Origin: an uncultured Pirellulales bacterium
GTDB taxonomy: Bacteria; Planctomycetota; Planctomycetia; Pirellulales; Thermoguttaceae
DNA: 64,000 bases
NCBI GenBank assembly: GCA_938015445.1
Contig: CALLPE010000009.1
Coordinates: 1-64,000, forward strand
Direction: 5' to 3'
Below, one piece after another: positions 1 to 64,000 of this stretch; position 1 is the stretch's first letter; every line of letters begins with the position of its first letter. A program made the position numbers and the translations under genes. The notes under the pieces were generated by a model. The model ran no database searches. It was not told the DNA's origin and was given only the letters and a program-made list of their open reading frames with translations.

Positions 1-540
1 GCCGCGACGATATAGCCGCAGTGGTTTGCGAAGGGTTACCGTAAGCGGTGGGGTGCGGCGGTGTGAAGCGGAGGACGTGACGCGCGGGGTGAAGCGGCGT
101 TTCGGCGTGTAAGGATTTTCTGGTGCGTAGTTGGGGAGCATCCATCGGCTGATGTTGTTTGTGGCATTGGCTTTTTATTGGTTTAACCTCTGGGGCGCGC
201 CGGGATACCAGAAGCTCTGCCCGGCCTTGATCAAGCACCCTTGGGAATTGCCAAAAGGGTAACGTACGTATTCAACTGAGGGGGCGGAAATCTACGTGAC
301 GTAACTGCTTGAAACGCCGATGTTTCAGCATTTAGCGGCACGCAAAAGTGGAAGTGGACCGCTGGCAGACCAATGCCGACTCCTAATCCTGCACCCAGTA
401 AAGACTTCCGACTGATGAATTCCGGGACACCCTCTGTTCAACTGGGTGTCGGGGCGTATTAGCCGATTATCGCATGCAAAACCCACAATCCCGGCTTTTA
501 GCTACTTCAAGACTGGGTAAACTCCGGTAAGTCCGTGCGA
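1..540. other. Gene-free stretch at the window edge
   Basis: I see no convincing coding region, only short shadow ORFs. The one clear structure is an inverted repeat with 7-bp arms GACACCC (426-432) and GGGTGTC (444-450) around an 11-nt loop. It could end a transcript arriving from outside the window, but no T-run follows it. Confidence 0.5.
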
Positions 541-568
541 TTGACACATCTTCTTATTGGGTTATACT
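541..568 (+). promoter_or_regulatory. Sigma70-type promoter of the GntR-family gene
   Basis: A perfect -35 box TTGACA (541-546) lies 16 bp upstream of a TATACT -10 box (563-568). The expected start of transcription near 575 leaves about 70 nt of leader before the regulator's ATG at 648. The local DNA is AT-rich compared with its surroundings, as expected of a promoter. Confidence 0.6.
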
Positions 569-572
569 GACA

Positions 573-588
573 CATAAGATATCATATG
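573..588. promoter_or_regulatory. Palindrome next to the -10 box, candidate operator
   Basis: CATAAGATATCATATG matches its own reverse complement at 14 of 16 positions and begins 4 bp after the -10 box. FadR-subfamily regulators commonly bind palindromes that overlap their own promoters, so autoregulation by the gene at 648 is the simplest reading. This is inference from position and symmetry; the sequence is not a known consensus. Confidence 0.35.
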
Positions 589-647
589 AGTATACAACAC
601 GGGTTTTCCGGCCTATTCGGTTCATGTTCTATTCATGGAGGTGCCGG

Positions 648-1409
648 ATGTCGATCGTAGAACCCGCATTGGAACAGCCTGTTTTCCCTCAGAAACAAAC
701 CTCTCTGGTCGAACGGATCGCCCAGGGCCTGATCCGGTATATCGCCGCGAAAGGCCTTCGACCGGGCGATCGCCTCCCTTCGGAGCGGGAGCTAGTGCGC
801 ATGGTCGGGGCAAGCCGACTGCCGCTGCGGGAGGCCATCAGCGTGCTCAAAGGCCTGGGCGTTTTAGAGGTCAAGCACGGCAAAGGCATTTTTGTACGTC
901 GGGTGGATTTGGGCACCCTGTTTGGCAAGTTGTCGCCGCTTTTGCGCATTCAGGGCGGCATGGACCTTTCGGCGTTGTTTGAGGTGCGCATGCACCTGGA
1001 AGGGAGCATTGCCCAGATAGCTGCCTTGCGTCGGGGGCCGGAACACCTGGAACGGCTAGAAGCCTCTGTCGAGGTCATGCGTGCCAACCTGGATAACCGG
1101 ACCGGCTACGTTCAGCACGACATGGCTTTTCATCAGGAGCTTGCGCGCAGCACCGGCAATCCGATCTTTGATGTATTGATAGCGACGATTGGAGACCTGC
1201 TTTGTGAACTTCAGTATATGTATCGGGATAGCGTCGAGATTCGCCGCTTGGCCATTGCCGAGCACCAAGCCATTCTGGACGCCGTACGCCAAGGCCAGCC
1301 GGATCAAGCCCGCTCGGCCATGCTCCAACACCTCCAAAACGCCACCGGTAGAGTGGCGATTGGCGAAGGGAACGTGTCATGGCAAACAACAAAGTCTTCT
1401 GTCGAATAA
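648..1409 (+). CDS. GntR/FadR-family transcriptional regulator
   Basis: The 253-aa product has an N-terminal winged-helix domain (about residues 20-90) with the GntR signature RPGDRLPSERELVRMVGASR, followed by an all-helical ligand-binding FCD domain (about 100-235) containing the usual MDLSALFEVRMHLEG start and an HQAILDA segment near the end. I chose the ATG at 648 because GGAGG lies 6 nt upstream; an ATG at 624 in frame has no such site. FadR-type proteins usually repress genes for sugar-acid or organic-acid use. The next gene on the same strand is the large propeller/cytochrome protein at 1677, a possible target, but the 267-bp gap argues against simple co-transcription. Effector unknown. 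Confidence 0.9.
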   Translation: MSIVEPALEQPVFPQKQTSLVERIAQGLIRYIAAKGLRPGDRLPSERELVRMVGASRLPLREAISVLKGLGVLEVKHGKGIFVRRVDLGTLFGKLSPLLRIQGGMDLSALFEVRMHLEGSIAQIAALRRGPEHLERLEASVEVMRANLDNRTGYVQHDMAFHQELARSTGNPIFDVLIATIGDLLCELQYMYRDSVEIRRLAIAEHQAILDAVRQGQPDQARSAMLQHLQNATGRVAIGEGNVSWQTTKSSVE

Positions 1410-1676
1410 GTCTGGATCGTTACTGCCCTGAAGGGAAGGCTTTCTGGCAGGGCTGGTTGCAGGCTAGGTAGGCGGAGAGTTATCAGAAACAGGCATAGCA
1501 CTAGAAAAACTTTGCCATCCGAACTTGTGGGGATCGTTTGCTGGCTAATCGGCTTTGGGGGCCGGGGAGCTGGGCTGGGTTAACCCTCCTAGGCACCTGA
1601 CAAAAATAAAAGGCCTCTGCAAGGTAGGCGTAACCTTTCATGTTCATAAGCACAGCACAATACAAGGAGCGAACCG

Positions 1677-4600
1677 GTGTCAAGTCGCCTGAGAAAGCCA
1701 TCTGAAAGCGTACTGAGAGTGGCCATGCTGGTATGGGCGGCGGCGATTTTAGTCGGCTTGGCTGTGGGGGCGGAGTCGACAAAGTCCGTCCAGCCCAGCC
1801 AAGGGCCTCTTCCGCCAGCCCAGCCTGCCGAAGCTCTCTTGAAGAGTTTTAAGGAAAAAATGTTTTCTCAGGAACCAGTGGAATCCCTGGTTCGGCAATG
1901 GGAGGGCGGACTACCGTTTCGGATAGGCCTAGCGGGGGTTTCCGCACAACAGTTGGCCGACCGTTGGCAGGCGGCGGTTGCCCCCCAGGCAGACCAATCG
2001 GATGCGGATGCCGCAGAGGAGGTCCCGAGGCAGATAACGGCCGTGGATCCGGCCACCGGCCTTCTAGTTCGGCAGACCTGGCGCCGAGTTGGTCGGGGGG
2101 TAGTCCTGGTGCAGACCAGTCTGGTCCACCAGGGCAAGACGCCTATAGAAGTTCACGAGTTGGCTTCGCTGGTGATGCGATTTCGGCTTGCTGGTCTGGG
2201 CCAAAAGAAGCAGTTTCGTCCGTTGGTGTTTCGGGCGGGGGACAGTTGGTATGGGTCGGCCTATTGGACTGGGCCGGATTGGACCCGGGTGGGCAAAGAC
2301 TGGCACCATCCTGGCGCGGACACGCCCAGCATCCGGCGATTTACCTGCCCAGACGACGGCCAGATCGCCATTACGGGTCGGGTCCGAAAAGCCCATCTAG
2401 ACGGCGACGGCGTGCGGGTCTGGATTCTTCATGGGGAGAAAACGATTTGGCAAGCTGAGTTGGAAGGCAAAGACGGCCAAGGCCTGGAGCCGAACCTTTC
2501 GCTCCAGGTCCGCCGAGGCGACCGAATCCGCTTTGTCGTCCACAAACGGGGCCATATCTCCTGCGACACCACCTATTGGGACCCCGTGATTACCTACCCG
2601 GATGGTCGGCGGTTTCGGGCATCCGACTCGTTTGGGGACAAGCAGGGCGTGGGCGGCTGGTGGTATGAAATGGAGGCCCTGCCTTCGGACCGCACAGGCA
2701 TGCCTACCCTGTATTTGCTGACCGAAGGTTTACTGGTCGAACCGCTTAGCCCGCCATTGGGCAAGCCCGTGGATCTGTCCGCTCCAGCGGCGGCGCCGGT
2801 GATCGTGTTGGCCGACTGCGAAGATGGTTCCGGTTTGGCTCTGGTCGCTCTGGATGGGAAGCCCTGGCAGGCCGGCGCAGAGCTAAACGAGGAAGGTTTT
2901 CTAGAGATTCGGCTAGGGCCGGGGCAAACCGCCGGGTCGTGGAAGCTCCAGCCGGGACAGTCGCTGGAGTGCGGGCCGATTTTGGCCGCGGCGTATCAGG
3001 GGCCGTGGATTCAAGGGTTTGCCTGTTTGCAAAGGCTGTTGGAAACCCCGCCGGAGGGTGTTTCCTTGGGGCCGATCCGGGAGCGATTGTCCCGGTCGTG
3101 GCAGAATGTGTTTGGGGAGTTGCAACCTGCCAACGCCGGAGGGCCGGGGTCGGCCGAGCTTACCGGCCAATCGACCTCCTGGCTTCCGGAGGTGGACTTC
3201 TGGGCGATGATCCAGCAGGACTGGCAGCAGCAGGACCAATTGGACGGCTCGGTGCGGGCCTATAAGCAGGCCGCCCAGAAGCATCTGGAAAAAGCCCGGC
3301 GCCTGCTAGAGGCTTGGGCGTCGACGGAAGGCAGGCCAGTCCACAAAAATTCTCCCCAGCAGTCCGCCCACTTTTCAGGATCACAGGCCGACAAAGACCA
3401 TTGGCAGGCGGTTTTAGGGCGGCTCGGCCAGGTGCTCGAAGCAGCCGATGAGGATCCAGAGGCAGCGCGGTTGGCCTACTGGCGACTGCGATGGGCCAAA
3501 CGCCAACTGATCTTCTCCCATCCGGTGATGCAGTTTGGCAAACTCCTGTTCTGCAAACGGGCGCCCACTTCTTATAGCCATCTGGTGATGCAATACTTCG
3601 GCTGGCGAGCCCGGCCTGGCGGAGGGCTATTTATTCTGGACCAGCCTGGTCGATCCCTCCAATGTCGAGACATCTTAGACGGCCGGTTGTCCACCGGCAA
3701 TGTGCTGGAACCCCGCCTTTCCTACGACGGTCAACGGATCGTCTTTTCCTATGTGGAATTGGCCGGCAAGGCGTTTGATCCCGCTAAGGTAGATAATCAA
3801 TCCGACGAGGGTTTTTACCATATTTACGAGGTTCGGGTGGATGGGACCGGACTGCGGCAATTGACCTTTGGGCCGTATGACGATCTGATGCCCAACTACC
3901 TGCCCGACGGGGGGATTGTATTCTGTTCGACGCGGCGGCGGGGCTATGCCCGGTGTTTTGGCGGCCAGTTTAGCCGACGTTGGCATGTCTATACCCTGCA
4001 CCGGATGGACGGCGACGGCGGCAACCTACGGACGCTCTCTTGGCATGATACAAACGAGTGGTTCCCGACCGTCTCAAGTACCGGCGAAATCGTCTATGCC
4101 CGGTGGGACTATATCGACCGGGATGCGGTAACACATCAGAATTTGTGGGTGTGCCGACCAGATGGGTCGAATCCGCGCGCCCTGTGGGGCAACGCCACCC
4201 CAAGCCCCCACTGCGCCTTCCAGGCCCAGCCGATTCCGGGTACGCATAAGTTTATTTTCACCGCTTCGCCGCATCATTCGATCACCGCCGGCTCGATTGC
4301 CATCGTCGATCCGGCCGTAGCACCGGACGGTCATGCCGGTCTAGTGCGCATCACGCCGGAAATCCCCTTCCCGGAAGCCGAGAGCGGGAACATCCGTGAG
4401 TATTATGCTTCCCCCTGGCCGCTTTCAGAAAACCACTATCTGGTCTCCTACAGTCCCAAACCGTTGCTTTGGGAGCCAAGAGCCAATGATCCGGCCGCCT
4501 TGGGAATCTATTACCTAGACCGATGGGGGAATCGGGAATTGATCTATCGGGACCCGCTCCTTGGGAGCGAAAGCCCCTGTCCGGTTCGGCCTCGGCCCCG

Positions 4601-5507
4601 TCCGCCGGTGCTGGAAAGCCAGCTTCGTCCGGATGCGCCGCCGATAGGCGAAATGGTGCTGGTGAATGTATATGAAGGGTTAGGGTCATCGCCGCCGAGG
4701 ACCATCAAACGCCTCCGAATTGTCCAAATCTTCCCTAAAACCACTCCGGTAGTGAATCAGCCTCCTATCGGTTTGGCCGGCGAGGAAAATGCCCGGGCCA
4801 TTTTGGGTACTGTGCCGGTGGAACCGGATGGGTCGGCCCGTTTCCTTGTGCCGGCCCAAAAACCGATCCTGTTCCAGGCGCTGGATGAAGATGGCTTTGC
4901 CTACCAAACGATGCGCACGCTCACCTATCTGCAACCGGGCGAACAGATAACCTGCATCGGTTGCCATGAACATCGGCGCACTGCGCCGCCGGTTGGGGCC
5001 AAGATGCCGTTGGCCCTTCGGCGACCGCCTTCGCAGATCGAGCCAGGCCTGCTGGGCGGCCGACCCTTCTCCTACATGGAAATGGTCCAGCCGATTTGGG
5101 ATCGCCATTGCCTGCGATGTCATGATGGGAAAAAACCGCCGGTGCAGATTGATCTTACTAGCCAGCCCCATCAACAGTTCAGCCGATCCTACTGGACCCT
5201 GTGCGGCGATGTGAACTTTTGGGGCGGGGGCACTAATCCTGAGAATGCGGCCAAAGCCCTGGTCCCACGCTTTGGCGCCCGAAACCAATTGCAGGTTACT
5301 CCCCCTGGCGGCATGTACGGCGCCCGAGGCAGCCGACTGATTCGACTGCTCCGCAGCGGGCATGAAGGGGTTCGGCTCAGTGCGGAGGAATTGGCCGTCG
5401 TCGCTGCCTGGATCGACCTGAACGCCATCTTCTACGGCGTGTATCTGCCCGAAGACCAAGCTCGCCAACTTGTCGGCGAACAAGTCCCAATGCCGGAAAT
5501 CCAATGA
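1677..5507 (+). CDS. Large secreted beta-propeller protein with two c-type heme motifs
   Basis: This 1,276-aa protein begins with an export signal (hydrophobic stretch about residues 14-30). The GTG start at 1677 has AAGGAG 7 nt upstream. The N-terminal third carries a lectin-like region. The middle has TolB/WD40-like propeller blades with repeated PRLSYDGQRIVFSY and VDGTGLRQLTFGPYDD type motifs (about 680-860). The C-terminal part carries two heme c attachment motifs, CIGCH (residues 1093-1097) and CLRCH (1145-1149). The architecture resembles planctomycete proteins annotated with the hydrazine synthase alpha-subunit middle domain, but I claim no hydrazine chemistry; these paralogues are widespread and uncharacterised. 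It is probably a periplasmic electron-transfer or polysaccharide-associated protein. Confidence 0.8.
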   Translation: MSSRLRKPSESVLRVAMLVWAAAILVGLAVGAESTKSVQPSQGPLPPAQPAEALLKSFKEKMFSQEPVESLVRQWEGGLPFRIGLAGVSAQQLADRWQAAVAPQADQSDADAAEEVPRQITAVDPATGLLVRQTWRRVGRGVVLVQTSLVHQGKTPIEVHELASLVMRFRLAGLGQKKQFRPLVFRAGDSWYGSAYWTGPDWTRVGKDWHHPGADTPSIRRFTCPDDGQIAITGRVRKAHLDGDGVRVWILHGEKTIWQAELEGKDGQGLEPNLSLQVRRGDRIRFVVHKRGHISCDTTYWDPVITYPDGRRFRASDSFGDKQGVGGWWYEMEALPSDRTGMPTLYLLTEGLLVEPLSPPLGKPVDLSAPAAAPVIVLADCEDGSGLALVALDGKPWQAGAELNEEGFLEIRLGPGQTAGSWKLQPGQSLECGPILAAAYQGPWIQGFACLQRLLETPPEGVSLGPIRERLSRSWQNVFGELQPANAGGPGSAELTGQSTSWLPEVDFWAMIQQDWQQQDQLDGSVRAYKQAAQKHLEKARRLLEAWASTEGRPVHKNSPQQSAHFSGSQADKDHWQAVLGRLGQVLEAADEDPEAARLAYWRLRWAKRQLIFSHPVMQFGKLLFCKRAPTSYSHLVMQYFGWRARPGGGLFILDQPGRSLQCRDILDGRLSTGNVLEPRLSYDGQRIVFSYVELAGKAFDPAKVDNQSDEGFYHIYEVRVDGTGLRQLTFGPYDDLMPNYLPDGGIVFCSTRRRGYARCFGGQFSRRWHVYTLHRMDGDGGNLRTLSWHDTNEWFPTVSSTGEIVYARWDYIDRDAVTHQNLWVCRPDGSNPRALWGNATPSPHCAFQAQPIPGTHKFIFTASPHHSITAGSIAIVDPAVAPDGHAGLVRITPEIPFPEAESGNIREYYASPWPLSENHYLVSYSPKPLLWEPRANDPAALGIYYLDRWGNRELIYRDPLLGSESPCPVRPRPRPPVLESQLRPDAPPIGEMVLVNVYEGLGSSPPRTIKRLRIVQIFPKTTPVVNQPPIGLAGEENARAILGTVPVEPDGSARFLVPAQKPILFQALDEDGFAYQTMRTLTYLQPGEQITCIGCHEHRRTAPPVGAKMPLALRRPPSQIEPGLLGGRPFSYMEMVQPIWDRHCLRCHDGKKPPVQIDLTSQPHQQFSRSYWTLCGDVNFWGGGTNPENAAKALVPRFGARNQLQVTPPGGMYGARGSRLIRLLRSGHEGVRLSAEELAVVAAWIDLNAIFYGVYLPEDQARQLVGEQVPMPEIQ

Positions 5508-5589
5508 GTCGAAAGACGGGTTCCTCTTTAAAACACTGTAACATTTCAGCCAAGCGGAGTAAGGCCCTGTTTTTTGGCAGAACGCCTCC

Positions 5590-5628
5590 GACTGTCGCTG
5601 TCGCGATAGCGGCAGTCCAGGCTTTTTT
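5590..5628 (+). terminator. Probable rho-independent terminator after the propeller/cytochrome gene
   Basis: A 10-bp stem (GACTGTCGCT at 5590-5599 with AGCGGCAGTC at 5608-5617, one G-T pair) closes an 8-nt loop. A run of six T (5623-5628) follows 5 nt after the stem. It lies 80 bp past the stop codon. The short gap between stem and T-run lowers confidence. Confidence 0.5.
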
Positions 5629-5662
5629 CCGCGCGCGGCAAACCAGAATTGCTAAACAAAAA

Positions 5663-5690
5663 ATGGATTGCCGCTTGCGCAGGAATGACA
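5663..5690. repeat. Possible dispersed-repeat remnant (dRS3-like)
   Basis: The bottom strand reads GTCATTCCTGCGCAAGCGGC followed by AATCCAT. This resembles the GTCATTCCxGCG...GGAATCCA type elements dispersed in many bacterial genomes. The right half of the usual palindrome is degraded. Only one copy is visible here, so it is a likeness only. Confidence 0.3.
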
Positions 5691-5731
5691 GATTATGCCA
5701 TTCCAGTGAAATGGTACACAACCAGTAATGA

Positions 5732-5777
5732 AAAATGGGGATAGTCGAGTTGGGAAAATGGGGATAGTCGAGTTGGG
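5732..5777. repeat. 23-bp tandem duplication
   Basis: Two perfect copies of a 23-bp unit (5732-5754 and 5755-5777; core GGGGATAGTCGAGTTGGG) stand head to tail in the spacer downstream of the DMT transporter gene. A weaker third match (GGCGAAAGTCGAGCT) lies near 5840. Confidence 0.9.
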
Positions 5778-5853
5778 AAATGGTATCAGTGAATGGATGT
5801 TTGTGCGCGACTATCGGGAGGAAAGGAGGCTGTGGAAATTGGCGAAAGTCGAG

Positions 5854-6825
5854 CTAAATAGCCGGTTTGTCTGGTGGGTGGTCTTTGAGCATCACGCCGG
5901 CGATGGTCAGAGCGATTCCGGCCAGCAGCCAGGCGTTCCACGGCTCTTTGAAAAGCGTTATACCCGCCAGGGCGGCCATGGCCACCTGAGAAGCGTTGAC
6001 CACATTGGCATGCAGCACCGTAGTAAGTTGCAGTCCTTTGACGATGGAGATGAATCCCACGAAGTTGCACAGCCCGGCCCCGTAAAGCCAAAAGTATTGT
6101 TGCCAGGGTGTGGCGACGACGACCTCCGGACCAAGCCGTAGGAAGCTTATCGGGCCGAGCGTCAGCACGCCCATGCCGGTGATAGTCACCAGCACGATGC
6201 TCAAGGGGGTAGTGGTGGTGACCACGTGGCGGATGGTCGCGCTCAGCGCAGCGTACACGAACCCGGCGGCGACGACGGCGATGACGGCCACGGCGACTAG
6301 CAGCGGCTGGGCCGTAGGCGCCAGGCTGTTTGCGGCCGCTTGCGCTCCCAAGGCCAGGCAGGCCAGCGCTAGTATCAACACGGCCATCGCCGAGGCCGAG
6401 CGCCAGCTAACCGGCTCGCTTAGCACTACCCGTCCCAGCACGGCGCTGAACGCCAGCATTGCTCCCACGTTGGCGGCGATGGCCACTGCCAGTCCGATCA
6501 CCCCGTAAGACCACTGCAACCACAGATTGCCGCCCAGTTGGGTGGCCAGTCCCATCAGTAAGATCCAGGCTAGCACCTTTGCGGGCGGGAAGTGCAATTG
6601 CCGGCGGATCATGGCTGCCGCAATCCAGGGGGCGACCACCAGCACCGTCACCAGTTCTTTGTTGCAAGTGGCCCAGGCCGGATCGCATCCCAGTCCGGAA
6701 ACCATCCTCATACATATGCCCGAGCCGGTGTAAGCCAACGCCGCCAGCGCGCAGCACAACGTACCGGCCGCAGAGTGACTTAGTCCGAACGGAGCGGACA
6801 CACGGATGCTTGACCGAAGGTGCAT
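5854..6825 (-). CDS. DMT-superfamily (EamA-type) membrane transporter
   Basis: The 323-aa product is almost wholly hydrophobic, with about ten predicted membrane helices in two five-helix halves, the usual EamA/DMT size and layout. The second half carries the typical conserved stretch VVNASQVAMAALAGITLFKE, where the acidic residue after the eighth or ninth helix is characteristic. Members export amino acids, nucleosides or other metabolites across the inner membrane. The substrate cannot be read from sequence. The ATG at 6825 lies close to the hydrophobic segment; no strong ribosome-binding site is visible. It is a single-gene unit, divergent from the peptidase at 7098. Confidence 0.85.
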   Translation of the reverse strand: MHLRSSIRVSAPFGLSHSAAGTLCCALAALAYTGSGICMRMVSGLGCDPAWATCNKELVTVLVVAPWIAAAMIRRQLHFPPAKVLAWILLMGLATQLGGNLWLQWSYGVIGLAVAIAANVGAMLAFSAVLGRVVLSEPVSWRSASAMAVLILALACLALGAQAAANSLAPTAQPLLVAVAVIAVVAAGFVYAALSATIRHVVTTTTPLSIVLVTITGMGVLTLGPISFLRLGPEVVVATPWQQYFWLYGAGLCNFVGFISIVKGLQLTTVLHANVVNASQVAMAALAGITLFKEPWNAWLLAGIALTIAGVMLKDHPPDKPAI

Positions 6826-7097
6826 TCAAGTGCTCGACAAAATGAACACCAGCGGAGCTGGCTGTGCTTGGCAATCGGACGACACAACAACGGTCGGCAC
6901 GCAGTTGCAGTCGACCCCACGTGCAGTTTATGATGCACAGTCCGGGCGGATAGTTCCGTCATTTTAGAGCCGGTATAGCGAACCGGCTAGTGGCAGCAAA
7001 ACGCCGGGTATCAAGTCGGCAGGCGGTTATACATGGCCGAGCGTTGCCGGCCTTTTTAAACATCTCCGGTTTTTTCGCACTTAAGGAGATTATTTCC

Positions 7098-7823
7098 ATG
7101 GCTATCGACGTGGCGCGCATCGCGGGCACTGCATTGCTGTTGGCACTATGCTGCGCCGTGCGGCTTGCGGCTGCTGAAGCCCAGCCAAGCTACGAGCCGA
7201 CGGAGAACTACGTCCAGCGCGAAATCCACGGCTGGACGGTTTACGTACACCGCTCGCTGCTGGATGAGCAGAAACGTACAGGCGACCGGGTGCTCGAGCT
7301 GCTTACGGTCAAGCTGTACGACATTCGCCAAGCCGTGCCCGCCAAAGCCTTGGAAAAGCTCCGCAAAATTCCCATCTGGCTGGAGTACAACAACCCGAAG
7401 GTTCGCTGCGCGTGCTTCCACCCCTCCCGCCAGTGGCTGAAGGCCAACGGCTTCAATCCCGACAAGGCCGGGGCGGTGGAAATTGGCAATGCCGAAACCT
7501 TCATCCGCTGGAGCCGTCATCAGCCTTGGATGGTGCTGCACGAGTTGGCGCACGGTTACCACTGGCACTTTCTGGGCGGGTACGATAATCCGGAAATCGC
7601 CGCCGTCTTCAACCGGGCAAAAGAGGCCAACCTGTACGAATCGGTCCTGTATTTCGATGGCAGCAAGAAGCGGGCTTACGCGCTGAACAACCCACAGGAG
7701 TACTTCGCCGAACTAACCGAGGCCTGGTTCGGTACGAACGATTTCTATCCATTCGTGCGGGCGGAAGTTCTCGTGCACGATCCGGAGATGGCTAAACTGC
7801 TGCGCAAACTATGGTACGAGTAG
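7098..7823 (+). CDS. Secreted HExxH zinc metallopeptidase-like protein
   Basis: The 241-aa product has a clear signal peptide (MAIDVARIAG then a hydrophobic Leu/Ala stretch, cleavage after about residue 29). Its zinc-binding HELAH motif (in VLHELAHGYHW) lies near residue 152, and the downstream NPQEYFAELTEAWF segment supplies a likely third ligand, Glu, as in gluzincins of the anthrax lethal factor (M34-like) fold. I chose the ATG at 7098 because AAGGAG lies just upstream; the frame is open further upstream to 6990 without a signal peptide. Planctomycete relatives are uncharacterised, so substrate and physiological role are unknown. It probably acts in the periplasm or outside the cell. Confidence 0.75.
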   Translation: MAIDVARIAGTALLLALCCAVRLAAAEAQPSYEPTENYVQREIHGWTVYVHRSLLDEQKRTGDRVLELLTVKLYDIRQAVPAKALEKLRKIPIWLEYNNPKVRCACFHPSRQWLKANGFNPDKAGAVEIGNAETFIRWSRHQPWMVLHELAHGYHWHFLGGYDNPEIAAVFNRAKEANLYESVLYFDGSKKRAYALNNPQEYFAELTEAWFGTNDFYPFVRAEVLVHDPEMAKLLRKLWYE

Positions 7824-7963
7824 CCCGCGCGCCGCTAAGCTTGCGCTCTGATGACGCGCCCAGCTCAGACGCCGCTTGTTGCAGTTGAGGCGCGGTTGTC
7901 TATTCCATCGGTGAGAAGCGGCGTAGCTGTAGGGCGGCCTTACGATCGCACTGCCGCAGCGGC

Positions 7964-8476
7964 TTACCGCCACCGCTGGTAGTGTACGCGGTCGGGCCGG
8001 AACCGGTTTTCGGGACCGGGATGCTCGGCCGGATAGCCCACCAAAATCAGACTGTGCGGCTTGACCTCCTCGGGCAGAGCGAGCAGGCGGGAAAAGCCTT
8101 CCATACGCTCCGATCGGGGATACACGCCGCACCATACAGCACCCAGCCCTAACGCGTGCGCCGCCAACAACATATTTTGTGCCGCGGCCGAGCAATCGAC
8201 CACCCAGTAGCCGGGCGACTTCTCCAGCCGCAGGTCGCCGCAAATGAGGATGCCCAGCGGGGCCTGCGCGGCCATCGGGGCGTTCGGGGTGATCTTGGGA
8301 ACCTCGTCGAGCAGACTTCGCTCGGTCAGCACCACGAACTGCCACGGCTGCTCGTTGCGGGCACTAGGAGCAGCCATGGCTGCCGCCAACAGTTTTTGCA
8401 CGAACTCTTCCGGGACCGGTTTTGCCTGATAACGACGAATACTGCGACGTGTGAAAATGGCTTCCAACGTGTCCAT
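7964..8476 (-). CDS. Nitroreductase-family protein
   Basis: The 170-aa product matches the compact FMN-binding nitroreductase fold: an N-terminal FTRRSIRRYQAKPVP motif (FMN phosphate contact), AAPSARNEQPWQFVV, and a central AAAQNMLLAAHALGLGAVWCG helix, ending with a VGYPAEHP segment. These enzymes reduce nitroaromatics, quinones or flavins with NAD(P)H and act as cytoplasmic dimers. The exact substrate cannot be assigned. The ATG at 8476 begins directly at the family's usual N-terminus. It stands alone between a plus-strand peptidase gene and a repeat-rich spacer. Confidence 0.88.
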   Translation of the reverse strand: MDTLEAIFTRRSIRRYQAKPVPEEFVQKLLAAAMAAPSARNEQPWQFVVLTERSLLDEVPKITPNAPMAAQAPLGILICGDLRLEKSPGYWVVDCSAAAQNMLLAAHALGLGAVWCGVYPRSERMEGFSRLLALPEEVKPHSLILVGYPAEHPGPENRFRPDRVHYQRWR

Positions 8477-8562
8477 AGCTTGATCTGTTGCACACTCGGC
8501 GTGTCGGTTTTTCCAGAAAAACTTTGAAGAAAAGGTCTCCAGTGATGCCTGAGGTGCAAACT

Positions 8563-8735
8563 GCTAGTTATCGTCCAGCCCCCGGCGCTATCTGTTTCCA
8601 GCCCCCGGGGTCACTATCTGTCTCGAGGCACCGGCTTGTCATCTGCTTTCTGGCGCCCGCTCGATACCTGTTTACGACCGCCCAGCCTCTACTTGTTCCC
8701 AGGTGCCAGGCCCGCTAACTGATTACGGCCCTGCG
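8563..8735. repeat. Degenerate tandem array of about 26 bp units
   Basis: Roughly seven diverged units of 23-28 bp follow each other. Each begins CTAxCTG or similar (8588, 8614, 8689, 8715) and continues with a TTTCC...GCCCCCGG-like half. The array fills the spacer between the nitroreductase and heparinase genes and runs into the last codons of the latter. The units differ too much for a CRISPR repeat and there are no separate spacers. Confidence 0.6.
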
Positions 8736-10642
8736 GCTGTATCCTGGGAAACGGCGAACGGGAGGGTGCGCGCGAAGCGGAAATGCTTGCCAGCCAGCAC
8801 CGCCTGTACCGATTGCGGCAGCACGCGCAGTTCTATTGTTGCCGATTGCGAGGGCTGTTGGCCGTCGCCCACCTCCAACAAGTGGACTAACACCAAGCTG
8901 TCTGCACCGCGGTACGTGTAGCTTACCCGATGTGTGCCTACTTCGGTAGGCTCAACGGTCGGAGGCTTGCCGCCGGGATACACCGGGGTGCATCGCAACC
9001 AGCTCCGACCGTTACTGGTCCACACACTGTGCTGCTGGTGCTTGGGAGCGGCGGGGCACTGAAGCAGCCATTGCACCTCGGGTAAGGTCTTCCCAGCAGG
9101 AGCTGATAGCTGGTCTACGACCAGAACCTTGTCGGGCCGGAGGAACAGTAATTGCCGCACGCAGCTTTGCACTACTTGCGGGTCGTAAGCCTGGGCGAAC
9201 TGCGCTGCCGCAGCCGCCCAAGTGCCCGATTCCTTGTAGAACGGCATGTCGCCGGTCTCCAGCATCTGTCCTGCGTTGAGGTTCCTTTGAAAATCTTCCA
9301 CCGTGCGGAACCATTGGCCGCGGCAGGCCCGTTGGCCGACGCCGCCCAACAGCAACGTGTTATGGCAATCGGTTGGCTGCTGGGGGCCTCTGATACGGGG
9401 ATACACCGGCGGATCGACGGCCAGCAAGCCGTGGCGGTAGATGATGAAACTACCCTGGTCGTAGTGATGATGATCTCCGTAATGGTCGGTGCAGCGGAGG
9501 GTGACGATCGTGGCGTTGTCGTCCCAGGAACTGCGAGCGATGAAATGCGCGGCGTTTGCCCCACCGGCCAGGAAACTTAGCGGCAATGGGAAGGATGGTT
9601 GTGCGGCCGGGGACTTCAGATTGCGCGTGTAGATGAAATAGCACATCACCGTCGGCCCGTAAAAGCGGGCCGAGCCGCGCTTGGCCGCCAGCCAGCCACT
9701 CAAGTACCCCGCATGTGGCGCGGCGGTAGCCCAGTACAAGGCGTCGATGGCGCCGGCCATTTCGTGTGTGACCCCCCCGTTGGGTCCGCCTTGCAAATCG
9801 CCCCAAGGGATGTAGCGCATATCGGGCAACACGCTATGGACGAGGTTTTCCAGATGTCGGTTGAGGAAATCGCCGTACTCGGCTTTGATGCGGCCCAACA
9901 GGTCGGTTTCGGCAGCGCTCTGCGCTGCCAACAATGTGAATACTCCAGGGGTCAACACGTACAGCGACCAATAGCCCATCGGTTCGCTGGGCAGCCCGTC
10001 CAGGTATTGCCAAGCCGGGAGCAGTCCGGTGTTGAATCGCTGGCGGATGGCCTCATACAGGCGGTCCGACTCGGCGTCTTCGCCGGCGGTCGCCAGCGCC
10101 CAAAGCGCCGTTCCTCCGGCCGACATCCAGATGTAATTGTGGAAGATGTGGTCATCGGTCTGTTTCAGGCCGGCCTGGGCGAGCGGCAGAATCGCTTTGC
10201 GGACCTGCGCACGAATGGCCGGCGTGAATTCCGGATGGTTGTACAGCCAGTCGTAAGCCAGCCCGAACTCAGTCAGCCGATGGTAGGTGTGAAAGGTGTC
10301 GAACTTCTCGGGCAGGCGGTACGATTGCAGCCGGGCGATGGCCTGCCGGGCGGCTTTGTCGTCGCCGGTAATCAGCCACACCAGCGCCTGGCAGGCGGCA
10401 TTGGGCTGCTGCAAGAGTTGCTCGAACAGACGTCGGTATTCCTCGCCCGCGCCAGGCAAGCGCAATTGTTCTAGCGACACCGCGTGCGGTGTGGCCTTGG
10501 GGCGCAGCAGCACTCGCGGGCGGTCATGCTTCAGTTTGTCGGCTGGGGGCAACAGATCGAGTGACGCCGGCCGGGCTGTGCCCGTGCCACATATCATTGC
10601 TGCCAGCAAACTGGCCAAAAGGAACAAGAAGCGCGGTGGCAT
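8723..10642 (-). CDS. Secreted heparinase II/III-like polysaccharide lyase
   Basis: The 639-aa product starts with a signal peptide (MPPRFLFLLASLLAAMICGTG); GGAG lies 6 nt before the ATG at 10642. An alpha-barrel domain (about residues 60-330; FHTYHRLTEFGLAYDWLY, FHNYIWMSAGGTALWALA) precedes a beta-rich heparinase II/III C-terminal domain, where SSWDDNATIVTLRCTDHYGD and HHHYDQGSFIIYRHG carry the metal-site histidines. The family cleaves uronic-acid polysaccharides (heparin, alginate and others) by beta-elimination, probably in the periplasm or outside the cell. No sulfatase or transporter neighbours indicate which glycan. Confidence 0.85.
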   Translation of the reverse strand: MPPRFLFLLASLLAAMICGTGTARPASLDLLPPADKLKHDRPRVLLRPKATPHAVSLEQLRLPGAGEEYRRLFEQLLQQPNAACQALVWLITGDDKAARQAIARLQSYRLPEKFDTFHTYHRLTEFGLAYDWLYNHPEFTPAIRAQVRKAILPLAQAGLKQTDDHIFHNYIWMSAGGTALWALATAGEDAESDRLYEAIRQRFNTGLLPAWQYLDGLPSEPMGYWSLYVLTPGVFTLLAAQSAAETDLLGRIKAEYGDFLNRHLENLVHSVLPDMRYIPWGDLQGGPNGGVTHEMAGAIDALYWATAAPHAGYLSGWLAAKRGSARFYGPTVMCYFIYTRNLKSPAAQPSFPLPLSFLAGGANAAHFIARSSWDDNATIVTLRCTDHYGDHHHYDQGSFIIYRHGLLAVDPPVYPRIRGPQQPTDCHNTLLLGGVGQRACRGQWFRTVEDFQRNLNAGQMLETGDMPFYKESGTWAAAAAQFAQAYDPQVVQSCVRQLLFLRPDKVLVVDQLSAPAGKTLPEVQWLLQCPAAPKHQQHSVWTSNGRSWLRCTPVYPGGKPPTVEPTEVGTHRVSYTYRGADSLVLVHLLEVGDGQQPSQSATIELRVLPQSVQAVLAGKHFRFARTLPFAVSQDTAAGP

Positions 10643-10744
10643 AACAATCTCCGTTTATAGCGGGAACGCAACATTGTGGGCGGGTTGATTGGCGCTATCG
10701 CAGCCGCGTATGGCACGCGCGGCCAAGCGGCAGGCTAGCATGTA

Positions 10745-12127
10745 TCACTGATTGCGGCTCGAGTCGCGCAGTTCCCTGGCCGCGGTGGCCAGGATGCCAT
10801 ACAGCTCTTCGATGTTCTCCAAATCGACCGCCGAAAACGCCACCCGGACATCATGCGCTCCATCGGCTATCACTCCTACGCCGTACTCTTCCAGTAAGTG
10901 CTTGCGGAAGGCTTCGGAGTCGATGCCCTTGAGTTTCAGGCACATGAAGTATCCGGCGTTGAACGGATAAGGTTCCCACAGGTCGGCGAACTCCGGCCGG
11001 CGCACCACCTCCCAGACCTTCTCGGCCCGCTGCTGAAGGAGCCGCTTTTTCTCGGCCCGCTGCTGGTCCACAGCCTCGTCCGCCAGGGCTTTCGAGAGCA
11101 CTGCCTGGGCCGGCTGCGAGCAGTTGGAGATGGTGCTGCGGATAGCGCCGGCGACCTTCTTTTCCAGGGCATCGTAGAGTTCTTTGTCGCTGGAAGCAGC
11201 CTTGGCGCCGAAGGTCAACATGCCAGCGCGGAACCCCCAGACGAACTCTTCCTTGGTCGGCCCATCCACTTTCACCGCCAGAATGCGCTCGTGCGCACTG
11301 GCAAGGCGGGAAAAAAGCGACTCTTGAAAAGCGGCTGGATGGTAAAACAGCCCAAAATAGGCGTCATCGCTGATTACCAGCAGATTTCGTCCTTGCTGGG
11401 CCGCTTGCAGCAGCATAGCAGCAGTTTCCTCGGCTTCGGCGGCAGTTAGCGAATAGCCGGTGGGATTGTTAGGGAAATTGAGAACCACGATGGTCTTGCT
11501 TCCGATGGGCCGGCTGGCCAGCGCCTGGCGAAAGCCCTCTGTGTTGAAGCCGCCGCCGCCGGTAAACAGCGGAAAACTCACCAACTGCGCCTGGTAGCGC
11601 ACCCCGAACAGCAACTCGTAGTTCTCCCAAAACTTGTCGGGCAAAAGCACCACGTCGCCAGGATCGACGAACAGATCGGCCGCGACGCTCAGGGCATGCG
11701 TCACGCCGCTGGTGACGATTGGCATGGAAAAGCTCTTTCCCACCAGCGAGTGGTTGTTCCGCAGAAGCTTATCGCGCCATAGCCGTCGCAATTGCGGCTG
11801 TCCGGTAGCCGGCGCGTAAGTGACCGCCTCGGCAGGGGTCAGATCATTGAAGTATCGCATCACCGCCGGTAAAAACATCGGCTTGCGGTTTTCCCAGGCG
11901 ATGCCGATAGTGGCGTCGTACCGGTTGGCCTTCTGTTTCGCTTCGGCCGACTGCGCCAAAATGCCCTTGGGAAAGTATAGCCGCCGGCCCAAAGCCGACA
12001 GCATGGCAGCTATGTGCGGGTTCTGTTGCTCGATAACACGATTCAGTTCGGCCGCCAGCGGACGCACCGCTGAACCGCTTTCGTCCGCCGCCATCATCGA
12101 TTCCCGAAAGGCTACTTGCTGACTCAC
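10745..12127 (-). CDS. Class I/II PLP-dependent aminotransferase
   Basis: The 460-aa product has the fold-type I aminotransferase layout: TYAPATGQPQLRRLWRDKLL, the VTSGVTHALSVAADLF cofactor-phosphate region, NFPNNPTGYSLTAAEAE, ISDDAYFGLFY, and the Schiff-base lysine probably in VDGPTKEEFVWGFRAG near residue 290, with a C-terminal arginine-bearing DVRVAFSAV segment. Substrate is undetermined; the sequence is nearer to aspartate/aromatic-type enzymes than to class III or V. The start is GTG at 12127 with GGAG 8 nt upstream. It is transcribed away from the MscS gene. Confidence 0.85.
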   Translation of the reverse strand: MSQQVAFRESMMAADESGSAVRPLAAELNRVIEQQNPHIAAMLSALGRRLYFPKGILAQSAEAKQKANRYDATIGIAWENRKPMFLPAVMRYFNDLTPAEAVTYAPATGQPQLRRLWRDKLLRNNHSLVGKSFSMPIVTSGVTHALSVAADLFVDPGDVVLLPDKFWENYELLFGVRYQAQLVSFPLFTGGGGFNTEGFRQALASRPIGSKTIVVLNFPNNPTGYSLTAAEAEETAAMLLQAAQQGRNLLVISDDAYFGLFYHPAAFQESLFSRLASAHERILAVKVDGPTKEEFVWGFRAGMLTFGAKAASSDKELYDALEKKVAGAIRSTISNCSQPAQAVLSKALADEAVDQQRAEKKRLLQQRAEKVWEVVRRPEFADLWEPYPFNAGYFMCLKLKGIDSEAFRKHLLEEYGVGVIADGAHDVRVAFSAVDLENIEELYGILATAARELRDSSRNQ

Positions 12128-12363
12128 AGCGTTTTCTCCGAAGGTTCAATTACTCAAACCGCCAAACCAACAACAGCCGCAAGCACAAACAGCCTAATAT
12201 GGTTCACTGAGCATACCACCGGTGAGAACCACATCGGCCAGAACTTATTAGACTTAATTGCTTCAACCTAATTGCTCCGTGGCGGAACGTCAATCAGTTG
12301 ATGTTTGCGGCTTGCCGCTTAATGGGTATTATTGGAGCCGTGTCTGTCGATACTGGTACATAT

Positions 12364-13620
12364 ATGCAACCTGTGACAAAATTTTCGCTTTTAGCCGCCG
12401 GACTAGTGGGCGCCCTGCTGGCGTGGGCGCCGGCGTGCTTGCCGGCCGAGCAGTCCGAGCTTAAGTCCGCCGGTGTTTCAGGCGGAGAAGCAGCGCTGAA
12501 CGAGTCTGTCCCGCTTCCGGCCGGAGTCTCTTGGTTTCAACAGTTAGACTTGCAGGCCTTGTGGCTGGAAAACACGTGGCAGGACTGGGCGACTTTGGCC
12601 GGCGCTGTGCTGGCAGGGATACTAGCTGGCCGGCTGGCGGCGCTGGTGGTGCATCGGATTGCTGGGCGATTGGCCCAGCACGGCTGGCACGCTCAGGCCC
12701 ATTTTGTCGATTCAGCGGCTGCGCCGGTAAGTCTGGTGCTGATAACGCTCGGTTTGTGGGTCGGTCTGGCCGGACTGAAGATGAGCCAGCCGATGCAACT
12801 GTTCTTCCAAAAGACAACGGTGATGCTCTACACCCTGGCGGCGGTGCTATATGGATGGAACCTGGCGGGTTTGCTGGACGTGGTCGTCGCCCGGCTGACG
12901 CACAGGCCCGAATCGGTCGTCGAACGGCAATTGGTTCCCATCGTGCGCAAGACAGTGCGCGTGCTGCTGCTGGTGCTGGCGGCGTTGTTTTTGCTGGAGA
13001 GCGTGTTTCATCAGAACATCGGTGCTTGGCTGGCCGGGCTGGGGATCGCCGGTTTGGCGGTTTCGCTGGCAGCACAGGACTCGCTGAAGAATCTGTTTGG
13101 TTCGCTGACGATATTGTTCGACCGGCCCTTCTGCGTGGGCGACCGGATCAGTGCTTCGGGCTACGAAGGGGTGGTCGAGGAAATAGGCTTCCGCTCGACT
13201 AGAATCCGCACGCTCAACGACACGTTGGTGACCATTCCCAACGCTAACATCGTAAATAGCCCAGTGGAAAACATTGCCCGCCGCCGGTTCATCCGCCGCA
13301 CGTGGAACATAACTTTGCCGGGCGATTTGCCGGCCGCACGGGTGCAGGAGGCTGTTGCTGTGGTGCGCGGGGTATTGGAAGAGCCAGACATTCGCCAGCC
13401 GATCACTGCGGTGGTCGACGGCAAGCCGCTCTCGCCGCTGGTGTATTGCAGCGACTTGAGTCCTGGGCAGACGGTCATCAGCATCATTTACTGTCATGCC
13501 CCGGCGGATTTCGCCGCCTATGTGCAACACGCCGAGCGAGTGAATCTGCGAATCGCTGCCGCGTTGCAACAGGCCCAGATACCCTTCAATCCGCTGTTTT
13601 TGCGCTACCGGGCGGATTGA
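12364..13620 (+). CDS. MscS-family mechanosensitive channel
   Basis: The 418-aa product begins with a signal-like segment (MQPVTKFSLLAAGLVGALLA). Several membrane helices follow, then the hallmark MscS pore helix and beta domain: GLGIAGLAVSLAAQDSLKNL, FGSLTILFDRPFCVGDRI, and the VVEEIGFRSTRIRTLNDTLV stretch leading to NANIVNSPVEN. The cytosolic domain ends near residue 418. The channel would open on membrane tension to release solutes during hypo-osmotic shock. The ATG at 12364 was chosen for the signal-like segment; TTG 12298 and ATG 12301 are in-frame alternatives. No strong ribosome-binding site precedes any of them. Confidence 0.85.
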   Translation: MQPVTKFSLLAAGLVGALLAWAPACLPAEQSELKSAGVSGGEAALNESVPLPAGVSWFQQLDLQALWLENTWQDWATLAGAVLAGILAGRLAALVVHRIAGRLAQHGWHAQAHFVDSAAAPVSLVLITLGLWVGLAGLKMSQPMQLFFQKTTVMLYTLAAVLYGWNLAGLLDVVVARLTHRPESVVERQLVPIVRKTVRVLLLVLAALFLLESVFHQNIGAWLAGLGIAGLAVSLAAQDSLKNLFGSLTILFDRPFCVGDRISASGYEGVVEEIGFRSTRIRTLNDTLVTIPNANIVNSPVENIARRRFIRRTWNITLPGDLPAARVQEAVAVVRGVLEEPDIRQPITAVVDGKPLSPLVYCSDLSPGQTVISIIYCHAPADFAAYVQHAERVNLRIAAALQQAQIPFNPLFLRYRAD

Positions 13621-13705
13621 CAGCCGGATTGAATTGCTGCTGCCCCACGTGATGGGCAGTTTGCGCGCTTCGAGGAAACGGGGGAAATGAGGATGGGGCT
13701 GGGTG

Positions 13706-14593
13706 TCAGTAGTGTTCTTGCTGCGGACTCGTAGTGCTTTCTTCCGCCGGTTGACGCACCCATTCGTTAAGCAAGTGGATGTCTACCCGCGAACACATCC
13801 GCATCTGTGCCTGGTCTTGGGCGACTGCCAGCGGCTCGTTGGCACCGGCGACTCCCAGCCGGATTCTGCGCGGGTCGACGCCCAAGGAGATTAATTCTGC
13901 TTGTACGATTCGGCACCGGGCGTAGGCCAGATCGGTGCGGTCCTGGTACTTGGAGTCGGGTGGCAAGGGCAACCGGGAGGCATGTCCGCGGATCTCGATC
14001 TTTTGGGTTTTTCCGGCCAGCTCGTCGGCCACCATCCGCAGTTTGCCCCGTTCTGTGTCGGTCAGCTCGGCCGACCCTTCGGCGAAGAAAATTCGTCCGG
14101 CCGGCAGGACGTACGCGCCCGGTTCAGGCGGACCGGCGCCGGAACCGAGTTCGCTGGTTGGGCCGCGGGGAAAGCGCGTACCGCGAGTGGCCGCTTCTAC
14201 GCGCGGCAGCCCGGTCGAACGCCCGCTACGCGACGGACGCGGCCCGCCCACCCACCAATTCGACAGCGTGTACTCCGGCCCGAATCGCTGATATAAAGAA
14301 TCCAGAATCCGTTGGATTTGCTGCTGGGCCTCGGCCAAGCGCTCGGCGTCCTCGGCAGCGGCCCGATGACGCTCTCCGCCGCCATGGGGCGTTCCGGCTT
14401 GTTCCGAGCCGTCGTTGCGCAATTGCGAGCGCTCGCGCGCCGCCTGATGCCCGCTCTGTCGCGGCCCGCTGCTGCTGGTGGTCGCATACAACACCACGAA
14501 AAAGCACAACAGCAGACTCATCATGTCTGCGTAGGACACGATGTACTCCGGGGCGGAGCCTTCCGAAGACGTCTGTTGTGCTGGGGGAAACAT
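13706..14593 (-). CDS. motB: Flagellar stator protein MotB (OmpA-like domain)
   Basis: The 295-aa product has a single N-terminal helix with the stator motif EYIVSYADMMSLLLCFFVVL, whose Asp is the proton-binding residue. A long low-complexity Arg/Gly/Glu-rich linker (about residues 45-160) and an OmpA-like peptidoglycan-binding domain follow (GRIFFAEGSAELTDTERGKL, IEIRGHASRLP, DLAYARCRIVQAELISLGVD). It pairs with the motA homologue upstream on the same strand (stop about 80 bp before this ATG). The region just before the ATG is a 17-bp tandem duplication with no ribosome-binding site. No flagellar genes are nearby, so a non-flagellar ExbB/D-like role is possible. Confidence 0.82.
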   Translation of the reverse strand: MFPPAQQTSSEGSAPEYIVSYADMMSLLLCFFVVLYATTSSSGPRQSGHQAARERSQLRNDGSEQAGTPHGGGERHRAAAEDAERLAEAQQQIQRILDSLYQRFGPEYTLSNWWVGGPRPSRSGRSTGLPRVEAATRGTRFPRGPTSELGSGAGPPEPGAYVLPAGRIFFAEGSAELTDTERGKLRMVADELAGKTQKIEIRGHASRLPLPPDSKYQDRTDLAYARCRIVQAELISLGVDPRRIRLGVAGANEPLAVAQDQAQMRMCSRVDIHLLNEWVRQPAEESTTSPQQEHY

Positions 14594-14627
14594 GTTTGCT
14601 GGCTATTGTTGTTTGCTGGCTATTGTT
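14594..14627. repeat. 17-bp tandem duplication abutting the motB start
   Basis: Two perfect copies of GTTTGCTGGCTATTGTT (14594-14610 and 14611-14627) lie directly upstream of the motB ATG on the minus strand, so the leader where a ribosome-binding site would be is made of repeat. Translation of motB may depend on coupling or on a leader without Shine-Dalgarno. Confidence 0.9.
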
Positions 14628-14675
14628 GGCTTGTAGTGCGGATTGCGCCTTCGGGCTTTTCGGTGGAAACCCTGA

Positions 14676-15455
14676 TTAAGTCGGCGGCCGGAACTTCGGC
14701 GGCAGGAAGGCGATCAGCTTTTGTTCCACGATCCGGGGGCTGTCTCCCGATTGAATCGCCAACACGCCGCGCACCACGATTTCTTTGGTGAGCATCTCCT
14801 CGTTGTGCATGCACCAGAGTTTTTCAGAAAGCGGAATGTAGATCAAATTGGCTGCCACCACACCGTACAGCGTGCCCACCAGCGCCAGGGCCATCGACGG
14901 CCCGATGGCGTCGGCGTTGGACAGGTTTCCCAGCATAAGTATCAGGCCGAACAACGTGGTCATCATGCCGAAGGCCGGCCCACAACGCCCCATCAATTCG
15001 AACACTCTCTTGCCCTGGAGGTGCCGCTGCTCGGAGGCCTTCATTTCGGTGCGCAGCACTTCCTCTACCGTTTCCGGCTTGATGCCATCGACGGCCATGC
15101 GGATGCCCAGGAAGATGAACGGGTGGTGCACTTCTTCCAGGCGGTTTTCCAAAGCGAGGATGCCGTCGCGGCGGGCGACTTCGGCTAACTCGACGATTTG
15201 CTCGATGGTGTGCAAGGGGTTGTCGGGCTTGCGGAAGAATATTCTTCGGAGAGTTCGGCCCATCCCCAGCACGCTGTAAAGGGGGAAGCCCACCAGTGCC
15301 ACGGCGAACGTACCGCCGACGACCATCATCAGCGAAGGCGGATCGATAAATCCCGCCAGGTTCAACTGACCACCGCTGTACCAGCCCATGAACGCCAAGG
15401 CTCCGCCCATCATGGCGAAGCCCACGATCAGGCCGAGCACGGTTGCCAGGTCCAT
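14676..15455 (-). CDS. motA: Flagellar stator protein MotA
   Basis: The 259-aa product has the four-helix MotA/ExbB layout: MDLATVLGLIVGFAMMGG at the start, FIDPPSLMMVVGGTFAV, a cytoplasmic loop (about residues 85-150) with EEVHHPFIFLGIRMAVDG, and the paired C-terminal helices RCGPAFGMMTTLFGLILML and GPSMALALVGTLYGVVAANL. The frame is open upstream to 15560, but the conserved N-terminus begins at the ATG at 15455. With MotB it would form the proton-driven stator in the inner membrane. The pair forms a small two-gene unit and precedes motB, the usual order. Confidence 0.88.
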   Translation of the reverse strand: MDLATVLGLIVGFAMMGGALAFMGWYSGGQLNLAGFIDPPSLMMVVGGTFAVALVGFPLYSVLGMGRTLRRIFFRKPDNPLHTIEQIVELAEVARRDGILALENRLEEVHHPFIFLGIRMAVDGIKPETVEEVLRTEMKASEQRHLQGKRVFELMGRCGPAFGMMTTLFGLILMLGNLSNADAIGPSMALALVGTLYGVVAANLIYIPLSEKLWCMHNEEMLTKEIVVRGVLAIQSGDSPRIVEQKLIAFLPPKFRPPT

Positions 15456-15976
15456 AGGAAAACCCTGAGAGTTCGATGCGGTCCGTTGCGGTGGGAAGCA
15501 GCCCAGCACCGGGCGAGTCGACGCGACAGTACGATGCGCCGAAACGATAGGCTGCGGCACACAATCACAAGGCGGCTGCGGCCAATGCGTGGCCTCGATT
15601 GGCAGTCATTCCGCAGCGATTGCTCGGCGCACACCCGCTCCCCGCGCCGCTTGCCGTCGGCTGTTCCTTCAAAGTATTTATAGCTTTCCGATCGCTTTGC
15701 GGTGGTCTGATCGAGGAGCAACGCCCGGTGGCAAAGGCTTATTCCACCGTGGGTGCGCGTTTTAAAGCACGCCGGTGGTTGTGGTCGTCATATTCGATAA
15801 ACTGCGCAGCCCCTTCCCACAAGTCACGATGCGTGTAAAATGCGTAACGCTTTGCTGCGCAGCTTGCTGTCGGCGTGCCGTTGGGCCGGCTGAGACCATC
15901 GGAAATTTGCGGCAGAGTCGTTTCTCCGGCCGCTTCGAGCTGGCGCGCCGCAGGTCGGCAGCGATGCTTGATACTT
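15456..15976. other. 520-bp divergent spacer between motA and purM
   Basis: Promoters for motA (minus) and purM (plus) must lie here, but I cannot place either with confidence. A TAAAAT near 15836 could be a -10 box for purM. I see no RNA gene, and the ORFs are short and unlike coding sequence. Confidence 0.4.
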
Positions 15977-17044
15977 ATGGCTAAAATCACTTACAAGGAT
16001 GCTGGAGTCGATCTGGACGTTTACAACCAGGCCATGCAGCGCCTGCCGCGCCTGCTGGCGCGCACCTACACCCCCCGGGTTCTGAAGCTCGAAGGCGGGT
16101 TCGCCGGCCTGTTTCAACTCGACTTCAACAACCCTCTGTTCGCCCGCCGCTACCGCGACCCCGTCCTGGTGGCATGCACCGACGGAGTGGGCACAAAACT
16201 GAAGGTAGCCAGCGCAGCCGGCATCCATCACACCGTGGGCATCGACTTGGTGGCCATGTGCGTCAACGACGCATTGTGCCTGGGGGCAGAGCCGCTGTTC
16301 TTTCTGGACTACGTGGCCCTGCCCAAAGACGACCCGGAACTGCTCCAGCAATTGGTCAGCGGCATAACCGACGGTTGCATGCAATGCGATTGCGCGCTAC
16401 TGGGCGGAGAAACCGCCATCCTGCCGGACACATACGCGCCGGGCGACTACGATCTGGCCGGCTTTTGTGTGGGCGTGGTGGAGCGCGACGAGGTGATCGA
16501 CGGCAAAGCCATAGCCCCGCAAGATGCAATCATCGGCATTGCTTCCAGCGGTCTGCACTCCAACGGTTACAGCCTGGCGCGAAAGATAGTCTTCGAGCTG
16601 GCCAAGCTGACGGTCAACGATTACGTAGAAGAACTGGGGCAGACCGTGGCCCAGGTGCTGCTGGAACCGACAACTATCTACGTTCGGCCTGTCCGCAGCG
16701 TGTTGGGGTATTACCGTGTCAAAAACGTAGTGCATGGCATTGCTCACATCACTGGCGGCGGTTTGCTGGAGAACCTGCGCCGCATCCTGCCCGAAGGCAT
16801 ACAAGCGGTTATTCGCCGTGGCACCTGGCCCACGCCGCCGGTATTCGCGTGGCTCCAGAAGCTGGGCGAGGTCGAACAGGCCGAGATGGAGCGCGTGTTC
16901 AACATGGGAATCGGTATGGTAATGGTGGTGGCGCCGTTTTTTGCCGACAGCATCCGCCAGCAACTTAAGCGCAGCGGGCTGCAAAGCTGGGAAATCGGCT
17001 ACATCCGCCAGGGCCCGCGCAGCGTGATTTGGCAGGAGGGGTGA
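15977..17044 (+). CDS. purM: Phosphoribosylformylglycinamidine cyclo-ligase (AIR synthase)
   Basis: The 355-aa product converts FGAM to AIR with ATP in the fifth step of purine synthesis. Family markers are YKDAGVDLDVYNQ at the N-terminus, VACTDGVGTKLKVA (nucleotide-binding loop), GIDLVAMCVNDALCLGAEPL, the CALLGGETAILPDTYAPGDY motif, GIASSGLHSNGYSLARKI and HITGGGLLENL. Length matches the family. The ATG at 15977 was chosen because homology begins with MAKITYKDAG; upstream codons in the open frame are not conserved. The following gene starts 1 nt past the stop, so the two are probably co-transcribed. Confidence 0.95.
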   Translation: MAKITYKDAGVDLDVYNQAMQRLPRLLARTYTPRVLKLEGGFAGLFQLDFNNPLFARRYRDPVLVACTDGVGTKLKVASAAGIHHTVGIDLVAMCVNDALCLGAEPLFFLDYVALPKDDPELLQQLVSGITDGCMQCDCALLGGETAILPDTYAPGDYDLAGFCVGVVERDEVIDGKAIAPQDAIIGIASSGLHSNGYSLARKIVFELAKLTVNDYVEELGQTVAQVLLEPTTIYVRPVRSVLGYYRVKNVVHGIAHITGGGLLENLRRILPEGIQAVIRRGTWPTPPVFAWLQKLGEVEQAEMERVFNMGIGMVMVVAPFFADSIRQQLKRSGLQSWEIGYIRQGPRSVIWQEG

Positions 17045-17045
17045 T

Positions 17046-17951
17046 GTGGAAAGCCTGACGAAGCGCGTACATCAGCGACGACAATTCATCAGATGTGCGT
17101 TGGCAGCGGCAGCAGGCGCAGTTGCCAGCGGGGCGTTTTGTCCGGTTGGCGCAGCCCAAGGCCAGTGGAAGCTGCGGTTGTCCGGCTCGTCGATCAATTT
17201 CTCCAAACTGCCCATCGAGCAGGCATGCCAGCGGCTGGCTGAAGTGGGTTTCGAGGCAGTCGATCTCTGGTCGGCACACGCCGGCTGCCCACACCTAGAC
17301 GATGTGTTGCAGCGGCTTGGGCCGACCGGTCTTCAAGAACTATTGGCCAAGCACAAGCTGAGGCTGTACAGTTTTTCGGTGTACGTAGGCGGGTATCGGA
17401 AGTACGCGGAACTGTTGGGCAAGTCGGGCGGGGGCGTGGCTGTCCGCGGCAGTGCGCCGCCTTGCGATCCGGCCGAACTGACACCGCGTATGAAACAGTT
17501 TCTCGAATCCCTCAAACCGGAACTCGAGTTGGCGGAGAAGTACAACTCGTACCTGGCCATCGAGAACCATGGCGGAGCGCTACTGAATACGCTCGATTCT
17601 TTCAAGGCCTTCGTGGATCTGAATCGTTCGTCGCGGTTGGGGATCGCCCTGGCGCCGTATCACTTGCAAGCGGCAAAGGCCTCGGTCGAAGAAGCAATCG
17701 CCATCAGCGGAAAGCAACTGCTGTACTTCTATGCCTGGCAGAATGCACCGGGGCTAAAGCAACTGCCGGGCTTCGGGCCGACCGACTTCACCCCCTGGTT
17801 GGCGGCGCTGGCCAAAATCCGGTATCCCTGGTACGTCAACCCATTCATGCACCACGAGCCAGATGCGGACGAAATGTCCGCCGCGCTGCGCAGGTCGAAG
17901 GCGTACTTGGAAGCCTGTTTCCGACAGGCTGGCCAGGTGCATCAGGGATGA
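17046..17951 (+). CDS. Tat-exported TIM-barrel protein (sugar isomerase/epimerase-like)
   Basis: The 301-aa product has a twin-arginine signal (RRQFIRCALAAAAGAVASG) and a xylose-isomerase-like TIM barrel, with SINFSKLPIEQACQRLAEVG, FEAVDLWSAH, YSFSVYVGGYRKYAELLG and YLAIENHGGALLNT as strand and loop segments, where the Glu in AIENH would bind metal. Its planctomycete relatives are numerous and mostly unassigned. The GTG start is 1 nt after purM, implying a shared message, though no functional link with purine synthesis is evident. It probably acts in the periplasm. Confidence 0.8.
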   Translation: MESLTKRVHQRRQFIRCALAAAAGAVASGAFCPVGAAQGQWKLRLSGSSINFSKLPIEQACQRLAEVGFEAVDLWSAHAGCPHLDDVLQRLGPTGLQELLAKHKLRLYSFSVYVGGYRKYAELLGKSGGGVAVRGSAPPCDPAELTPRMKQFLESLKPELELAEKYNSYLAIENHGGALLNTLDSFKAFVDLNRSSRLGIALAPYHLQAAKASVEEAIAISGKQLLYFYAWQNAPGLKQLPGFGPTDFTPWLAALAKIRYPWYVNPFMHHEPDADEMSAALRRSKAYLEACFRQAGQVHQG

Positions 17952-18238
17952 CGACTGCCGCGTCGGGAATCGCCGGCCCAGTGTGGCCATCGTTTAGTCG
18001 ATGCTGCACCGCAGCTTAGGCGATTTTCGTCCGTAGCCCCCGGGCAGCAGTCTTTCTTGGAAGCATAGGCGAACACGGCAAATCGGCCGGCGCACGCAGC
18101 AGGCGAGCGTTCATAGCAGGTTCGTACTCCGATTCGTTGTGTGGCCGATGCCGCCTTGTTTGTGTGTTGGCGTGTTGGTGGTTAATCTACAATTATCCCT
18201 GCCGAGGGCGCGCGATCGGCAACCTTCTAGCATATTGC

Positions 18239-18276
18239 CCTTGAACTATACCTGGGACCTTGAACTATACCTGAGA
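18239..18276. repeat. 19-bp tandem duplication upstream of the NPCBM gene
   Basis: CCTTGAACTATACCTGGGA (18239-18257) is repeated with one change at 18258-18276, ending 10 bp before the ATG at 18287. The rest of the 17952-18286 spacer shows no gene or clear promoter. Confidence 0.9.
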
Positions 18277-18286
18277 GATAGCGGAC

Positions 18287-21115
18287 ATGTACCTTAGCCA
18301 TTCCCGAAGTTATTGTGCACAGGGATGCTTATTTGTCGGATTTGCCGGGGTGTTGGCCTGGACGTGGCTGTGGTGCGCAGCGCCGCTTAGTGCGGCTCAG
18401 CCGCGGTACGTGGCCGTGTTGGCCGACGGTACAAAGGTCGAAGGCAACACTATTAGCGACTGGTGGCAGCCTGGGCAGTCGCCGCGGCTGGAATCGACCA
18501 ATTTGGCCGAGACTCATCGACCTTTGCGGTGGTTGCGGGACCGGACGGTTTCCCCTTGGCGACCCGACGCCAATCTGACAGGCGTGGTGGAGCTGGCCGG
18601 GGGCGATCGGCTGCCTGGCCGCGTAACGGGTTGGACGCCGCTGAGCGAAATCGCCGGTGGTATTGGTCCGAGCTGCTTGCTGGTCGAGCCGGCGATCGAA
18701 GTTGAACGACCCGGCGTCCCCAAACGTCCAGCATTGCGTGTGCTTCCCGATTTCGTCCGTCGCGTGACTTGGGACGGCCCACCCCGACACCGTTTCGCGC
18801 CGGGAACACTGTATTGCAAGGACGGGCGGCGCTTGGTATTCCGCACGTTGCGCTGGGAAAAACAGTCCGTCCGCATCCTTACCGACGAGGGATTGCAACG
18901 GTTCGATTTCGCCGAGCTGGCCGAAGTACACATGCCCCAAGCCAACTGCTGGGATAACTACTTCGCCCAATTGGCCTTTCTGCTCCCGGAACTGAACGGA
19001 CGGCTGATGCGCTTCGAGTGCGGCAACGGATTGGTCGTAACTACGTCTACTGCCCGGTTCCGACCCAGCGTCGATGGCAACCCTGGCGACCCATCGCGTT
19101 GGCTCCACATTGTGCAGCCGGCTTGGTCGCTTGACGCTTTATGGGTCAGGTTCCCGACGATCGCCATGCGCTGGGAGTTCTCGCCGGAAGAAGCGCCATT
19201 GTCGCTGGTCGAGCCGGCCGATGTCGTGCAGCAGTCGGCCTTCGGCGTAGGGCTGGCGTTTCGGGTCGATCGTAACGTTCACGGCGGGCCGCTTGTCAGC
19301 GGCAATCAGCAATTCGCCTGGGGACTGGGAGTGCAGGCGAGCAACCAATTGCGGTTCGATTTGCCAGCCTGCGCACAGGCATTTCGTACGCGGATCGGTC
19401 TGGACCGCACGGCCGGCGAGGGCGGATGTGCGCGGGCGCGAATCTACCTGAATCAACCACAAGGCAAGCCGTTGTACGAAAGCAAATTGCTGATCGGCTC
19501 GGCGGAGGTCGTCGATACAGGGGTGCTTCCGCTGGGCGATGCAAAGGCTTTGGTGCTGGTGGCCGATTCGGCCGAAAAGGAAACCCCGCCGGGCGCCGAC
19601 CCGCTGGATGTCCGCGACGCCATCGATTGGTTAGAGCCGGTAGTGCTGCTGGAGCGGGATAAGCTGCTGGCTGAACTGCGTCGGTTTTGGGGGAAGGCCA
19701 TGCTGGGGCTGGACGGATGGAGGCTCACCACGCAAGACGGACGCGACTTACCGCCGCAGTCCTTCTGGGACGAGAGCAATCCGCATCTCCAGCGCTACTT
19801 GCTCACCCCGCCTGCCGACAAAGGTCCTGTGCGTCTGAGCACCGAACGTCAACTGACTGCTGCCGACAATTATCTGCTTGTGCATTTGCGCGCTGCCGGG
19901 CAGGGAGCGCCGGCGGGAAAGTTCGAGGCTTTCATCGACGGCGCAGTCGCCGCCCGCCTCGATCCGCTGCCTGGCGAAGGCAGACTTTATCCGATGCTCA
20001 TTCCCTTGAGTCAACATCAAGGCAAAAAGGTGCGCATCGAATTGGTGCATGCGCCAGCAAATGAGCGTTCGCGGTTGGAATGGCTGGCCTTGAGCTTCAT
20101 CAATCGTCCGACGCGAGTTCCGTGGGTTACGCTGAGGCCGCAATGGATCAGATCGGCCTGCGGCTCGCAATTCAAAGTGCTGGCAGACGGATCCGTGCTG
20201 GCCGAAGGGTCGTCTCCGCCCTGGGATATCTACACTGTGGCCGGCCAGTGCGATCTGCCGCGGATAAGCGCCATCCGGCTGGAGGCCTTGCCCGATCGAT
20301 CCTTGCCCAGCAACGGCCCAGGGCGCAGCGGCGAAGGGAACTTCGTGCTCTCGCAGATTTCGCTGCATACGATTAACGGCGTGTCGCCGGCTGTGCAGTC
20401 GGGGAAGTTCGTGCGGGTCGAGCTGCCCGATGCAAAAGATGCTTTTCTGGCCCTGGCCGAAGTCCAAGTCTTTAGCGGCCAGAAGAATATAGCCCCCTCG
20501 GGCAAAGCCACGCAGATTTCCACCTCGCAAAACGCTGCGGCGTCGCGGGCCATCGATGGTAATGTGGACGGCAACATGGGTCACAGTTCGGTTTCGCATA
20601 CGGCGTCAGCAAACTCGCCGTGGTGGGAACTCGAACTGCCCGAAACCACTGCGGTGGAAAGAATCATCGTCTGGAACCGCACCGACAAGAAACACCACGT
20701 CCGGCTGAGCGACTTTCGGGTATCGCTGCTCGACGCCCAGCGGAATACCCTGTGGCAGCGACGCCAGACCGAACCCCCCTTGCCCTGCGCGGAGTTCTGG
20801 ATGGATCAAATCGAGGAAGTTCGTTTGGCTTCGGCGGCGGCCAATATCGCGCGCAAGGATTTCCCCGCCGAAAGCGCCCTGGGCAAGAACGATCTGATGA
20901 CCACCGGCTGGAGCATAGAGCGCACTGGCCAGCCGGGCGTGCTGGTAGTTGTGCTGGACGAGCCGATCGACCCGCGCGGAAAAACTCTGGTGGTAACCTT
21001 GAAGCACGTCTTCCAGTGGCATCAATGGACGCTGGGACGATGGCGGCTGTCGGCCACCGACGCACCCCTGCCCATCGCGGCGGAGCCGACGGCCGTCGAA
21101 CTGCTCCCGCCGTAG
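18287..21115 (+). CDS. Secreted protein with NPCBM and F5/8 type C (discoidin) domains
   Basis: The 942-aa product has an N-terminal signal (hydrophobic GCLFVGFAGVLAWTWLWC). An LEGN-like strand-rich region (about 40-200) is followed by an NPCBM/NEW2 carbohydrate-binding domain (about 275-460; QQFAWGLGVQASNQLRFDLP, FRTRIGLDRTAGEGG). The C-terminal part has an F5/8 type C (discoidin) domain (about 695-870; QNAAASRAIDGNVDGNMGHS, ELPETTAVERIIVWNRTD). This set fits extracellular glycan binding. No catalytic domain is recognised, so it may be a binding or scaffold protein of planctomycete type. Neighbours give no specific pathway. Confidence 0.8.
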   Translation: MYLSHSRSYCAQGCLFVGFAGVLAWTWLWCAAPLSAAQPRYVAVLADGTKVEGNTISDWWQPGQSPRLESTNLAETHRPLRWLRDRTVSPWRPDANLTGVVELAGGDRLPGRVTGWTPLSEIAGGIGPSCLLVEPAIEVERPGVPKRPALRVLPDFVRRVTWDGPPRHRFAPGTLYCKDGRRLVFRTLRWEKQSVRILTDEGLQRFDFAELAEVHMPQANCWDNYFAQLAFLLPELNGRLMRFECGNGLVVTTSTARFRPSVDGNPGDPSRWLHIVQPAWSLDALWVRFPTIAMRWEFSPEEAPLSLVEPADVVQQSAFGVGLAFRVDRNVHGGPLVSGNQQFAWGLGVQASNQLRFDLPACAQAFRTRIGLDRTAGEGGCARARIYLNQPQGKPLYESKLLIGSAEVVDTGVLPLGDAKALVLVADSAEKETPPGADPLDVRDAIDWLEPVVLLERDKLLAELRRFWGKAMLGLDGWRLTTQDGRDLPPQSFWDESNPHLQRYLLTPPADKGPVRLSTERQLTAADNYLLVHLRAAGQGAPAGKFEAFIDGAVAARLDPLPGEGRLYPMLIPLSQHQGKKVRIELVHAPANERSRLEWLALSFINRPTRVPWVTLRPQWIRSACGSQFKVLADGSVLAEGSSPPWDIYTVAGQCDLPRISAIRLEALPDRSLPSNGPGRSGEGNFVLSQISLHTINGVSPAVQSGKFVRVELPDAKDAFLALAEVQVFSGQKNIAPSGKATQISTSQNAAASRAIDGNVDGNMGHSSVSHTASANSPWWELELPETTAVERIIVWNRTDKKHHVRLSDFRVSLLDAQRNTLWQRRQTEPPLPCAEFWMDQIEEVRLASAAANIARKDFPAESALGKNDLMTTGWSIERTGQPGVLVVVLDEPIDPRGKTLVVTLKHVFQWHQWTLGRWRLSATDAPLPIAAEPTAVELLPP

Positions 21116-21157
21116 TGCGGCGCATCTGGGGGCAGCCGGGCGAGGAGATTGCCACGC

Positions 21158-22282
21158 TTAGCCACTACCCGATGTGTGTGTGGTGCTGCTAGCGCTGCTT
21201 CTCAGCCCCAACAACTCGTCTAGGGAGGCGATCCTCAGCAGTTCCGCACTGCGGCTTGCCAGAAACAGCGCGGTGGACAACCTATATGTGATGTGCGCGA
21301 AGGTGGGATTGGGATACAAACCGCCCATCAGTTCCCCGGGCGGCAGTTCCGCTCGCCAGCGCTCGATCGTGCGAATCACTTCCGCGTACGAGTTGGTTTG
21401 CGTCAATTCTGCATAGTGGCGACCGTTGATGATCAGCCGTTTGCGCCCTTCCTGATAATCGGCTTCGATGTACAGCGGCTCGCCATCGACACTGCCGCGG
21501 ACAATCCGCAGCTTCGCCTCGGGCGCCCCGCGCTTGAAGTCGGTCCGGCCCACGATGGTGGTCGCCCCCAGCCGCGCGGCGTATTCCACTTTTCCGTCCG
21601 GGACCGTCTGATAATCGCACGGGTTGGGCGCCAGGTACGGTTCCGTGCGCGCCTCGATCGCAAAACCGTCGGCAAAAACCGCTTCGTAACCGCCGCGCAC
21701 TAACGCCAGCAAGTACAAGGCAAAAGCCAGACAGTGAACCGACTCTTGATATTGGATATGGACCATCCGCTTGTAATTACGCGGCTTCGCCGGATCCTCC
21801 CGGTCCTTGGAACGCTGAAGGTAAATAGAGTCGATCGACACTTGCTTGCCGCCGGTCAACACTGCGGCGATCCGCCGGGTGATCGGATCATATAGCTCCG
21901 GAAAATCGTAAAGCACTACCGCCTGCGACTGCCCGACCGCACTGAGCACTTGCTGGCAGTCCTCAGGCCGATCGGGCGAAGCCATCGGCTTTTCGCAGAG
22001 AATGCACGCCGACTCGCTTCGGCCGCGAGACAGTAGCCCCTGCAAGGCCCAGCGGCGATCTTCCGGGTGCAAAGCCAGATGGAACAAATCGGCACGTTGG
22101 CGCAAGAAATCTTCGGCGCTGTCGAGCCGTTGTACTGCATCTGGCGGCAAATCATCGGGGGCCGGCCCGGGATCATACACCGCGCAGTGCAAGCCAAGCG
22201 ATCGGGCGGCGTCGAGAAACTTTCGGCCGATGTATCCCCATGCCCCGGCTATCGCAATGCTTTTGAACGCGCCACTACTCAT
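21158..22282 (-). CDS. Gfo/Idh/MocA-family oxidoreductase
   Basis: The 374-aa cytosolic-looking product has an N-terminal Rossmann fold with GAWGYIGRKFLDAARSLG (glycine-rich loop in an unusual GxWGxxGR form) and the family's CEKPMASP motif near residue 97. The C-terminal alpha/beta domain contains NYKRMVHIQYQESVHCLAFA. Members oxidise or reduce sugars, inositols or related polyols with NAD(P). No signal is present, unlike the Tat-exported relative at 39332. The ATG at 22282 opens the conserved fold directly. The substrate is unknown. The odd glycine loop deserves care when assigning dehydrogenase activity. Confidence 0.8.
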   Translation of the reverse strand: MSSGAFKSIAIAGAWGYIGRKFLDAARSLGLHCAVYDPGPAPDDLPPDAVQRLDSAEDFLRQRADLFHLALHPEDRRWALQGLLSRGRSESACILCEKPMASPDRPEDCQQVLSAVGQSQAVVLYDFPELYDPITRRIAAVLTGGKQVSIDSIYLQRSKDREDPAKPRNYKRMVHIQYQESVHCLAFALYLLALVRGGYEAVFADGFAIEARTEPYLAPNPCDYQTVPDGKVEYAARLGATTIVGRTDFKRGAPEAKLRIVRGSVDGEPLYIEADYQEGRKRLIINGRHYAELTQTNSYAEVIRTIERWRAELPPGELMGGLYPNPTFAHITYRLSTALFLASRSAELLRIASLDELLGLRSSASSTTHTSGSG

Positions 22283-22672
22283 GGTTGTCGCCTGTCACGC
22301 TATTTGCTCGGATGGCGTGGAACTCTCATCACATTCTGCTCTGATGGCGTGGATTGGTTACCGCGTAAATGGCCTATGCTGTGGACGGCTCGCGTCCACA
22401 AGGCGCTGATCGTATCCGTGCTAGCCGCTGTGGGCTGTGCATACGGCTTGTCGCAGTTTCGTCTTAGCGTGTGTTTGCCTAACCGGCGGTTTAACATGGC
22501 AGCACGCTGCATGTGTTAATCGGTCTTTATGTGGCGCAGCCGGGAACACGGCTCTCGATAATGGGCCGTCGGCAACTTCGTTCTTTTACCGCGCGTAGTC
22601 GGCAACTCGGGTGTCTATTAAGGGAAGCGGCGAAGTTGGTTACTTCCCGGGCGCATCCGTCAGCGCGGCTCG
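22283..22672. other. Repeat-rich spacer, no gene
   Basis: No coding region is convincing. A short direct repeat (GCTCxGATGGCGTGGA) occurs near 22306 and 22338, and another (GTCGGCAACT) near 22568 and 22598, so the stretch appears to be partly built from diverged tandem duplications. Confidence 0.5.
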
Positions 22673-24382
22673 CTAAGGCTTTTCTAAGGTTATTACTTGG
22701 CGGACTGGCTCGGCGGTCTGCACATAGGGTTCTACTGCGCTGCCGTACTGGTAAGCCACGACGACTATTTCCATGGGAAATCGAGCGCGACAGGGAACGT
22801 CCACGATCTTCAATTGGTTGCCTTCGATTATCGCAGGCCCGTACTCCACGTAGTACCGCACCGGCAGGCCGGAATCGCTTGTGGCGCGTAACAACACCGG
22901 CCGACTGTCGGCCCGCAATGGGCCTACCGATGGAAAGGTGATCTTCTGCGGCTTGCCTTTGGTGAGCTTTTCGGGCAGTTGGATCAAACCAGGCTGTTCG
23001 GCGTAGCGGTACTTATCGTCGCCTGGGTGATACGCCAACACTCCTGCCCGAAAACCACCGCGTCCGTTAAGTTTTATGCGAAACAACTCCGGCCCGACTT
23101 GCTCGATTGGCCCGGCAAACGGGCGGAAACGTATCGGGCCCTCGGCATGTCCGACAGGCGTTTGGCTGGGGGGATACTTGTCTGGTGGCTTGTCGACAAA
23201 CACGGCTGCCACCTTCAATGTATCGGCGGAAACGAAAAACGGACTGATTCGTAGCCGCAGGTCGTGCCCGACGTAGATCGGCTTGCCGCTGCGCGGATCG
23301 GCGAAAGTTACGAATTGGGGCTGTCGGGCAAACAAGTCTTTGTGGATCGCCTCGCTGGCCTGTGCCAGTTCGACATCGAAATGCCAAAAAGCGCCGCCTG
23401 GTTCCCCCTTGTATCGAGCGTATTGGGCTGGCGGAGCATCCGGACTCTCCAGCACCCCGCTGGCTAGCGCCCCTTCGGCAGGCTCGACCGGCCGGCACAT
23501 CGCCGCAGAAGATTGTTTCGCTTGCAGCGTGGCGGGCGACGGGCTGTTCGGGCGCGAGGTCTGGCCGGCCTCGGCGGTGGTGGCCAGCGGCGCAAGGCGC
23601 CGCTCGGCAGCCTGGCGAAGGAACATGGCGGAAAAGCGGGCCACTGGCTCGGACCAAGCGAAATGAGTTCCGCCTGGCTCGACCAGAAGGCTGATCAGAT
23701 ACCGCGGGTCCTTCTGCCGCAGTCGGAGCAAACCATCGCGCGAGTTTTTCCAGGCCGTTTGGCGGTCTTCGAACTCGCGCAGCACACCGCTGGGGCCTGG
23801 CCCGAACTCTTCAAACTGTCCTTTGATTACCAAGATTGGCACACCCAACACGCTGGCCTGCGGGTCGAACGCCGGAAATCCCATGCCGCCCTTGAACAGC
23901 AGTACCCCAAAACAACGCTGGGGCTGCCAAAAAGCTACGTTGCGGGCGAAGATCGTGGCCACCGAATGCCCGAAGGGAAACAGCGGGGCGGTACTGATCT
24001 CGCCGTGTCCCGAAACGCCCGCCAGTTTTTCCAGGGCCTCCTGGAGCAACTGGCCGCTGTGTTGATGATACTCGAACTTCGCATCCAAGTGCGGTGCGAA
24101 ATAGACGATGGCAAGTTGCTGGTCCCGGCACACCTGGCGGATCAGCGGGTCGGCGACGAACTGCTCTTCCATCAAAATCATTCCGCCCACCAGCACGCCG
24201 CGGATGTACTGGGCTTGCGGAGGCGTCCACAAATAGGCTACGCACTCTTTGTTGTCGGCCGTGCGAGTCTCGACCGCATATTGAAAAACTTCTGCCGCGC
24301 ATGGGCTAGGCAGAACAAACAACTCAGTAGCCGCCCACAAAAGGCAAGCAGACAACAACCAGGCAGCGGTGCGCCGATGCAT
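22673..24382 (-). CDS. Secreted alpha/beta-hydrolase-like protein, function unknown
   Basis: The 569-aa product has a signal peptide (MHRRTAAWLLSACLLWAATE). The first half resembles an alpha/beta hydrolase: RGVLVGGMILMEEQFVADP, IVYFAPHLDAKFEYH, and FPFGHSVATIFARNVAFW, where GHS could hold a nucleophile. The second half is beta-rich (HLRISPFFVSADTLKVAAVFV). The fold is an inference and a complete triad cannot be placed. The ATG at 24382 was chosen for the signal peptide; the frame is open to 24466. A likely role is an esterase-like activity in the periplasm. Confidence 0.65.
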   Translation of the reverse strand: MHRRTAAWLLSACLLWAATELFVLPSPCAAEVFQYAVETRTADNKECVAYLWTPPQAQYIRGVLVGGMILMEEQFVADPLIRQVCRDQQLAIVYFAPHLDAKFEYHQHSGQLLQEALEKLAGVSGHGEISTAPLFPFGHSVATIFARNVAFWQPQRCFGVLLFKGGMGFPAFDPQASVLGVPILVIKGQFEEFGPGPSGVLREFEDRQTAWKNSRDGLLRLRQKDPRYLISLLVEPGGTHFAWSEPVARFSAMFLRQAAERRLAPLATTAEAGQTSRPNSPSPATLQAKQSSAAMCRPVEPAEGALASGVLESPDAPPAQYARYKGEPGGAFWHFDVELAQASEAIHKDLFARQPQFVTFADPRSGKPIYVGHDLRLRISPFFVSADTLKVAAVFVDKPPDKYPPSQTPVGHAEGPIRFRPFAGPIEQVGPELFRIKLNGRGGFRAGVLAYHPGDDKYRYAEQPGLIQLPEKLTKGKPQKITFPSVGPLRADSRPVLLRATSDSGLPVRYYVEYGPAIIEGNQLKIVDVPCRARFPMEIVVVAYQYGSAVEPYVQTAEPVRQVITLEKP

Positions 24383-24515
24383 CGCAAAACGGCGTTCCCC
24401 AAAGGGTTTCCACGCCCCGAATGACCGGCACCGATTAGCGGTGCAATTCATTGCCGGCATTTCCACAGCTCCGATTCTCCCTCAGCGCGCTGCTGTGCGC
24501 AAGCCACATTAACAA

Positions 24516-24560
24516 GCGGCACTACGGCGTACTGAACGGCGACACTACGGCCTACTGAAC
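24516..24560. repeat. About 23-bp tandem duplication
   Basis: GCACTACGGCGTACTGAACG is followed 23 bp later by GACACTACGGCCTACTGAAC with few differences, in the spacer between the hydrolase-like gene and the glycosyltransferase gene. The remainder of 24383-24752 shows no gene. Confidence 0.85.
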
Positions 24561-24752
24561 GATACACGCTTTCTCTTGCCGATGGTTTCTACCGTGCCAG
24601 CGGGAGCAACACACAGTATACAACCAGGCTGAAAGGCAATTGAAGCGTGGTTCTGAGACTGTCCAGGCGCACAACCGCGCGCAGGTTTATCGCCGCCTTG
24701 ATTCGACGCCGCCAGCCCTTTTCTGTTGCCGGCTGTGCGCTAAAATGAGGTT

Positions 24753-25514
24753 ATGAGTATGCGCAGCTTGACCGCTTTGCCGGTGTATAACGAGGGCGCC
24801 CACATCCTGGGCGTGTTGGAAGGCGCGCTTTGCTACAGCCGCGAAGTATTAGTAGTCGACGACGGCTCTACCGACGCCACGCCGCAAATCCTTGCCCAGC
24901 GGAACGAAATCCACGTAATTCGTCATCCGCGTAATCTGGGATATGGTGCGGCAGTTCGCTCGGCGTTTCATTTTGCCATTGCCAACAACTACGATGTTTT
25001 GGTGACGATCGACTGCGACGGCCAACATCAGCCGCAGATGATACCGACATTCGTTCGGGCGGCTGCCACGGCGGATGTAGTCTCCGGAAGCCGATATTTG
25101 CGACGTTTTCCCGGCGACAGCGAGCCGCCAGCCGACCGCCGCCGTATCAATCAGCTTATCACCGAGGAACTCAATCGGTGTCTGGGACTGCGGCTGACCG
25201 ACGCCTTCTGCGGCTTCAAGGCCTATCGGGTGGAGGCCTTGCGGAACATCCACATAACCGAGACCGGTTATGCTATGCCCATCGAGTTCTGGGTTCAGGC
25301 TGCACGGTTGGGACTATCCATCCTGGAACTGGCGGTTCCGCTAATTTACCTGGACGAGAGCCGTTCGTTTGGTGGGGCAATGGATAACGCCGAAGTCCGG
25401 CTGGCGGTGTACCGGCAAGTTCTCGAGCGCTGCATTACGCAATGGAAGGGGATCGCCACCCCACCGGCACTGCCAGAAAAGTCGGCCCCTGCCGCAGCTT
25501 CTTGTGGCGATTAG
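24753..25514 (+). CDS. Family 2 glycosyltransferase (polyprenol-phosphate sugar transferase type)
   Basis: The 253-aa product has a GT-A fold: LTALPVYNEGAHILGVLEG, VLVVDDGSTDATPQIL, HPRNLGYGAAVRSAFHFA, the DxD-like DCDGQHQPQMIP, and SGSRYLRRFPGD with the GLRLTDAFCGFKAYRVEAL acceptor region. This set matches dolichyl-phosphate mannose synthase-type GT2 enzymes, which load a nucleotide sugar onto a polyprenol phosphate for glycan or protein glycosylation. Unlike the two-domain members it has no C-terminal membrane part. The ATG at 24753 starts near the conserved fold; donor and acceptor are not determined. Confidence 0.88.
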   Translation: MSMRSLTALPVYNEGAHILGVLEGALCYSREVLVVDDGSTDATPQILAQRNEIHVIRHPRNLGYGAAVRSAFHFAIANNYDVLVTIDCDGQHQPQMIPTFVRAAATADVVSGSRYLRRFPGDSEPPADRRRINQLITEELNRCLGLRLTDAFCGFKAYRVEALRNIHITETGYAMPIEFWVQAARLGLSILELAVPLIYLDESRSFGGAMDNAEVRLAVYRQVLERCITQWKGIATPPALPEKSAPAAASCGD

Positions 25515-25665
25515 TCCTCCGAACGCTTCACTGTTGCGGCTCCTGTCAACGAAGCAGTTGTTCGTCGGGCCGTTGCCTGTCAGCCGGAGGCATGCATCAG
25601 CCGGAAGGCACTTACCGATTGCCTAAGCGTGCCACGCTAGCAAAGATTATCACTGAACGGCACCT

Positions 25666-27390
25666 ATGCAAACAGAAGCCCGAGAACCGCGGACAGCGAT
25701 GAACCACCGGCACGAGCGATTTCGCTCTTTTCGCGCGCCGCACGAGGATCGCACGGCGCTGGTCGAACCCCCATGGGCCGATGTGCCGGCGTTGGCCGCC
25801 CACAACAAACAAATCCTCGTCAACAGCGGCTACGATTGTGGCGGTCGGACTCTGGCGGAATTGTCTCAGCAGGCCCGTCGCCAGTTGCTGCGCGACGCCA
25901 TCGGCTGGACTTCATCCTACCGCGACCTGCCGGGCGAGCTTTTGCAGGTGCTAGACGGCGAGCCTGGAGGCAGAGCAGTTTTTTTGGCAGGCCATCAGCC
26001 GCAGTTGATTCATCCGGGCGTTTGGTTCAAGAACTTTGCCTTAGGCCGACTGGCACAACTGTGCGGCGCTGTGGCAGTCAACTTGATTATCGATAGCGAC
26101 ACGCTGAAAGTCACCTCGGTGCCTGTGCCCGGTGGAACTGTCTCCGACCCGACAATCCAATGCCTGGTGATGGACCGGCACGGCGAGCCGCTGCCCTACG
26201 AAGAGCGGCACGTGGCCGACAGAGAATGTTTTCTGCAATTCGGCCGGCGGATGGCTGAAACCGTGCGAGAGTTGATTCCGCACCCGCTGGTCGTCGATTA
26301 CTGGCCCTTGGTGGCCGAGCGGCTCCGTCACACAGACATCTTAGGCGCGTGTCTGGCGCAAGCGCGCCACCGGCTGGAAGCCCAGTGGGGCCTGAACACC
26401 CTGGAGGTGCCGCAAAGCGTGATATGCACCAGCGAGGCGTTTTGCTGGTTCGCCGCGTATTTGCTGGCGGAGTTGCCGCGTTTTCGGCAGGTACACAACG
26501 AGGCGTTGGGCCAGTACCGCCGTGCGCACCGCATTCGCACCGGGGCGTATCCCGTACCGGACCTGTCCGCAGCGGACCAGTATCTAGAGGCCCCCCTGTG
26601 GATTTGGACGGCTGATAACCCTCGGCGCCGGCCGCTGTTCTGCCAAAAGCGGCACGACAGTCTGTTGCTAACCGATGGTGCAGGGCAAACATGGGCGTTG
26701 CCGCTGAAGGCCAGCGGCGACGTCGGCCCGGCAGCCGAACGGCTGCGCGAACTGGCCCGGCAAGGCGTGCGAATCCGCTCGCGGGCGTTGCTTACTACGC
26801 TGTGGGCGCGGCTGGCGTTGGGCGAATTGTTCATCCACGGCATCGGCGGGGCGAAGTACGATCAGGCGACCGACCTGATTATCGAACGTTTTTTTGGGAT
26901 TCCCGCGCCAAGCATAATGGTGGTATCGGCCACTCTGCTTTTGCCGGTCGACCGCCCTGCGGTCACGCCGGACGACCTACGGCAGGTGTCGCAAAAGTTG
27001 CGCCAATTGCGTTACCATCCGGAAAAGTTCATCGATTGCCCAGTGCCGGCGTCTGCTCCGGTCGATCGGGCTGAGGGGGACGGCATCGCATGGCCGGTTG
27101 TCACGGCGCAGTCCAGCGCTGCCGAGTTAGCAGACGCCAAAAAGTGGTGGATTGCTTTGCCGCAGACGCGGGCCAATGCGAAGCAGCGTTGCCACGCAAT
27201 TCGCCAGATCAACGAGCTATTGCAGCCTTATCTGTGCCAGCAGCGCAAGCATTTGCTCGCCAAGCGCCAGCTTATCGCGAGAAATCTGCAAATTCGCTCC
27301 GTGTTGGCGTGGCGCGAGTATGCCTTCTGCCTTTACCCGGCCGAGGCTCTGCAAGAATTCTATCAGGGGCTACTTCCCAACAGCCTGTGA
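25666..27390 (+). CDS. Conserved protein of unknown function, weak likeness to BshC
   Basis: The 574-aa product has no signal. GHQPQLIHPGVWFKNFALG (about residues 110-128) and the later FIHGIGGAKYDQATD recall the substrate-binding motifs of BshC, the putative cysteine-adding ligase of bacillithiol synthesis, but the rest diverges and I cannot assert that activity. Other conserved-looking stretches are VNLIIDSDTLKVTSVPVPGG and the C-terminal basic helical region about 515-560 (QICxP-rich). It sits between a GT2 gene and a GNAT gene on the same strand, 128 bp upstream of the latter. Start at ATG 25666; ATG 25699 is an alternative. Confidence 0.55.
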   Translation: MQTEAREPRTAMNHRHERFRSFRAPHEDRTALVEPPWADVPALAAHNKQILVNSGYDCGGRTLAELSQQARRQLLRDAIGWTSSYRDLPGELLQVLDGEPGGRAVFLAGHQPQLIHPGVWFKNFALGRLAQLCGAVAVNLIIDSDTLKVTSVPVPGGTVSDPTIQCLVMDRHGEPLPYEERHVADRECFLQFGRRMAETVRELIPHPLVVDYWPLVAERLRHTDILGACLAQARHRLEAQWGLNTLEVPQSVICTSEAFCWFAAYLLAELPRFRQVHNEALGQYRRAHRIRTGAYPVPDLSAADQYLEAPLWIWTADNPRRRPLFCQKRHDSLLLTDGAGQTWALPLKASGDVGPAAERLRELARQGVRIRSRALLTTLWARLALGELFIHGIGGAKYDQATDLIIERFFGIPAPSIMVVSATLLLPVDRPAVTPDDLRQVSQKLRQLRYHPEKFIDCPVPASAPVDRAEGDGIAWPVVTAQSSAAELADAKKWWIALPQTRANAKQRCHAIRQINELLQPYLCQQRKHLLAKRQLIARNLQIRSVLAWREYAFCLYPAEALQEFYQGLLPNSL

Positions 27391-27517
27391 AGATGGTTTG
27401 ATACCCAAGCCAACCGTGGTTGGCGTCGGCGAAGACCGACAACTTCTCTGCGTCAGGGTCTGTTTGGATGTTCGACCACTAGCGGTGTATCGATGCCGCC
27501 GGAAAGGATTCGAGCCG

Positions 27518-28861
27518 ATGAGCTTCGGCGCCCCCTCATCTACGTCCCTGGTCAGTCAGCCGTCGCGTTCTGCGCCGCTGCACTTGGACGCTCAAGTTTT
27601 CAGCGCCACCAGAGCCGATCATGCGGCCATATATTGTTTTCTGAAATCGGTTTTCAAAAGCCTCAGCCGCGCGGAGTTCGCCAGCTCGCTCGACGACCCG
27701 CGATACTACCCCTGCGACCGCCTGCTGATCAAATGGCAACAGCGGATCGTCGCCCATGCGCACGTCGTCCATCGCGCCATGCAATTCGGCTCGGTGGTAA
27801 TACCTGTAGCCGGGCTGCAATGGTTGGCCGTTGCGCCAGAGTATCGAGGCAGAGGGCTAGGATTGATGCTCCTGGAGGCAACCCAGCGGTACATGGCATC
27901 CTGCGGCGCGATGGTTGGCTTGCTGCGCACGCGGATTCCGCATTTCTTTCGGCGTGCGGGCTGGGCCATCTGCGGCCGCCCGAATTATAGCGAGGCGTGT
28001 TGCCAGCGCATCATGGCCAAGCTGTTAGAGCGCCGCCTCCTTCGCCGCAAGGGCTTGTTGCACATCCGCCCGCTGCGACGGTGGGAAATCCCCGCTCTGG
28101 TGCGCATCTACCAGCAGGACTTGCTGGGCGCCTACGGTCCGCTGCAACGGTCTGAAGCTTATTGGCGGTGGCTGGTGGACCGGCAGGCGTTCGACGTGCT
28201 GTATGTGGCCCTGGAAGGTCCCGATCAGGATGACATGCGCGTGACGGCCGACTGCATTGTGGGATACGCCGTGCGGCGCGGCGAGCAGATCGTCGAGTTG
28301 ACCACCCAGCCACAGCGGAGCGACGTAGCCATAGAACTACTGGCCCGCTGCTGCGCCGATGCTATCGAGGACGACCGCCGGTACGTCATGCTGCATACCC
28401 CGCCATGCTGCTTCTTGCACGATCTGCTCCTCCAGGCAGGCGGTGTACACCACTATCAAGCTGCGGACCAGGGCGAGGTCCTCATGGCCCGGTTGCTCGA
28501 CCCGTTGATGCTGTTGCGCTTGCTGGGCGAGCAATTGCACGCGCGGGCAACGGCTGCCGGGCTGCCCATGCCGATGGAATTTGGCTTGGCGGTCGAAGAG
28601 CGAGAATATCGACTGTGCTTAACCCGGGAAGGATGCACGGCCCAAAGCGGCAAGGTGGGCCTGTACAAGCTCAGACTGAACATTGCCGATTTTACACGGG
28701 CGGTTCTGGGCGATCTGGATTGGGACTGCGCCTTGGCCGAGGGCCGCGTCGTGCCATCGACACTCTTGGCCGAGCAGATGAGCCGCGTGCTAATGCCTAC
28801 CGTGCCCTTGTGGCGGCCGCCGCTGGACGACTTGCCCAGCTTGCGAAGCACCGATGTGTAG
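27518..28861 (+). CDS. GNAT-family N-acetyltransferase with a long C-terminal part
   Basis: The 448-aa product has an N-terminal GNAT fold, with the acetyl-CoA loop motif LAVAPEYRGRGLGLMLLEAT (residues about 109-128) and preceding strand IPVAGLQWLAV. The long remainder (about 150-448) contains further beta-strand and SCP2-like segments, an Eis-like layout (PLRRWEIPALVRIYQQ, FGLAVEEREYRLCLTREG). The ATG at 27518 has GGAAAGGA upstream and follows the previous stop; the frame extends back to 27152 inside the upstream gene, which is implausible. Substrate unknown; Eis-type enzymes acetylate amines. Confidence 0.72.
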   Translation: MSFGAPSSTSLVSQPSRSAPLHLDAQVFSATRADHAAIYCFLKSVFKSLSRAEFASSLDDPRYYPCDRLLIKWQQRIVAHAHVVHRAMQFGSVVIPVAGLQWLAVAPEYRGRGLGLMLLEATQRYMASCGAMVGLLRTRIPHFFRRAGWAICGRPNYSEACCQRIMAKLLERRLLRRKGLLHIRPLRRWEIPALVRIYQQDLLGAYGPLQRSEAYWRWLVDRQAFDVLYVALEGPDQDDMRVTADCIVGYAVRRGEQIVELTTQPQRSDVAIELLARCCADAIEDDRRYVMLHTPPCCFLHDLLLQAGGVHHYQAADQGEVLMARLLDPLMLLRLLGEQLHARATAAGLPMPMEFGLAVEEREYRLCLTREGCTAQSGKVGLYKLRLNIADFTRAVLGDLDWDCALAEGRVVPSTLLAEQMSRVLMPTVPLWRPPLDDLPSLRSTDV

Positions 28862-29209
28862 CACTGCGGCTCGACCGGGCGGCACGCCATGTGCGCGGCG
28901 GGCAACATCGCGCCGCTTCTGCTATCACCAGATGCAGCAGCTTGCCGCGTGCGCCACTACGGCGCGAAACTGGCGAAGCCATCCGGGCGCCGCAAAACGT
29001 CGCACCGGTTGTATCGGTATCTGGCGCGAAAGTGCCGCGTCTGCCAGTGCCCGGTATGCCATTGCCAAGGTTCCGCCACTTGCAGGCGCACCAAGGCAGC
29101 GTCGTGCCGCGTGCGCCGCTTAGTGGCGCGCGATCGCGCCGCAATGGCAAAGGGCGACCTACAATTGCAGAGAGTCTGTCGGTATGCTTTTTCTGCGAGG
29201 GAAGCTGTC
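28862..29209. other. Spacer between the GNAT and beta-CASP genes
   Basis: The 348-bp stretch is open in the frame of the downstream gene, but the translation is Cys/Arg-rich and low in complexity and homology of the beta-CASP protein starts only at 29210. It contains diverged short repeats (GCCAxTGCC near 29043 and 29068). I read it as non-coding. Confidence 0.4.
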
Positions 29210-30610
29210 GTGAAGTTGCAGTTTCTGGGTGCCGTCAGGCAAGTGACCGGTTCGCAGACGTTCGTCGAGGCCGACAGCGCCGCTGTACTGGTCGATTGCG
29301 GTATGTTCCAAGAGCGTCACTACTTGGAACGCAACTGGAATCCCAGTCCGCTGGACGTGCGTCGCTTGGACGCTGTACTGCTGACACACGCCCATTTGGA
29401 CCACTGTGGCCTGTTGCCCAAGCTGGTGCGCGAGGGCTTGCGCTGCCCGGTGTACGCCACTGCTGCTTCGGCGGAACTGGTGGCCATCGTGCTGCGCGAT
29501 TCGGCCCACATCCAAGCCGAAGATGCGGCCTTCAAGCTCAAACGGCATCGTCGTCAGGGACGCCAGAGCAAGTACCCCATCCAACCGTTGTACACGCTTG
29601 AGGATGTCGAGCAAACTTTGCCGCTGCTGCGCGGCGTGGCGTACGGGCAAGAGACAAGGATTGGCCAGCGCCTGACCGCTGTATTCCACGACGCCGGGCA
29701 CATCCTCGGTTCGGCGGTGATCGAGTTGCGGGCCCACAGCGACGGCCAACCCCGGCAGCTTATTTTTTCCGGCGACGTGGGCCAATGGGACCGGCCGATA
29801 ATCCGCGACCCTGAGCCAGTCGGTGGCGGCGATTACCTGGTGCTCGAATCGACCTATGGCAACCGCGATCACAAGGACCCGCGTCCCCCTGAACAACTGC
29901 TGGCGGAGATCGTTAGCAAAACTGTACAACGCGGGGGCAACGTGGTGATTCCCATTTTCGCCATCGAGCGGGCGCAAGAGTTGATCTGGTACCTGGGACG
30001 GCTGCTGCGCAACGGCGAGATTCCTTCCGTGCCGGTGTTTCTGGACAGTCCTATGGCGGCCGACGTGCTAGAGGTCTTCACCCGCCACTGCGACCTGTTT
30101 GACGAGGAAGCCCGGCAATTGCTCGCCGCCGGGCGATCGCCGCTGCGGTTCCCAGGCTTGGTAGTCGTCCGCGACGTGGAGCAATCCAAAGCCATCAACT
30201 ACCGTACCGAGCCGGCGGTGATACTGGCCACCGCGGGAATGTGCACCGCCGGTCGCATCAAACACCATCTGGCGCATAACATCTGGCGCCCGGAATGCAC
30301 CGTGCTATTCGTGGGCTACCAGGCACAAGGGACGCTGGGCAGACAAATATTGGACGGCCACGAGCAAGTTCGCATCCACGGACGCTACTGGCCGCTGCGG
30401 GCGGCAGTTGCCCAAATTCACGGTTTCTCGGGGCACGCCGACCGGGGCGGGCTGCTACGGTGGTTGGAGCCGTTCCAGCGGCCGCCGCGGCAGACGTTCG
30501 TCAACCATGGCGAAGAGGAAGAAAGCCTGGCCTTCGCAGAATTGCTGCGCCATAGCAAAGGTTGGGAGGTCGTAGTTCCTCAATTCCGGCAGACGTTCAC
30601 CCTGGAGTGA
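29210..30610 (+). CDS. Metallo-beta-lactamase/beta-CASP RNA-processing exonuclease
   Basis: The 466-aa product (GTG start at 29210, GAGGG upstream) has the MBL zinc motif LTHAHLDHCG near residue 52, VFHDAGHILGSAVIELR, the VLESTYGNRDH segment, and beta-CASP motifs: ILATAGMCTAGRIKHHLAHN (motif B region) and IHGFSGHADRGGLLRWL (motif C). The family comprises CPSF-73-like RNases that process or degrade RNA. Length matches the bacterial and archaeal type. It stands alone on the plus strand. A small hairpin follows its stop (5-bp stem at 30615-30628) but without a strong T-run. Confidence 0.9.
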   Translation: MKLQFLGAVRQVTGSQTFVEADSAAVLVDCGMFQERHYLERNWNPSPLDVRRLDAVLLTHAHLDHCGLLPKLVREGLRCPVYATAASAELVAIVLRDSAHIQAEDAAFKLKRHRRQGRQSKYPIQPLYTLEDVEQTLPLLRGVAYGQETRIGQRLTAVFHDAGHILGSAVIELRAHSDGQPRQLIFSGDVGQWDRPIIRDPEPVGGGDYLVLESTYGNRDHKDPRPPEQLLAEIVSKTVQRGGNVVIPIFAIERAQELIWYLGRLLRNGEIPSVPVFLDSPMAADVLEVFTRHCDLFDEEARQLLAAGRSPLRFPGLVVVRDVEQSKAINYRTEPAVILATAGMCTAGRIKHHLAHNIWRPECTVLFVGYQAQGTLGRQILDGHEQVRIHGRYWPLRAAVAQIHGFSGHADRGGLLRWLEPFQRPPRQTFVNHGEEEESLAFAELLRHSKGWEVVVPQFRQTFTLE

Positions 30611-30898
30611 GCCGCGGACGTTGGTCCGATGATTTTCCTGCTCTGGTTCCTTGGTGATTTGTCTCAGCTCAACGTCAACCACCAACACGAAAACACACCG
30701 AGCATGTACAACAAGTCGGTCCGCCGCCATAAACTTTGCGTTCGGCACAGCGGCGACACGGGTTGCCCAATGTCGCGAACCGTTAGAACGCTCTGTCGAA
30801 GCCTTGTGCAATCATTCATGTACGTTGCACCGATCTTAGCGGAGCTTCGCGCCTTCGTCCCTGACTGAGCCACTTTCACTAGCGAACGTTGCCGCTAC

Positions 30899-32539
30899 AT
30901 GTCGACTCACTCGTTACATCCTTTACTGCGCGGCACGGCGGTCACGGCACTGGGCACGCTGGCCAGTCGGGTACTGGGTATGTTGCGCGACGCCGCCACT
31001 GCCGCGCTGCTCGGCCTGGCTTCCGGCGGCGTAGCCGATGCGTTCCTAACTGCCTACCGCATTCCCAATCTGCTGCGGCGCATGTTCGGCGAAGGTGCTT
31101 TGACGGCTAGCTATCTGCCGGTATTCACCACCGAATACGAGCGCTCGCCCCGCTCGGCTTGGAATCTGGCTGCGGTGATGTTGGGTTTGCTGACCGTTTT
31201 CCTGGGCACGGTGGTCGCGCTGGGCGCGACGCTTCTGGGATTGCTGTGGCACCGCTTCGCGCACCTGCCCGACGTGCAACTGATGTTCGGCCTGGCGGCG
31301 GTAATGATGCCCTACCTGATGTTGGTCTGTTTGGCCGCCCAAATCAGCGCCACGCTTCAGGCCCGAATGCGCTTCGGTATGCCGGCGCTGACGCCAGTGG
31401 TTCTCAACTCGACTTGGCTGGCCGCCGCATTGCTTGTGGCTCCGAGACTGACTAGCGATCCCCGCCAGCAAGCGTACGTTCTTGCCGGGGCGATCGTGGT
31501 GGCCGGCCTGTTACAGGTGCTGGTGCAATTGCCTACGCTGTGGAGGTGTGGGTTCCGCTGGTCGTTCGACTTGCCCGGCGCTTGGGCGCCGCTTAGAACC
31601 GTGGTGCGCAAGCTGCTGCCGATGCTCTTCGGGTTGGCAGTCACGCAGATCAACACCTTTTTGGACGGACTGATCGCCTGGGGATTGGCCTGCGCCTCGC
31701 ACGAGCCGCAATTCATCCCTTGGCTAGGCGAAGCTCTCCGCTATCCTCTTCAGCGGGGAGCAGCGGCAGCCGTGTATTACGCTGAGCGGGTATACGAATT
31801 TCCGCTGGGGATACTGGGTATGGCCGTGGCCACAGCTATTTTCCCCCTACTCAGCCAGCACGCCGCCCGAAACGATCGCGCCCGACTGGGCCAAGACCTT
31901 ACGCTGGGGTTGCGGATGGTGATCTTCTTAGGACTCCCGGCGGGCGTGGGCCTGATGCTCTTGTCCGCCCCGGTGGTTGAATTGCTGTTCCAGCGCGGCG
32001 AGTTTACAGCCGCCGACGCTCAGCGCGCCGCGAAGATGCTGTTCTGGTATTCCGCCAGCGTTTGGGCGTACTGTGCCACGCCGGTGGTGATTCGAGCCTT
32101 TTACGCCCTGGGTCAGACGCACATCCCGGTGCGGGTGGCCGCCGCAATGGTGGTGCTCAACGTGACACTCAACCTGCTTTTGATTTGGCCGTTTGCCGAA
32201 GTGGGGCTGGCCCTTTCTACGGCGATCTGCGGCGTGGTTCAGCTTGCGTGGCTTGTGATCCTGCTGGCCCACCGCCGTACACCCCTAGACTGGATACATC
32301 TGGTGGCTACCACCGGCCGCACCATAGCAGCTACCGTGGCCATGGCGGCAATCGCTGCAACAGTTCTTTGCCACCTTGAGCCGAAGCCAGAAATAGTCGC
32401 CAAACTACTGCGGGTGGTCGTGCCGATGCTGTGCGGTGTGTCCGCATACTTTGCCACTTACTACCTGTTGGGACGCCGCGAACTGGCAATCCTTCTGGGC
32501 AGCCAACAGCCAGGGCACAGCCCATTCGACGCTGATTGA
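30899..32539 (+). CDS. murJ: Lipid II flippase MurJ
   Basis: The 546-aa product has about 13-14 membrane helices typical of the MVF/MurJ family. Markers are ALGTLASRVLGMLRDAATAA, the GGVADAFLTAYRIPNLLRRM loop, FGEGALTASYLPVFTTEYE, PLGILGMAVATAIFPLLSQH, LPAGVGLMLLSAPVVELLFQ and the RGEFT segment with YALGQTHIPV. MurJ flips lipid II across the inner membrane for peptidoglycan synthesis; its presence fits a planctomycete that makes peptidoglycan. No strong ribosome-binding site precedes the ATG at 30899. Neighbours are unrelated, as is usual for a dispersed planctomycete genome. Confidence 0.93.
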   Translation: MSTHSLHPLLRGTAVTALGTLASRVLGMLRDAATAALLGLASGGVADAFLTAYRIPNLLRRMFGEGALTASYLPVFTTEYERSPRSAWNLAAVMLGLLTVFLGTVVALGATLLGLLWHRFAHLPDVQLMFGLAAVMMPYLMLVCLAAQISATLQARMRFGMPALTPVVLNSTWLAAALLVAPRLTSDPRQQAYVLAGAIVVAGLLQVLVQLPTLWRCGFRWSFDLPGAWAPLRTVVRKLLPMLFGLAVTQINTFLDGLIAWGLACASHEPQFIPWLGEALRYPLQRGAAAAVYYAERVYEFPLGILGMAVATAIFPLLSQHAARNDRARLGQDLTLGLRMVIFLGLPAGVGLMLLSAPVVELLFQRGEFTAADAQRAAKMLFWYSASVWAYCATPVVIRAFYALGQTHIPVRVAAAMVVLNVTLNLLLIWPFAEVGLALSTAICGVVQLAWLVILLAHRRTPLDWIHLVATTGRTIAATVAMAAIAATVLCHLEPKPEIVAKLLRVVVPMLCGVSAYFATYYLLGRRELAILLGSQQPGHSPFDAD

Positions 32540-32963
32540 GCAAGCGGGTTCCCGCTGCGCGGGCCTGCAATCCTACTGTGTCTGAAAGCGCGGTATGTTG
32601 CAGAACTCTACTGCTTAAGGCGCTCGTCCGGGGCGCGTTTCAGCGGCCAGTGTCCGATTTCCACTTTCCGAGTTTCAACTGCCGGTGTTCGATTGCCCTT
32701 TGCCGGTCGGCGACGATGGGTCGCTGGGCCAGCAGGCCACAAGGTTTTCAATTGCCGGTGCGACATGAACGAGGCCGTAGGCGACGGCTGCGGGTCTAAG
32801 ATCGAGCTTTCAGGGGCGGATACAATTTCGGTGGCCAATGGGCGACAATGAGCAGCATGGCTATTTGCCGGCGGTGAACTTCGGTCGGAGCCCCCGCACA
32901 GAAAGGTTGCTGCATCCTAGCGCTTATGTCGCCGATGTGCGACTAGTACGAAGGTCTACCGCG
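32540..32963. other. Repeat-rich spacer upstream of the cyclo-ligase gene
   Basis: No gene is convincing. Two similar stretches, TTTCAACTGCCGGTGTTCG (near 32684) and TTTTCAATTGCCGGTGCGA (near 32746), indicate a diverged duplication. The open frame from 32838 continues into the cyclo-ligase but lacks conserved residues until 32964. Confidence 0.45.
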
Positions 32964-33617
32964 ATGGAAGACGCTGAGCTGGGCCGTTTGCTAGAGGAAA
33001 AATGCCATATCCGCCGCACGGCCGCCGCTGCCCGACAGCGACTGCCTGATAAGGATCATCGCAGCGACATAATACTTGCCCGCGCCGCCGCGCTGCCCCA
33101 GTACAAACAAGCCGTTTGGGTAATGTTTTATGTCGATCACGCAGCGGAAGTGCGCACCCGACCGCTCATTAGCCAGGCGCTGAGCGAAGGCAAACAAGTG
33201 GTGGTGCCGTATTGCCACGGCAATAATTTGGATACTTTTTTGCTAGCGGATCTCTCGGAATTGCAGCCTGGCATGTTGGGCATCCTCGAACCGGCTGAGG
33301 AATTGCGCCATCTCGCTGAGCGCCGCGTACCGCCCGAAAGTTTGCAGGTGATCTTCGTCCCCGGTGTGGCGTTCGACCGCCGGGGTGGGCGTATAGGTCA
33401 CGGCAAGGGATACTACGATCGGTTTTTGGCGGGGCTTCCCAGCCGTGTGCTGCGTTTAGGACTGGCGTTTCAGTGCCAGGTAGTGGCTGCGGTGCCGATG
33501 TTGCCCTGGGACGCGCCGGTAGATGCGGTTATCACTGAAGAAGCGATCTACTGGGCCGCTCGGCAAGAGACGCGCAATGGCTCTGGCGACGGCAGCGCGC
33601 AAAGGTCAGATACATGA
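32964..33617 (+). CDS. 5-formyltetrahydrofolate cyclo-ligase
   Basis: The 217-aa product converts 5-formyl-THF to 5,10-methenyl-THF with ATP in one-carbon metabolism. Markers are ILARAAALPQYKQAVWVMFY, KQVVVPYC, the FVPGVAFDRRGGRIGHGKGY nucleotide-binding region (GGxGxGKGYYDR form with Ile in place of Leu), GLAFQCQVV and DVVVTE-like DAVITEEAIYW. The frame is open to 32838; I chose the ATG at 32964 because the first 42 codons look non-conserved and the usual family N-terminus (helix, then LPQYKQ) fits this start. It converges on panB with only 66 bp between the stops. Confidence 0.88.
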   Translation: MEDAELGRLLEEKCHIRRTAAAARQRLPDKDHRSDIILARAAALPQYKQAVWVMFYVDHAAEVRTRPLISQALSEGKQVVVPYCHGNNLDTFLLADLSELQPGMLGILEPAEELRHLAERRVPPESLQVIFVPGVAFDRRGGRIGHGKGYYDRFLAGLPSRVLRLGLAFQCQVVAAVPMLPWDAPVDAVITEEAIYWAARQETRNGSGDGSAQRSDT

Positions 33618-33676
33618 CGTGCGTCCTTTGCCCAGCATCGGCTAGGAGGTGCGCTTTGCGCCCTGCACGGTTATCG

Positions 33677-33697
33677 AAAGCTTTTATTGAAAGCTTT
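33677..33697. other. Perfect AAAGCTTT hairpin between convergent genes
   Basis: AAAGCTTT (33677-33684) and its copy (33690-33697) are self-complementary and pair around a 5-nt loop, overlapping the last bases of panB. Short AT-rich flanks could serve as a bidirectional terminator for the convergent cyclo-ligase and panB genes. Confidence 0.4.
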
Positions 33698-34472
33698 GCT
33701 TTTCGGTGGGGAAGGCCCCGCTGCGCACTTCCTCGCAGTACCGCGTCACGGCGGCGACCGCCAAGGACTTCAAATCGGCGTAACACTTCGAGTGTTTGGG
33801 AACTTTGCCCAGGGTCAGCCCCAGCAGATCGTGGACGACCTGTATTTGGCCGTCGCATTCGGCTCCGGAGCCAATGCCGACGGTAGGGATGCTCACTTGC
33901 TTGGTGATTTGTGCAGCAATCTCAGCGGCAATACACTCCAGAACTACGGCGAACGCGCCGGCCTGCTCGACCGCCTTGGCGTCGGCCACCAATCGGCTCA
34001 AGTCGCGCTGCACCGAATACCCACCCGATTGAAGCACGCTCTGCGGCATCACGCCCAGATGGGCCATGACGGGAATGCCGGCTTTGACTAGCGCGGCGAT
34101 TACCTCGGCCTGGTCGGCGCCGCCTTCGAGTTTAACGGCGTGCGCGCCGGTTTCCTTCAGTACCCTTCCGGCGTTGGCAATAGCATCGCGGATTCCCAAC
34201 TGGTAGCTCAAGAAGGGCATATCGACCACCACCAGCGCCCGCTGCACCGCTCGAGCCACCATCGAGGCGTGGTAGATCATCTGCTCGATGGTGACCGGCA
34301 GGGTGGTATGATGGCCTTGGACGACCATCGCCAGGCTGTCGCCGACCAGCAGACCGTCCACCCCGGCCGAGTCGAGCAGCCGGGCCATGGTGTAGTCGTA
34401 GGCCGTCAGCATGACGATCTTCCGACCGCCAGCCTTCATGGCCCGGAACTTCGGCACAGTGAGTTTTTCCAT
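33684..34472 (-). CDS. panB: 3-methyl-2-oxobutanoate hydroxymethyltransferase
   Basis: The 262-aa product makes ketopantoate from ketoisovalerate and methylene-THF, the first committed step of pantothenate synthesis. Markers are KIVMLTAYDYTMARLLDSAG, VDGLLVGDSLAMVVQGH with the Mg-binding Asp, TLPVTIEQMIYH, VVVDMPFLSY, AVKLEGG, IPVMAHLGVMPQSVLQSGGY and TVGIGSGAECDGQIQVVHDL. The ATG at 34472 matches the family N-terminus; an upstream in-frame ATG at 34538 adds 22 non-conserved residues. It shares its 3' region with the folate cyclo-ligase; the link through one-carbon folate is suggestive only. Confidence 0.93.
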   Translation of the reverse strand: MEKLTVPKFRAMKAGGRKIVMLTAYDYTMARLLDSAGVDGLLVGDSLAMVVQGHHTTLPVTIEQMIYHASMVARAVQRALVVVDMPFLSYQLGIRDAIANAGRVLKETGAHAVKLEGGADQAEVIAALVKAGIPVMAHLGVMPQSVLQSGGYSVQRDLSRLVADAKAVEQAGAFAVVLECIAAEIAAQITKQVSIPTVGIGSGAECDGQIQVVHDLLGLTLGKVPKHSKCYADLKSLAVAAVTRYCEEVRSGAFPTEKQSFQ

Positions 34473-34636
34473 CTTCAGGGTGCTTAGTTGCCTGTGCGGG
34501 TGCCTCGCGCGATACGGGAAGACGCCTTCTTTTGCCATCAGAGGCGGCCGGGCAAGGGCAGCCGAAAACTCCTGGCGACTTCAAGCTATCGAATCGTCAG
34601 GCCTTAAGACCCGAACCGATCCGCTGTACAAGTACC

Positions 34637-34670
34637 CCATTATACTTCGGCGCCAACGAAAGCATAATGG
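34637..34670. other. Stem-loop in the panB/fmdB divergent spacer
   Basis: CCATTAT (34637-34643) pairs with ATAATGG (34664-34670), with extra CTTCG/CGAAAG pairing inside. A second, looser inverted repeat (ACAA..GTCA / TGAC..TTGT) follows at about 34674-34700. It may be part of the panB leader. No known riboswitch is recognised. Confidence 0.4.
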
Positions 34671-34692
34671 CCCGACAAGTTGTCAACTTCTG

Positions 34693-34721
34693 CTGACTTG
34701 TCTTCATCTGGGAGGTAGAAT
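34693..34721 (+). promoter_or_regulatory. Possible promoter for the FmdB-like gene
   Basis: CTGACT (34693-34698) and TAGAAT (34716-34721) are separated by 17 bp, a sigma70-like arrangement with 4/6 and 5/6 matches. It would give a leader of about 175 nt before the ATG at 34904. Confidence 0.35.
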
Positions 34722-34903
34722 TTTTCGACGGCAGTGCGGGATTCTGCGGTGGAAAATCAACCGATCGCGCCTGGGCGGCAAGGTTACGGCCTCATACCCG
34801 GAACCGCTATACCCAAGCTTGCGCGAAATACCGTTGGCCTGGGCCGGCGGATGTTGTTGCGCCGGGGGAGGCCATGCCGATTGCAAACAGGGGTTTACTG
34901 ATC

Positions 34904-35146
34904 ATGCCGATTTACGAATACGTGTGCGAGAATTGCGGAAAGCAGTTCGAATTGCTGGTGCGGGGAGAACAGCGCCCCGCGTGCCCCGATTGCGGACATA
35001 CCCGGTTGACGAGAAACTTCAGCGTGCCGGCGGCGCATACCGGCGGGTCGGCGGCATCGGCTGCCGATAGCTGCCCGGTGCGCGAAAGCTGCGACATGTC
35101 GCCCTGCTGCGGCCAGGGCTGCAACTTTGCTCGGTGGGGAGGTTGA
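34904..35146 (+). CDS. FmdB-family zinc-ribbon protein
   Basis: The 80-aa product begins with the family signature MPIYEYVCENCGKQFELLV and a second knuckle ACPDCGHTRL, forming a four-Cys zinc ribbon in the first 40 residues. The tail is Ser/Ala/Cys-rich (SCPVRESCDMSPCCGQGC), typical of FmdB putative regulatory proteins whose function is not established. I start at the ATG at 34904 because the zinc ribbon begins there; an in-frame ATG at 34874 adds ten residues. Confidence 0.85.
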   Translation: MPIYEYVCENCGKQFELLVRGEQRPACPDCGHTRLTRNFSVPAAHTGGSAASAADSCPVRESCDMSPCCGQGCNFARWGG

Positions 35147-35376
35147 TTCGCTGGCCACGAAGGCAGAACCTCTACCGCCGTGGCGTTGAAGACGCTGGCT
35201 TCCTTCCCCATCGTTTTCCCCGGACCAACGGGGATGTATATTGGCTGCGGCAGGGCGCGGGTATTATGCCTGCTGTTGTCGCGCAGCGCAGGATTGTTCG
35301 GTGGCAAGCCGGCGCAGTTGGTTTCTGTCGGCTATTGTCGGATGCCGCACAAGCCCAACGCACGTGGAGGATGGCC

Positions 35377-37095
35377 ATGCGTCTTTCGCACCGCAATGCT
35401 GCTTGCGCCGGGTTGTTGTTGATGGGTATGATCGCGTTGGGAGCATCCGGCGCGGCCGCCGAAGAGGCGAGCCGTCCGAAGAAACTCATCCAAACCGGTT
35501 GGGACATGCCCAGCACTGAAGTGCTTCGGGCGAACCTTGTCGAGATGGAGAGTCGGCCCTTTAGCGGAGTGGTGATCCGCGCCATCGGCAAGCGCGACGA
35601 CGGCAACCCATGCCAATTGGACTGGGCGTTTTTAGACCAGCAGTGGCGGCAACAGTGGTTCCAGCAGTGCGTGGCAGACTTGAAGGGCTGCCAATTCCGG
35701 CGGTTTACCGACAATTTTCTGCTGCTGAACGCCAATCCGGGCAGCGTCGATTGGTTCGACGAGGCGGGCTGGCGGAACATCATCGAGCATTGCCGCATCG
35801 CTGCTTGGGTGGCCAAACAAGGCGGCCTGAAGGGCATTCTGTTCGACCCGGAACCATACGCTCCGCCGCATGCGCAGTTCAGCTACACTGCCCAGCCCCA
35901 GCGCGAAAAACACAGCTTCGATGATTATTACCGCCAGGCCCGCCGCCGCGGCCGACAGGTTATGGAAGCCATCACTGCGGAATATCCTGACATCACCTTC
36001 TTCTGCTACTTCATGAACAGCGTCAACATTGCGGCGGCAAAGCAGCGCGACCCGAAGCACGTGTTGCGAAACTCAGGTTACGGCTTGTTGCCTGCGTTCA
36101 TCGATGGCTGGCTGGATGCCGCACTACCGACGGTTACGTTCGTCGATGGCTGCGAGTCGGCCTACCGCTACAACAGTCGGCTAGACTATCTGGCAGCCGC
36201 GGTGGACATCAAAGGCGTGTGCCAGAATTTGGTCGCGCCCGAGAACCGCGCCAAGTACCGCGCCCAAGTGCAGGTCGGTTACGGAATGTATCTGGACGCC
36301 TACTGGAACCCGCCGACCTCGCCATGGTACATCGACGGCCTGGGCCGTCCGAGGGTAGAGCGGTTGCGAATCAATACGCGCTGGGCGCTGGAGTCGGCCG
36401 ACCAGTACGTTTGGGTGTACGGCGAGAAATTCCGCTGGTGGCCTACAGATAACAAGGGCGTCAAAGCCGAGTCGTGGCCCGAAGCCCTGCCCGGCTGCGA
36501 CAAGGCGCTGCATTACGCCCAAGACCCGGAGGGGTTCGCCCGCGACGAAATCGCCACTTTGAAATCTACCGGCAAAGCAGCGGCCGCCAACATAGTCCGC
36601 AACGGCGACTTTACGGCCGAGAAGGTCAAGCTGGATTCCGGCGAAACAGTATACCGCCAGGGCGGTCCGCCAGCCGGCTGGTATGCCTGGCAGGCAGAAG
36701 GGTCGAAGGGGAACTTCACCTGGGACCGGCAGGTGGGCGCAGCGGAGAAAGGCTCGGCGTGCGCCTCGAATGTCTCCAACGGTTCCTTCCTCCAGCACCA
36801 TGACGTAGAGCCAGGGCAAATCTATGCCGTTCGGGCAGTGCGGCGCGTGCAAGGTAGCGGCGAGGCTTGGCTGCGCATCCGCTGGCAGACGCGCGAAGGT
36901 CGTTGGACCGCCGAGGCCGCAGACCAGGTTGTTTACGCTGCCGGCCCGCCCGACCAGTGGTCTGAATTGCTGGCCGTAGTCGAAGTTCCAGAGGGGGTAG
37001 GGCGACTGGTGATTTTGCTGGGCATCGGCGGTCAGCAATCGCCCACAGATTCCGCTTGGTTCGACGACGTGGAAGCTTACCGCTTGCAATTGTAA
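35377..37095 (+). CDS. Secreted TIM-barrel-like protein with C-terminal carbohydrate-binding-like domain
   Basis: The 572-aa product has a signal peptide (hydrophobic CAGLLLMGMIALGASGAAA). GGAGG lies 6 nt before the ATG at 35377, and an in-frame ATG at 35371 is nearly equivalent. The body (about 40-400) reads like a glycoside-hydrolase TIM barrel, with FDPEPYAPPH and ITFFCYFMNSVNIAAA as possible active-site strands. The C-terminal 150 residues (NIVRNGDFTAEKV, WYAWQAEGSKGNFTWD, QIYAVRAVRRVQGSGE) resemble CBM4/9-like beta-sandwiches. I cannot name a family for the barrel. The stop codon lies inside a 24-bp tandem repeat (see the entry at 37078). Confidence 0.7.
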   Translation: MRLSHRNAACAGLLLMGMIALGASGAAAEEASRPKKLIQTGWDMPSTEVLRANLVEMESRPFSGVVIRAIGKRDDGNPCQLDWAFLDQQWRQQWFQQCVADLKGCQFRRFTDNFLLLNANPGSVDWFDEAGWRNIIEHCRIAAWVAKQGGLKGILFDPEPYAPPHAQFSYTAQPQREKHSFDDYYRQARRRGRQVMEAITAEYPDITFFCYFMNSVNIAAAKQRDPKHVLRNSGYGLLPAFIDGWLDAALPTVTFVDGCESAYRYNSRLDYLAAAVDIKGVCQNLVAPENRAKYRAQVQVGYGMYLDAYWNPPTSPWYIDGLGRPRVERLRINTRWALESADQYVWVYGEKFRWWPTDNKGVKAESWPEALPGCDKALHYAQDPEGFARDEIATLKSTGKAAAANIVRNGDFTAEKVKLDSGETVYRQGGPPAGWYAWQAEGSKGNFTWDRQVGAAEKGSACASNVSNGSFLQHHDVEPGQIYAVRAVRRVQGSGEAWLRIRWQTREGRWTAEAADQVVYAAGPPDQWSELLAVVEVPEGVGRLVILLGIGGQQSPTDSAWFDDVEAYRLQL

Positions 37096-37149
37096 GACGC
37101 CTGCCGCTTGCAATTATAAGAGGCCTACCGCTTGCAATAATTAGCGGCT
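37078..37149. repeat. 24-bp tandem triplication across a stop codon
   Basis: Three head-to-tail units (37078-37101, 37102-37125, 37126-37149; core CCGCTTGCAAT) begin with the last codons of the upstream gene, whose TAA (37093-37095) is in the first unit. A diverged fourth unit follows to about 37173. The remaining spacer to 37405 has no gene. Confidence 0.9.
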
Positions 37150-37405
37150 TACCCCTGGCAGTAGCAGGCGCGCAGACTGCCCCGCTGATAACGCCGAACA
37201 CATCGCCGGCTGGCCGACGGCGCGGCACCGACGGGGCCTGTGGTTGCTTACGGCATTCGGCATTTTGCTTGTTGTTGCATCGCCGGGTGGGATGCTAGAA
37301 TATCGGGCGGTTGTGTTGCCCCACTGGTTGCGCAAGCGTCGCAAGTTGGGCCGGGTCGTGCTTTCCTGCCTTAAATCACTGCTTTCCGCCAGAAGGAGTC
37401 GAGCA

Positions 37406-38470
37406 ATGTCGCACCAGTTCACTCGCCGCCAGTTTGTGCGCGATTCAGCCGTTGCCACAGCGGGGTTGGCCATCGGGTTGACGCCTACCTTTACCGTTCA
37501 CGCCAATAATCCAGAGAAGGCCGACACCAGCAAGATCCTCAATTACAACCCCGACATGGAATACCGCCGTTGTGGGAAAACGAACCTGATGATTTCGGCG
37601 GTATGTTTAGGGGGTCACTGGAAGCGCATCGACAAAGTGGCTCCCAAGCCGGCCGATTTCGAGAAGAACCGCTACGACGTGGTCACCCGCTGCATCGAGC
37701 GCGGAATCAACTACATCGATGCCTGCACCGGCGGCGAGGTGATGGCGTACTCCAAGGCCCTAAAGGGACGGCGCGAGCAGATGTATTTGGGTTATTCCTG
37801 GTACGAGAACGAAAGCCGCTTCGAGCAATGGCGATCGTTCGAGAAGCTCAAGGAGAGCTTCGAGCAAGGGCTGAAGAAGGCCGGCTTGGAATACGTCGAT
37901 CTGTGGCGCATCACGCTGCACGAGCAGAGCAGCCGCCATAGCGATGCCGAGATCGAAGCGGCCGCCAAGGCGCTGGAATGGGCCAAAAAGGCCGGACTGG
38001 CGCGCTTCACTGGCGTGTCGTCGCACGATCGCCCGCACATCAAGAAGATGATCGAAACTTACCCGCAACTAGAAGTGATCTGCACGCCCTACACGGCCAA
38101 GACCAAGGTGGTCAGCGACGAGAGCGGTCTTTGGGCAGCGATGCAGAAGCTGGACGTGGGCTGGTTCGGGATCAAGCCGTTTGCCAGCAATTCGATCTTC
38201 AAGGGCGATAGCTCGCCGCAAAGCCCCACCTTCGAAGACGACAACCGCATCGCCCGACTAGCCATCCGCTACATCCTGTGCAACCCGGCGATTACCGCCC
38301 CCATCCCCGGCCTGATTACCACCGAGCAAGTGGATAATGTGGCGCTGGCCGTCAAAGAACGCCGCGAGTTGGACCTCCGAGAGAAGGCGGAACTGGATCG
38401 GGCGATGGACCGCGCTTGGGCCAATTTGCCGCCTCACTATCAGTGGCTGAAAGACTGGGAGTACGTTTGA
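37406..38470 (+). CDS. Tat-exported aldo/keto reductase
   Basis: The 354-aa product starts with a twin-arginine signal (FTRRQFVRDSAVATAGLAIG; AAGGAG 7 nt before the ATG at 37406). The AKR barrel follows: MEYRRCGKTNLMISAVCLGG, GINYIDACTGGEVMAYSKAL where the usual catalytic Asp/Tyr pair lies (D in NYIDAC, Tyr in the ...AYSK segment), LEYVDLWRITLHEQ, GLARFTGVSSHDRP, and the NADP-site-like IPGLITTEQVDNVALAV. The substrate is unknown. It is 77 bp upstream of the tetraheme cytochrome, and the following three genes all face the same way, so a periplasmic redox cluster is plausible. Confidence 0.85.
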   Translation: MSHQFTRRQFVRDSAVATAGLAIGLTPTFTVHANNPEKADTSKILNYNPDMEYRRCGKTNLMISAVCLGGHWKRIDKVAPKPADFEKNRYDVVTRCIERGINYIDACTGGEVMAYSKALKGRREQMYLGYSWYENESRFEQWRSFEKLKESFEQGLKKAGLEYVDLWRITLHEQSSRHSDAEIEAAAKALEWAKKAGLARFTGVSSHDRPHIKKMIETYPQLEVICTPYTAKTKVVSDESGLWAAMQKLDVGWFGIKPFASNSIFKGDSSPQSPTFEDDNRIARLAIRYILCNPAITAPIPGLITTEQVDNVALAVKERRELDLREKAELDRAMDRAWANLPPHYQWLKDWEYV

Positions 38471-38547
38471 CCGACGCTGCCTGCCGGCCGACTGGCTGTG
38501 CAGGCCTTCTTGTTTCTCTGCGACGCATCTTCCTTAGCAACGCAACC

Positions 38548-39231
38548 ATGAAGCTTATTGCAAGCCGGATTATCCTGACGGCAACAGTGACGCTATGCGC
38601 AGTCGCGGCCGTGTGGTTAGCAGGTAAACACGGGGGACAGTGTGCTCCGCTGGGGCCGAGCGCAGCCTTCGGCCGCGCAGATGAACCCGCTGAGAATCCT
38701 GTTGCAAAAAGTATGCCGCCGGGTGAGGCCCCGAAAAACCATCCCGGCAAGCCGCCGCCTTTGCAGATCGACAAAGGCGCGCCGCTATTGCTCGAAGAGC
38801 CGCCGCAGTCGCCCCAAAGGAAAGCTTTCGCCCAGAACGAAGCCTGCTACGTATGCCACGAGAATTACCGCGAAGAATCCTTTGCCGATTACCACGCTCG
38901 GGCCGAGGTGGGCTGCATAAAGTGCCATGGCGAGTCGGTGGCGCACCGCGGCGACGAGTCGAACCTGACTCCGCCGGAAATCATGTTTCCGCCCGAGGCG
39001 ATCGAGAAGAACTGCAAGGCTTGCCACGATACCCACGATGCTCCCGCGGCCAAGGTAATCGCCTTGTGGCTTGAAAGATGTCAGAACCGTAGCAGTCCGA
39101 AAGAACTGCTCTGCACCGATTGCCACGGCGAGCACCGGTTGGCGGTGCGAACAATCGTATGGGACAAACGCACCGGCAAGTTGCTGCGCAAACCACAACA
39201 ATTCGGCAATGCCGACTCCAGAGCCGAGTGA
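38548..39231 (+). CDS. Secreted or membrane-anchored tetraheme cytochrome c
   Basis: The 227-aa product begins with a signal/anchor (MKLIASRIILTATVTLCAVA). Four CXXCH heme c motifs, CYVCH, CIKCH, CKACH and CTDCH, lie in the C-terminal half (about residues 105-190), preceded by a Pro-rich linker. It should carry electrons in the periplasm. No NapC-type domain is evident and the partner is unknown. It starts 77 bp after the Tat aldo/keto reductase and ends about 100 bp before the Tat Gfo/Idh/MocA gene. The Gfo/Idh/MocA protein would normally use NAD(P), so electron flow between the two is speculative. Confidence 0.85.
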   Translation: MKLIASRIILTATVTLCAVAAVWLAGKHGGQCAPLGPSAAFGRADEPAENPVAKSMPPGEAPKNHPGKPPPLQIDKGAPLLLEEPPQSPQRKAFAQNEACYVCHENYREESFADYHARAEVGCIKCHGESVAHRGDESNLTPPEIMFPPEAIEKNCKACHDTHDAPAAKVIALWLERCQNRSSPKELLCTDCHGEHRLAVRTIVWDKRTGKLLRKPQQFGNADSRAE

Positions 39232-39331
39232 GCGTGGCAGTTGTACGAGTTCAATGGGCACCCCTGGGCGCGGGTGCAGGAAAGGGACTTTCAAAACAAC
39301 TCCTACTACTTTAAGAGGCGGGGATGCGCAC

Positions 39332-40684
39332 ATGGCACCGACTGGAACACTGTCGCGACGCAAGTTTTTGGAGAGCAGCGCTGTGTTGTCGGCCTGTTGG
39401 GCCGCGCCTTATGTCCTAAGCGCCGGGGCGCTGGGGGCTGACAACCAGCCGCCGCCCAGCGAGCGGATCGGCGTTGCTCTGATCGGCTGCGGGGGCATGG
39501 GAATGGGCAATCTGGCCAACTGCGCCCGTTATCCCGATGTTGTGGTAGTGGCCGTTTGCGACGTCTGGCAGCAGCGCCGCGAGGCCGCGTTGGCCAAGTA
39601 CGAGAAAACGGCTAAAGCATATCGCGACTATCGGGAGGTGTTGGCCCTGAAGGAGGTCGACGGGGTGATAATCGCCAGCCCGCCTCACTGGCACGCGCTG
39701 CAAACGATCGAAGCCTGCGAGGCCGGCAAAGACGTGTACGTGCAAAAGCCGATGACCATCTATCTGGACGAGGCCTTGGCAGTCCGCCGCGCAGCCGAGC
39801 AGCATCGACGCGTCACGCAGGTGGGCACGCAAATCCACGCTGGCGAGAACTACCGGCGCGTGGTGGAGTGGGTGCGATCGGGCCGGTTGGGAAAGATCAG
39901 CGTGGTGAGGACGTTTTTGGCGGGCAACCAGGGCGAGGAGGGCATCGGACACGCGCAGCCGGGCGATCCGCCGCCGGGAATGGACTGGAACTTGTGGTGC
40001 GGACCAGCGCCGCTGCGGCCCTACAACCCCCTGATGTGCGCCAACGCCAGCACCAACTGTTCGTTCATGGACTACAGCGGCGGATACACGCCCGGCATGG
40101 CGCCGCACATCATCGACCTGCCCTACTGGGCCTTGGAACTGGGATTCCCGCTGGTCACCAGCGCCGCTGGCGGCCGCTACGTAGTACGCGACTGCGGCGA
40201 CGCCTACGACACACAGGACGTGTTGTGGCAATTCCCCGACATGACGATGACCTGGATGCTTCATCTGTGCAATAGCTACGGATACGACTTGCAAGGGCCG
40301 GATAACAAAATCCGCCGCCGGTTGGGTGTCTACTTCCAGGGTGTAAACGGTACTTTGTTCGCCGACTATTCCACGCACAAGGTCGTCCCTGAAGGTGATC
40401 GCCTGAAAGACTTGCAGCCGCCAGAAAAGAGCATTCCGCCCTCGCCGGGGCACGAGCGGGAATGGCTCGACGCCATCCGCACCCGCCAGCAGCCAAGCTG
40501 CAACGTGTCGTATCATTACAAGCTGGACGCGGCCATCGGGCTGGCGAACATTTCGTACAAGTTGCAGCGGTCTGTCCGCTTTGATCCTGCTACCGAGAAA
40601 ATCGTCGGCGATGCAGAAGCTGCCCGACTGGCTCGTCCCGTGTACCGCGATCCCTGGAAATTCCCAGAAAAATACTTGACATAG
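39332..40684 (+). CDS. Tat-exported Gfo/Idh/MocA oxidoreductase
   Basis: The 450-aa product has a twin-arginine signal (SRRKFLESSAVLSACWAAPY) and a Rossmann domain with IGVALIGCGGMGMGNLANCA, IIASPPHWHALQTIEACEAG and KDVYVQKPMTIYLDEAL (the family's EKP motif appears as QKP). The C-terminal domain contains GTQIHAGENYRRVVEWVRSG, MDWNLWCGPAP and GGYTPGMAPHIIDLPYWAL. This Tat-exported type is abundant in planctomycetes; several glycosidases with NAD-dependent redox catalysis belong here, so a glycan-processing role is possible. The ATG at 39332 was chosen as it precedes the Tat motif directly. Confidence 0.88.
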   Translation: MAPTGTLSRRKFLESSAVLSACWAAPYVLSAGALGADNQPPPSERIGVALIGCGGMGMGNLANCARYPDVVVVAVCDVWQQRREAALAKYEKTAKAYRDYREVLALKEVDGVIIASPPHWHALQTIEACEAGKDVYVQKPMTIYLDEALAVRRAAEQHRRVTQVGTQIHAGENYRRVVEWVRSGRLGKISVVRTFLAGNQGEEGIGHAQPGDPPPGMDWNLWCGPAPLRPYNPLMCANASTNCSFMDYSGGYTPGMAPHIIDLPYWALELGFPLVTSAAGGRYVVRDCGDAYDTQDVLWQFPDMTMTWMLHLCNSYGYDLQGPDNKIRRRLGVYFQGVNGTLFADYSTHKVVPEGDRLKDLQPPEKSIPPSPGHEREWLDAIRTRQQPSCNVSYHYKLDAAIGLANISYKLQRSVRFDPATEKIVGDAEAARLARPVYRDPWKFPEKYLT

Positions 40685-41239
40685 AAGGATCACGGCGTTT
40701 TCCTTCTGCCGGTGGTCGTAGTGGAAACCGTTCGAGTCCTTAACAAACTACCTTCCCATCGGGCGGCTCGCCGTCGTGTTTGTCAGTGCTGTTCTGATTC
40801 GCCTTACAGTTGACCACTAGGCACTTAGCTGCACAGTTGGGCAAGCCAGCCGTGCGCCGCGCCGTTTGCCGACACAATACTGGCCGCCATCGCCTCGCAC
40901 CCGACTTAAACCCGCCATAAAATCTGGCCAGAAAAAACGCGGCGCTTGACGTATCGGAGGCAGCGCGGTAGGCTGACGAGTAATAAGCTGGCCGCCTGGC
41001 GGGCCATTTAATGCTCTTCTCATCCCACCGAGCACGGATGGTGTTGTTGCCCTATACGGCCCGCGGCCCTCCGGTCGTGACCCTCCTTTGTTTTGCCTTG
41101 TATGCCAATGATAGCACTTGTGGCCATTGGCAGTACGCCTTTGCCAGTTGCGGTACATCTGCGCCATTGGCATTACGTCATCGGTGGATATCTGGGGTTC
41201 TCGACCAATACTTTTCACAAACAACGAAGGAGTTTATGC
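40685..41239. other. 555-bp gene-free stretch with degenerate repeats, upstream of the Tat peptide gene
   Basis: No coding region fits. Just after the stop of the upstream gene a loose inverted repeat (AGAAGGA/TCCTTCT) may aid termination. At 41120-41182 three similar 20-23 bp units (GCCATTGGCAGTACG, GCCAGTTGCGGTACA, GCCATTGGCATTACG) stand in tandem. The promoter of the radical SAM cassette should lie here, but I cannot place it. Confidence 0.5.
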
Positions 41240-41671
41240 ATGTCTGAGACAAAACCGCGCAAGCACGCCGCGCGGCCGTCGGCGCAACCGAGGCGCGCCT
41301 TTTTGGCGAAGTCGGCTGGGATGGGCGCGTTCGCTTTGGCTCTAGAGGGGTTGCTTTACGGCAGTTCAACGGCTCAAGGAGCGGCGGATATCCGCATTGC
41401 CCCAGGCGGTCCAATTCGCGCAGGTGATGCGAAAATCACCGAGGCGCAAGCCGCCAGGCTGAACGCCGTCCACAACGTCGTCGAGATGGCGATGGAGTCC
41501 GGCGACATTCAGGCCGCACTTGCCAGGGCGGGCAAGAATCTCAGCGCCGAGGATAGGAACGGTCTGGCCCAGTTGACCCGCGAGGACCTTGCCGCGCTGA
41601 AAAGAATCCGGCAGAAGGTCAAAGCCCTCGGGCCGGAGCTTGCCGGCCTGAATGGAATTTTCGGCTGTTGA
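41240..41671 (+). CDS. Small Tat-signal protein, candidate substrate of the radical SAM enzymes
   Basis: The 143-aa product (ATG at 41240, AAGGAG 7 nt upstream) carries a twin-arginine signal (QPRRAFLAKSAGMGAFALAL, about residues 17-46). A mature part of about 95 residues follows, rich in Ala, Leu and charged residues, with helical stretches (AQAARLNAVHNVVEMAMESG, LTREDLAALKRIRQKVKALG) and ending GPELAGLNGIFGC. The terminal Cys is the only cysteine in the protein. The region is followed, after a hairpin, by three radical SAM/SPASM genes on the same strand, so I infer that this is their substrate, modified in the cytoplasm and exported folded by Tat. I recognise no known RiPP family. An unrelated exported protein that is only a neighbour is the alternative. 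Confidence 0.7.
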   Translation: MSETKPRKHAARPSAQPRRAFLAKSAGMGAFALALEGLLYGSSTAQGAADIRIAPGGPIRAGDAKITEAQAARLNAVHNVVEMAMESGDIQAALARAGKNLSAEDRNGLAQLTREDLAALKRIRQKVKALGPELAGLNGIFGC

Positions 41672-41860
41672 TGGCCCAGTGAGGGAGCCGACAGCGGAGT
41701 GGGCGGTCCCGTGCGGTTAGGTGTTCGCCGTTCACACGCCGCAAAGAAGAATGCGGGCTGTTAGTTACAGCTTATCGACGGCCGCGGAATCGGGTAGCGG
41801 TCGAAGAACCCTGGGCGAAGGAAGCTCTTTCCATTGCTGGGGACGCATTGCAAACCACGG

Positions 41861-41895
41861 GGAGGCGGGTTCGCCTTCACGACGAACCCGCCTTC
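41861..41895 (+). promoter_or_regulatory. Strong hairpin between the small Tat gene and the radical SAM genes
   Basis: The arms GGAGGCGGGTTCG (41861-41873) and CGAACCCGCCTTC (41883-41895) pair in full (13 bp including one G-T) around a 9-nt loop, with no T-run after it. In RiPP-type operons such a stem often limits read-through so that the precursor is made in excess of the enzymes. It lies in the 313-bp gap between 41672 and 41984, which otherwise has no gene. Confidence 0.6.
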
Positions 41896-41984
41896 AGTGA
41901 ATCTCTGTCCCTCACAGGGCGAAGGCGCAGTTGGACGGCAGCTCTGTTTTGGGTACGAAACACCGCGACAAACGGTCCACTCCT

Positions 41985-43067
41985 ATGGGCGGCACAATAA
42001 AATACGTGCTGACCGATCGCTGTAACGGTGCGTGCAGCTACTGCTTCATTCGCGGTCGTCTGCCCCACGGGTCGATGTCGCCGCAGGACGTAGTGAAGTC
42101 TTTCGATGTGCTTTGGCCCGCCTTTGAAAACCACTTCGATTGCGTTCATTTCTTCGGCGGCGAACCTACGTTGCGCATGGACCTGGTCGAGCTTGCCACC
42201 GAGATCGCACTGGAACGCTGCCGAGCGACCGGCCTCAAAGCTCCTACGGTTTTTATTTCCACCAACTGCTTGGAACTGAGCGACAGATTGCTGCATTTCC
42301 TGGTCAATCACCGCGAGCGAGTGCTTCTGATAACCAGCGTCGACGGTCCTGCTGATATTCATGACCACGGGCGGGGGGCGGGCAGTTATTCCCGCGTTGC
42401 AGCCAACGCCGCCCGGCTCCGTTCCGAAGGCATCCAGATATTCAACGTCACTGCCGTTTACGGGCAACCGGCATATCGTGCTGGGCTCAGTCCCTATCAA
42501 ATCGCGGAACAATTGGTCGCAGAGCTGGCCCCAGTGTCTATCACCTTCAACCTCCTACACACTAATCAAGCAAAGGAATCGCTGGAGCCGGATGTTTTCT
42601 ACAAACAGCTTTTCCGAGGCTACCGGGCGGCCTTGCAGGACTTACGCAGCACCGACCAGCGACGTCGGGCGGTCGCCGAGGCTTTCCTCCACATCGACCT
42701 GGCCCGTATGGGAGTGCAGAGGCCCTACTATTGCGACTTCGGAATCAGCAGCATCGCTGTTTTTCCGGGCGGCCTGGTGGATGTATGTTCCGACGTGCCG
42801 TTGTTCGGCATGACACCGCGGGCGTGTGTACACGATCCGGAGTTTCCGCGAAGGCTTTCGCAGTTGCGCGCCGAGGCGGAACAGCGCAACTGGAAATCGT
42901 CGGGCGCCGTCTGCCGCAGATGTTTTGCCGCGGGGAGCTGCCATCTGTGCCCATTCTGGCCGCCGCAACGTCGCGCGGCGCATTGTCAATTCCTAAGACG
43001 CAAACATGCCCTTTTGACCGGCGCGGCCGAGGGCGGCGACGAGTTTGCAGCGACTTGGAACGCATGA
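41985..43067 (+). CDS. Radical SAM/SPASM protein 1 of the Tat-peptide cassette
   Basis: The 360-aa product binds the radical SAM [4Fe-4S] cluster through C13-x3-C17-x2-C20 (CNGACSYC). The GGE motif is present (HFFGGEPTL). The C-terminal part has the SPASM pattern of further cluster ligands: C-x12-G-x4-C (PYYCDFGISS to VDVC), then CRRCFAAGSCHLC (C-x2-C-x5-C-x2-C) and a last Cys in AAHCQ. Such enzymes modify peptides or proteins by radical chemistry. I use the ATG at 41985 because the first Cys falls at residue 13 as in relatives; TTG 41931 and TTG 41949 are alternatives. Its stop lies 10 nt before the next gene, so the enzymes are a tight operon. Confidence 0.85.
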   Translation: MGGTIKYVLTDRCNGACSYCFIRGRLPHGSMSPQDVVKSFDVLWPAFENHFDCVHFFGGEPTLRMDLVELATEIALERCRATGLKAPTVFISTNCLELSDRLLHFLVNHRERVLLITSVDGPADIHDHGRGAGSYSRVAANAARLRSEGIQIFNVTAVYGQPAYRAGLSPYQIAEQLVAELAPVSITFNLLHTNQAKESLEPDVFYKQLFRGYRAALQDLRSTDQRRRAVAEAFLHIDLARMGVQRPYYCDFGISSIAVFPGGLVDVCSDVPLFGMTPRACVHDPEFPRRLSQLRAEAEQRNWKSSGAVCRRCFAAGSCHLCPFWPPQRRAAHCQFLRRKHALLTGAAEGGDEFAATWNA

Positions 43068-43077
43068 GGTGGCAGCT

Positions 43078-44253
43078 ATGCAAATGCTGTGGGACGTTAC
43101 CAATACCTGCAACCAGCGGTGCCGGCACTGCTACAACAGCCGATTCATCAATCAGCGACACTGCCCGGATTCGCCGTGGAACGACGTTGTGCACGAGCGG
43201 TTTAGACGCTTCATCGCGTTGAACGATGTGCATCTGGTGACGCTGGCTGGCGGCGAGCCGTTTACCCGCACGGACATCTTCCAGGTGATCGACGCCCTGG
43301 CCGGCGACGCAGGGGTGGCCGTGACGACCAACGCCACGCTTATCAGCGGATCGGTGGCCAAGCAGATCGCCCGCTCGCCGCTGGCGAAAGTGGCCGTGAG
43401 CCTGGAAAGCGCCGATGCGGCTGCTTACGACTGGAATCGCGGAGGCGTTTTTTTCGAGCGTTTTCGTGCCGGTTTGGCCCGGTTGTCTGACGCGCGCCGC
43501 AACGGCTCAGGCCGTTTCTGGCTGGAGTTGAGCGTCACGATCTTGCCGTGGTGTCTGAAAGACGAGCCGGACGTGACTGCGGTTTACGAGCTTGGCCGAC
43601 AGACCGGCTGCGACAGCATCTGTTACCAGTTTGCGAACTCGGCCGGGGTCGGTTGGGAATACCTGGCCGACGCGCGATACGTGGCACACATTGCCGGCGT
43701 CATTGCCCGGCTGAGCCGCCATTATCTTGATATCGTGACCACTCTGCAGTACAAGCGCTGCCTCGTCGATTATTGCAACGCGTGCTTTTCTGCCGATTTG
43801 CTAGGCGGCAAGACCCTTTGTCCGGCCGGCACGGAAGTCGTTTACATGGACAACCAACTGCGGCTCTTTCCGTGTATCTACCACAATGGCGGACCGCAAG
43901 ACAAACTGCGCATTGCCGCGGCCCTCGGTTGGGACGAGCAGGACGATGCAAACCATCTACGGAACATCGAACGCTTGGACCGATGTCCGCTTTTTGTGCG
44001 CTTCGACCAATTGAAGCGGAAGATCGCCGGCACAGCATATCGAGCGTGCCGGACGTGCCCCAATGATTCGCGGTGCTACAAGGTCTGTCCATACGATTAC
44101 ATACTCAACCGCAAGGTGGCTGTTAGAAATCTTGCCGGGGTATGCGAGCTGATTCGGCCGGCCATGGACGCCAACGCCGCCTCGCCTGTCGAAGCGGAGC
44201 AGGCCGGCCAGCGCGCCTCCAGGGCGGAGAATCCAGAATCCACTTGTCCGTGA
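43078..44253 (+). CDS. Radical SAM/SPASM protein 2 of the Tat-peptide cassette
   Basis: The 391-aa product has the cluster motif C11-x3-C15-x2-C18 (CNQRCRHC), GGE in TLAGGEPFTRTD, and a full SPASM set near the C-terminus: Cys pair around TEVVYMDNQLRLFP, then CRTCPNDSRCYKVC (C-x2-C-x5-C-x3-C) and a final Cys in AGVCELIR. The start at 43078 has GAGGTGG upstream; it begins 10 nt after the stop of enzyme 1. The pattern is the most canonical of the three SPASM sets. It probably installs a crosslink or other modification on the Tat protein at 41240; the exact reaction cannot be read from sequence. Confidence 0.87.
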   Translation: MQMLWDVTNTCNQRCRHCYNSRFINQRHCPDSPWNDVVHERFRRFIALNDVHLVTLAGGEPFTRTDIFQVIDALAGDAGVAVTTNATLISGSVAKQIARSPLAKVAVSLESADAAAYDWNRGGVFFERFRAGLARLSDARRNGSGRFWLELSVTILPWCLKDEPDVTAVYELGRQTGCDSICYQFANSAGVGWEYLADARYVAHIAGVIARLSRHYLDIVTTLQYKRCLVDYCNACFSADLLGGKTLCPAGTEVVYMDNQLRLFPCIYHNGGPQDKLRIAAALGWDEQDDANHLRNIERLDRCPLFVRFDQLKRKIAGTAYRACRTCPNDSRCYKVCPYDYILNRKVAVRNLAGVCELIRPAMDANAASPVEAEQAGQRASRAENPESTCP

Positions 44254-44277
44254 GTTGTATTGGGCCTGGGGCGGGCG

Positions 44278-45381
44278 ATGGTTTCCAAGGCGCTTTCCGA
44301 CTACAGCGAATGGTTCTACTGCCTGCGCGCAGGCCTGTTCCGCCGACGATGCTACGTGCAGATACATGTCACTACTCGGTGCCTGAACCGTTGCTCCGCT
44401 TGCTACTACCGCCTCAGAAACCAGGACCGGCAATCTGCCAATCAACTCAGCCTGGCGGAGATCATCGCCCTAATCGACGCCTGGCATCGGGCAGCCGAGT
44501 TGCATCACATGCCGATTACGGTCGATTTGACCGGCGGCGACCCGCTGTTGCATCCGGGCTTCTGGGATGTGTTGGAGCACCTGCGGCGGTCCGGGATAGA
44601 TTTCGGCCTCAAAGCCAATCCCCATCTGTTGGACAAGGCCACGGTCTTGCGCCTGGCCGATTTGGGGCTGAAACGTTTTCAACTCAGTCTGGACGGCGCC
44701 GGCCCTAACCATGACTTGATTAGGGGGTGCCGGGGCTTGTTCCGTACAACCATCAAGGCGATGCGTCTTCTGGCAAACGCCCGAATCACGCCGGTCGTGC
44801 GCTATACGGTCTCTGGCCGCAATTGCGACGATCTGGCGCGCCTTCAGCACCTGCTGCACGCAACAGGAATCCCCTGTAATCTTTCGGTTACACCGTTGGT
44901 GGATTTCGCCCACCACTCGAACAACCTTCCAGTGCAGGACCTGCTTGCAATCTATCGCGATCACGTTCGGCTGTTCGGCCGGCATCTGGCTGCGGGAAGC
45001 AGTTATCGCCTTTTCTACAAAGACCACCTGTTCTTTCCGTTGCTCCACCAAATGGGCGTCTTGTCGGACCAGTTTGTACGCGCCTGCGTCCGTGGCAGGC
45101 TGTCCATGCGTTGCACCATGTTCGAGCATGTGTACATCGTGGATGCAGACGGCACTTTGAAACTGTGCCAAAAGCTCCCAGAGGCTGTTCTCGGACCAGT
45201 ATCGGGACAAGACCTAGCCGTGCTTTTGGACGACTGCACCCACCGCTATCCGTTTGGCGTCTGCTTCAGCGCGGAATGTCGGCAATGCTATTACGAATAC
45301 CAGTGCTTCGGATGTCCCGCCCGAAAAAAGGCGGCCGGGGAAACTGCTTGTCCATTGTTTGTCGCCAATCATGGCCAGTAG
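44278..45381 (+). CDS. Radical SAM/SPASM protein 3 of the Tat-peptide cassette
   Basis: The 367-aa product has the cluster motif C35-x3-C39-x2-C42 (CLNRCSAC) after a longer N-terminal extension with the basic stretch LFRRRCYVQIHVTTR. The usual GGE appears as GGD (DLTGGDPLLHP). Its SPASM region has C-x12-G-x4-C (MRCTMFEHVY to LKLC) and CRQCYYEYQCFGC with a final Cys in ETACPLF. The ATG at 44278 is 24 nt after the stop of enzyme 2; TTG 44260 is in frame. All three enzymes are distinct sequences and not recent duplicates, which suggests three different steps or a division of labour on one substrate. Confidence 0.86.
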   Translation: MVSKALSDYSEWFYCLRAGLFRRRCYVQIHVTTRCLNRCSACYYRLRNQDRQSANQLSLAEIIALIDAWHRAAELHHMPITVDLTGGDPLLHPGFWDVLEHLRRSGIDFGLKANPHLLDKATVLRLADLGLKRFQLSLDGAGPNHDLIRGCRGLFRTTIKAMRLLANARITPVVRYTVSGRNCDDLARLQHLLHATGIPCNLSVTPLVDFAHHSNNLPVQDLLAIYRDHVRLFGRHLAAGSSYRLFYKDHLFFPLLHQMGVLSDQFVRACVRGRLSMRCTMFEHVYIVDADGTLKLCQKLPEAVLGPVSGQDLAVLLDDCTHRYPFGVCFSAECRQCYYEYQCFGCPARKKAAGETACPLFVANHGQ

Positions 45382-46115
45382 ACAGCGTGGTTGTTTCATC
45401 CGCTAATCATTGCGACGGCTGGTAGCGATTTTCCACCCGGGCCGGAGCCTCCGTTGGGCCAAGCTCGCAGTAATGTACGTCTTACGACGCACGGCAGAGC
45501 TAAGCTGGGGGTTGCCCGGCCAGCCTCGAACGCCGCGCCTCTAAGCATTCCATCGGGCGGCGGGACGTGCTGCTTCAGCATGTGATCGATCGGAGATCAG
45601 CATGTGGTCAATCTGAGCCTGGCTGACGCCGACGAAACGCAAGTCGAGCAATTACCCGATGTGCCGTTTTCCGCGACGTTTATCCTGATAGGGCAATAAT
45701 TGCTCGCCCACCATGGGCTGTAACGGGCCCGGCGGCGGGCGGAACGGTTCGCTGGCATCGCCGTGGCTCGCCTAATGGTGTATCGGGCTTGTCTTGCCTA
45801 GTGGTGTATCTGGCCGACCAGTGGTAAGCTGTAGGGCAAATCTTAACAGCGCTGCCAGAAAAGTGGGTCGGGCTGCCGATGGCGCAAATCTTCACCAGGC
45901 TTTGACAAAAGGAAAACTCCAACAAGCTGCAATCGGCCCTGCGCCTAAAAGGCTTTAACAAGACAGAACCCTCAACAGATTTGACTATCCCATCCACAAG
46001 GGATATAGCGCCAGGAAAAAGGGTTTTCTTAGAGCGTTTAAGGGCACAGCACCAGGAAGGGTCGGTCTGTAGGGGGCTTCTTAGTTTCAACATGGCGACC
46101 CGGAGGGTAGGCAAG
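45382..46115. other. 734-bp gene-free stretch with a 26-bp period repeat
   Basis: No gene is convincing. GCCTAATGGTGTATCGGGC (near 45770) recurs as GCCTAGTGGTGTATCTGGC (near 45796), a duplication of about 26 bp, and AGCATGTGATC / AGCATGTGGTC occur near 45578 and 45599. The open frame from 45981 leads into the GH20-like gene but its first codons are not conserved. Confidence 0.55.
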
Positions 46116-47246
46116 ATGAACCGCGCAGTCGCTTGGTCGTTGTTGTGTTTGTTGGCGTTTGCCGTGCTGTTGGGCCGGGCCGGGGCAGCCGCACCGCTTC
46201 ATCAACAGTGGCTCGACCAGTGGCGCAAGCAAAACCCGCAGTGGCACGCGGTGCATCTGACAGGCCCCCAGCCCGACCGACTCGATGCCACCAAGCGGTT
46301 CGTGGCCGAAGTGATGGCCCCGCGCGGCCTGAACGTGCTGATCCTGGAGGTCAATTACGGCTTCAGCTACAAGTCGCGGCCGGAGCTGAAGTGCACCGGC
46401 CTGACACACCAGCAGGCCCGCGATTTGGCGCACTGGTGCCGCAAGCACAATGTGCGGCTGATACCGCTGTTCAATTGTTTGGGGCATCAGTCCTGGGGAG
46501 TTAACACCTTTGCTTTGTTGCGGACTTATCCGGAGTTCGACGAGACGCCGCACGTCCCGCCGGACAACAAAGGCATCTACTGCCGCGAGTGGTGTCCCTC
46601 GCACCCAGAGGTGAACAAAGTCGTCTTCGATTTGCTGGACGAATTGATCGATGCTTTTGAAGCCGACGCGCTGCACGTGGGTATGGACGAAGTGTTTCTG
46701 ATCGGCAGCGAAAAGTGTCCCCGTTGCCGCGGTAAAGACGTGGCCGAACTATTCGCCAAAGTGGTCTGCGAACTCCACCAGCACCTGACGAAGGAAAAAG
46801 GCGTGGAGATGCTGATGTGGGGCGACCGACTGCTGGACGCCTCGGCCTTTCCGTATTCCGAGTGGGATGCCAGCAAGACTGGCTCGCATCGGGCCATCGA
46901 CCGTATTCCCAAGGACATCATCATCTGCGACTGGCATTACCACCGGCTGGAGAAGTATCCTTCGGTGCAGTTCTTCCAGCAGAAAGGTTTTCGTGTGTTG
47001 CCGGCCACTTGGAACAATCCCGAAGCCGCGGTGGCCCTGATCCGCGCCTCGCGCGTGGATGCCACCGAGCGGATGCTGGGAATTTTGTTTACCGGCTGGA
47101 CAGCCGGCGGTAACGGCGAGCACCTGTTGACCGCGCTGCGCAGCGGCGCAACGGCGGCCGAGAGGGCGACAATCCCAAAAGCAGCCGCCAGAGTGGCGGA
47201 TACCATCGAAGCCGGCTTGAAGGAGCTTCGGCGGCCTAACCAGTAA
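46116..47246 (+). CDS. Secreted glycoside hydrolase family 20-like protein
   Basis: The 376-aa product has a signal peptide (hydrophobic AWSLLCLLAFAVLLGRAGAA). Its barrel carries the GH20-type LHVGMDEVFLIG motif with the adjacent Asp-Glu pair used in substrate-assisted catalysis, together with LNVLILEVNYGFSY, LIPLFNCLGHQSWG and MLMWGDRLLD. Full GH20 enzymes are longer and have an extra N-terminal domain, so this is a minimal form. A beta-N-acetylhexosaminidase activity is likely but not certain. GGAGGG lies about 9 nt before the ATG at 46116. Confidence 0.78.
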   Translation: MNRAVAWSLLCLLAFAVLLGRAGAAAPLHQQWLDQWRKQNPQWHAVHLTGPQPDRLDATKRFVAEVMAPRGLNVLILEVNYGFSYKSRPELKCTGLTHQQARDLAHWCRKHNVRLIPLFNCLGHQSWGVNTFALLRTYPEFDETPHVPPDNKGIYCREWCPSHPEVNKVVFDLLDELIDAFEADALHVGMDEVFLIGSEKCPRCRGKDVAELFAKVVCELHQHLTKEKGVEMLMWGDRLLDASAFPYSEWDASKTGSHRAIDRIPKDIIICDWHYHRLEKYPSVQFFQQKGFRVLPATWNNPEAAVALIRASRVDATERMLGILFTGWTAGGNGEHLLTALRSGATAAERATIPKAAARVADTIEAGLKELRRPNQ

Positions 47247-47406
47247 CGGTGGCTTCCGCCCAGCCAAGCAGACGACCGACCTCGGTTGACATATCGCAGA
47301 ACTCTTGGCCGGGGAGGCTTGTGCCCGCGGGCCGGTGCGGCAGCGATGGAGAGCGATCGAGGCGCTCGTCGGCACGAAAAAGTACCCATTCAAATCCCGG
47401 GAGCAC

Positions 47407-48609
47407 ATGACCATGACCACGCAAACTACCCGTCGTCGGATGTTGTTCTCCACAATTGCTGGCCTTGGTTGCTGGCCGATCGCGGTGCGGGCGGCCGGTG
47501 CAACAGCGGCCGAGGGCCCTGCCGCTCTGTCCGATCGTTCCGCCGATGCCCCCACCGCGCCGGTGGCCATCATCCGCTGCCAGTCGTACGAGCCTAAGGT
47601 CTTCCGCCAGGCGCTGGATAAAGCGCTGGACTTGATCGGCGGCATCAAAAAACTGGTCGAGAACAAGACGGTCACCGTCAAGCTGAATCTGACCGGCCTG
47701 GCATGGAAGCCCGTGTTCGGGCTGCCTGCTTACGAAACCTATCAAACGCATCCGAACACCGTGGCCGCCCTGTGCGCGGTGCTCAGCCAGGCCGGCGCCA
47801 GGCAGATCGTTTTGGTGGAGAACCTTTACTGGGAGAAGCCGTTCGAGAAAGTGCTTATCGAGGCTGGCTGGGACGTGGCTGCCATCCAAGAGGCCGGCGG
47901 GAATCGGGTGTGCTTCGAGGACACTCGCAATCGCGGCAAGTTCCCGGGCTACAGCCGCTTCAAGGTTCCCTGGGGCGGTTTCGTGTATCCGGCCTTCGAT
48001 CTTAACCAGCGGTTCGAGAAGACCGACGTATTGATCTCGCTGGCCAAGCTGAAGCAGCACGCTTGTGCAGGCATTACCGCGGCGGTGAAAAACTTCTTCG
48101 GCAATGCGCCCACCGCTTTGTACGGCAACGCCGCTCCCGACCAGCGCGGCTTAGACCATCGCACTGCGATGTTCCACGCCGGCACGAAGCGTGTTCCGGA
48201 GGGCGTTCCGCCGGAGCTTGACCCCGGACAGCCCAAGGGACAGTTCGTGCGTGTGCCGCGAGTCGTGGCCGACATATTTGGCGCGCGGCCTTCAGACCTG
48301 AACATTGTTGATGGCATCCGCTCCATCAGCGGCGGCGAAGGACATTGGAACCGCGGCATCGCCCTGGTCGAACCGAAGGTGCTCATCGTGGGCCGCAACG
48401 GAGTGTGCACCGACGCGGTGGGCACGGCCGTAATGGGCTTCGACCCGCAAGCACGGCACGCTGAGTTTCCGTTCCAAGGCGACAACCATCTGCAACTGTT
48501 GGCCTCGGTGGGCGTGGGGACCAACGACCTTAAACGCATCGAGGTGCTAGGAACGCCAATCAAGGAAGCGGTGTTCCCCTATCAGCCCCAGCGCACTGCG
48601 AAGCAATAG
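47407..48609 (+). CDS. Tat-exported DUF362-family protein
   Basis: The 400-aa product begins with a twin-arginine signal (TTRRRMLFSTIAGLGC) and then the DUF362 body: VAIIRCQSYEPKVFRQALDK, TVTVKLNLTGLAWKPVFGLP, VLISLAKLKQHACAGITAAV, KNFFGNAPTALYGN, and SDLNIVDGIRSISGGEGH with a CTDAVGTAVMGFDP stretch. DUF362 proteins are uncharacterised; some are ferredoxin-linked, but no CxxCxxC clusters are present here. The ATG at 47407 (another at 47413) sits just before the Tat motif. A terminator-like structure follows the stop. Confidence 0.82.
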   Translation: MTMTTQTTRRRMLFSTIAGLGCWPIAVRAAGATAAEGPAALSDRSADAPTAPVAIIRCQSYEPKVFRQALDKALDLIGGIKKLVENKTVTVKLNLTGLAWKPVFGLPAYETYQTHPNTVAALCAVLSQAGARQIVLVENLYWEKPFEKVLIEAGWDVAAIQEAGGNRVCFEDTRNRGKFPGYSRFKVPWGGFVYPAFDLNQRFEKTDVLISLAKLKQHACAGITAAVKNFFGNAPTALYGNAAPDQRGLDHRTAMFHAGTKRVPEGVPPELDPGQPKGQFVRVPRVVADIFGARPSDLNIVDGIRSISGGEGHWNRGIALVEPKVLIVGRNGVCTDAVGTAVMGFDPQARHAEFPFQGDNHLQLLASVGVGTNDLKRIEVLGTPIKEAVFPYQPQRTAKQ

Positions 48610-48636
48610 TAGCCAGATGCGTGGCATAGCCGGCGG

Positions 48637-48674
48637 CAGCCTGGGGGAAGCTAAACTTTAGCGGCTGAGTTTTT
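48637..48674 (+). terminator. Probable rho-independent terminator after the DUF362 gene
   Basis: An outer CAGCC (48637-48641) / GGCTG (48663-48667) pair encloses an inner GCTAAAC..TTTAGC stem. A T-run follows (48670-48674). It lies about 28 bp after the stop. Confidence 0.5.
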
Positions 48675-48874
48675 CAACAAAAGCCATTGGCAAGCCGGCA
48701 AGATGCCATCGGTGGCCGATTTCGAAGGGGTGACTTACCTGTCTGCCTGTCGTGCCTGGTCAAATCGACGTTGCTTTTTTAGCGTACCCCGGCTAATTTG
48801 CTTCGTAGGTCCCCGTATCGACACAAGCCAGCGCGGTGTATACTTCAGCGTTGCCCATAACGGCCGGGGAAAGC

Positions 48875-50236
48875 ATGTGGGTTCGTAAACGGCTCGATTT
48901 CGGTTACTCGGACGTGCTGTACGGCGTGGCGGCGAGCTACCGCCGGCTCGACCGCGCCCGGCTCGTCTGCCAAGTGAAGCAGTCGTGGCCCACGGCCGCG
49001 GGCTGTTTGCCCTGCCTGTCGGTGCGCAGCGGTTTCGATCTGCTGCTTCAGGTGCTCGATCTGCCGCAGGGCAGCGAAGTGCTAATGTCGGCGGTAACCA
49101 TCCACGACATGGTTCGCATCGTCCACGAACACGGCTTGACGCCTGTGCCGCTGGACGTGGACTTGAACACCATGACGCCGCTGCCGGAAGCGGTTGAGCG
49201 GGCGATCAGCCCGCGCAGCCGGGCCATCGTCCTGGCCCATTTGTTCGGCGGACGCGCCCCGATAGACCCGATCATCGAAATCGCCCGACAGCACCGCCTG
49301 CTGGTCATCGAGGATTGCGCCCAGGCCTTTGCCGGTCTTCAGTACCAGGGGCATCCGCTGGCGGAAGTGAGCATGTTGAGTTTCGGGCCGATAAAGACTG
49401 CCACAGCGTTGGGTGGGGCCTTGTTGCACGTTCGCGATGCCGTTCTGTTCCAGCGGCTCCAGGACGCACACCAAGCCTGGCCAGTCCAGCCCGAAGGACA
49501 GTTCCGCCGCCGGCTTTTGAAATACGCGGTGTTGAAGTTTCTGTCGGCGCGGATAATCGTTAGAAGCGTGGTGGGGGTATATCGGGCAGTGGGCAGGGAT
49601 TACGACCGGATGATAAACGGCTCGGTGCGGGGCTTTCCCGGCCCCGATTTCTGGCGCCGCATCCGGCGTCAACCGGCCGACTCGTTGTTGGGGCTGCTTG
49701 CTCGGCGACTGCAAACTTACGACTTCGGTCGCGTGCAGCGGCGGACTCGAACCGGCGAGTTCCTCCGTCAGCAGTTGGCTCCGGTAGTCGCTTTGCCGGG
49801 AAAGGACTGTCTGGGGCGTACTCACTGGGTGTTTCCCGTCATGGCCGAAGCGCCGCATCGGCTGGTCGACGCCCTGCTCGACGGCGGCTTCGACGCCACG
49901 CAGGGACAAAGCTTGTGCGTCGTGCCCGCCCCGACCGATCGCCCCCAGATGCGCGCCTTGCGAGCGGCAGAGTTCTTGGCGAAGGTGGTGTTCTTGCCCA
50001 TTTATCCCGAATTGCCGCAGCCTGCCGTGGAGCGCATGGCTGCAATTGTCCAAAGCCAGGCGCGGTTGGGCGATGTGCTTTCACCACCATTGGAGCAGCG
50101 TGCCGAGACGACAGAGAAAGATTATGCTGCCCACCACGGCCGCACCGACGGCAGCGATGAGCACCGCGGCGCTGCCGATGTCCAGGGCTTTGCCCAGATC
50201 GGGGTTCATTTCGTCGGTGAACGCCCGGGCCATTGA
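48875..50236 (+). CDS. DegT/DnrJ/EryC1/StrS-family aminotransferase, 3' end overlapping dgkA
   Basis: The 453-aa product has the sugar-aminotransferase layout: LPCLSVRSGFDLLLQVLDLP, VLMSAVTIHDMVRIV, PLDVDLNTMTPLPEAVERAI, AIVLAHLFGGRAPID, VIEDCAQAFAGLQYQGHP and the PLP lysine at about residue 174 (SMLSFGPIKTATALGGALL). Such enzymes aminate keto-sugars for lipopolysaccharide or other glycans. The start is at 48875 (GGGGAAAGC upstream). The last 52 codons (50081-50236) lie antisense to dgkA and read like translated antisense, so the normal C-terminus is probably near 50080 and the stop codon there was lost. Confidence 0.8.
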   Translation: MWVRKRLDFGYSDVLYGVAASYRRLDRARLVCQVKQSWPTAAGCLPCLSVRSGFDLLLQVLDLPQGSEVLMSAVTIHDMVRIVHEHGLTPVPLDVDLNTMTPLPEAVERAISPRSRAIVLAHLFGGRAPIDPIIEIARQHRLLVIEDCAQAFAGLQYQGHPLAEVSMLSFGPIKTATALGGALLHVRDAVLFQRLQDAHQAWPVQPEGQFRRRLLKYAVLKFLSARIIVRSVVGVYRAVGRDYDRMINGSVRGFPGPDFWRRIRRQPADSLLGLLARRLQTYDFGRVQRRTRTGEFLRQQLAPVVALPGKDCLGRTHWVFPVMAEAPHRLVDALLDGGFDATQGQSLCVVPAPTDRPQMRALRAAEFLAKVVFLPIYPELPQPAVERMAAIVQSQARLGDVLSPPLEQRAETTEKDYAAHHGRTDGSDEHRGAADVQGFAQIGVHFVGERPGH

Positions 50237-50473
50237 TTCTATCGCCGTGTTGAACATCTCGGCTGTCAGCACACCGACGATGCACAACAACAACACGCAC
50301 CACTGCCAGAGCTGATCGATTCCCAGCACGATTCCGGCCGCGACCACAGCCGCCGCCATGAAAAAATGGACGAAAAAGCTGCTCTGGCCGCGCACACCCA
50401 GCTTCAGGCCGCGAAACGCATCGCGGAACTTGTCGCTCCAGGGCCGACTTGGTAAGTGACGCCACTGCCGCAT
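50081..50473 (-). CDS. dgkA: Diacylglycerol/undecaprenol kinase
   Basis: The 130-aa product is a small three-helix membrane kinase of the prokaryotic DgkA family: FRDAFRGLKLGVRGQSSFFV at the N-terminus, the EMFNTAIE catalytic motif (TAEMFNTAIESMARAFTDE) near residue 72, and membrane stretches FMAAAVVAAGIVLGI, WQWCVLLLCIVGVLT and AAVLIAAVGAAVVGSIIF. It phosphorylates diacylglycerol or undecaprenol and recycles lipid carriers, fitting with murJ. The TTG at 50515 extends the frame, but the ATG at 50473 is preferred. Its 3' end overlaps the DegT aminotransferase for 156 nt on the opposite strand. Confidence 0.85.
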   Translation of the reverse strand: MRQWRHLPSRPWSDKFRDAFRGLKLGVRGQSSFFVHFFMAAAVVAAGIVLGIDQLWQWCVLLLCIVGVLTAEMFNTAIESMARAFTDEMNPDLGKALDIGSAAVLIAAVGAAVVGSIIFLCRLGTLLQWW

Positions 50474-50525
50474 CCACGGGAGAATAGCTAATTCAGCCCT
50501 GCCTGGCAACTGCAATACTGTTTAG

Positions 50526-50559
50526 CAAAAGTTAGAAGCTCTAACAAAAGTTAGAAGCT
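50526..50559. repeat. Tandem repeat CAAAAGTTAGAAGCT
   Basis: The 15-bp unit is present twice, at 50526-50540 and 50545-50559 (period 19), upstream of dgkA on the minus strand. No gene occupies the rest of this spacer apart from the tRNA below. Confidence 0.85.
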
Positions 50560-50837
50560 GTGACGAGACCACTGGTCCGGGTAGTTTTTCCAAGAAAGCG
50601 GCTGGTTCAACCTTTGGGTTTTATTCACTGTTATAGCCGCTTGCACATTTCCCGGTTGGGTGGCTCAGTAGGCTTGTCGTATAGCGTTGATTTGATTGCG
50701 ATTAGGCACAGTTGCAACTACCTGCACGGCTATGCCAGCCGTGCCACGGTACTGGCAGTGCTGTTGTTTGGTTACGGGGCGCCAGCGCAGCGCTGAGATG
50801 CACGGCTGGACTAGCCGGCCGTGCCATCCTTCCGCAA

Positions 50838-50910
50838 AGGCGCCGGTGGGAGTCGAACCCACGCATCGCGGATTTGCAATCCGCTGCCTTAGCCACTTGG
50901 CTACGGCGCC
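50838..50910 (-). tRNA. tRNA-Cys (GCA anticodon)
   Basis: Read on the minus strand, the 73-nt sequence folds into a full cloverleaf: acceptor GGCGCCG with CGGCGCC, D arm GCC..GGC, anticodon stem GCGGA/TCCGC with loop TTGCAAA (anticodon GCA), and T arm GTGGG-TTCGACT-CCCAC. U at the discriminator position is typical of tRNA-Cys. CCA is not encoded. It is the only tRNA I find in the window. Confidence 0.97.
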
Positions 50911-51168
50911 ACAGTACCGCACATCATGCCACGATGCGCAACTGATGTTGCGGACGATCCCGGTGCATCCGGTGGGGAGTCGCCCTAAACAGCTACCGGC
51001 CGGCGAAACTTCACCCGCCGACTTACACTGAGTATACGACAGATTTGATCGGCCGCAACAGTTTTGCTAATTAGAGAAATGCTATCAAATGTTTCGTTGC
51101 TGAAAAAGGGGGCCATGACAACTTCTTGCTGCATCGGTGGGTATACCATTGCAATACGGAGCAGAAAT

Positions 51169-53562
51169 ATGAAGAAGCTCGCATTATTGGCAGTGTGCAT
51201 GGGAGCGATGACGGCATATCGCCTCCCGCTCGTGGAGGGCACGGAAGACAGTCCGCCCCGACAAGTCGATTGGTCGCGGCTGGAGCCGAACACTTGGACG
51301 CTGATTCACAGCGAGGACAATTCGGGCGGCAAGGAATTCTCGCGGCTGATTTACGCCGAGAGCGTGGACAAGCTGTACTTGTGGGGCGTCGGCGGCAAGA
51401 TGCCTGCGCGGAACGTGTATCTGCGCTACGAACTGGAGAACTTCGATCCAAGGTCGCCTGGTTGGCAGCCGGCCCTGCCTCAACCAGCGGCGGGAAAGTG
51501 GACCGCGGAGAGCTACCCGCCGTTTCGGATTTGGGGCCAGTCTGGGCCGGATGGGTTGCGGTACGACGAGGGGCCGCGGTTGCAAGTGGTGGGCGGTTAT
51601 TGCAGCACCAATCGCATTCGCTGGTGGGACTTCGATGGCATTATGCGCCCTAGCCCAGTTTACACCTTCAACCAGGCATGTTGGGACTCCAAGCGGCAGC
51701 GAATCGTCTATTACAGCGACGGATGCACTTTTGCCCTGGATCCGAAGACCAATTGCTGGACGGACCTTAAACCGGCCAATCATCCCACTACTTGCCGCAC
51801 GGTCGCCTGGGCGATGATGTGTTACGACCCGGCCGGCGACCGGATCGTGCTATTCGGCGGCGGCCTGGCCACCAATCCCAGTGGCGGAGCTCCCACCTGG
51901 ATATACGACTGTGCGGCCAATGTGTGGCGGCGTCCGAAGCTGAAGGTGGAGCCGCCGCTGCGTTGCAACGGTGCACTGGTTTACGATCCGGCCAGCCAAT
52001 CGATGGTGCTTTTTGGCGGATACGATCAGGCGGCAGCGCTTAACGACACCTGGGTGTTCGATTGTCGGAGGGAGCGGTGGGAGCAGCAGCGTCTCAATCC
52101 CAGTCCCCCACCGATGTACGCCCCGGCAGCCGCCGTGTTGCCCGGCGGCAAAATACTGGTATGCGACTTCGACGCCCGCAAGCTCCAATGGCATCACCAG
52201 TCGCGCAGTTCGGCGCTTAAGGAAACCTGGGTGTACGATGTGGCGGCGAAGCGGTGGACGCCTATTAACGATAATTTGCACCTGGAGGGCTACCGCTGGC
52301 TCAGCGCCGCCGAGTCGCAAAAGCACGGCGTCGTGTTCCTGGTGGGCTTCGGGCCGCAGCGCCGCACTTATGCCTTGCGATACGACCCGGCCGTCCCAGC
52401 CGTGGATTTGCCCGGAGCGCCGCCGGGCACGGTGGCGTGGAAATATCCGGAGCAGAAACTTTCGCTGGAGCAGGCGCCGCCGCCTGACGTGGCCGCGCAT
52501 GCCAAAATGCTTAAAGAATTACCGGCCAATCGGTTCGTAGATGCCCGGCCGCCGGGACTACTCATCAGCAAGACTTGGTCTACGGCCACGATCGACACCG
52601 ACCGCAGCGAAGTGCTGTACGTGGGCGGTGGTCATTCAGGATATTCGGGCAACGACATCGCCCGGTATAGCATTGCCGAAAACCGCTGGCGGCTGGACTT
52701 TCCGCCGCGATTCCCCCCTTACTTGGAGGGTGTCAACTGTACGGTCTTTGGCTGGAGTTACGGGATGTTGCCCTTCAGCCAGCACACTTATTTATGGTAC
52801 TGCTATGATCCGGCGTCAAAAACGATGCTCTACTTGGCACGCAATTCGCTGGCCGACGGCGTGGAAGTCCAGTTGGGCGACGCTCCGGAAGACCTGCTGG
52901 TCTTCGACCTGAAGAATTACGGTCATCCTAATTGGGTGTACGATCCGGCGGCCAAGCGAATGCACAGACCGAGCTTTGGGCGCCCGTTCGGCAATCCGTG
53001 GCATTTGGCCCTGGTCGGCACGCCGCAGGGAGTGTTTGCAGCGGTGGACAACAAGCTGTACCTCGGCACGGTGAACCGGCAGACCGGCCAGGTCAAATGG
53101 GAACTGTACGATCCGCAATTTCCCCGGGCTGGAGAGAAGGTCGATTACCACTACGAGTTCCAGCCGCTGCTTTACGACTCGAAGCGCGAGCGGTTGGTGC
53201 AACTGAAAGGCAACGCCAACCGGGTACACGTGTTCGCCCGTCCCGTGACCCGCGACGGCACGTGGCAGCAGCTTCAGACCAGCGGCACAGCGGCTATCGG
53301 GCGCGAAGCGGTTTACATTCCTAAACACGACGTGATACTGTGGCTGGCCGACAAGGAAATGTTCTTTTTCGATTGCGCTGCCAATCGGATGGGCCGGCTA
53401 CCGGTGGAAATGCCCAAAGGACTTTACACCCACGAGTGTGCCTTTGTTTACGACCCGAAACACGACGTGTGCGTGGCCCTGATCCCTGAGAGTTTCACCG
53501 GGCCGATGCAAACGTTCCTGTTCCGCTTCGGGCCGGAGATACTGCAAGCCGTGGGCCAGTAG
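51169..53562 (+). CDS. Secreted kelch-repeat protein
   Basis: The 797-aa product starts with a signal peptide (MKKLALLAVCMGAMTAYRLP); GGAG lies 7 nt before the ATG at 51169. It has kelch-type propeller blades with recurring V(L/Y)F/GG...W patterns (DRIVLFGGGLATNP with APTWIYDCAANVW, QSMVLFGGYDQAAALND with TWVFDCRRERW, and SEVLYVGGGHSGYSGNDIAR). Two six- or seven-blade propellers could fit in this length. Such proteins usually bind glycans or partners outside the cell; no catalytic residues are recognised. It lies beside a prolyl oligopeptidase that converges on it, without clear co-regulation. Confidence 0.8.
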   Translation: MKKLALLAVCMGAMTAYRLPLVEGTEDSPPRQVDWSRLEPNTWTLIHSEDNSGGKEFSRLIYAESVDKLYLWGVGGKMPARNVYLRYELENFDPRSPGWQPALPQPAAGKWTAESYPPFRIWGQSGPDGLRYDEGPRLQVVGGYCSTNRIRWWDFDGIMRPSPVYTFNQACWDSKRQRIVYYSDGCTFALDPKTNCWTDLKPANHPTTCRTVAWAMMCYDPAGDRIVLFGGGLATNPSGGAPTWIYDCAANVWRRPKLKVEPPLRCNGALVYDPASQSMVLFGGYDQAAALNDTWVFDCRRERWEQQRLNPSPPPMYAPAAAVLPGGKILVCDFDARKLQWHHQSRSSALKETWVYDVAAKRWTPINDNLHLEGYRWLSAAESQKHGVVFLVGFGPQRRTYALRYDPAVPAVDLPGAPPGTVAWKYPEQKLSLEQAPPPDVAAHAKMLKELPANRFVDARPPGLLISKTWSTATIDTDRSEVLYVGGGHSGYSGNDIARYSIAENRWRLDFPPRFPPYLEGVNCTVFGWSYGMLPFSQHTYLWYCYDPASKTMLYLARNSLADGVEVQLGDAPEDLLVFDLKNYGHPNWVYDPAAKRMHRPSFGRPFGNPWHLALVGTPQGVFAAVDNKLYLGTVNRQTGQVKWELYDPQFPRAGEKVDYHYEFQPLLYDSKRERLVQLKGNANRVHVFARPVTRDGTWQQLQTSGTAAIGREAVYIPKHDVILWLADKEMFFFDCAANRMGRLPVEMPKGLYTHECAFVYDPKHDVCVALIPESFTGPMQTFLFRFGPEILQAVGQ

Positions 53563-53709
53563 CAGGAGAACAGTTGCGCACGGTGGCAGCCCGCCGTCGT
53601 CGCTGGCGTGGGCGGACGTCGTCGCTGCCGTTGTCTCTCCTAGTAACTGCCGTGGTTTAGCGTCCTGGCTGGCGTGGTATGGGGCTGTGGCTGGCCCAGT
53701 CTGCCGTCG

Positions 53710-55860
53710 TCACTGCTGCTGGATTCCCAGCACGGCGGCCAAAAAGGCTAGTTGGTCGGTGGCTTCCTCGATCAGCTTTGTAGTGGGTTTGCCTGCCCCG
53801 TGCCCGGCCAGGGTCTCGATGCGGATGAGCACCGGGGCTTCGCCGGCCTGGCAGTGTTGCAAGGCGGCGGCGAACTTGAAGCTGTGTGCAGGGACCACGC
53901 GGTCATCGGTATCGGCGGTCGTGATCAGCGTGGCCGGATACTTCACGCCCGGCTTAAGGTTGTGATAGGGCGAATAGGCGTAGAGGGTTTTGAAGTCATC
54001 GGGGTTTTCCGGCGAGCCATATTCATCTACCCAGAACCGGCCGGCGGTAAATCGATGGAAGCGCAGCATGTCCATCACACCCACTGCCGGCAGGCAGGCG
54101 CCGAACAGTTCCGGGCGCTGAGTCATCACGGCGCCTACCAGCAATCCGCCGTTGCTGCCGCCTTGGATGGCCAGTTTTTCGCTGCGGGTGTACTTGTTGT
54201 CGATGAGCCATTGGGCAGCGGCGATGAAGTCGTCGAAGACGTTTTGTTTGTTGTGTCGTTTACCTGCCAAGTGCCACGGCTCGCCGTATTCGCCGCCGCC
54301 ACGGAGATTGGCCACTGCGAACACCCCGCCCATCTCCATCCAGGCAGCGATCCGCACCGCAAAGTTCGGTTGTAGCGAGATGCTGAATCCGCCGTATCCG
54401 TAAAGCAGGGTGGGGTTGTTGCCGTCCAGCTCGATGTCCTTACGATGGGCGATGAACATCGGCACGCGCGTGCCGTCTTTGCTACGATAGAAGACCTGTT
54501 TGGTTTGGTACTGGGAAAAGTCGAACTTCACTTCGGCTTGGCGGAGAAGCTTGGTTTCGCCGGTCAGCAGGTCGTACCGGTAAATGCTCGGCGGAGTGGT
54601 GAAGCTGGAGAACTCGAAGAAGGTTTCGGTATCGGCGCGGCGTCCGGCGAAGCCCGAGGCCGCCCCCACGCCTGGCATCTTCACTTCCCGCATGAATCGC
54701 CCGTCCAGGTCGAACAGTTTAACCAGCGGGCAAACGTCTTTCAGATACATGGCCACTAGCATATTGCCCACCATCGAGACTGCCTGTAGCGATTCTTCGG
54801 TCTGTGGGATGATCTGGCGGAAGTGCTCGCGCTGCGGTTTGCGCAGGTCGATGGCGATGACGCGCTTCCGCGGCGCGTCCAGGTCGGTCTTGAAGTACAG
54901 CACCGGCCCGTCGTTGCCGATGAAGTCGTACTCGTTGTCGAACTGCTCGATCAGCTCTACGGGCATAGCGTACGGTTCGATCAGGTCGCGGACGATGATG
55001 CGATGTTTGCGGTCGGTGCCCTTGGTCACGGAAATGACCAGGTACCGGCCGTCTTCGGTGACTGTGGGATTGAAGGTCCACTGCGGCTGGTCGGGCCGAG
55101 CATAAACCAGCACGTCTTGCGACTGCGGCGTGCCTACCCGGTGGTAATACAACTTGTGGTTGAGATTCGGGGCCGTGAACTCTTCGCCGGGTTTCGGTTC
55201 GTCGTACCGACCATAGAAGAAGCCGCGTCCGTCGGGCGTCCAAGCGGCGCCGGTGAACTTGGTCCAGCGGATTTCGTCCTCCAGCGTCCGGCCCGATTGC
55301 AGCTCCATTACCCGCCACGTTTGCCAATCGGAACCCGCCACGGCTTGCCGGTACGCCATGTAGCGGCCGTCGTCGCTGAAGGCCATGCCCACCAGGGCGA
55401 TTGTGCCTGCCATGGACCAGGTATTCGGGTCCAACAACATGCGTGGTTCGGCCTCTAGCGAATCTTGAACATACAGCACCGGCTGGTTCTGGAGGCCGTC
55501 GTTCTTGAGAAAGTAGTACCGGCCGCCGTGCTTCCTGGGCACGGAATAGCGCGGATAGTTCCACAGTTCGGTCAGTCGCTTGCGGATCGCTTCCCGCTGA
55601 GAAATTCTTTCGAGAAACCCAAAGGTGACTCGATTCTGGGCCTCGACCCAATCGGCTACTTCCTTCGACTGTCGCACGTCCTGCTCGAGCCAGCGGTACG
55701 GGTCCGGCACTTTGACGCCGTGGTAATCGTCCACCACGTTTTCGCGTCGCGTTTGGGGATACTCGAGCCGCTTGGACTCTGCGGCACGCACAGCGACATC
55801 GACTGATACAATCGCGATCACGAAGAAGATCGCCACCAAAGTCAGAGTTGTCTTGAACAT
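53710..55860 (-). CDS. Secreted prolyl oligopeptidase (S9A)
   Basis: The 716-aa product has an N-terminal hydrophobic export segment (TTLTLVAIFFVIAIVSVDVA), a beta-propeller (about 60-430) and a C-terminal alpha/beta hydrolase. The triad appears complete: Ser in QGGSNGGLLVGAVM (about residue 570), Asp in ITTADTDDRVVPAHS (about 650) and His in LAGHGAGKPTTK (about 685). The hallmark LYGYGGFSISLQP and LRGGGEYGEPWH segments are present. It cleaves after proline in short peptides, probably in the periplasm. A 24-bp duplication lies upstream of its start. Confidence 0.93.
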   Translation of the reverse strand: MFKTTLTLVAIFFVIAIVSVDVAVRAAESKRLEYPQTRRENVVDDYHGVKVPDPYRWLEQDVRQSKEVADWVEAQNRVTFGFLERISQREAIRKRLTELWNYPRYSVPRKHGGRYYFLKNDGLQNQPVLYVQDSLEAEPRMLLDPNTWSMAGTIALVGMAFSDDGRYMAYRQAVAGSDWQTWRVMELQSGRTLEDEIRWTKFTGAAWTPDGRGFFYGRYDEPKPGEEFTAPNLNHKLYYHRVGTPQSQDVLVYARPDQPQWTFNPTVTEDGRYLVISVTKGTDRKHRIIVRDLIEPYAMPVELIEQFDNEYDFIGNDGPVLYFKTDLDAPRKRVIAIDLRKPQREHFRQIIPQTEESLQAVSMVGNMLVAMYLKDVCPLVKLFDLDGRFMREVKMPGVGAASGFAGRRADTETFFEFSSFTTPPSIYRYDLLTGETKLLRQAEVKFDFSQYQTKQVFYRSKDGTRVPMFIAHRKDIELDGNNPTLLYGYGGFSISLQPNFAVRIAAWMEMGGVFAVANLRGGGEYGEPWHLAGKRHNKQNVFDDFIAAAQWLIDNKYTRSEKLAIQGGSNGGLLVGAVMTQRPELFGACLPAVGVMDMLRFHRFTAGRFWVDEYGSPENPDDFKTLYAYSPYHNLKPGVKYPATLITTADTDDRVVPAHSFKFAAALQHCQAGEAPVLIRIETLAGHGAGKPTTKLIEEATDQLAFLAAVLGIQQQ

Positions 55861-56492
55861 GGCACCTATCTTTTATCTTTCAAGTCCGCCCGCAAAGTTT
55901 GTGTAAAACGGCCAGTTTGACGTTCGGGAAACATTTTAGGCAATTTACCGAGAAACATTTCAGGCAATCTAGCCGAGCGGCCAGGGCCGGTCAACAACAG
56001 CGCGGCAGGGCGGCAACGACGGGCGCAGCGAGTCTGGGCTGCATTACAATCCATCATGTGTACCCGGCGCTATAACTCCTCGAATCGGTAGGCTGCTCCG
56101 GCACGCGGAGTCTGGTACGCAGACGCGGTGCCTGTTTCAACGGCGCGAGCCTACGCCAGGCAAGCAGAGGCGATCAGACCAGCGGGATGAACGTGAAACG
56201 CTTTGAGCGCAGACGCCGCACAAGCAGACGCGACGAGCGCGGAAAAATCGGCCCCATTCTCCGTATGCTATACACACTTCAGGTACGTCCCGATTGGTAA
56301 TCCCCGCCTTCTATATCACCTGTGGCGTATCGCGACATACCACACTTTTATGGGTAGCAAAAGCTCCCCTTGACACTTCGAGCCACTGCGCGGCATCATT
56401 TTAGATTCTTTTATTCCCTGGGTAGGGCTAGTTTGCTCCGAAGCGATCGGATGCATTCGTGACACATAGACACAATGATACAGGAGCGGTCC
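55861..56492. other. Long divergent spacer between the S9A and hppA genes
   Basis: At 55928-55947 and 55952-55971 a 20-bp unit (GAAACATTTTAGGCAATTTA and a close copy) repeats with period 24. A possible promoter for hppA has TTGACA at 56370-56375 and CATCAT at 56394-56399 with an 18-bp spacer (weak -10). I see no gene; a minus-strand ORF of 263 codons (56316-57107) is a shadow of hppA. Confidence 0.5.
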
Positions 56493-59078
56493 ATGAGAAT
56501 TATCGACCCAAAGGACAGTAGATTGCTTTCTGGTCGGCGCCGGTGGCGCGTGCCGACCGTGGTGTTGGCGTTGATTGCCTTTGGATGTCTGGCAGCGGCG
56601 GGCTGGATGAGCACGTCTCCGCCGGAGGGTGGAGCGCCCACACCCCAAAGCGCTGCGCACAGTACAGTTACGAAGATCACTTTGCTGGAACCGCTGGTCA
56701 GCGATGAGTATCCGTTGTACGAGAAAATCGCTCTGGTAGCCAACGTGTTCGTGGCGTTGGCTGGGTTGGCTTACGCAGGGCTGTTGGCGTACCAGATCCG
56801 CGGGGCCGACGAAGGCACGCCACGCATGCAAGAGGTGGCCCGGGCAGTACGCGAAGGCGCAAATGCGTATCTTTTCCGGCAATTCCGGGTGGTGGCAGTG
56901 CTGATTGTGGTGATTACCGTGCTGCTGTACCTGGGCGCTTCGTACACGCCGGGCACGCCGCAGGAAATTGCGATCGGTCGGGCGATCGCTTTTCTGATGG
57001 GTTCGACCTTCTCGGCCACCGTGGGCTTTGTGGGAATGCGGTTGGCCACCGTGGGCAACCTGCGCGTGGCCGCCGCGGCGCAACACAGCTTCGGCCGGGC
57101 GCTGCAACTGGGCTACCGCACCGGCACGATCACCGGCATGTTAACCGATGGGCTGGGGCTGTTGGGTGGTTCGCTCATCTTCCTGGTTTATGGCGAGCAT
57201 GCCTACGAGGCGCTGCTGGGCTTCGGCTTCGGCGGCACGCTGCTGGCGCTGTTCATGCGCGTCGGCGGCGGAATCTACACCAAGGCGGCCGACGTGGGAG
57301 CCGACCTGGTTGGCAAGCTGGAAGCCGGCATCCCCGAAGACGATCCCCGCAACGCCGCTACCATCGCCGACAACGTGGGCGATAACGTGGGCGACTGCGC
57401 CGGTATGGCCGCCGACATCTTCGAAAGCTACGAAGTGACCATCGTGGCCGCCATGATCCTGGGCTGGGCCAGCTTTGGGCACAAGGGCGTCATCTTCCCC
57501 TTGTTGGTCCGCGCCATCGGAGTCATCGGCAGCATCATCAGCACGTACACCGTCAACGCCGGCGAGACCGGCGACGTGGGCGACGCCATGCGAGGGGTCA
57601 ACCGCGGGTTCGTCATCGGTTCGATTATCAGCATCGTCGGCTTTCTGGTGTTGGGCTTCTTCTACATGAGGTTCGACCCCACTTATCCCAACTTCGAGGC
57701 CATCAAGGATTTCGTGACCAACACCCCCTGGTGGATAAACTTGGGCATAGAAGGGCTGGACATGCGGCCCGCTTGGACGTGCCTGGTGGGCATCCTGCTG
57801 GCCATTTCGCTCAACAAATGTACCGAGTATTACACCGGCACCGAGTATTCGCCGGTCAAGAGCTTGGTCAAATCGTGCAATACCGGACACGCCACCAATA
57901 TCATCCAGGGCTTTGCTGTGGGATATGAAAGTACGGTGGCGGCGGTATTGATTATCGTGGTGTCGATCCTGATAAGCGTGCTGTTGTACGCCGGCACCAA
58001 TCCTACGTTCATCGCCTTTGGCGTGGCCATGTGCGGCATCGGCATGTTGACGCTGACCGGCAACACAATCTCGATGGACGTGTTCGGGCCAGTGGCCGAC
58101 AACGCCAACGGCATCGGCGAGATGGGCTACGACCGCGAGCAAATGGGCGAGGAACGCTACAAAACCGCCCGGCAGACGCTGGCCGATCTGGACGCGGTGG
58201 GCAACACCACCAAAGCGATCACCAAGGGAATCGCCATCGGCTCGGCAGTCATCGCCGCGGTGTCGCTATTCAACAGCTTCATCGTGTCGGTCGGGTCCGG
58301 CGGCGGCGGCGAAGCGGCGCGCATCGGCCAAGACGTGTACAGGGCCGTGGCCTCGATGATCACTATCTCTGACCCGAAGTTGTTCATCGGCATGCTCATC
58401 GGTGCCGCCGTGCCGTTCTTGTTCAGCTCGATGACCATCCGCGCCGTGGGCCGTGCGGCCTACCTGATCGTCAACGAGTGCCGGGTGCAGTTCCGCGACA
58501 AGGACATTTGGGAAGGCAAGAAGCGGCCCAATTACGGTCGAGTGGTCGATATCTGCACCGCCGCCGCTCAAAAAGAACTGATCGGCCCGGGGCTGTTGGC
58601 CATCCTAGTGCCGATGATCGTGGGCTTCGCGCTGGGAACGGTGGCACTGGCGGGCTTCTTGGGCGGGATGATCGTCTCCGGTCAATTGCTGGCTGTGTTC
58701 ATGGCCAACACTGGCGGCGCATGGGACAACGCCAAGAAGACGATCGAAGACGAACCGCGCAACCCAGAGCAGAACCTGGGCAAAGGCTCCGAACGTCACA
58801 AAGCGTCCATCACCGGCGACACGGTCGGCGACCCGTTGAAGGACACCGCCGGTCCGGCCATCAACCCGCTGATCAAAGTAATGAACATGGTCAGCCTGTT
58901 GATCATCGGCCTGATTTTGCCCTACGATCGGCAAGCCTTGGGCGTGCTGGACAGCGTGGGCGTGAAACTGCCCCACAAGACTCCAGACGCCTTGTTCTGG
59001 GGAGTAATCGCCGTTTGTGTGCTGGGTCTGTTGTGGTCGTTGTGGCAATCGAAGCGCGAAACGCCCGATGCCGGTTGA
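56493..59078 (+). CDS. hppA: Membrane-bound proton-translocating pyrophosphatase
   Basis: The 861-aa product hydrolyses pyrophosphate to pump ions across a membrane and has about 16 membrane helices. Markers are DVGADLVGKLEAGIPEDDPR (PPi-binding loop), the NVGDNVGDCAGMAADIFESY repeat of acidic residues, MDVFGPVADNANGIGEM and GDTVGDPLKDTAGPAINPLI. In the diagnostic position it has AVGNTTKAITKG, with Lys where K+-dependent enzymes have Ala, so it belongs to the K+-independent H+ type. The N-terminus carries an extra helix and loop compared with compact bacterial enzymes. AGGAG is 6 nt before the ATG at 56493. Confidence 0.94.
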   Translation: MRIIDPKDSRLLSGRRRWRVPTVVLALIAFGCLAAAGWMSTSPPEGGAPTPQSAAHSTVTKITLLEPLVSDEYPLYEKIALVANVFVALAGLAYAGLLAYQIRGADEGTPRMQEVARAVREGANAYLFRQFRVVAVLIVVITVLLYLGASYTPGTPQEIAIGRAIAFLMGSTFSATVGFVGMRLATVGNLRVAAAAQHSFGRALQLGYRTGTITGMLTDGLGLLGGSLIFLVYGEHAYEALLGFGFGGTLLALFMRVGGGIYTKAADVGADLVGKLEAGIPEDDPRNAATIADNVGDNVGDCAGMAADIFESYEVTIVAAMILGWASFGHKGVIFPLLVRAIGVIGSIISTYTVNAGETGDVGDAMRGVNRGFVIGSIISIVGFLVLGFFYMRFDPTYPNFEAIKDFVTNTPWWINLGIEGLDMRPAWTCLVGILLAISLNKCTEYYTGTEYSPVKSLVKSCNTGHATNIIQGFAVGYESTVAAVLIIVVSILISVLLYAGTNPTFIAFGVAMCGIGMLTLTGNTISMDVFGPVADNANGIGEMGYDREQMGEERYKTARQTLADLDAVGNTTKAITKGIAIGSAVIAAVSLFNSFIVSVGSGGGGEAARIGQDVYRAVASMITISDPKLFIGMLIGAAVPFLFSSMTIRAVGRAAYLIVNECRVQFRDKDIWEGKKRPNYGRVVDICTAAAQKELIGPGLLAILVPMIVGFALGTVALAGFLGGMIVSGQLLAVFMANTGGAWDNAKKTIEDEPRNPEQNLGKGSERHKASITGDTVGDPLKDTAGPAINPLIKVMNMVSLLIIGLILPYDRQALGVLDSVGVKLPHKTPDALFWGVIAVCVLGLLWSLWQSKRETPDAG

Positions 59079-59258
59079 TAGGGTGACGCCGGCTCGGTGT
59101 GGGCAACACGCTGCGGCCGACGCATGACCGGTTGACCAGGACCGCTGGAAAGCGTGCTGCGCTGCCGGCTTTGCCATCGGTGCGCTGGGGAACGTTGCCG
59201 CAGGCTTGCGATTCGCCGGGCATGTGGGCCGGCGGCTCGATCAGCCGGATAAGCTATG

Positions 59259-61142
59259 TCAATCGAACAGGCCGTGTACGAACCAGCGGCCGTCGCCAAG
59301 CTGCCGGAACATCCATAAGCGGCAGCCGGTGATGGTTTCTATCTGGTAATAAGCGCGGCCGACGGGCCTACCGCGCCACCAGCCAGTCTCGATTCGCTCC
59401 GGTCCCCAGGCGTATCGGACGCAATACAGTCGGCCTTGCCAGCGGAATTGCGGCGGCAATGAGTCTTCAGCCGTGCGCTGTGTCTCCGAGCAAAGTGCCG
59501 CAGAAGACCTGCTGGGCGCAAAAGACGACTCTACCGCTACAGGCTGCCGCAGAAGTCGCAGCGGCCGAACAGGCATTTCGATATGCACGCAGCCGCTTTT
59601 CCGTCCAGGGTTTGTGGCAGCGTGCGAGATGTTTTCGGAAAACGACATGTTTTCACAAAGCACCGATTTTTCACAAAGCACCGATGCTCTGCCGCCGGTT
59701 TGCTGACGAGTACTTAGCCTGGGCAAATGTTCCCGCAGCGCCGTGCCCTTGGGGTCTGCCAAAGACGGCACTATTAGCGGCACGTAGCAAAAAGCCAGCT
59801 CCGGTTGGGCTTCGGGCTGCAATTGTACCCCCAGCACACAGTGCCATCCCAACCGAGAGCAAAGCCGGTTGATCAGCACCGCCAATTGCCGGCGGTCGCC
59901 GCCGGCTGTCTCCCCGACAAACAGCCGCGGCTGCTGTTGTGGGAGCCGCGCGGTAATGGTGGCCTCCACATGCACGGAGGAAACCGGCCCAGGCAAACGC
60001 AATCGTTCCATTTGCAAACTCAGCAGTTGGAACAACTGCGTAGCGTCGCAAAGCGGCTCGAACAGGCCAAGCTCCAGCCTGAGGGTTTGCGTGCTGGATC
60101 GGTTTCCGGATCGGTTTTCTGAAACCGCTGTGTTTTCCTGGACGACCGCACCGTCCCGACTGCCGCAGCGCAGCTCACACCGAAGCTGCATCGCCCCGCT
60201 GCCGGCCTCGCGCAGTTGACCGCTCACCTGGCAAAGCAACTGTTGGAGTATCGCCTCCAGATATTCCCGGTTACCTGTGGGATAGCACAGCGTCAGTTCG
60301 GCGGCGAAGCTAGGGGGCGATTCGAGCGGCAGAATCGGTTCCGCCAACCGGCCCAGCGCCTGATCGAGCCGATCGAGCAAGCGTTGTCCGAAGCGGGCTG
60401 CCAATTCGCCGCGGGGTAGCGCCTCGAGCTGCCCAATCCAGCGGATCGCCAGAGCGTTGAGCATCTCCATGGTTTCCCCTTCTGCTCGCAGGGCTTGGAT
60501 GGGCAACCGCCGCAGCGCCGCTGGGGTGCGGCCGGGGGGGACGATCACCAGCCGGCCCGAACCGCACATCCACTCGGCCGGCCAGCAGCCGGCACGGCAC
60601 CAATGAGCCACCGCCCATGCACCCCCCGGCGTATCGGCAATCGCCCCGTAAACTTCCGCCGCATCACTGCCAGGCTGCTTTGTTGTCGCTGGCGGATCGC
60701 CTGCAAAGTACCTGATGATCTGTCCAGCCAACTGCTCGGCCAGCGCTGCTTCGCCACCGAACAAGTGAGCGGTGCCGGTAACGTCCAACAGCAGACTGTC
60801 GGGCGCGTCGGCCCCGATGACGCCAACGGTAGGACTGAACTGCCTGCACAACTGGGCAAGCTGGTGAAGGGTTGTCGGCCACGATTGCCGCTCTGCCGAC
60901 TGCTGCGCTGCCCCCGGCACTATATCCCCGCATCCGACGCCGAAGCGCAGGCCATGTTGAAAATTTGAGCGGGGGCGAGACCTGAGACTGCTTTGTTGCT
61001 GTCGGGCGTCCCAAGCTGACTGCTTGGCATACGCCGAATGTGCATCGCCGGCCGGGGCAGCACTGGAATCTGCCGGAAGGACACAAGAATCTGCCGGAAG
61101 ACCGCAAGCTCCAGCAATCCACAAACACAGGATCCGTTTCAT
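59259..61142 (-). CDS. imuB: ImuB-like Y-family polymerase homologue
   Basis: The 627-aa product is the ImuB partner of mutagenic translesion repair. The family core is seen in FSPTVGVIGADAPDSLLLDV, TGTAHLFGGEAALAEQLAGQ, LEALPRGELAARFGQRLLDR, RLDQALGRLAEPILPLE and a C-terminal WRGRPVGRAYYQIET. ImuB lacks polymerase activity and bridges ImuA, the beta clamp and DnaE2. The N-terminus normally reads MKRILCLWLPxW then palm strands; here CLWIAGACG is followed by repeated LPADS units and low-complexity residues. Further in-frame 18-bp duplication produces SVLCEKSVLCEN. GGAG lies 8 nt before the ATG at 61142; no dnaE2 is in the window. Confidence 0.82.
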   Translation of the reverse strand: MKRILCLWIAGACGLPADSCVLPADSSAAPAGDAHSAYAKQSAWDARQQQSSLRSRPRSNFQHGLRFGVGCGDIVPGAAQQSAERQSWPTTLHQLAQLCRQFSPTVGVIGADAPDSLLLDVTGTAHLFGGEAALAEQLAGQIIRYFAGDPPATTKQPGSDAAEVYGAIADTPGGAWAVAHWCRAGCWPAEWMCGSGRLVIVPPGRTPAALRRLPIQALRAEGETMEMLNALAIRWIGQLEALPRGELAARFGQRLLDRLDQALGRLAEPILPLESPPSFAAELTLCYPTGNREYLEAILQQLLCQVSGQLREAGSGAMQLRCELRCGSRDGAVVQENTAVSENRSGNRSSTQTLRLELGLFEPLCDATQLFQLLSLQMERLRLPGPVSSVHVEATITARLPQQQPRLFVGETAGGDRRQLAVLINRLCSRLGWHCVLGVQLQPEAQPELAFCYVPLIVPSLADPKGTALREHLPRLSTRQQTGGRASVLCEKSVLCENMSFSENISHAATNPGRKSGCVHIEMPVRPLRLLRQPVAVESSFAPSRSSAALCSETQRTAEDSLPPQFRWQGRLYCVRYAWGPERIETGWWRGRPVGRAYYQIETITGCRLWMFRQLGDGRWFVHGLFD

Positions 61143-61227
61143 TGCTTCGGCTCCGTGGGGAAGTTGCAACCAACCGTGCGGCAAAGATTCACATCCCATC
61201 GCATCATGCAGCGACAGCGCCCGCTGG

Positions 61228-61983
61228 TCATGTTTGCCAGTCGCCATCTTCTGCTTCCTGGCCCAGTTTCACCTCCAGCGTGCGCTTGTCCGCAGTGCCG
61301 CGGCAGCGGAGCAGTTCGATCCGCAGCCGCCGTTTGCGCGACGTTCCGCCCGGCAAAGGCTCGACCACCAACCGTACTTGTGCCCAGGACGGTTCGCGCC
61401 GGGCCGAAAGAGGCCGGATCAGTAGCCCCAGCCCGCCGCCGTGCTCCGCCGCAAGCTGTAGCCGGCGGAAAGTGCGCTGGTCGATGGTGCCGGGCCAAGC
61501 CAACACGGCGCCAACGGCCGGGCAACGCATTGCCTGATCGATCGCCCAGTGCTCGTCTGCTTGGCTGTGGGGCTGGACGACCAGCAACTGCCGAGGCTGT
61601 ATTCCTATGCACACAGCGGCTGGGGGATAGAACTGACCTGGCCGGTCGATGACCACCAGCGGTTTGCCATCTTGGCAGGCTTGCCGGGCAGCGCGCAGCG
61701 CCAGCTCGACCGTTCCACTGCCGTCGTCCGAGGCCAAAAACTCTACCAGACTGCCACAAGGAAAACCGCCGCCGGGTAGAACCCGATCCAATGCGGCGCA
61801 GCCAGTAGAAACGATCTTGTTCCCGGTACGGTTGTAAAGTTTTTCCAGCCGGGCGAGTCGCTGCCGAAGGTTTTCCAATACGTTATTAGGCGGTGCTGGG
61901 GATAGGTGGGGATCGCGCGCGGGCTGGTTCTGCGCTTGCGGGAGGTTGCCAGGCAGCGGTGATTTGATGGCCGACGGTTGCAT
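61228..61983 (-). CDS. imuA: ImuA-like RecA-related protein
   Basis: The 251-aa product is the ImuA/SulA-type partner of ImuB: NVLENLRQRLARLEKLYNRT, IVSTGCAALDRVLPGGGFPC with a degenerate Walker A-like GGGFPCGSLVEFLASDDGSG, LVVIDRPGQFYPPAAV, ILLVQP-like LLVVQPHSQADEHWAID and GAVLAWPGTIDQRTFRRLQL. The family helps recruit the mutasome and is typically induced by DNA damage. The ATG at 61983 was chosen; the ATG at 62019 lies inside a repeated operator-like motif. Its stop is 85 nt before the imuB ATG, so the pair is probably co-transcribed. Confidence 0.85.
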   Translation of the reverse strand: MQPSAIKSPLPGNLPQAQNQPARDPHLSPAPPNNVLENLRQRLARLEKLYNRTGNKIVSTGCAALDRVLPGGGFPCGSLVEFLASDDGSGTVELALRAARQACQDGKPLVVIDRPGQFYPPAAVCIGIQPRQLLVVQPHSQADEHWAIDQAMRCPAVGAVLAWPGTIDQRTFRRLQLAAEHGGGLGLLIRPLSARREPSWAQVRLVVEPLPGGTSRKRRLRIELLRCRGTADKRTLEVKLGQEAEDGDWQT

Positions 61984-62013
61984 TTTTAGGGGGAGGGTAC
62001 ATCCAATGCAAAT

Positions 62014-62051
62014 GTACACATGTATACATCATTTATAGTGTACACTTGTAT
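62014..62051. promoter_or_regulatory. Repeated palindromic motif upstream of imuA, candidate operator
   Basis: GTACACATGTAT (62014-62025) recurs as GTACACTTGTAT (62040-62051), 26 bp apart (about 2.5 helical turns). The first with flanks (TGTACACATGTATACA) matches its reverse complement at 14 of 16 positions. imuAB cassettes are usually under LexA control, and this could be the operator of a LexA-like repressor of this lineage. The motif is not one I know as a LexA box. Confidence 0.45.
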
Positions 62052-63036
62052 CGTATTATCGTCAAGCACGCAGCAAGGCTTAGCCAAAAATTGAGGAAGG
62101 CTTTGCCGAAAAGCTGTCCATCGCCCAGCTATCACATCATGGCCGCGCCGGTGCACTGTTTTGGGCATCTATCCAAAACCGTGTTTGCCGGTCTTGACTG
62201 CCGAAAAGCGAAATCCGGCAAAGTGGGTAATCCGAGGTGATTGCCGGCGGCACCAGCCCTGCTGTTTGGCACCCGAGGGGCATTCAGCCACAAGCGTCAC
62301 CTCCGGGTTGCGAGCATATTAACAACAATGTTTCGTGGCAGCCGAGCACCTTCGGGCGGGTGAATGTGGGAGGACGATTGCCGGTCAGCGGGCCGGCTGC
62401 GCCGGCATGGCGTGTGTAGACGGGCTGCTTTGCGGAGCCTGCGTATTCGGCGCAACCGGTGAAGCCGTTGTTATCGTTCTGACCGTTGCGATGCGACAAA
62501 GATTCTAAAGTATCAAGCCCGCACCAATCGAAGCTAATAATCGGAAGGCAAATCCTGCCGCAGACAGATTGTAGTTGCGCGGTGGGTGGAACACAGGGGG
62601 GATCTGCCGTAGAAGGTTTCGCCGGGGCGACCCGTGGCGACTCTCCACGACGGGTGGTCTGGTCGGCTCTCCCCGACCGTCTGTAACTGGCCGGGCAATC
62701 GGGAATGTGCGTAATACGGGAGGGATTCGCTATAGGTTGGTAAGAACGCACCTTCTCTATTTTGCGGATTTTCTCTGGTTTCCGGTTGCCGGGATTGCCG
62801 ATGTAATAATTGCGGCGCGGGTCAGAAGGAGCTGAACCACAGCCAGTTAGTACAGCGCGTTTTGGAACACCCCGACCCAGATGCCCGTTGGCTGCCGGCC
62901 GCAAGCACGCCGGCCTGAAGGAACGAACAGCGGCCGAGCCGCAGCGGGCAAGGGGTGCGAAAATGTTTTGAGTCGCGGCCCAAACGTCGCCTCAAAACGC
63001 AACTTTGCACACGTTGAGATATTCGGAGAGCCTGCG
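62052..63036. other. About 1 kb gene-free stretch
   Basis: The long ORF on the minus strand (62284-62904, 206 codons) is low in complexity and unlike any family I know, so I read the region as non-coding. It has a perfect 6-bp hairpin GGTCGG..CCGACC near 62660-62680 and an adjacent looser CCCGTGG..CCAC..GGG hairpin. It may include the imuA promoter at its left end and the promoter of the HTH/receiver gene at its right end. Confidence 0.4.
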
Positions 63037-63609
63037 ATGAAGGTCTTCACAACTGGTCAGGTCGCCAAAATCTGTAAGGTGGCCCCGCGCACCGTGAGTA
63101 AATGGTTCGACTCGGGCCGGCTGAAAGGCTATCGCATCCCCGGTTCCCAAGACCGCCGTATTCCCCGAGAGTACTTGATCAAGTTTCTCAAGGAACACGG
63201 GATGCCGTTGGGCGACCTGGAAGACGAAGCAATGGGCAAAGTGCTCATAGTCACCCAGGACCAAGTCCTGGTAGAGAACCTAAAGCGCGAATTGCCCATC
63301 GAAAAGTCTTTCAAGGTCGCCGCTGCCTCCAGCGGTTTCGACGCGGGGATCCAAGCCGAGAGTTTCCATCCCGACTGTATTATCGTCGATTTCTCCATCG
63401 GTCGCACTGAGGCCCTGCAAATCTGCCAGAACCTCCGTCGAAATAGCGAGTTCGCGGAGGTAATCTTGATCGCCCTGTTGCCCGACGACGGCAGCTCCTT
63501 GAGCTTCGACCGCTCGGCGATCAACGAGACTTTTAAGAAACCGTTCGACGTGGCCTTGCTGGCCGAGCGTCTCAAAACGCTCATCGGCGCCAAGAAGGAA
63601 CTGGTCTAA
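63037..63609 (+). CDS. HTH (MerR/excisionase-like) protein with receiver domain
   Basis: The 190-aa product joins an N-terminal helix-turn-helix of the MerR/excisionase type (FTTGQVAKICKVAPRTVSKW then GYRIPGSQDRRIPREYLIKF, residues 1-58) to a C-terminal receiver domain (about 68-185). The receiver keeps the phosphoacceptor Asp (CIIVDFSIG) and the conserved Lys (FKKPFD), but the acidic pair at its start is altered (VLIVTQDQ), so phosphorylation may be weak. It may be an atypical response regulator. GGAG is about 8 nt before the ATG at 63037. A strong terminator follows. Confidence 0.85.
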   Translation: MKVFTTGQVAKICKVAPRTVSKWFDSGRLKGYRIPGSQDRRIPREYLIKFLKEHGMPLGDLEDEAMGKVLIVTQDQVLVENLKRELPIEKSFKVAAASSGFDAGIQAESFHPDCIIVDFSIGRTEALQICQNLRRNSEFAEVILIALLPDDGSSLSFDRSAINETFKKPFDVALLAERLKTLIGAKKELV

Positions 63610-63669
63610 GTTCCCGCCGGCGCGATCAACGCCTGACAATCCAATTAAGCCATCGCCGTCTTACCTAAC

Positions 63670-63706
63670 CCGTCGCGGCCAGACCCCCGCGACGGATAAT
63701 TTTTTT
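63670..63706 (+). terminator. Rho-independent terminator after the HTH/receiver gene
   Basis: CCGTCGCGG (63670-63678) pairs perfectly with CCGCGACGG (63687-63695) around an 8-nt loop, followed by ATAA and a run of seven T (63700-63706). It is the clearest terminator in the window, 60 bp past the stop. Confidence 0.9.
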
Positions 63707-63922
63707 CTTGAGCCCCGCCGCGCTTTTCAGCACACGCGTTGTCCGGCAAACCCCGTAGGCATCTCAAACGCTGCCACAACATAGCCACCAGCGCCAGCTA
63801 CCGCCTTTGGCTTGCGGCATCCAGTGTGAGCAGTGGGGCTTTCGGACTCCTTCGCCGCGCATTACCATGGCCGTTGTGGCATCCCCGGCGCGGTGTGTGA
63901 GACGGTGTCGGGTACGGTATCG

Positions 63923-63974
63923 GATATGCGCCGCATAAAGCGCAATTTGATATGCGCCGCATAAAGCGCATTTT
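63923..63974. repeat. 26-bp tandem duplication near the window end
   Basis: Two 26-bp units (63923-63948, 63949-63974; core GATATGCGCCGCATAAAGCG) differ at one position. The spacer from 63707 to 63992 otherwise shows no convincing gene; a minus-strand ORF there is low in complexity. Confidence 0.9.
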
Positions 63975-63992
63975 CTCAGGAGCACGGATCGC

Positions 63993-64000
63993 ATGGCCAC
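63993..64000 (+). CDS. Possible start of a gene cut by the window end
   Basis: ATG GCC AC begins at 63993, 10 nt after AGGAG (63978-63982). Only two full codons are in the window, so nothing can be said about the product. Confidence 0.35.

Follow-up and report, generated by a model that had tools for sequence, protein, structure and literature searches.

Organisation of the locus

At positions 41240-45381 of the window (the whole stretch of 64,000 nucleotides that was analysed, from a contig of an uncultured Pirellulales bacterium), four reading frames were found on the + strand, comprising a gene for a small protein and then three different radical SAM genes, as had been proposed in the preliminary description. 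The features of the locus and of the DNA just upstream of it were as follows.

38548-39231: multihaem cytochrome c, just upstream of the locus
39329-40684: Gfo/Idh-type dehydrogenase with a twin-arginine start, just upstream of the locus
41240..41671, + strand: small protein of 143 aa, the predicted substrate, with a twin-arginine N-terminus, a linker, a helical NHLP-like domain and a Cys-ended tail
41291..41362, + strand: RRAFLAKSA motif and hydrophobic segment (residues 18-41), which together form a Tat signal predicted from motif and hydropathy
41441..41635, + strand: helical NHLP/Os1348-like domain (residues 68-132), from models and profile-profile comparison
41504-41599, + strand: core of the NHLP-like domain (residues 89-120) aligned in the profile-profile comparison
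41645..41668, + strand: C-terminal tail GLNGIFGC, the predicted core with the only Cys, at the low-confidence end of both structure models
41863..41893, + strand: perfect 11-bp inverted repeat with a 9-nt loop, in the 313 bp between the small gene and enzyme 1
41985..43067, + strand: radical SAM enzyme 1, 360 aa, with SPASM-like Cys; nearest model PapB
43078..44253, + strand: radical SAM enzyme 2, 391 aa, with SPASM-like Cys; nearest models mycofactocin, ScmF and AhbD
44278..45381, + strand: radical SAM enzyme 3, 367 aa, with SPASM-like Cys; nearest model the ACGX-system radical SAM enzyme

The tight spacing described initially was found for the three enzymes, which are separated by 10 bp (enzymes 1 and 2) and 24 bp (enzymes 2 and 3), but not for the small gene, located 313 bp upstream of the enzyme 1 gene. 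The pattern of the 11-bp inverted repeat in this gap had one match in the window and 0 in 100 shuffles, and the RNA structure of the gap exceeded that of 100 shuffles (z −3.4). The Rfam scan returned nothing at gathering score, and the promoter and terminator scans stayed at shuffle level. Putative ribosome sites were recognised by eye before the small gene (GAAGGAG) and before enzyme 2 (GAGGTGG), and none was visible by eye before enzyme 1. The GC content of the locus was similar to that of its flanks. An aldo/keto reductase is also encoded upstream and, like the Gfo/Idh protein, has a twin-arginine start.

Three radical SAM enzymes with SPASM-like cysteines

The Pfam Radical_SAM model (PF04055) matched enzymes 1, 2 and 3 with E values of 4.8e-17, 4.5e-17 and 4.9e-16, respectively. 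Each enzyme carries the CX3CX2C motif near the N-terminus (C13 in enzyme 1, C11 in enzyme 2 and C35 in enzyme 3), as well as a C-terminal seven-Cys set of the order C-x17-C, C-x2-C-x5-C-x2/3-C and a last C; both groups of cysteines were retained in the orthologues of enzymes 2 and 3. The cluster motif and the SPASM cysteines named in the preliminary description were present in all of them as sequence patterns, but at E≤0.1 none of the enzymes had the Pfam SPASM model (PF13186) among its matches, and the term SPASM-like refers here to the cysteine pattern.

All three enzymes remained well below the cut-offs of their nearest family models. Enzyme 1 was closest to the PapB ranthipeptide maturase model (NF047865; 69.3 bits vs a cut-off of 340), and enzyme 2 to the mycofactocin, ScmF and AhbD models (56-57 bits vs cut-offs of 265-500), with the mycofactocin radical SAM model as the best (56.8 of 265 bits). 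Enzyme 3 was closest to the ACGX-system radical SAM model (TIGR04340; 118.5 vs 400 bits). The ACGX system itself was rejected, as the enzyme falls below the cut-off and the small protein, with its single Cys, contains no ACG. A PqqD/RRE-type recognition protein is common, although not universal, in RiPP pathways; no PF05402 match was found in the source genome, while the control search was positive in 3 of 14 genomes.

The small protein and its predicted export signal

The single Cys of the small protein is residue 143, the last one, and the same holds for its one orthologue (P0005, 80% identical), in which the tail GLNGIFGC reads GMNGVFGC. The solitary C-terminal Cys described at the outset was thereby borne out, and the tail, the conservation of which had been put forward as a check, is conserved in this one orthologue. 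Identity to P0005 amounted to 11/17 for residues 1-17, 31/33 for residues 18-50 (RR motif and hydrophobic stretch), 11/16 for the linker (51-66), 19/22 for residues 67-88, 34/44 for residues 89-132 and 8/11 for residues 133-143. Normally, the first part of a RiPP precursor is a leader, which is removed. As judged from the sequence, the small protein differs from this leader-first arrangement in its order of an export-type N-terminus, a recognition-type domain and a short tail. It is no less conserved than the enzymes (80% vs 69% for enzyme 2 and 75% for enzyme 3), and because of this a fixed physiological role would fit it better than that of a fast-evolving antimicrobial.

The motif RRAFLAKSA near the N-terminus, with the same residues in P0005, is one that we take to fit the usual twin-arginine pattern, and the best 13-residue hydropathy was 1.58. 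The proposed twin-arginine signal was thus supported by motif and hydropathy, but it was not recognised by the Tat signal models TIGR01409 and PF10518, which gave no match to the N-terminus of the small protein, and the hydrophobic stretch contains a Glu in both the small protein and P0005. For three other proteins of the window with twin-arginine starts, the aldo/keto reductase passed TIGR01409, the Gfo/Idh protein matched PF10518 below the cut-off and a DUF362 protein matched neither model. TatC was not found in the source genome, a draft that is 87.9% complete, and was present in 72 of the 80 genomes searched, a set that includes the source genome. Incomplete assembly is the likelier reason for the missing TatC, and Tat export of the small protein is a prediction. 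The absence of a transporter and a peptidase among the neighbouring genes fits the idea of Tat export, without proving it.

A domain resembling RiPP-precursor domains

The C-terminal half of the small protein resembles, by model matches below the cut-offs, the Os1348/NHLP RiPP-precursor domain and appears to be a distant helical relative of it. The NCBIfam aroma-sacti domain (NF045560) matched residues 93-135 with an E value of 3.4e-4 and 20.8 bits, below the cut-off of 30, and matched P0005 better, yet still below 30 (E 1.4e-5, 25.2 bits). The Os1348 NHLP-clan domain (NF038399) matched these residues more weakly, with E 0.038 and 14.1 bits for the whole small protein and 16.0-16.3 bits for its C-terminal pieces, below the cut-off of 40 in each case, and had no match in P0005.

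Residues 63-143 were compared with a profile of Planctomycetota NHLP-type domains collected with NF038399, including one domain from elsewhere in the same genome. The first profile held 16 domains chosen by eye among 30, and the comparison was repeated with all 30. Against the 16-domain profile, the pair of the small protein and P0005 scored 27.8 (probability 71%, residues 89-120), and the single sequences 26.4 and 23.3. The control maxima were 18.3 for 200 column shuffles, 18.3 for 300 random 81-residue ORF segments and 20.95 for 200 helix-rich segments, with 13.3 for the reversed pair and 11.5 for residues 1-62. With the 30-domain profile, the pair scored 26.9 and the singles 26.3 and 21.7, compared to maxima of 20.4 for 200 helix-rich and 20.5 for 200 random segments; the pair was above every control, the orthologue by itself barely so (21.7). 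The control segments came from 62 six-frame ORFs of at least 250 codons on the same contig, some of which are surely not real genes. The profile-aligned stretch comprises 32 residues (89-120), and the first helix is seen in the structure model alone. Os1348 was the top structural match of the helical domain, an individually weak one. The full-length model of the small protein had a pLDDT of 57; Foldseek placed Os1348 at rank 7 of 12 (E 8.4), and Os1348 was absent from the matches listed by VIA-align. Sequence searches of solved structures with the small protein returned weak matches only, the best being delta antigen (E 0.022), along with designed proteins. The initial statement that no described family is known to match the locus was thus correct in part, given that the domain of the predicted substrate appears to be a relative of the described Os1348/NHLP domain.

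NHLP proteins elsewhere in the genome and phylum

A second protein combining an NHLP domain with a twin-arginine stretch (286 aa, C9:84668-85528) is encoded 43 kb further along the contig, outside the window. In this protein the NHLP domain comes first, HRRAFLGKAAAAMLAALGAM next and an acyl-carrier domain last. The NHLP domain scored 33.3 bits with NF038399 (below 40), with weak matches to PF02979 and PF14407, and the RR stretch scored 9.9 bits with TIGR01409, under the cut-off of 16.7. The next gene encodes a B12-binding radical SAM protein, whose nearest model is ApyD (176 of 750 bits). Four further NHLP stretches (L126-L129) were inspected: a B12-binding radical SAM gene adjoins in L126 and L129, and none was flagged nearby in L127 and L128. 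In the phylum sample, NF038399 matched 29 of 392 genomes at E≤0.001 and 7 of 392 above the cut-off. The matches numbered 48, of which 30 were obtained as loci; a hydrophobic segment follows soon after the domain in 11/30, accompanied by a twin basic pair in 4/30, and one of these four (L109) passes TIGR01409.

The NHLP proteins beside B12-binding radical SAM genes (C9:84668-87096, L126 and L129) share with the small protein an NHLP-type domain adjoining a radical SAM gene, and in some of them the protein also has a hydrophobic signal, of the twin-arginine or another kind. In these proteins, however, the domain precedes the signal, whereas in the small protein it comes after it, and their loci have one B12-binding radical SAM gene in place of the three SPASM-type genes of the window.

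Distribution of relatives and a three-enzyme parallel

A protein collection was searched with the small protein, enzyme 2 and enzyme 3. Besides itself, P0005 was the only relative of the small protein, and one close orthologue each was obtained for enzyme 2 (P0021, 69%) and enzyme 3 (P0007, 75%), so that identities ranged over 69-80%. All three came from metagenome contigs, the longest of which measure 5110, 3443 and 3443 bases for P0005, P0021 and P0007, respectively; these lengths suggest that P0005 lies on a different contig from the other two.

The search for conserved co-occurrence of the small protein and the enzymes in other planctomycete genomes, suggested in the preliminary description, was negative at the thresholds applied. 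Among 147 related genomes (E≤0.01), the small protein matched the source genome and G038, the latter through residues 9-80 only, on the signal side and inside a 530-aa frame, and this candidate was rejected. Among 397 genomes of the class (E≤0.001), it matched the source genome and G202 (21.1 bits), a match judged from the ORF list alone to be due to chance. Enzymes 1 (E≤1e-25) and 3 (E≤1e-30) were found only in the source genome among the 147 related genomes, as was enzyme 2 among 119 genomes of the family (E≤1e-15). NF045560 matched 2 of 99 relatives (E≤0.01) and 2 of 392 genomes of the phylum sample (E≤0.001), none above the cut-off; the source genome was found both times, together with G115 or G713.

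A search of genome contigs for relatives of enzyme 3, by one pattern, yielded 79 loci. Among their 6398 ORFs, the small protein had no clear counterpart (best E 0.59). One locus, from a Halanaerobiales MAG (L021:3640-8421), contains three radical SAM genes on one strand, with a 94-aa Os1348-like precursor (28.6 of 40 bits) between the second and the third. The nearest models of these enzymes match the subtypes of the window (PapB, ACGX and the AhbD/NirJ/mycofactocin group), but the enzymes are 26-30% identical to those of the window, one has a long N-terminal extension, and the precursor has a Cys-rich core and no signal sequence that could be seen. An hhalign comparison of the two small proteins found nothing. 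We regard this locus as a parallel, with no proof of common descent.

Discussion

Our preferred reading, which we think probable, if with no great confidence, is an NHLP-type RiPP maturation system in which the precursor has an N-terminal export signal, an internal recognition domain and a tiny C-terminal core, with three radical SAM enzymes and export through Tat. The three enzymes would bind the helical domain (residues 68-132) as a recognition element in the cytoplasm and act in turn on one substrate. The modified residues would lie within GLNGIFGC, where the only Cys, and Phe or Asn, are the obvious targets of a thioether or carbon cross-link. The twin-arginine signal would be functional, the folded product would leave through Tat, and after cleavage a helical protein of about 95 residues with a modified tail would remain outside the cytoplasm.

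The same substrate might instead carry its twin-arginine stretch as a membrane anchor or N-terminal extension, with the product kept at or in the inner side of the membrane. The silence of TIGR01409 and PF10518, the Glu within the hydrophobic stretch of both orthologues and the TatC missing from the source genome would suit an anchor. However, RRAFLAKSA presumably has the usual twin-arginine pattern and is identical in P0005, two of three other window proteins with a twin-arginine start are likewise missed or scarcely detected by the Tat models, and TatC occurs in most of the genomes searched; we consider an anchor rather unlikely. The enzymes may also lack a shared substrate, one or two of them modifying the small protein and the other acting on a different molecule. 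Their different nearest families point in this direction, but a common target is favoured by the gaps of only 10 and 24 bp between the genes, which share a strand, and by L021, where a single precursor is flanked by enzymes of the three corresponding subtypes; we judge such a division of labour unlikely.

It is distinctly unlikely, in our opinion, that the enzymes make a cofactor or another peptide while an unrelated exported helical protein happens to be encoded upstream. The 313-bp gap, a linkage seen in one genome only and the proximity of enzyme 2 to cofactor-type models (mycofactocin, AhbD, NirJ) speak for this reading. Nevertheless, the substrate reading has more to it than adjacency, because the small protein carries an NHLP/Os1348-like precursor domain; moreover, it shares with enzymes 2 and 3 close orthologues only in metagenome contigs, at similar divergence. 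The proposed substrate of several radical SAM enzymes was accordingly strengthened by the divergent domain, but not by co-occurrence elsewhere. A Tat-exported protein cofactor would be a further variant, in which the enzymes convert GLNGIFGC into a cross-linked redox or metal-binding group, the recognition domain is kept and, outside the cytoplasm, electrons are shuttled between the Gfo/Idh dehydrogenase and the multihaem cytochrome c. This we find quite improbable; that the product has a redox role is guessed from the gene neighbourhood in a single genome, with mycofactocin (PMC3023750) as the model of a carrier made by a radical SAM enzyme.

If the preferred reading of a Tat-exported, radical SAM-modified precursor is correct, the product would be a folded, modified protein exported whole, and therefore neither a dedicated transporter nor a leader peptidase would be needed. 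This would be an unusual route for a modified peptide, with the enzymes predicted to rebuild the Cys-ended tail before export. The second NHLP and twin-arginine protein on the contig, together with similar fusions elsewhere in the phylum, suggests that NHLP-type maturation is coupled to the general export of proteins in more than one instance in Planctomycetota. Such loci could escape precursor prediction programs that expect short leader-core peptides.

In the open literature searched, we found no paper on RiPP precursors with a twin-arginine signal, with or without radical SAM/SPASM enzymes, nor on aroma-sacti, three-enzyme SPASM RiPPs or Planctomycete NHLP precursors, which does not prove their absence from print. 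The Os1348 paper describes an 85-aa protein of Pseudomonas sp. Os17 (PDB 6lk7), encoded upstream of other enzymes, the last six residues of which are unseen in the crystal; the term "radical SAM" does not occur in the text of that paper (PMC7726476). Os1348, as described there, and the small protein are alike in that a short, flexible C-terminal end comes after a helical precursor domain. The small protein differs in the export-type N-terminus before the domain and the three radical SAM enzymes after it, and the similarity is sub-threshold (14-16 of 40 bits). The mycofactocin system, as presented in PMC3023750, likewise has a ribosomal product matured by a radical SAM enzyme and provides the best model for enzyme 2, which reaches just 56.8 of 265 bits. 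According to the text of a 2025 survey, even Sec signal peptides are rare among bacterial RiPPs (PMC12452194). Bufferins and other signal-peptide RiPPs are described as being modified in the cytoplasm and exported by a general route through their own signal peptide, which corresponds to the order of events proposed here, but their signals are of the Sec or lipoprotein type, their enzymes are MNIO enzymes, and "Tat" is absent from the main texts (PMC12452194, PMC12636315). As far as these texts go, signal-peptide RiPPs are thus known from the Sec and lipoprotein routes, and what is new at the present locus is the combination of a twin-arginine N-terminus, an NHLP-like domain and three radical SAM enzymes.

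Sequence motifs and neighbouring genes

At least one copy of a GIxPDxP-like motif was found C-terminal to the NHLP domain in 7 of the 30 Planctomycetota loci matching NF038399 (L095, L097, L100, L103, L105, L109 and L110) versus 0 of the 62 control ORFs from the window's contig. The variants included GIRPDRP, GVQPDRP and GISPDIP, and the motif is possibly the repeated core of an undescribed precursor family.

Features surrounding the main locus and in compared genomes

Window 37406-40684: aldo/keto reductase, multihaem cytochrome c and Gfo/Idh dehydrogenase, directly upstream of the main locus
Window 41863-41893: perfect 11-bp hairpin, 5' of the radical SAM enzyme genes
G000:C9:84668-87096 (L125:8668-11096): NHLP-domain protein and B12-binding radical SAM gene, same contig, beyond the window
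L021:3640-8421: Os1348-like precursor with three surrounding radical SAM genes, Halanaerobiales MAG
L040:6947-9526 and L038:7971-10273: paired neighbouring rSAM genes, each pair with an ABC-transporter-like gene upstream

The upstream genes encode possible redox partners of the main locus; the aldo/keto reductase carries a Tat signal and the Gfo/Idh dehydrogenase a twin-arginine start. The hairpin, at which no T run was present, may serve for attenuation or mark a site of processing. The second NHLP-domain protein has a twin-arginine stretch in its interior as well as an acyl-carrier domain, and its gene is directly followed by the B12-binding radical SAM gene.

The Halanaerobiales precursor has a Cys-rich end. 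The L040 and L038 pairs, the former followed by a small Cys-rich protein, look like a separate peptide-modification cluster.
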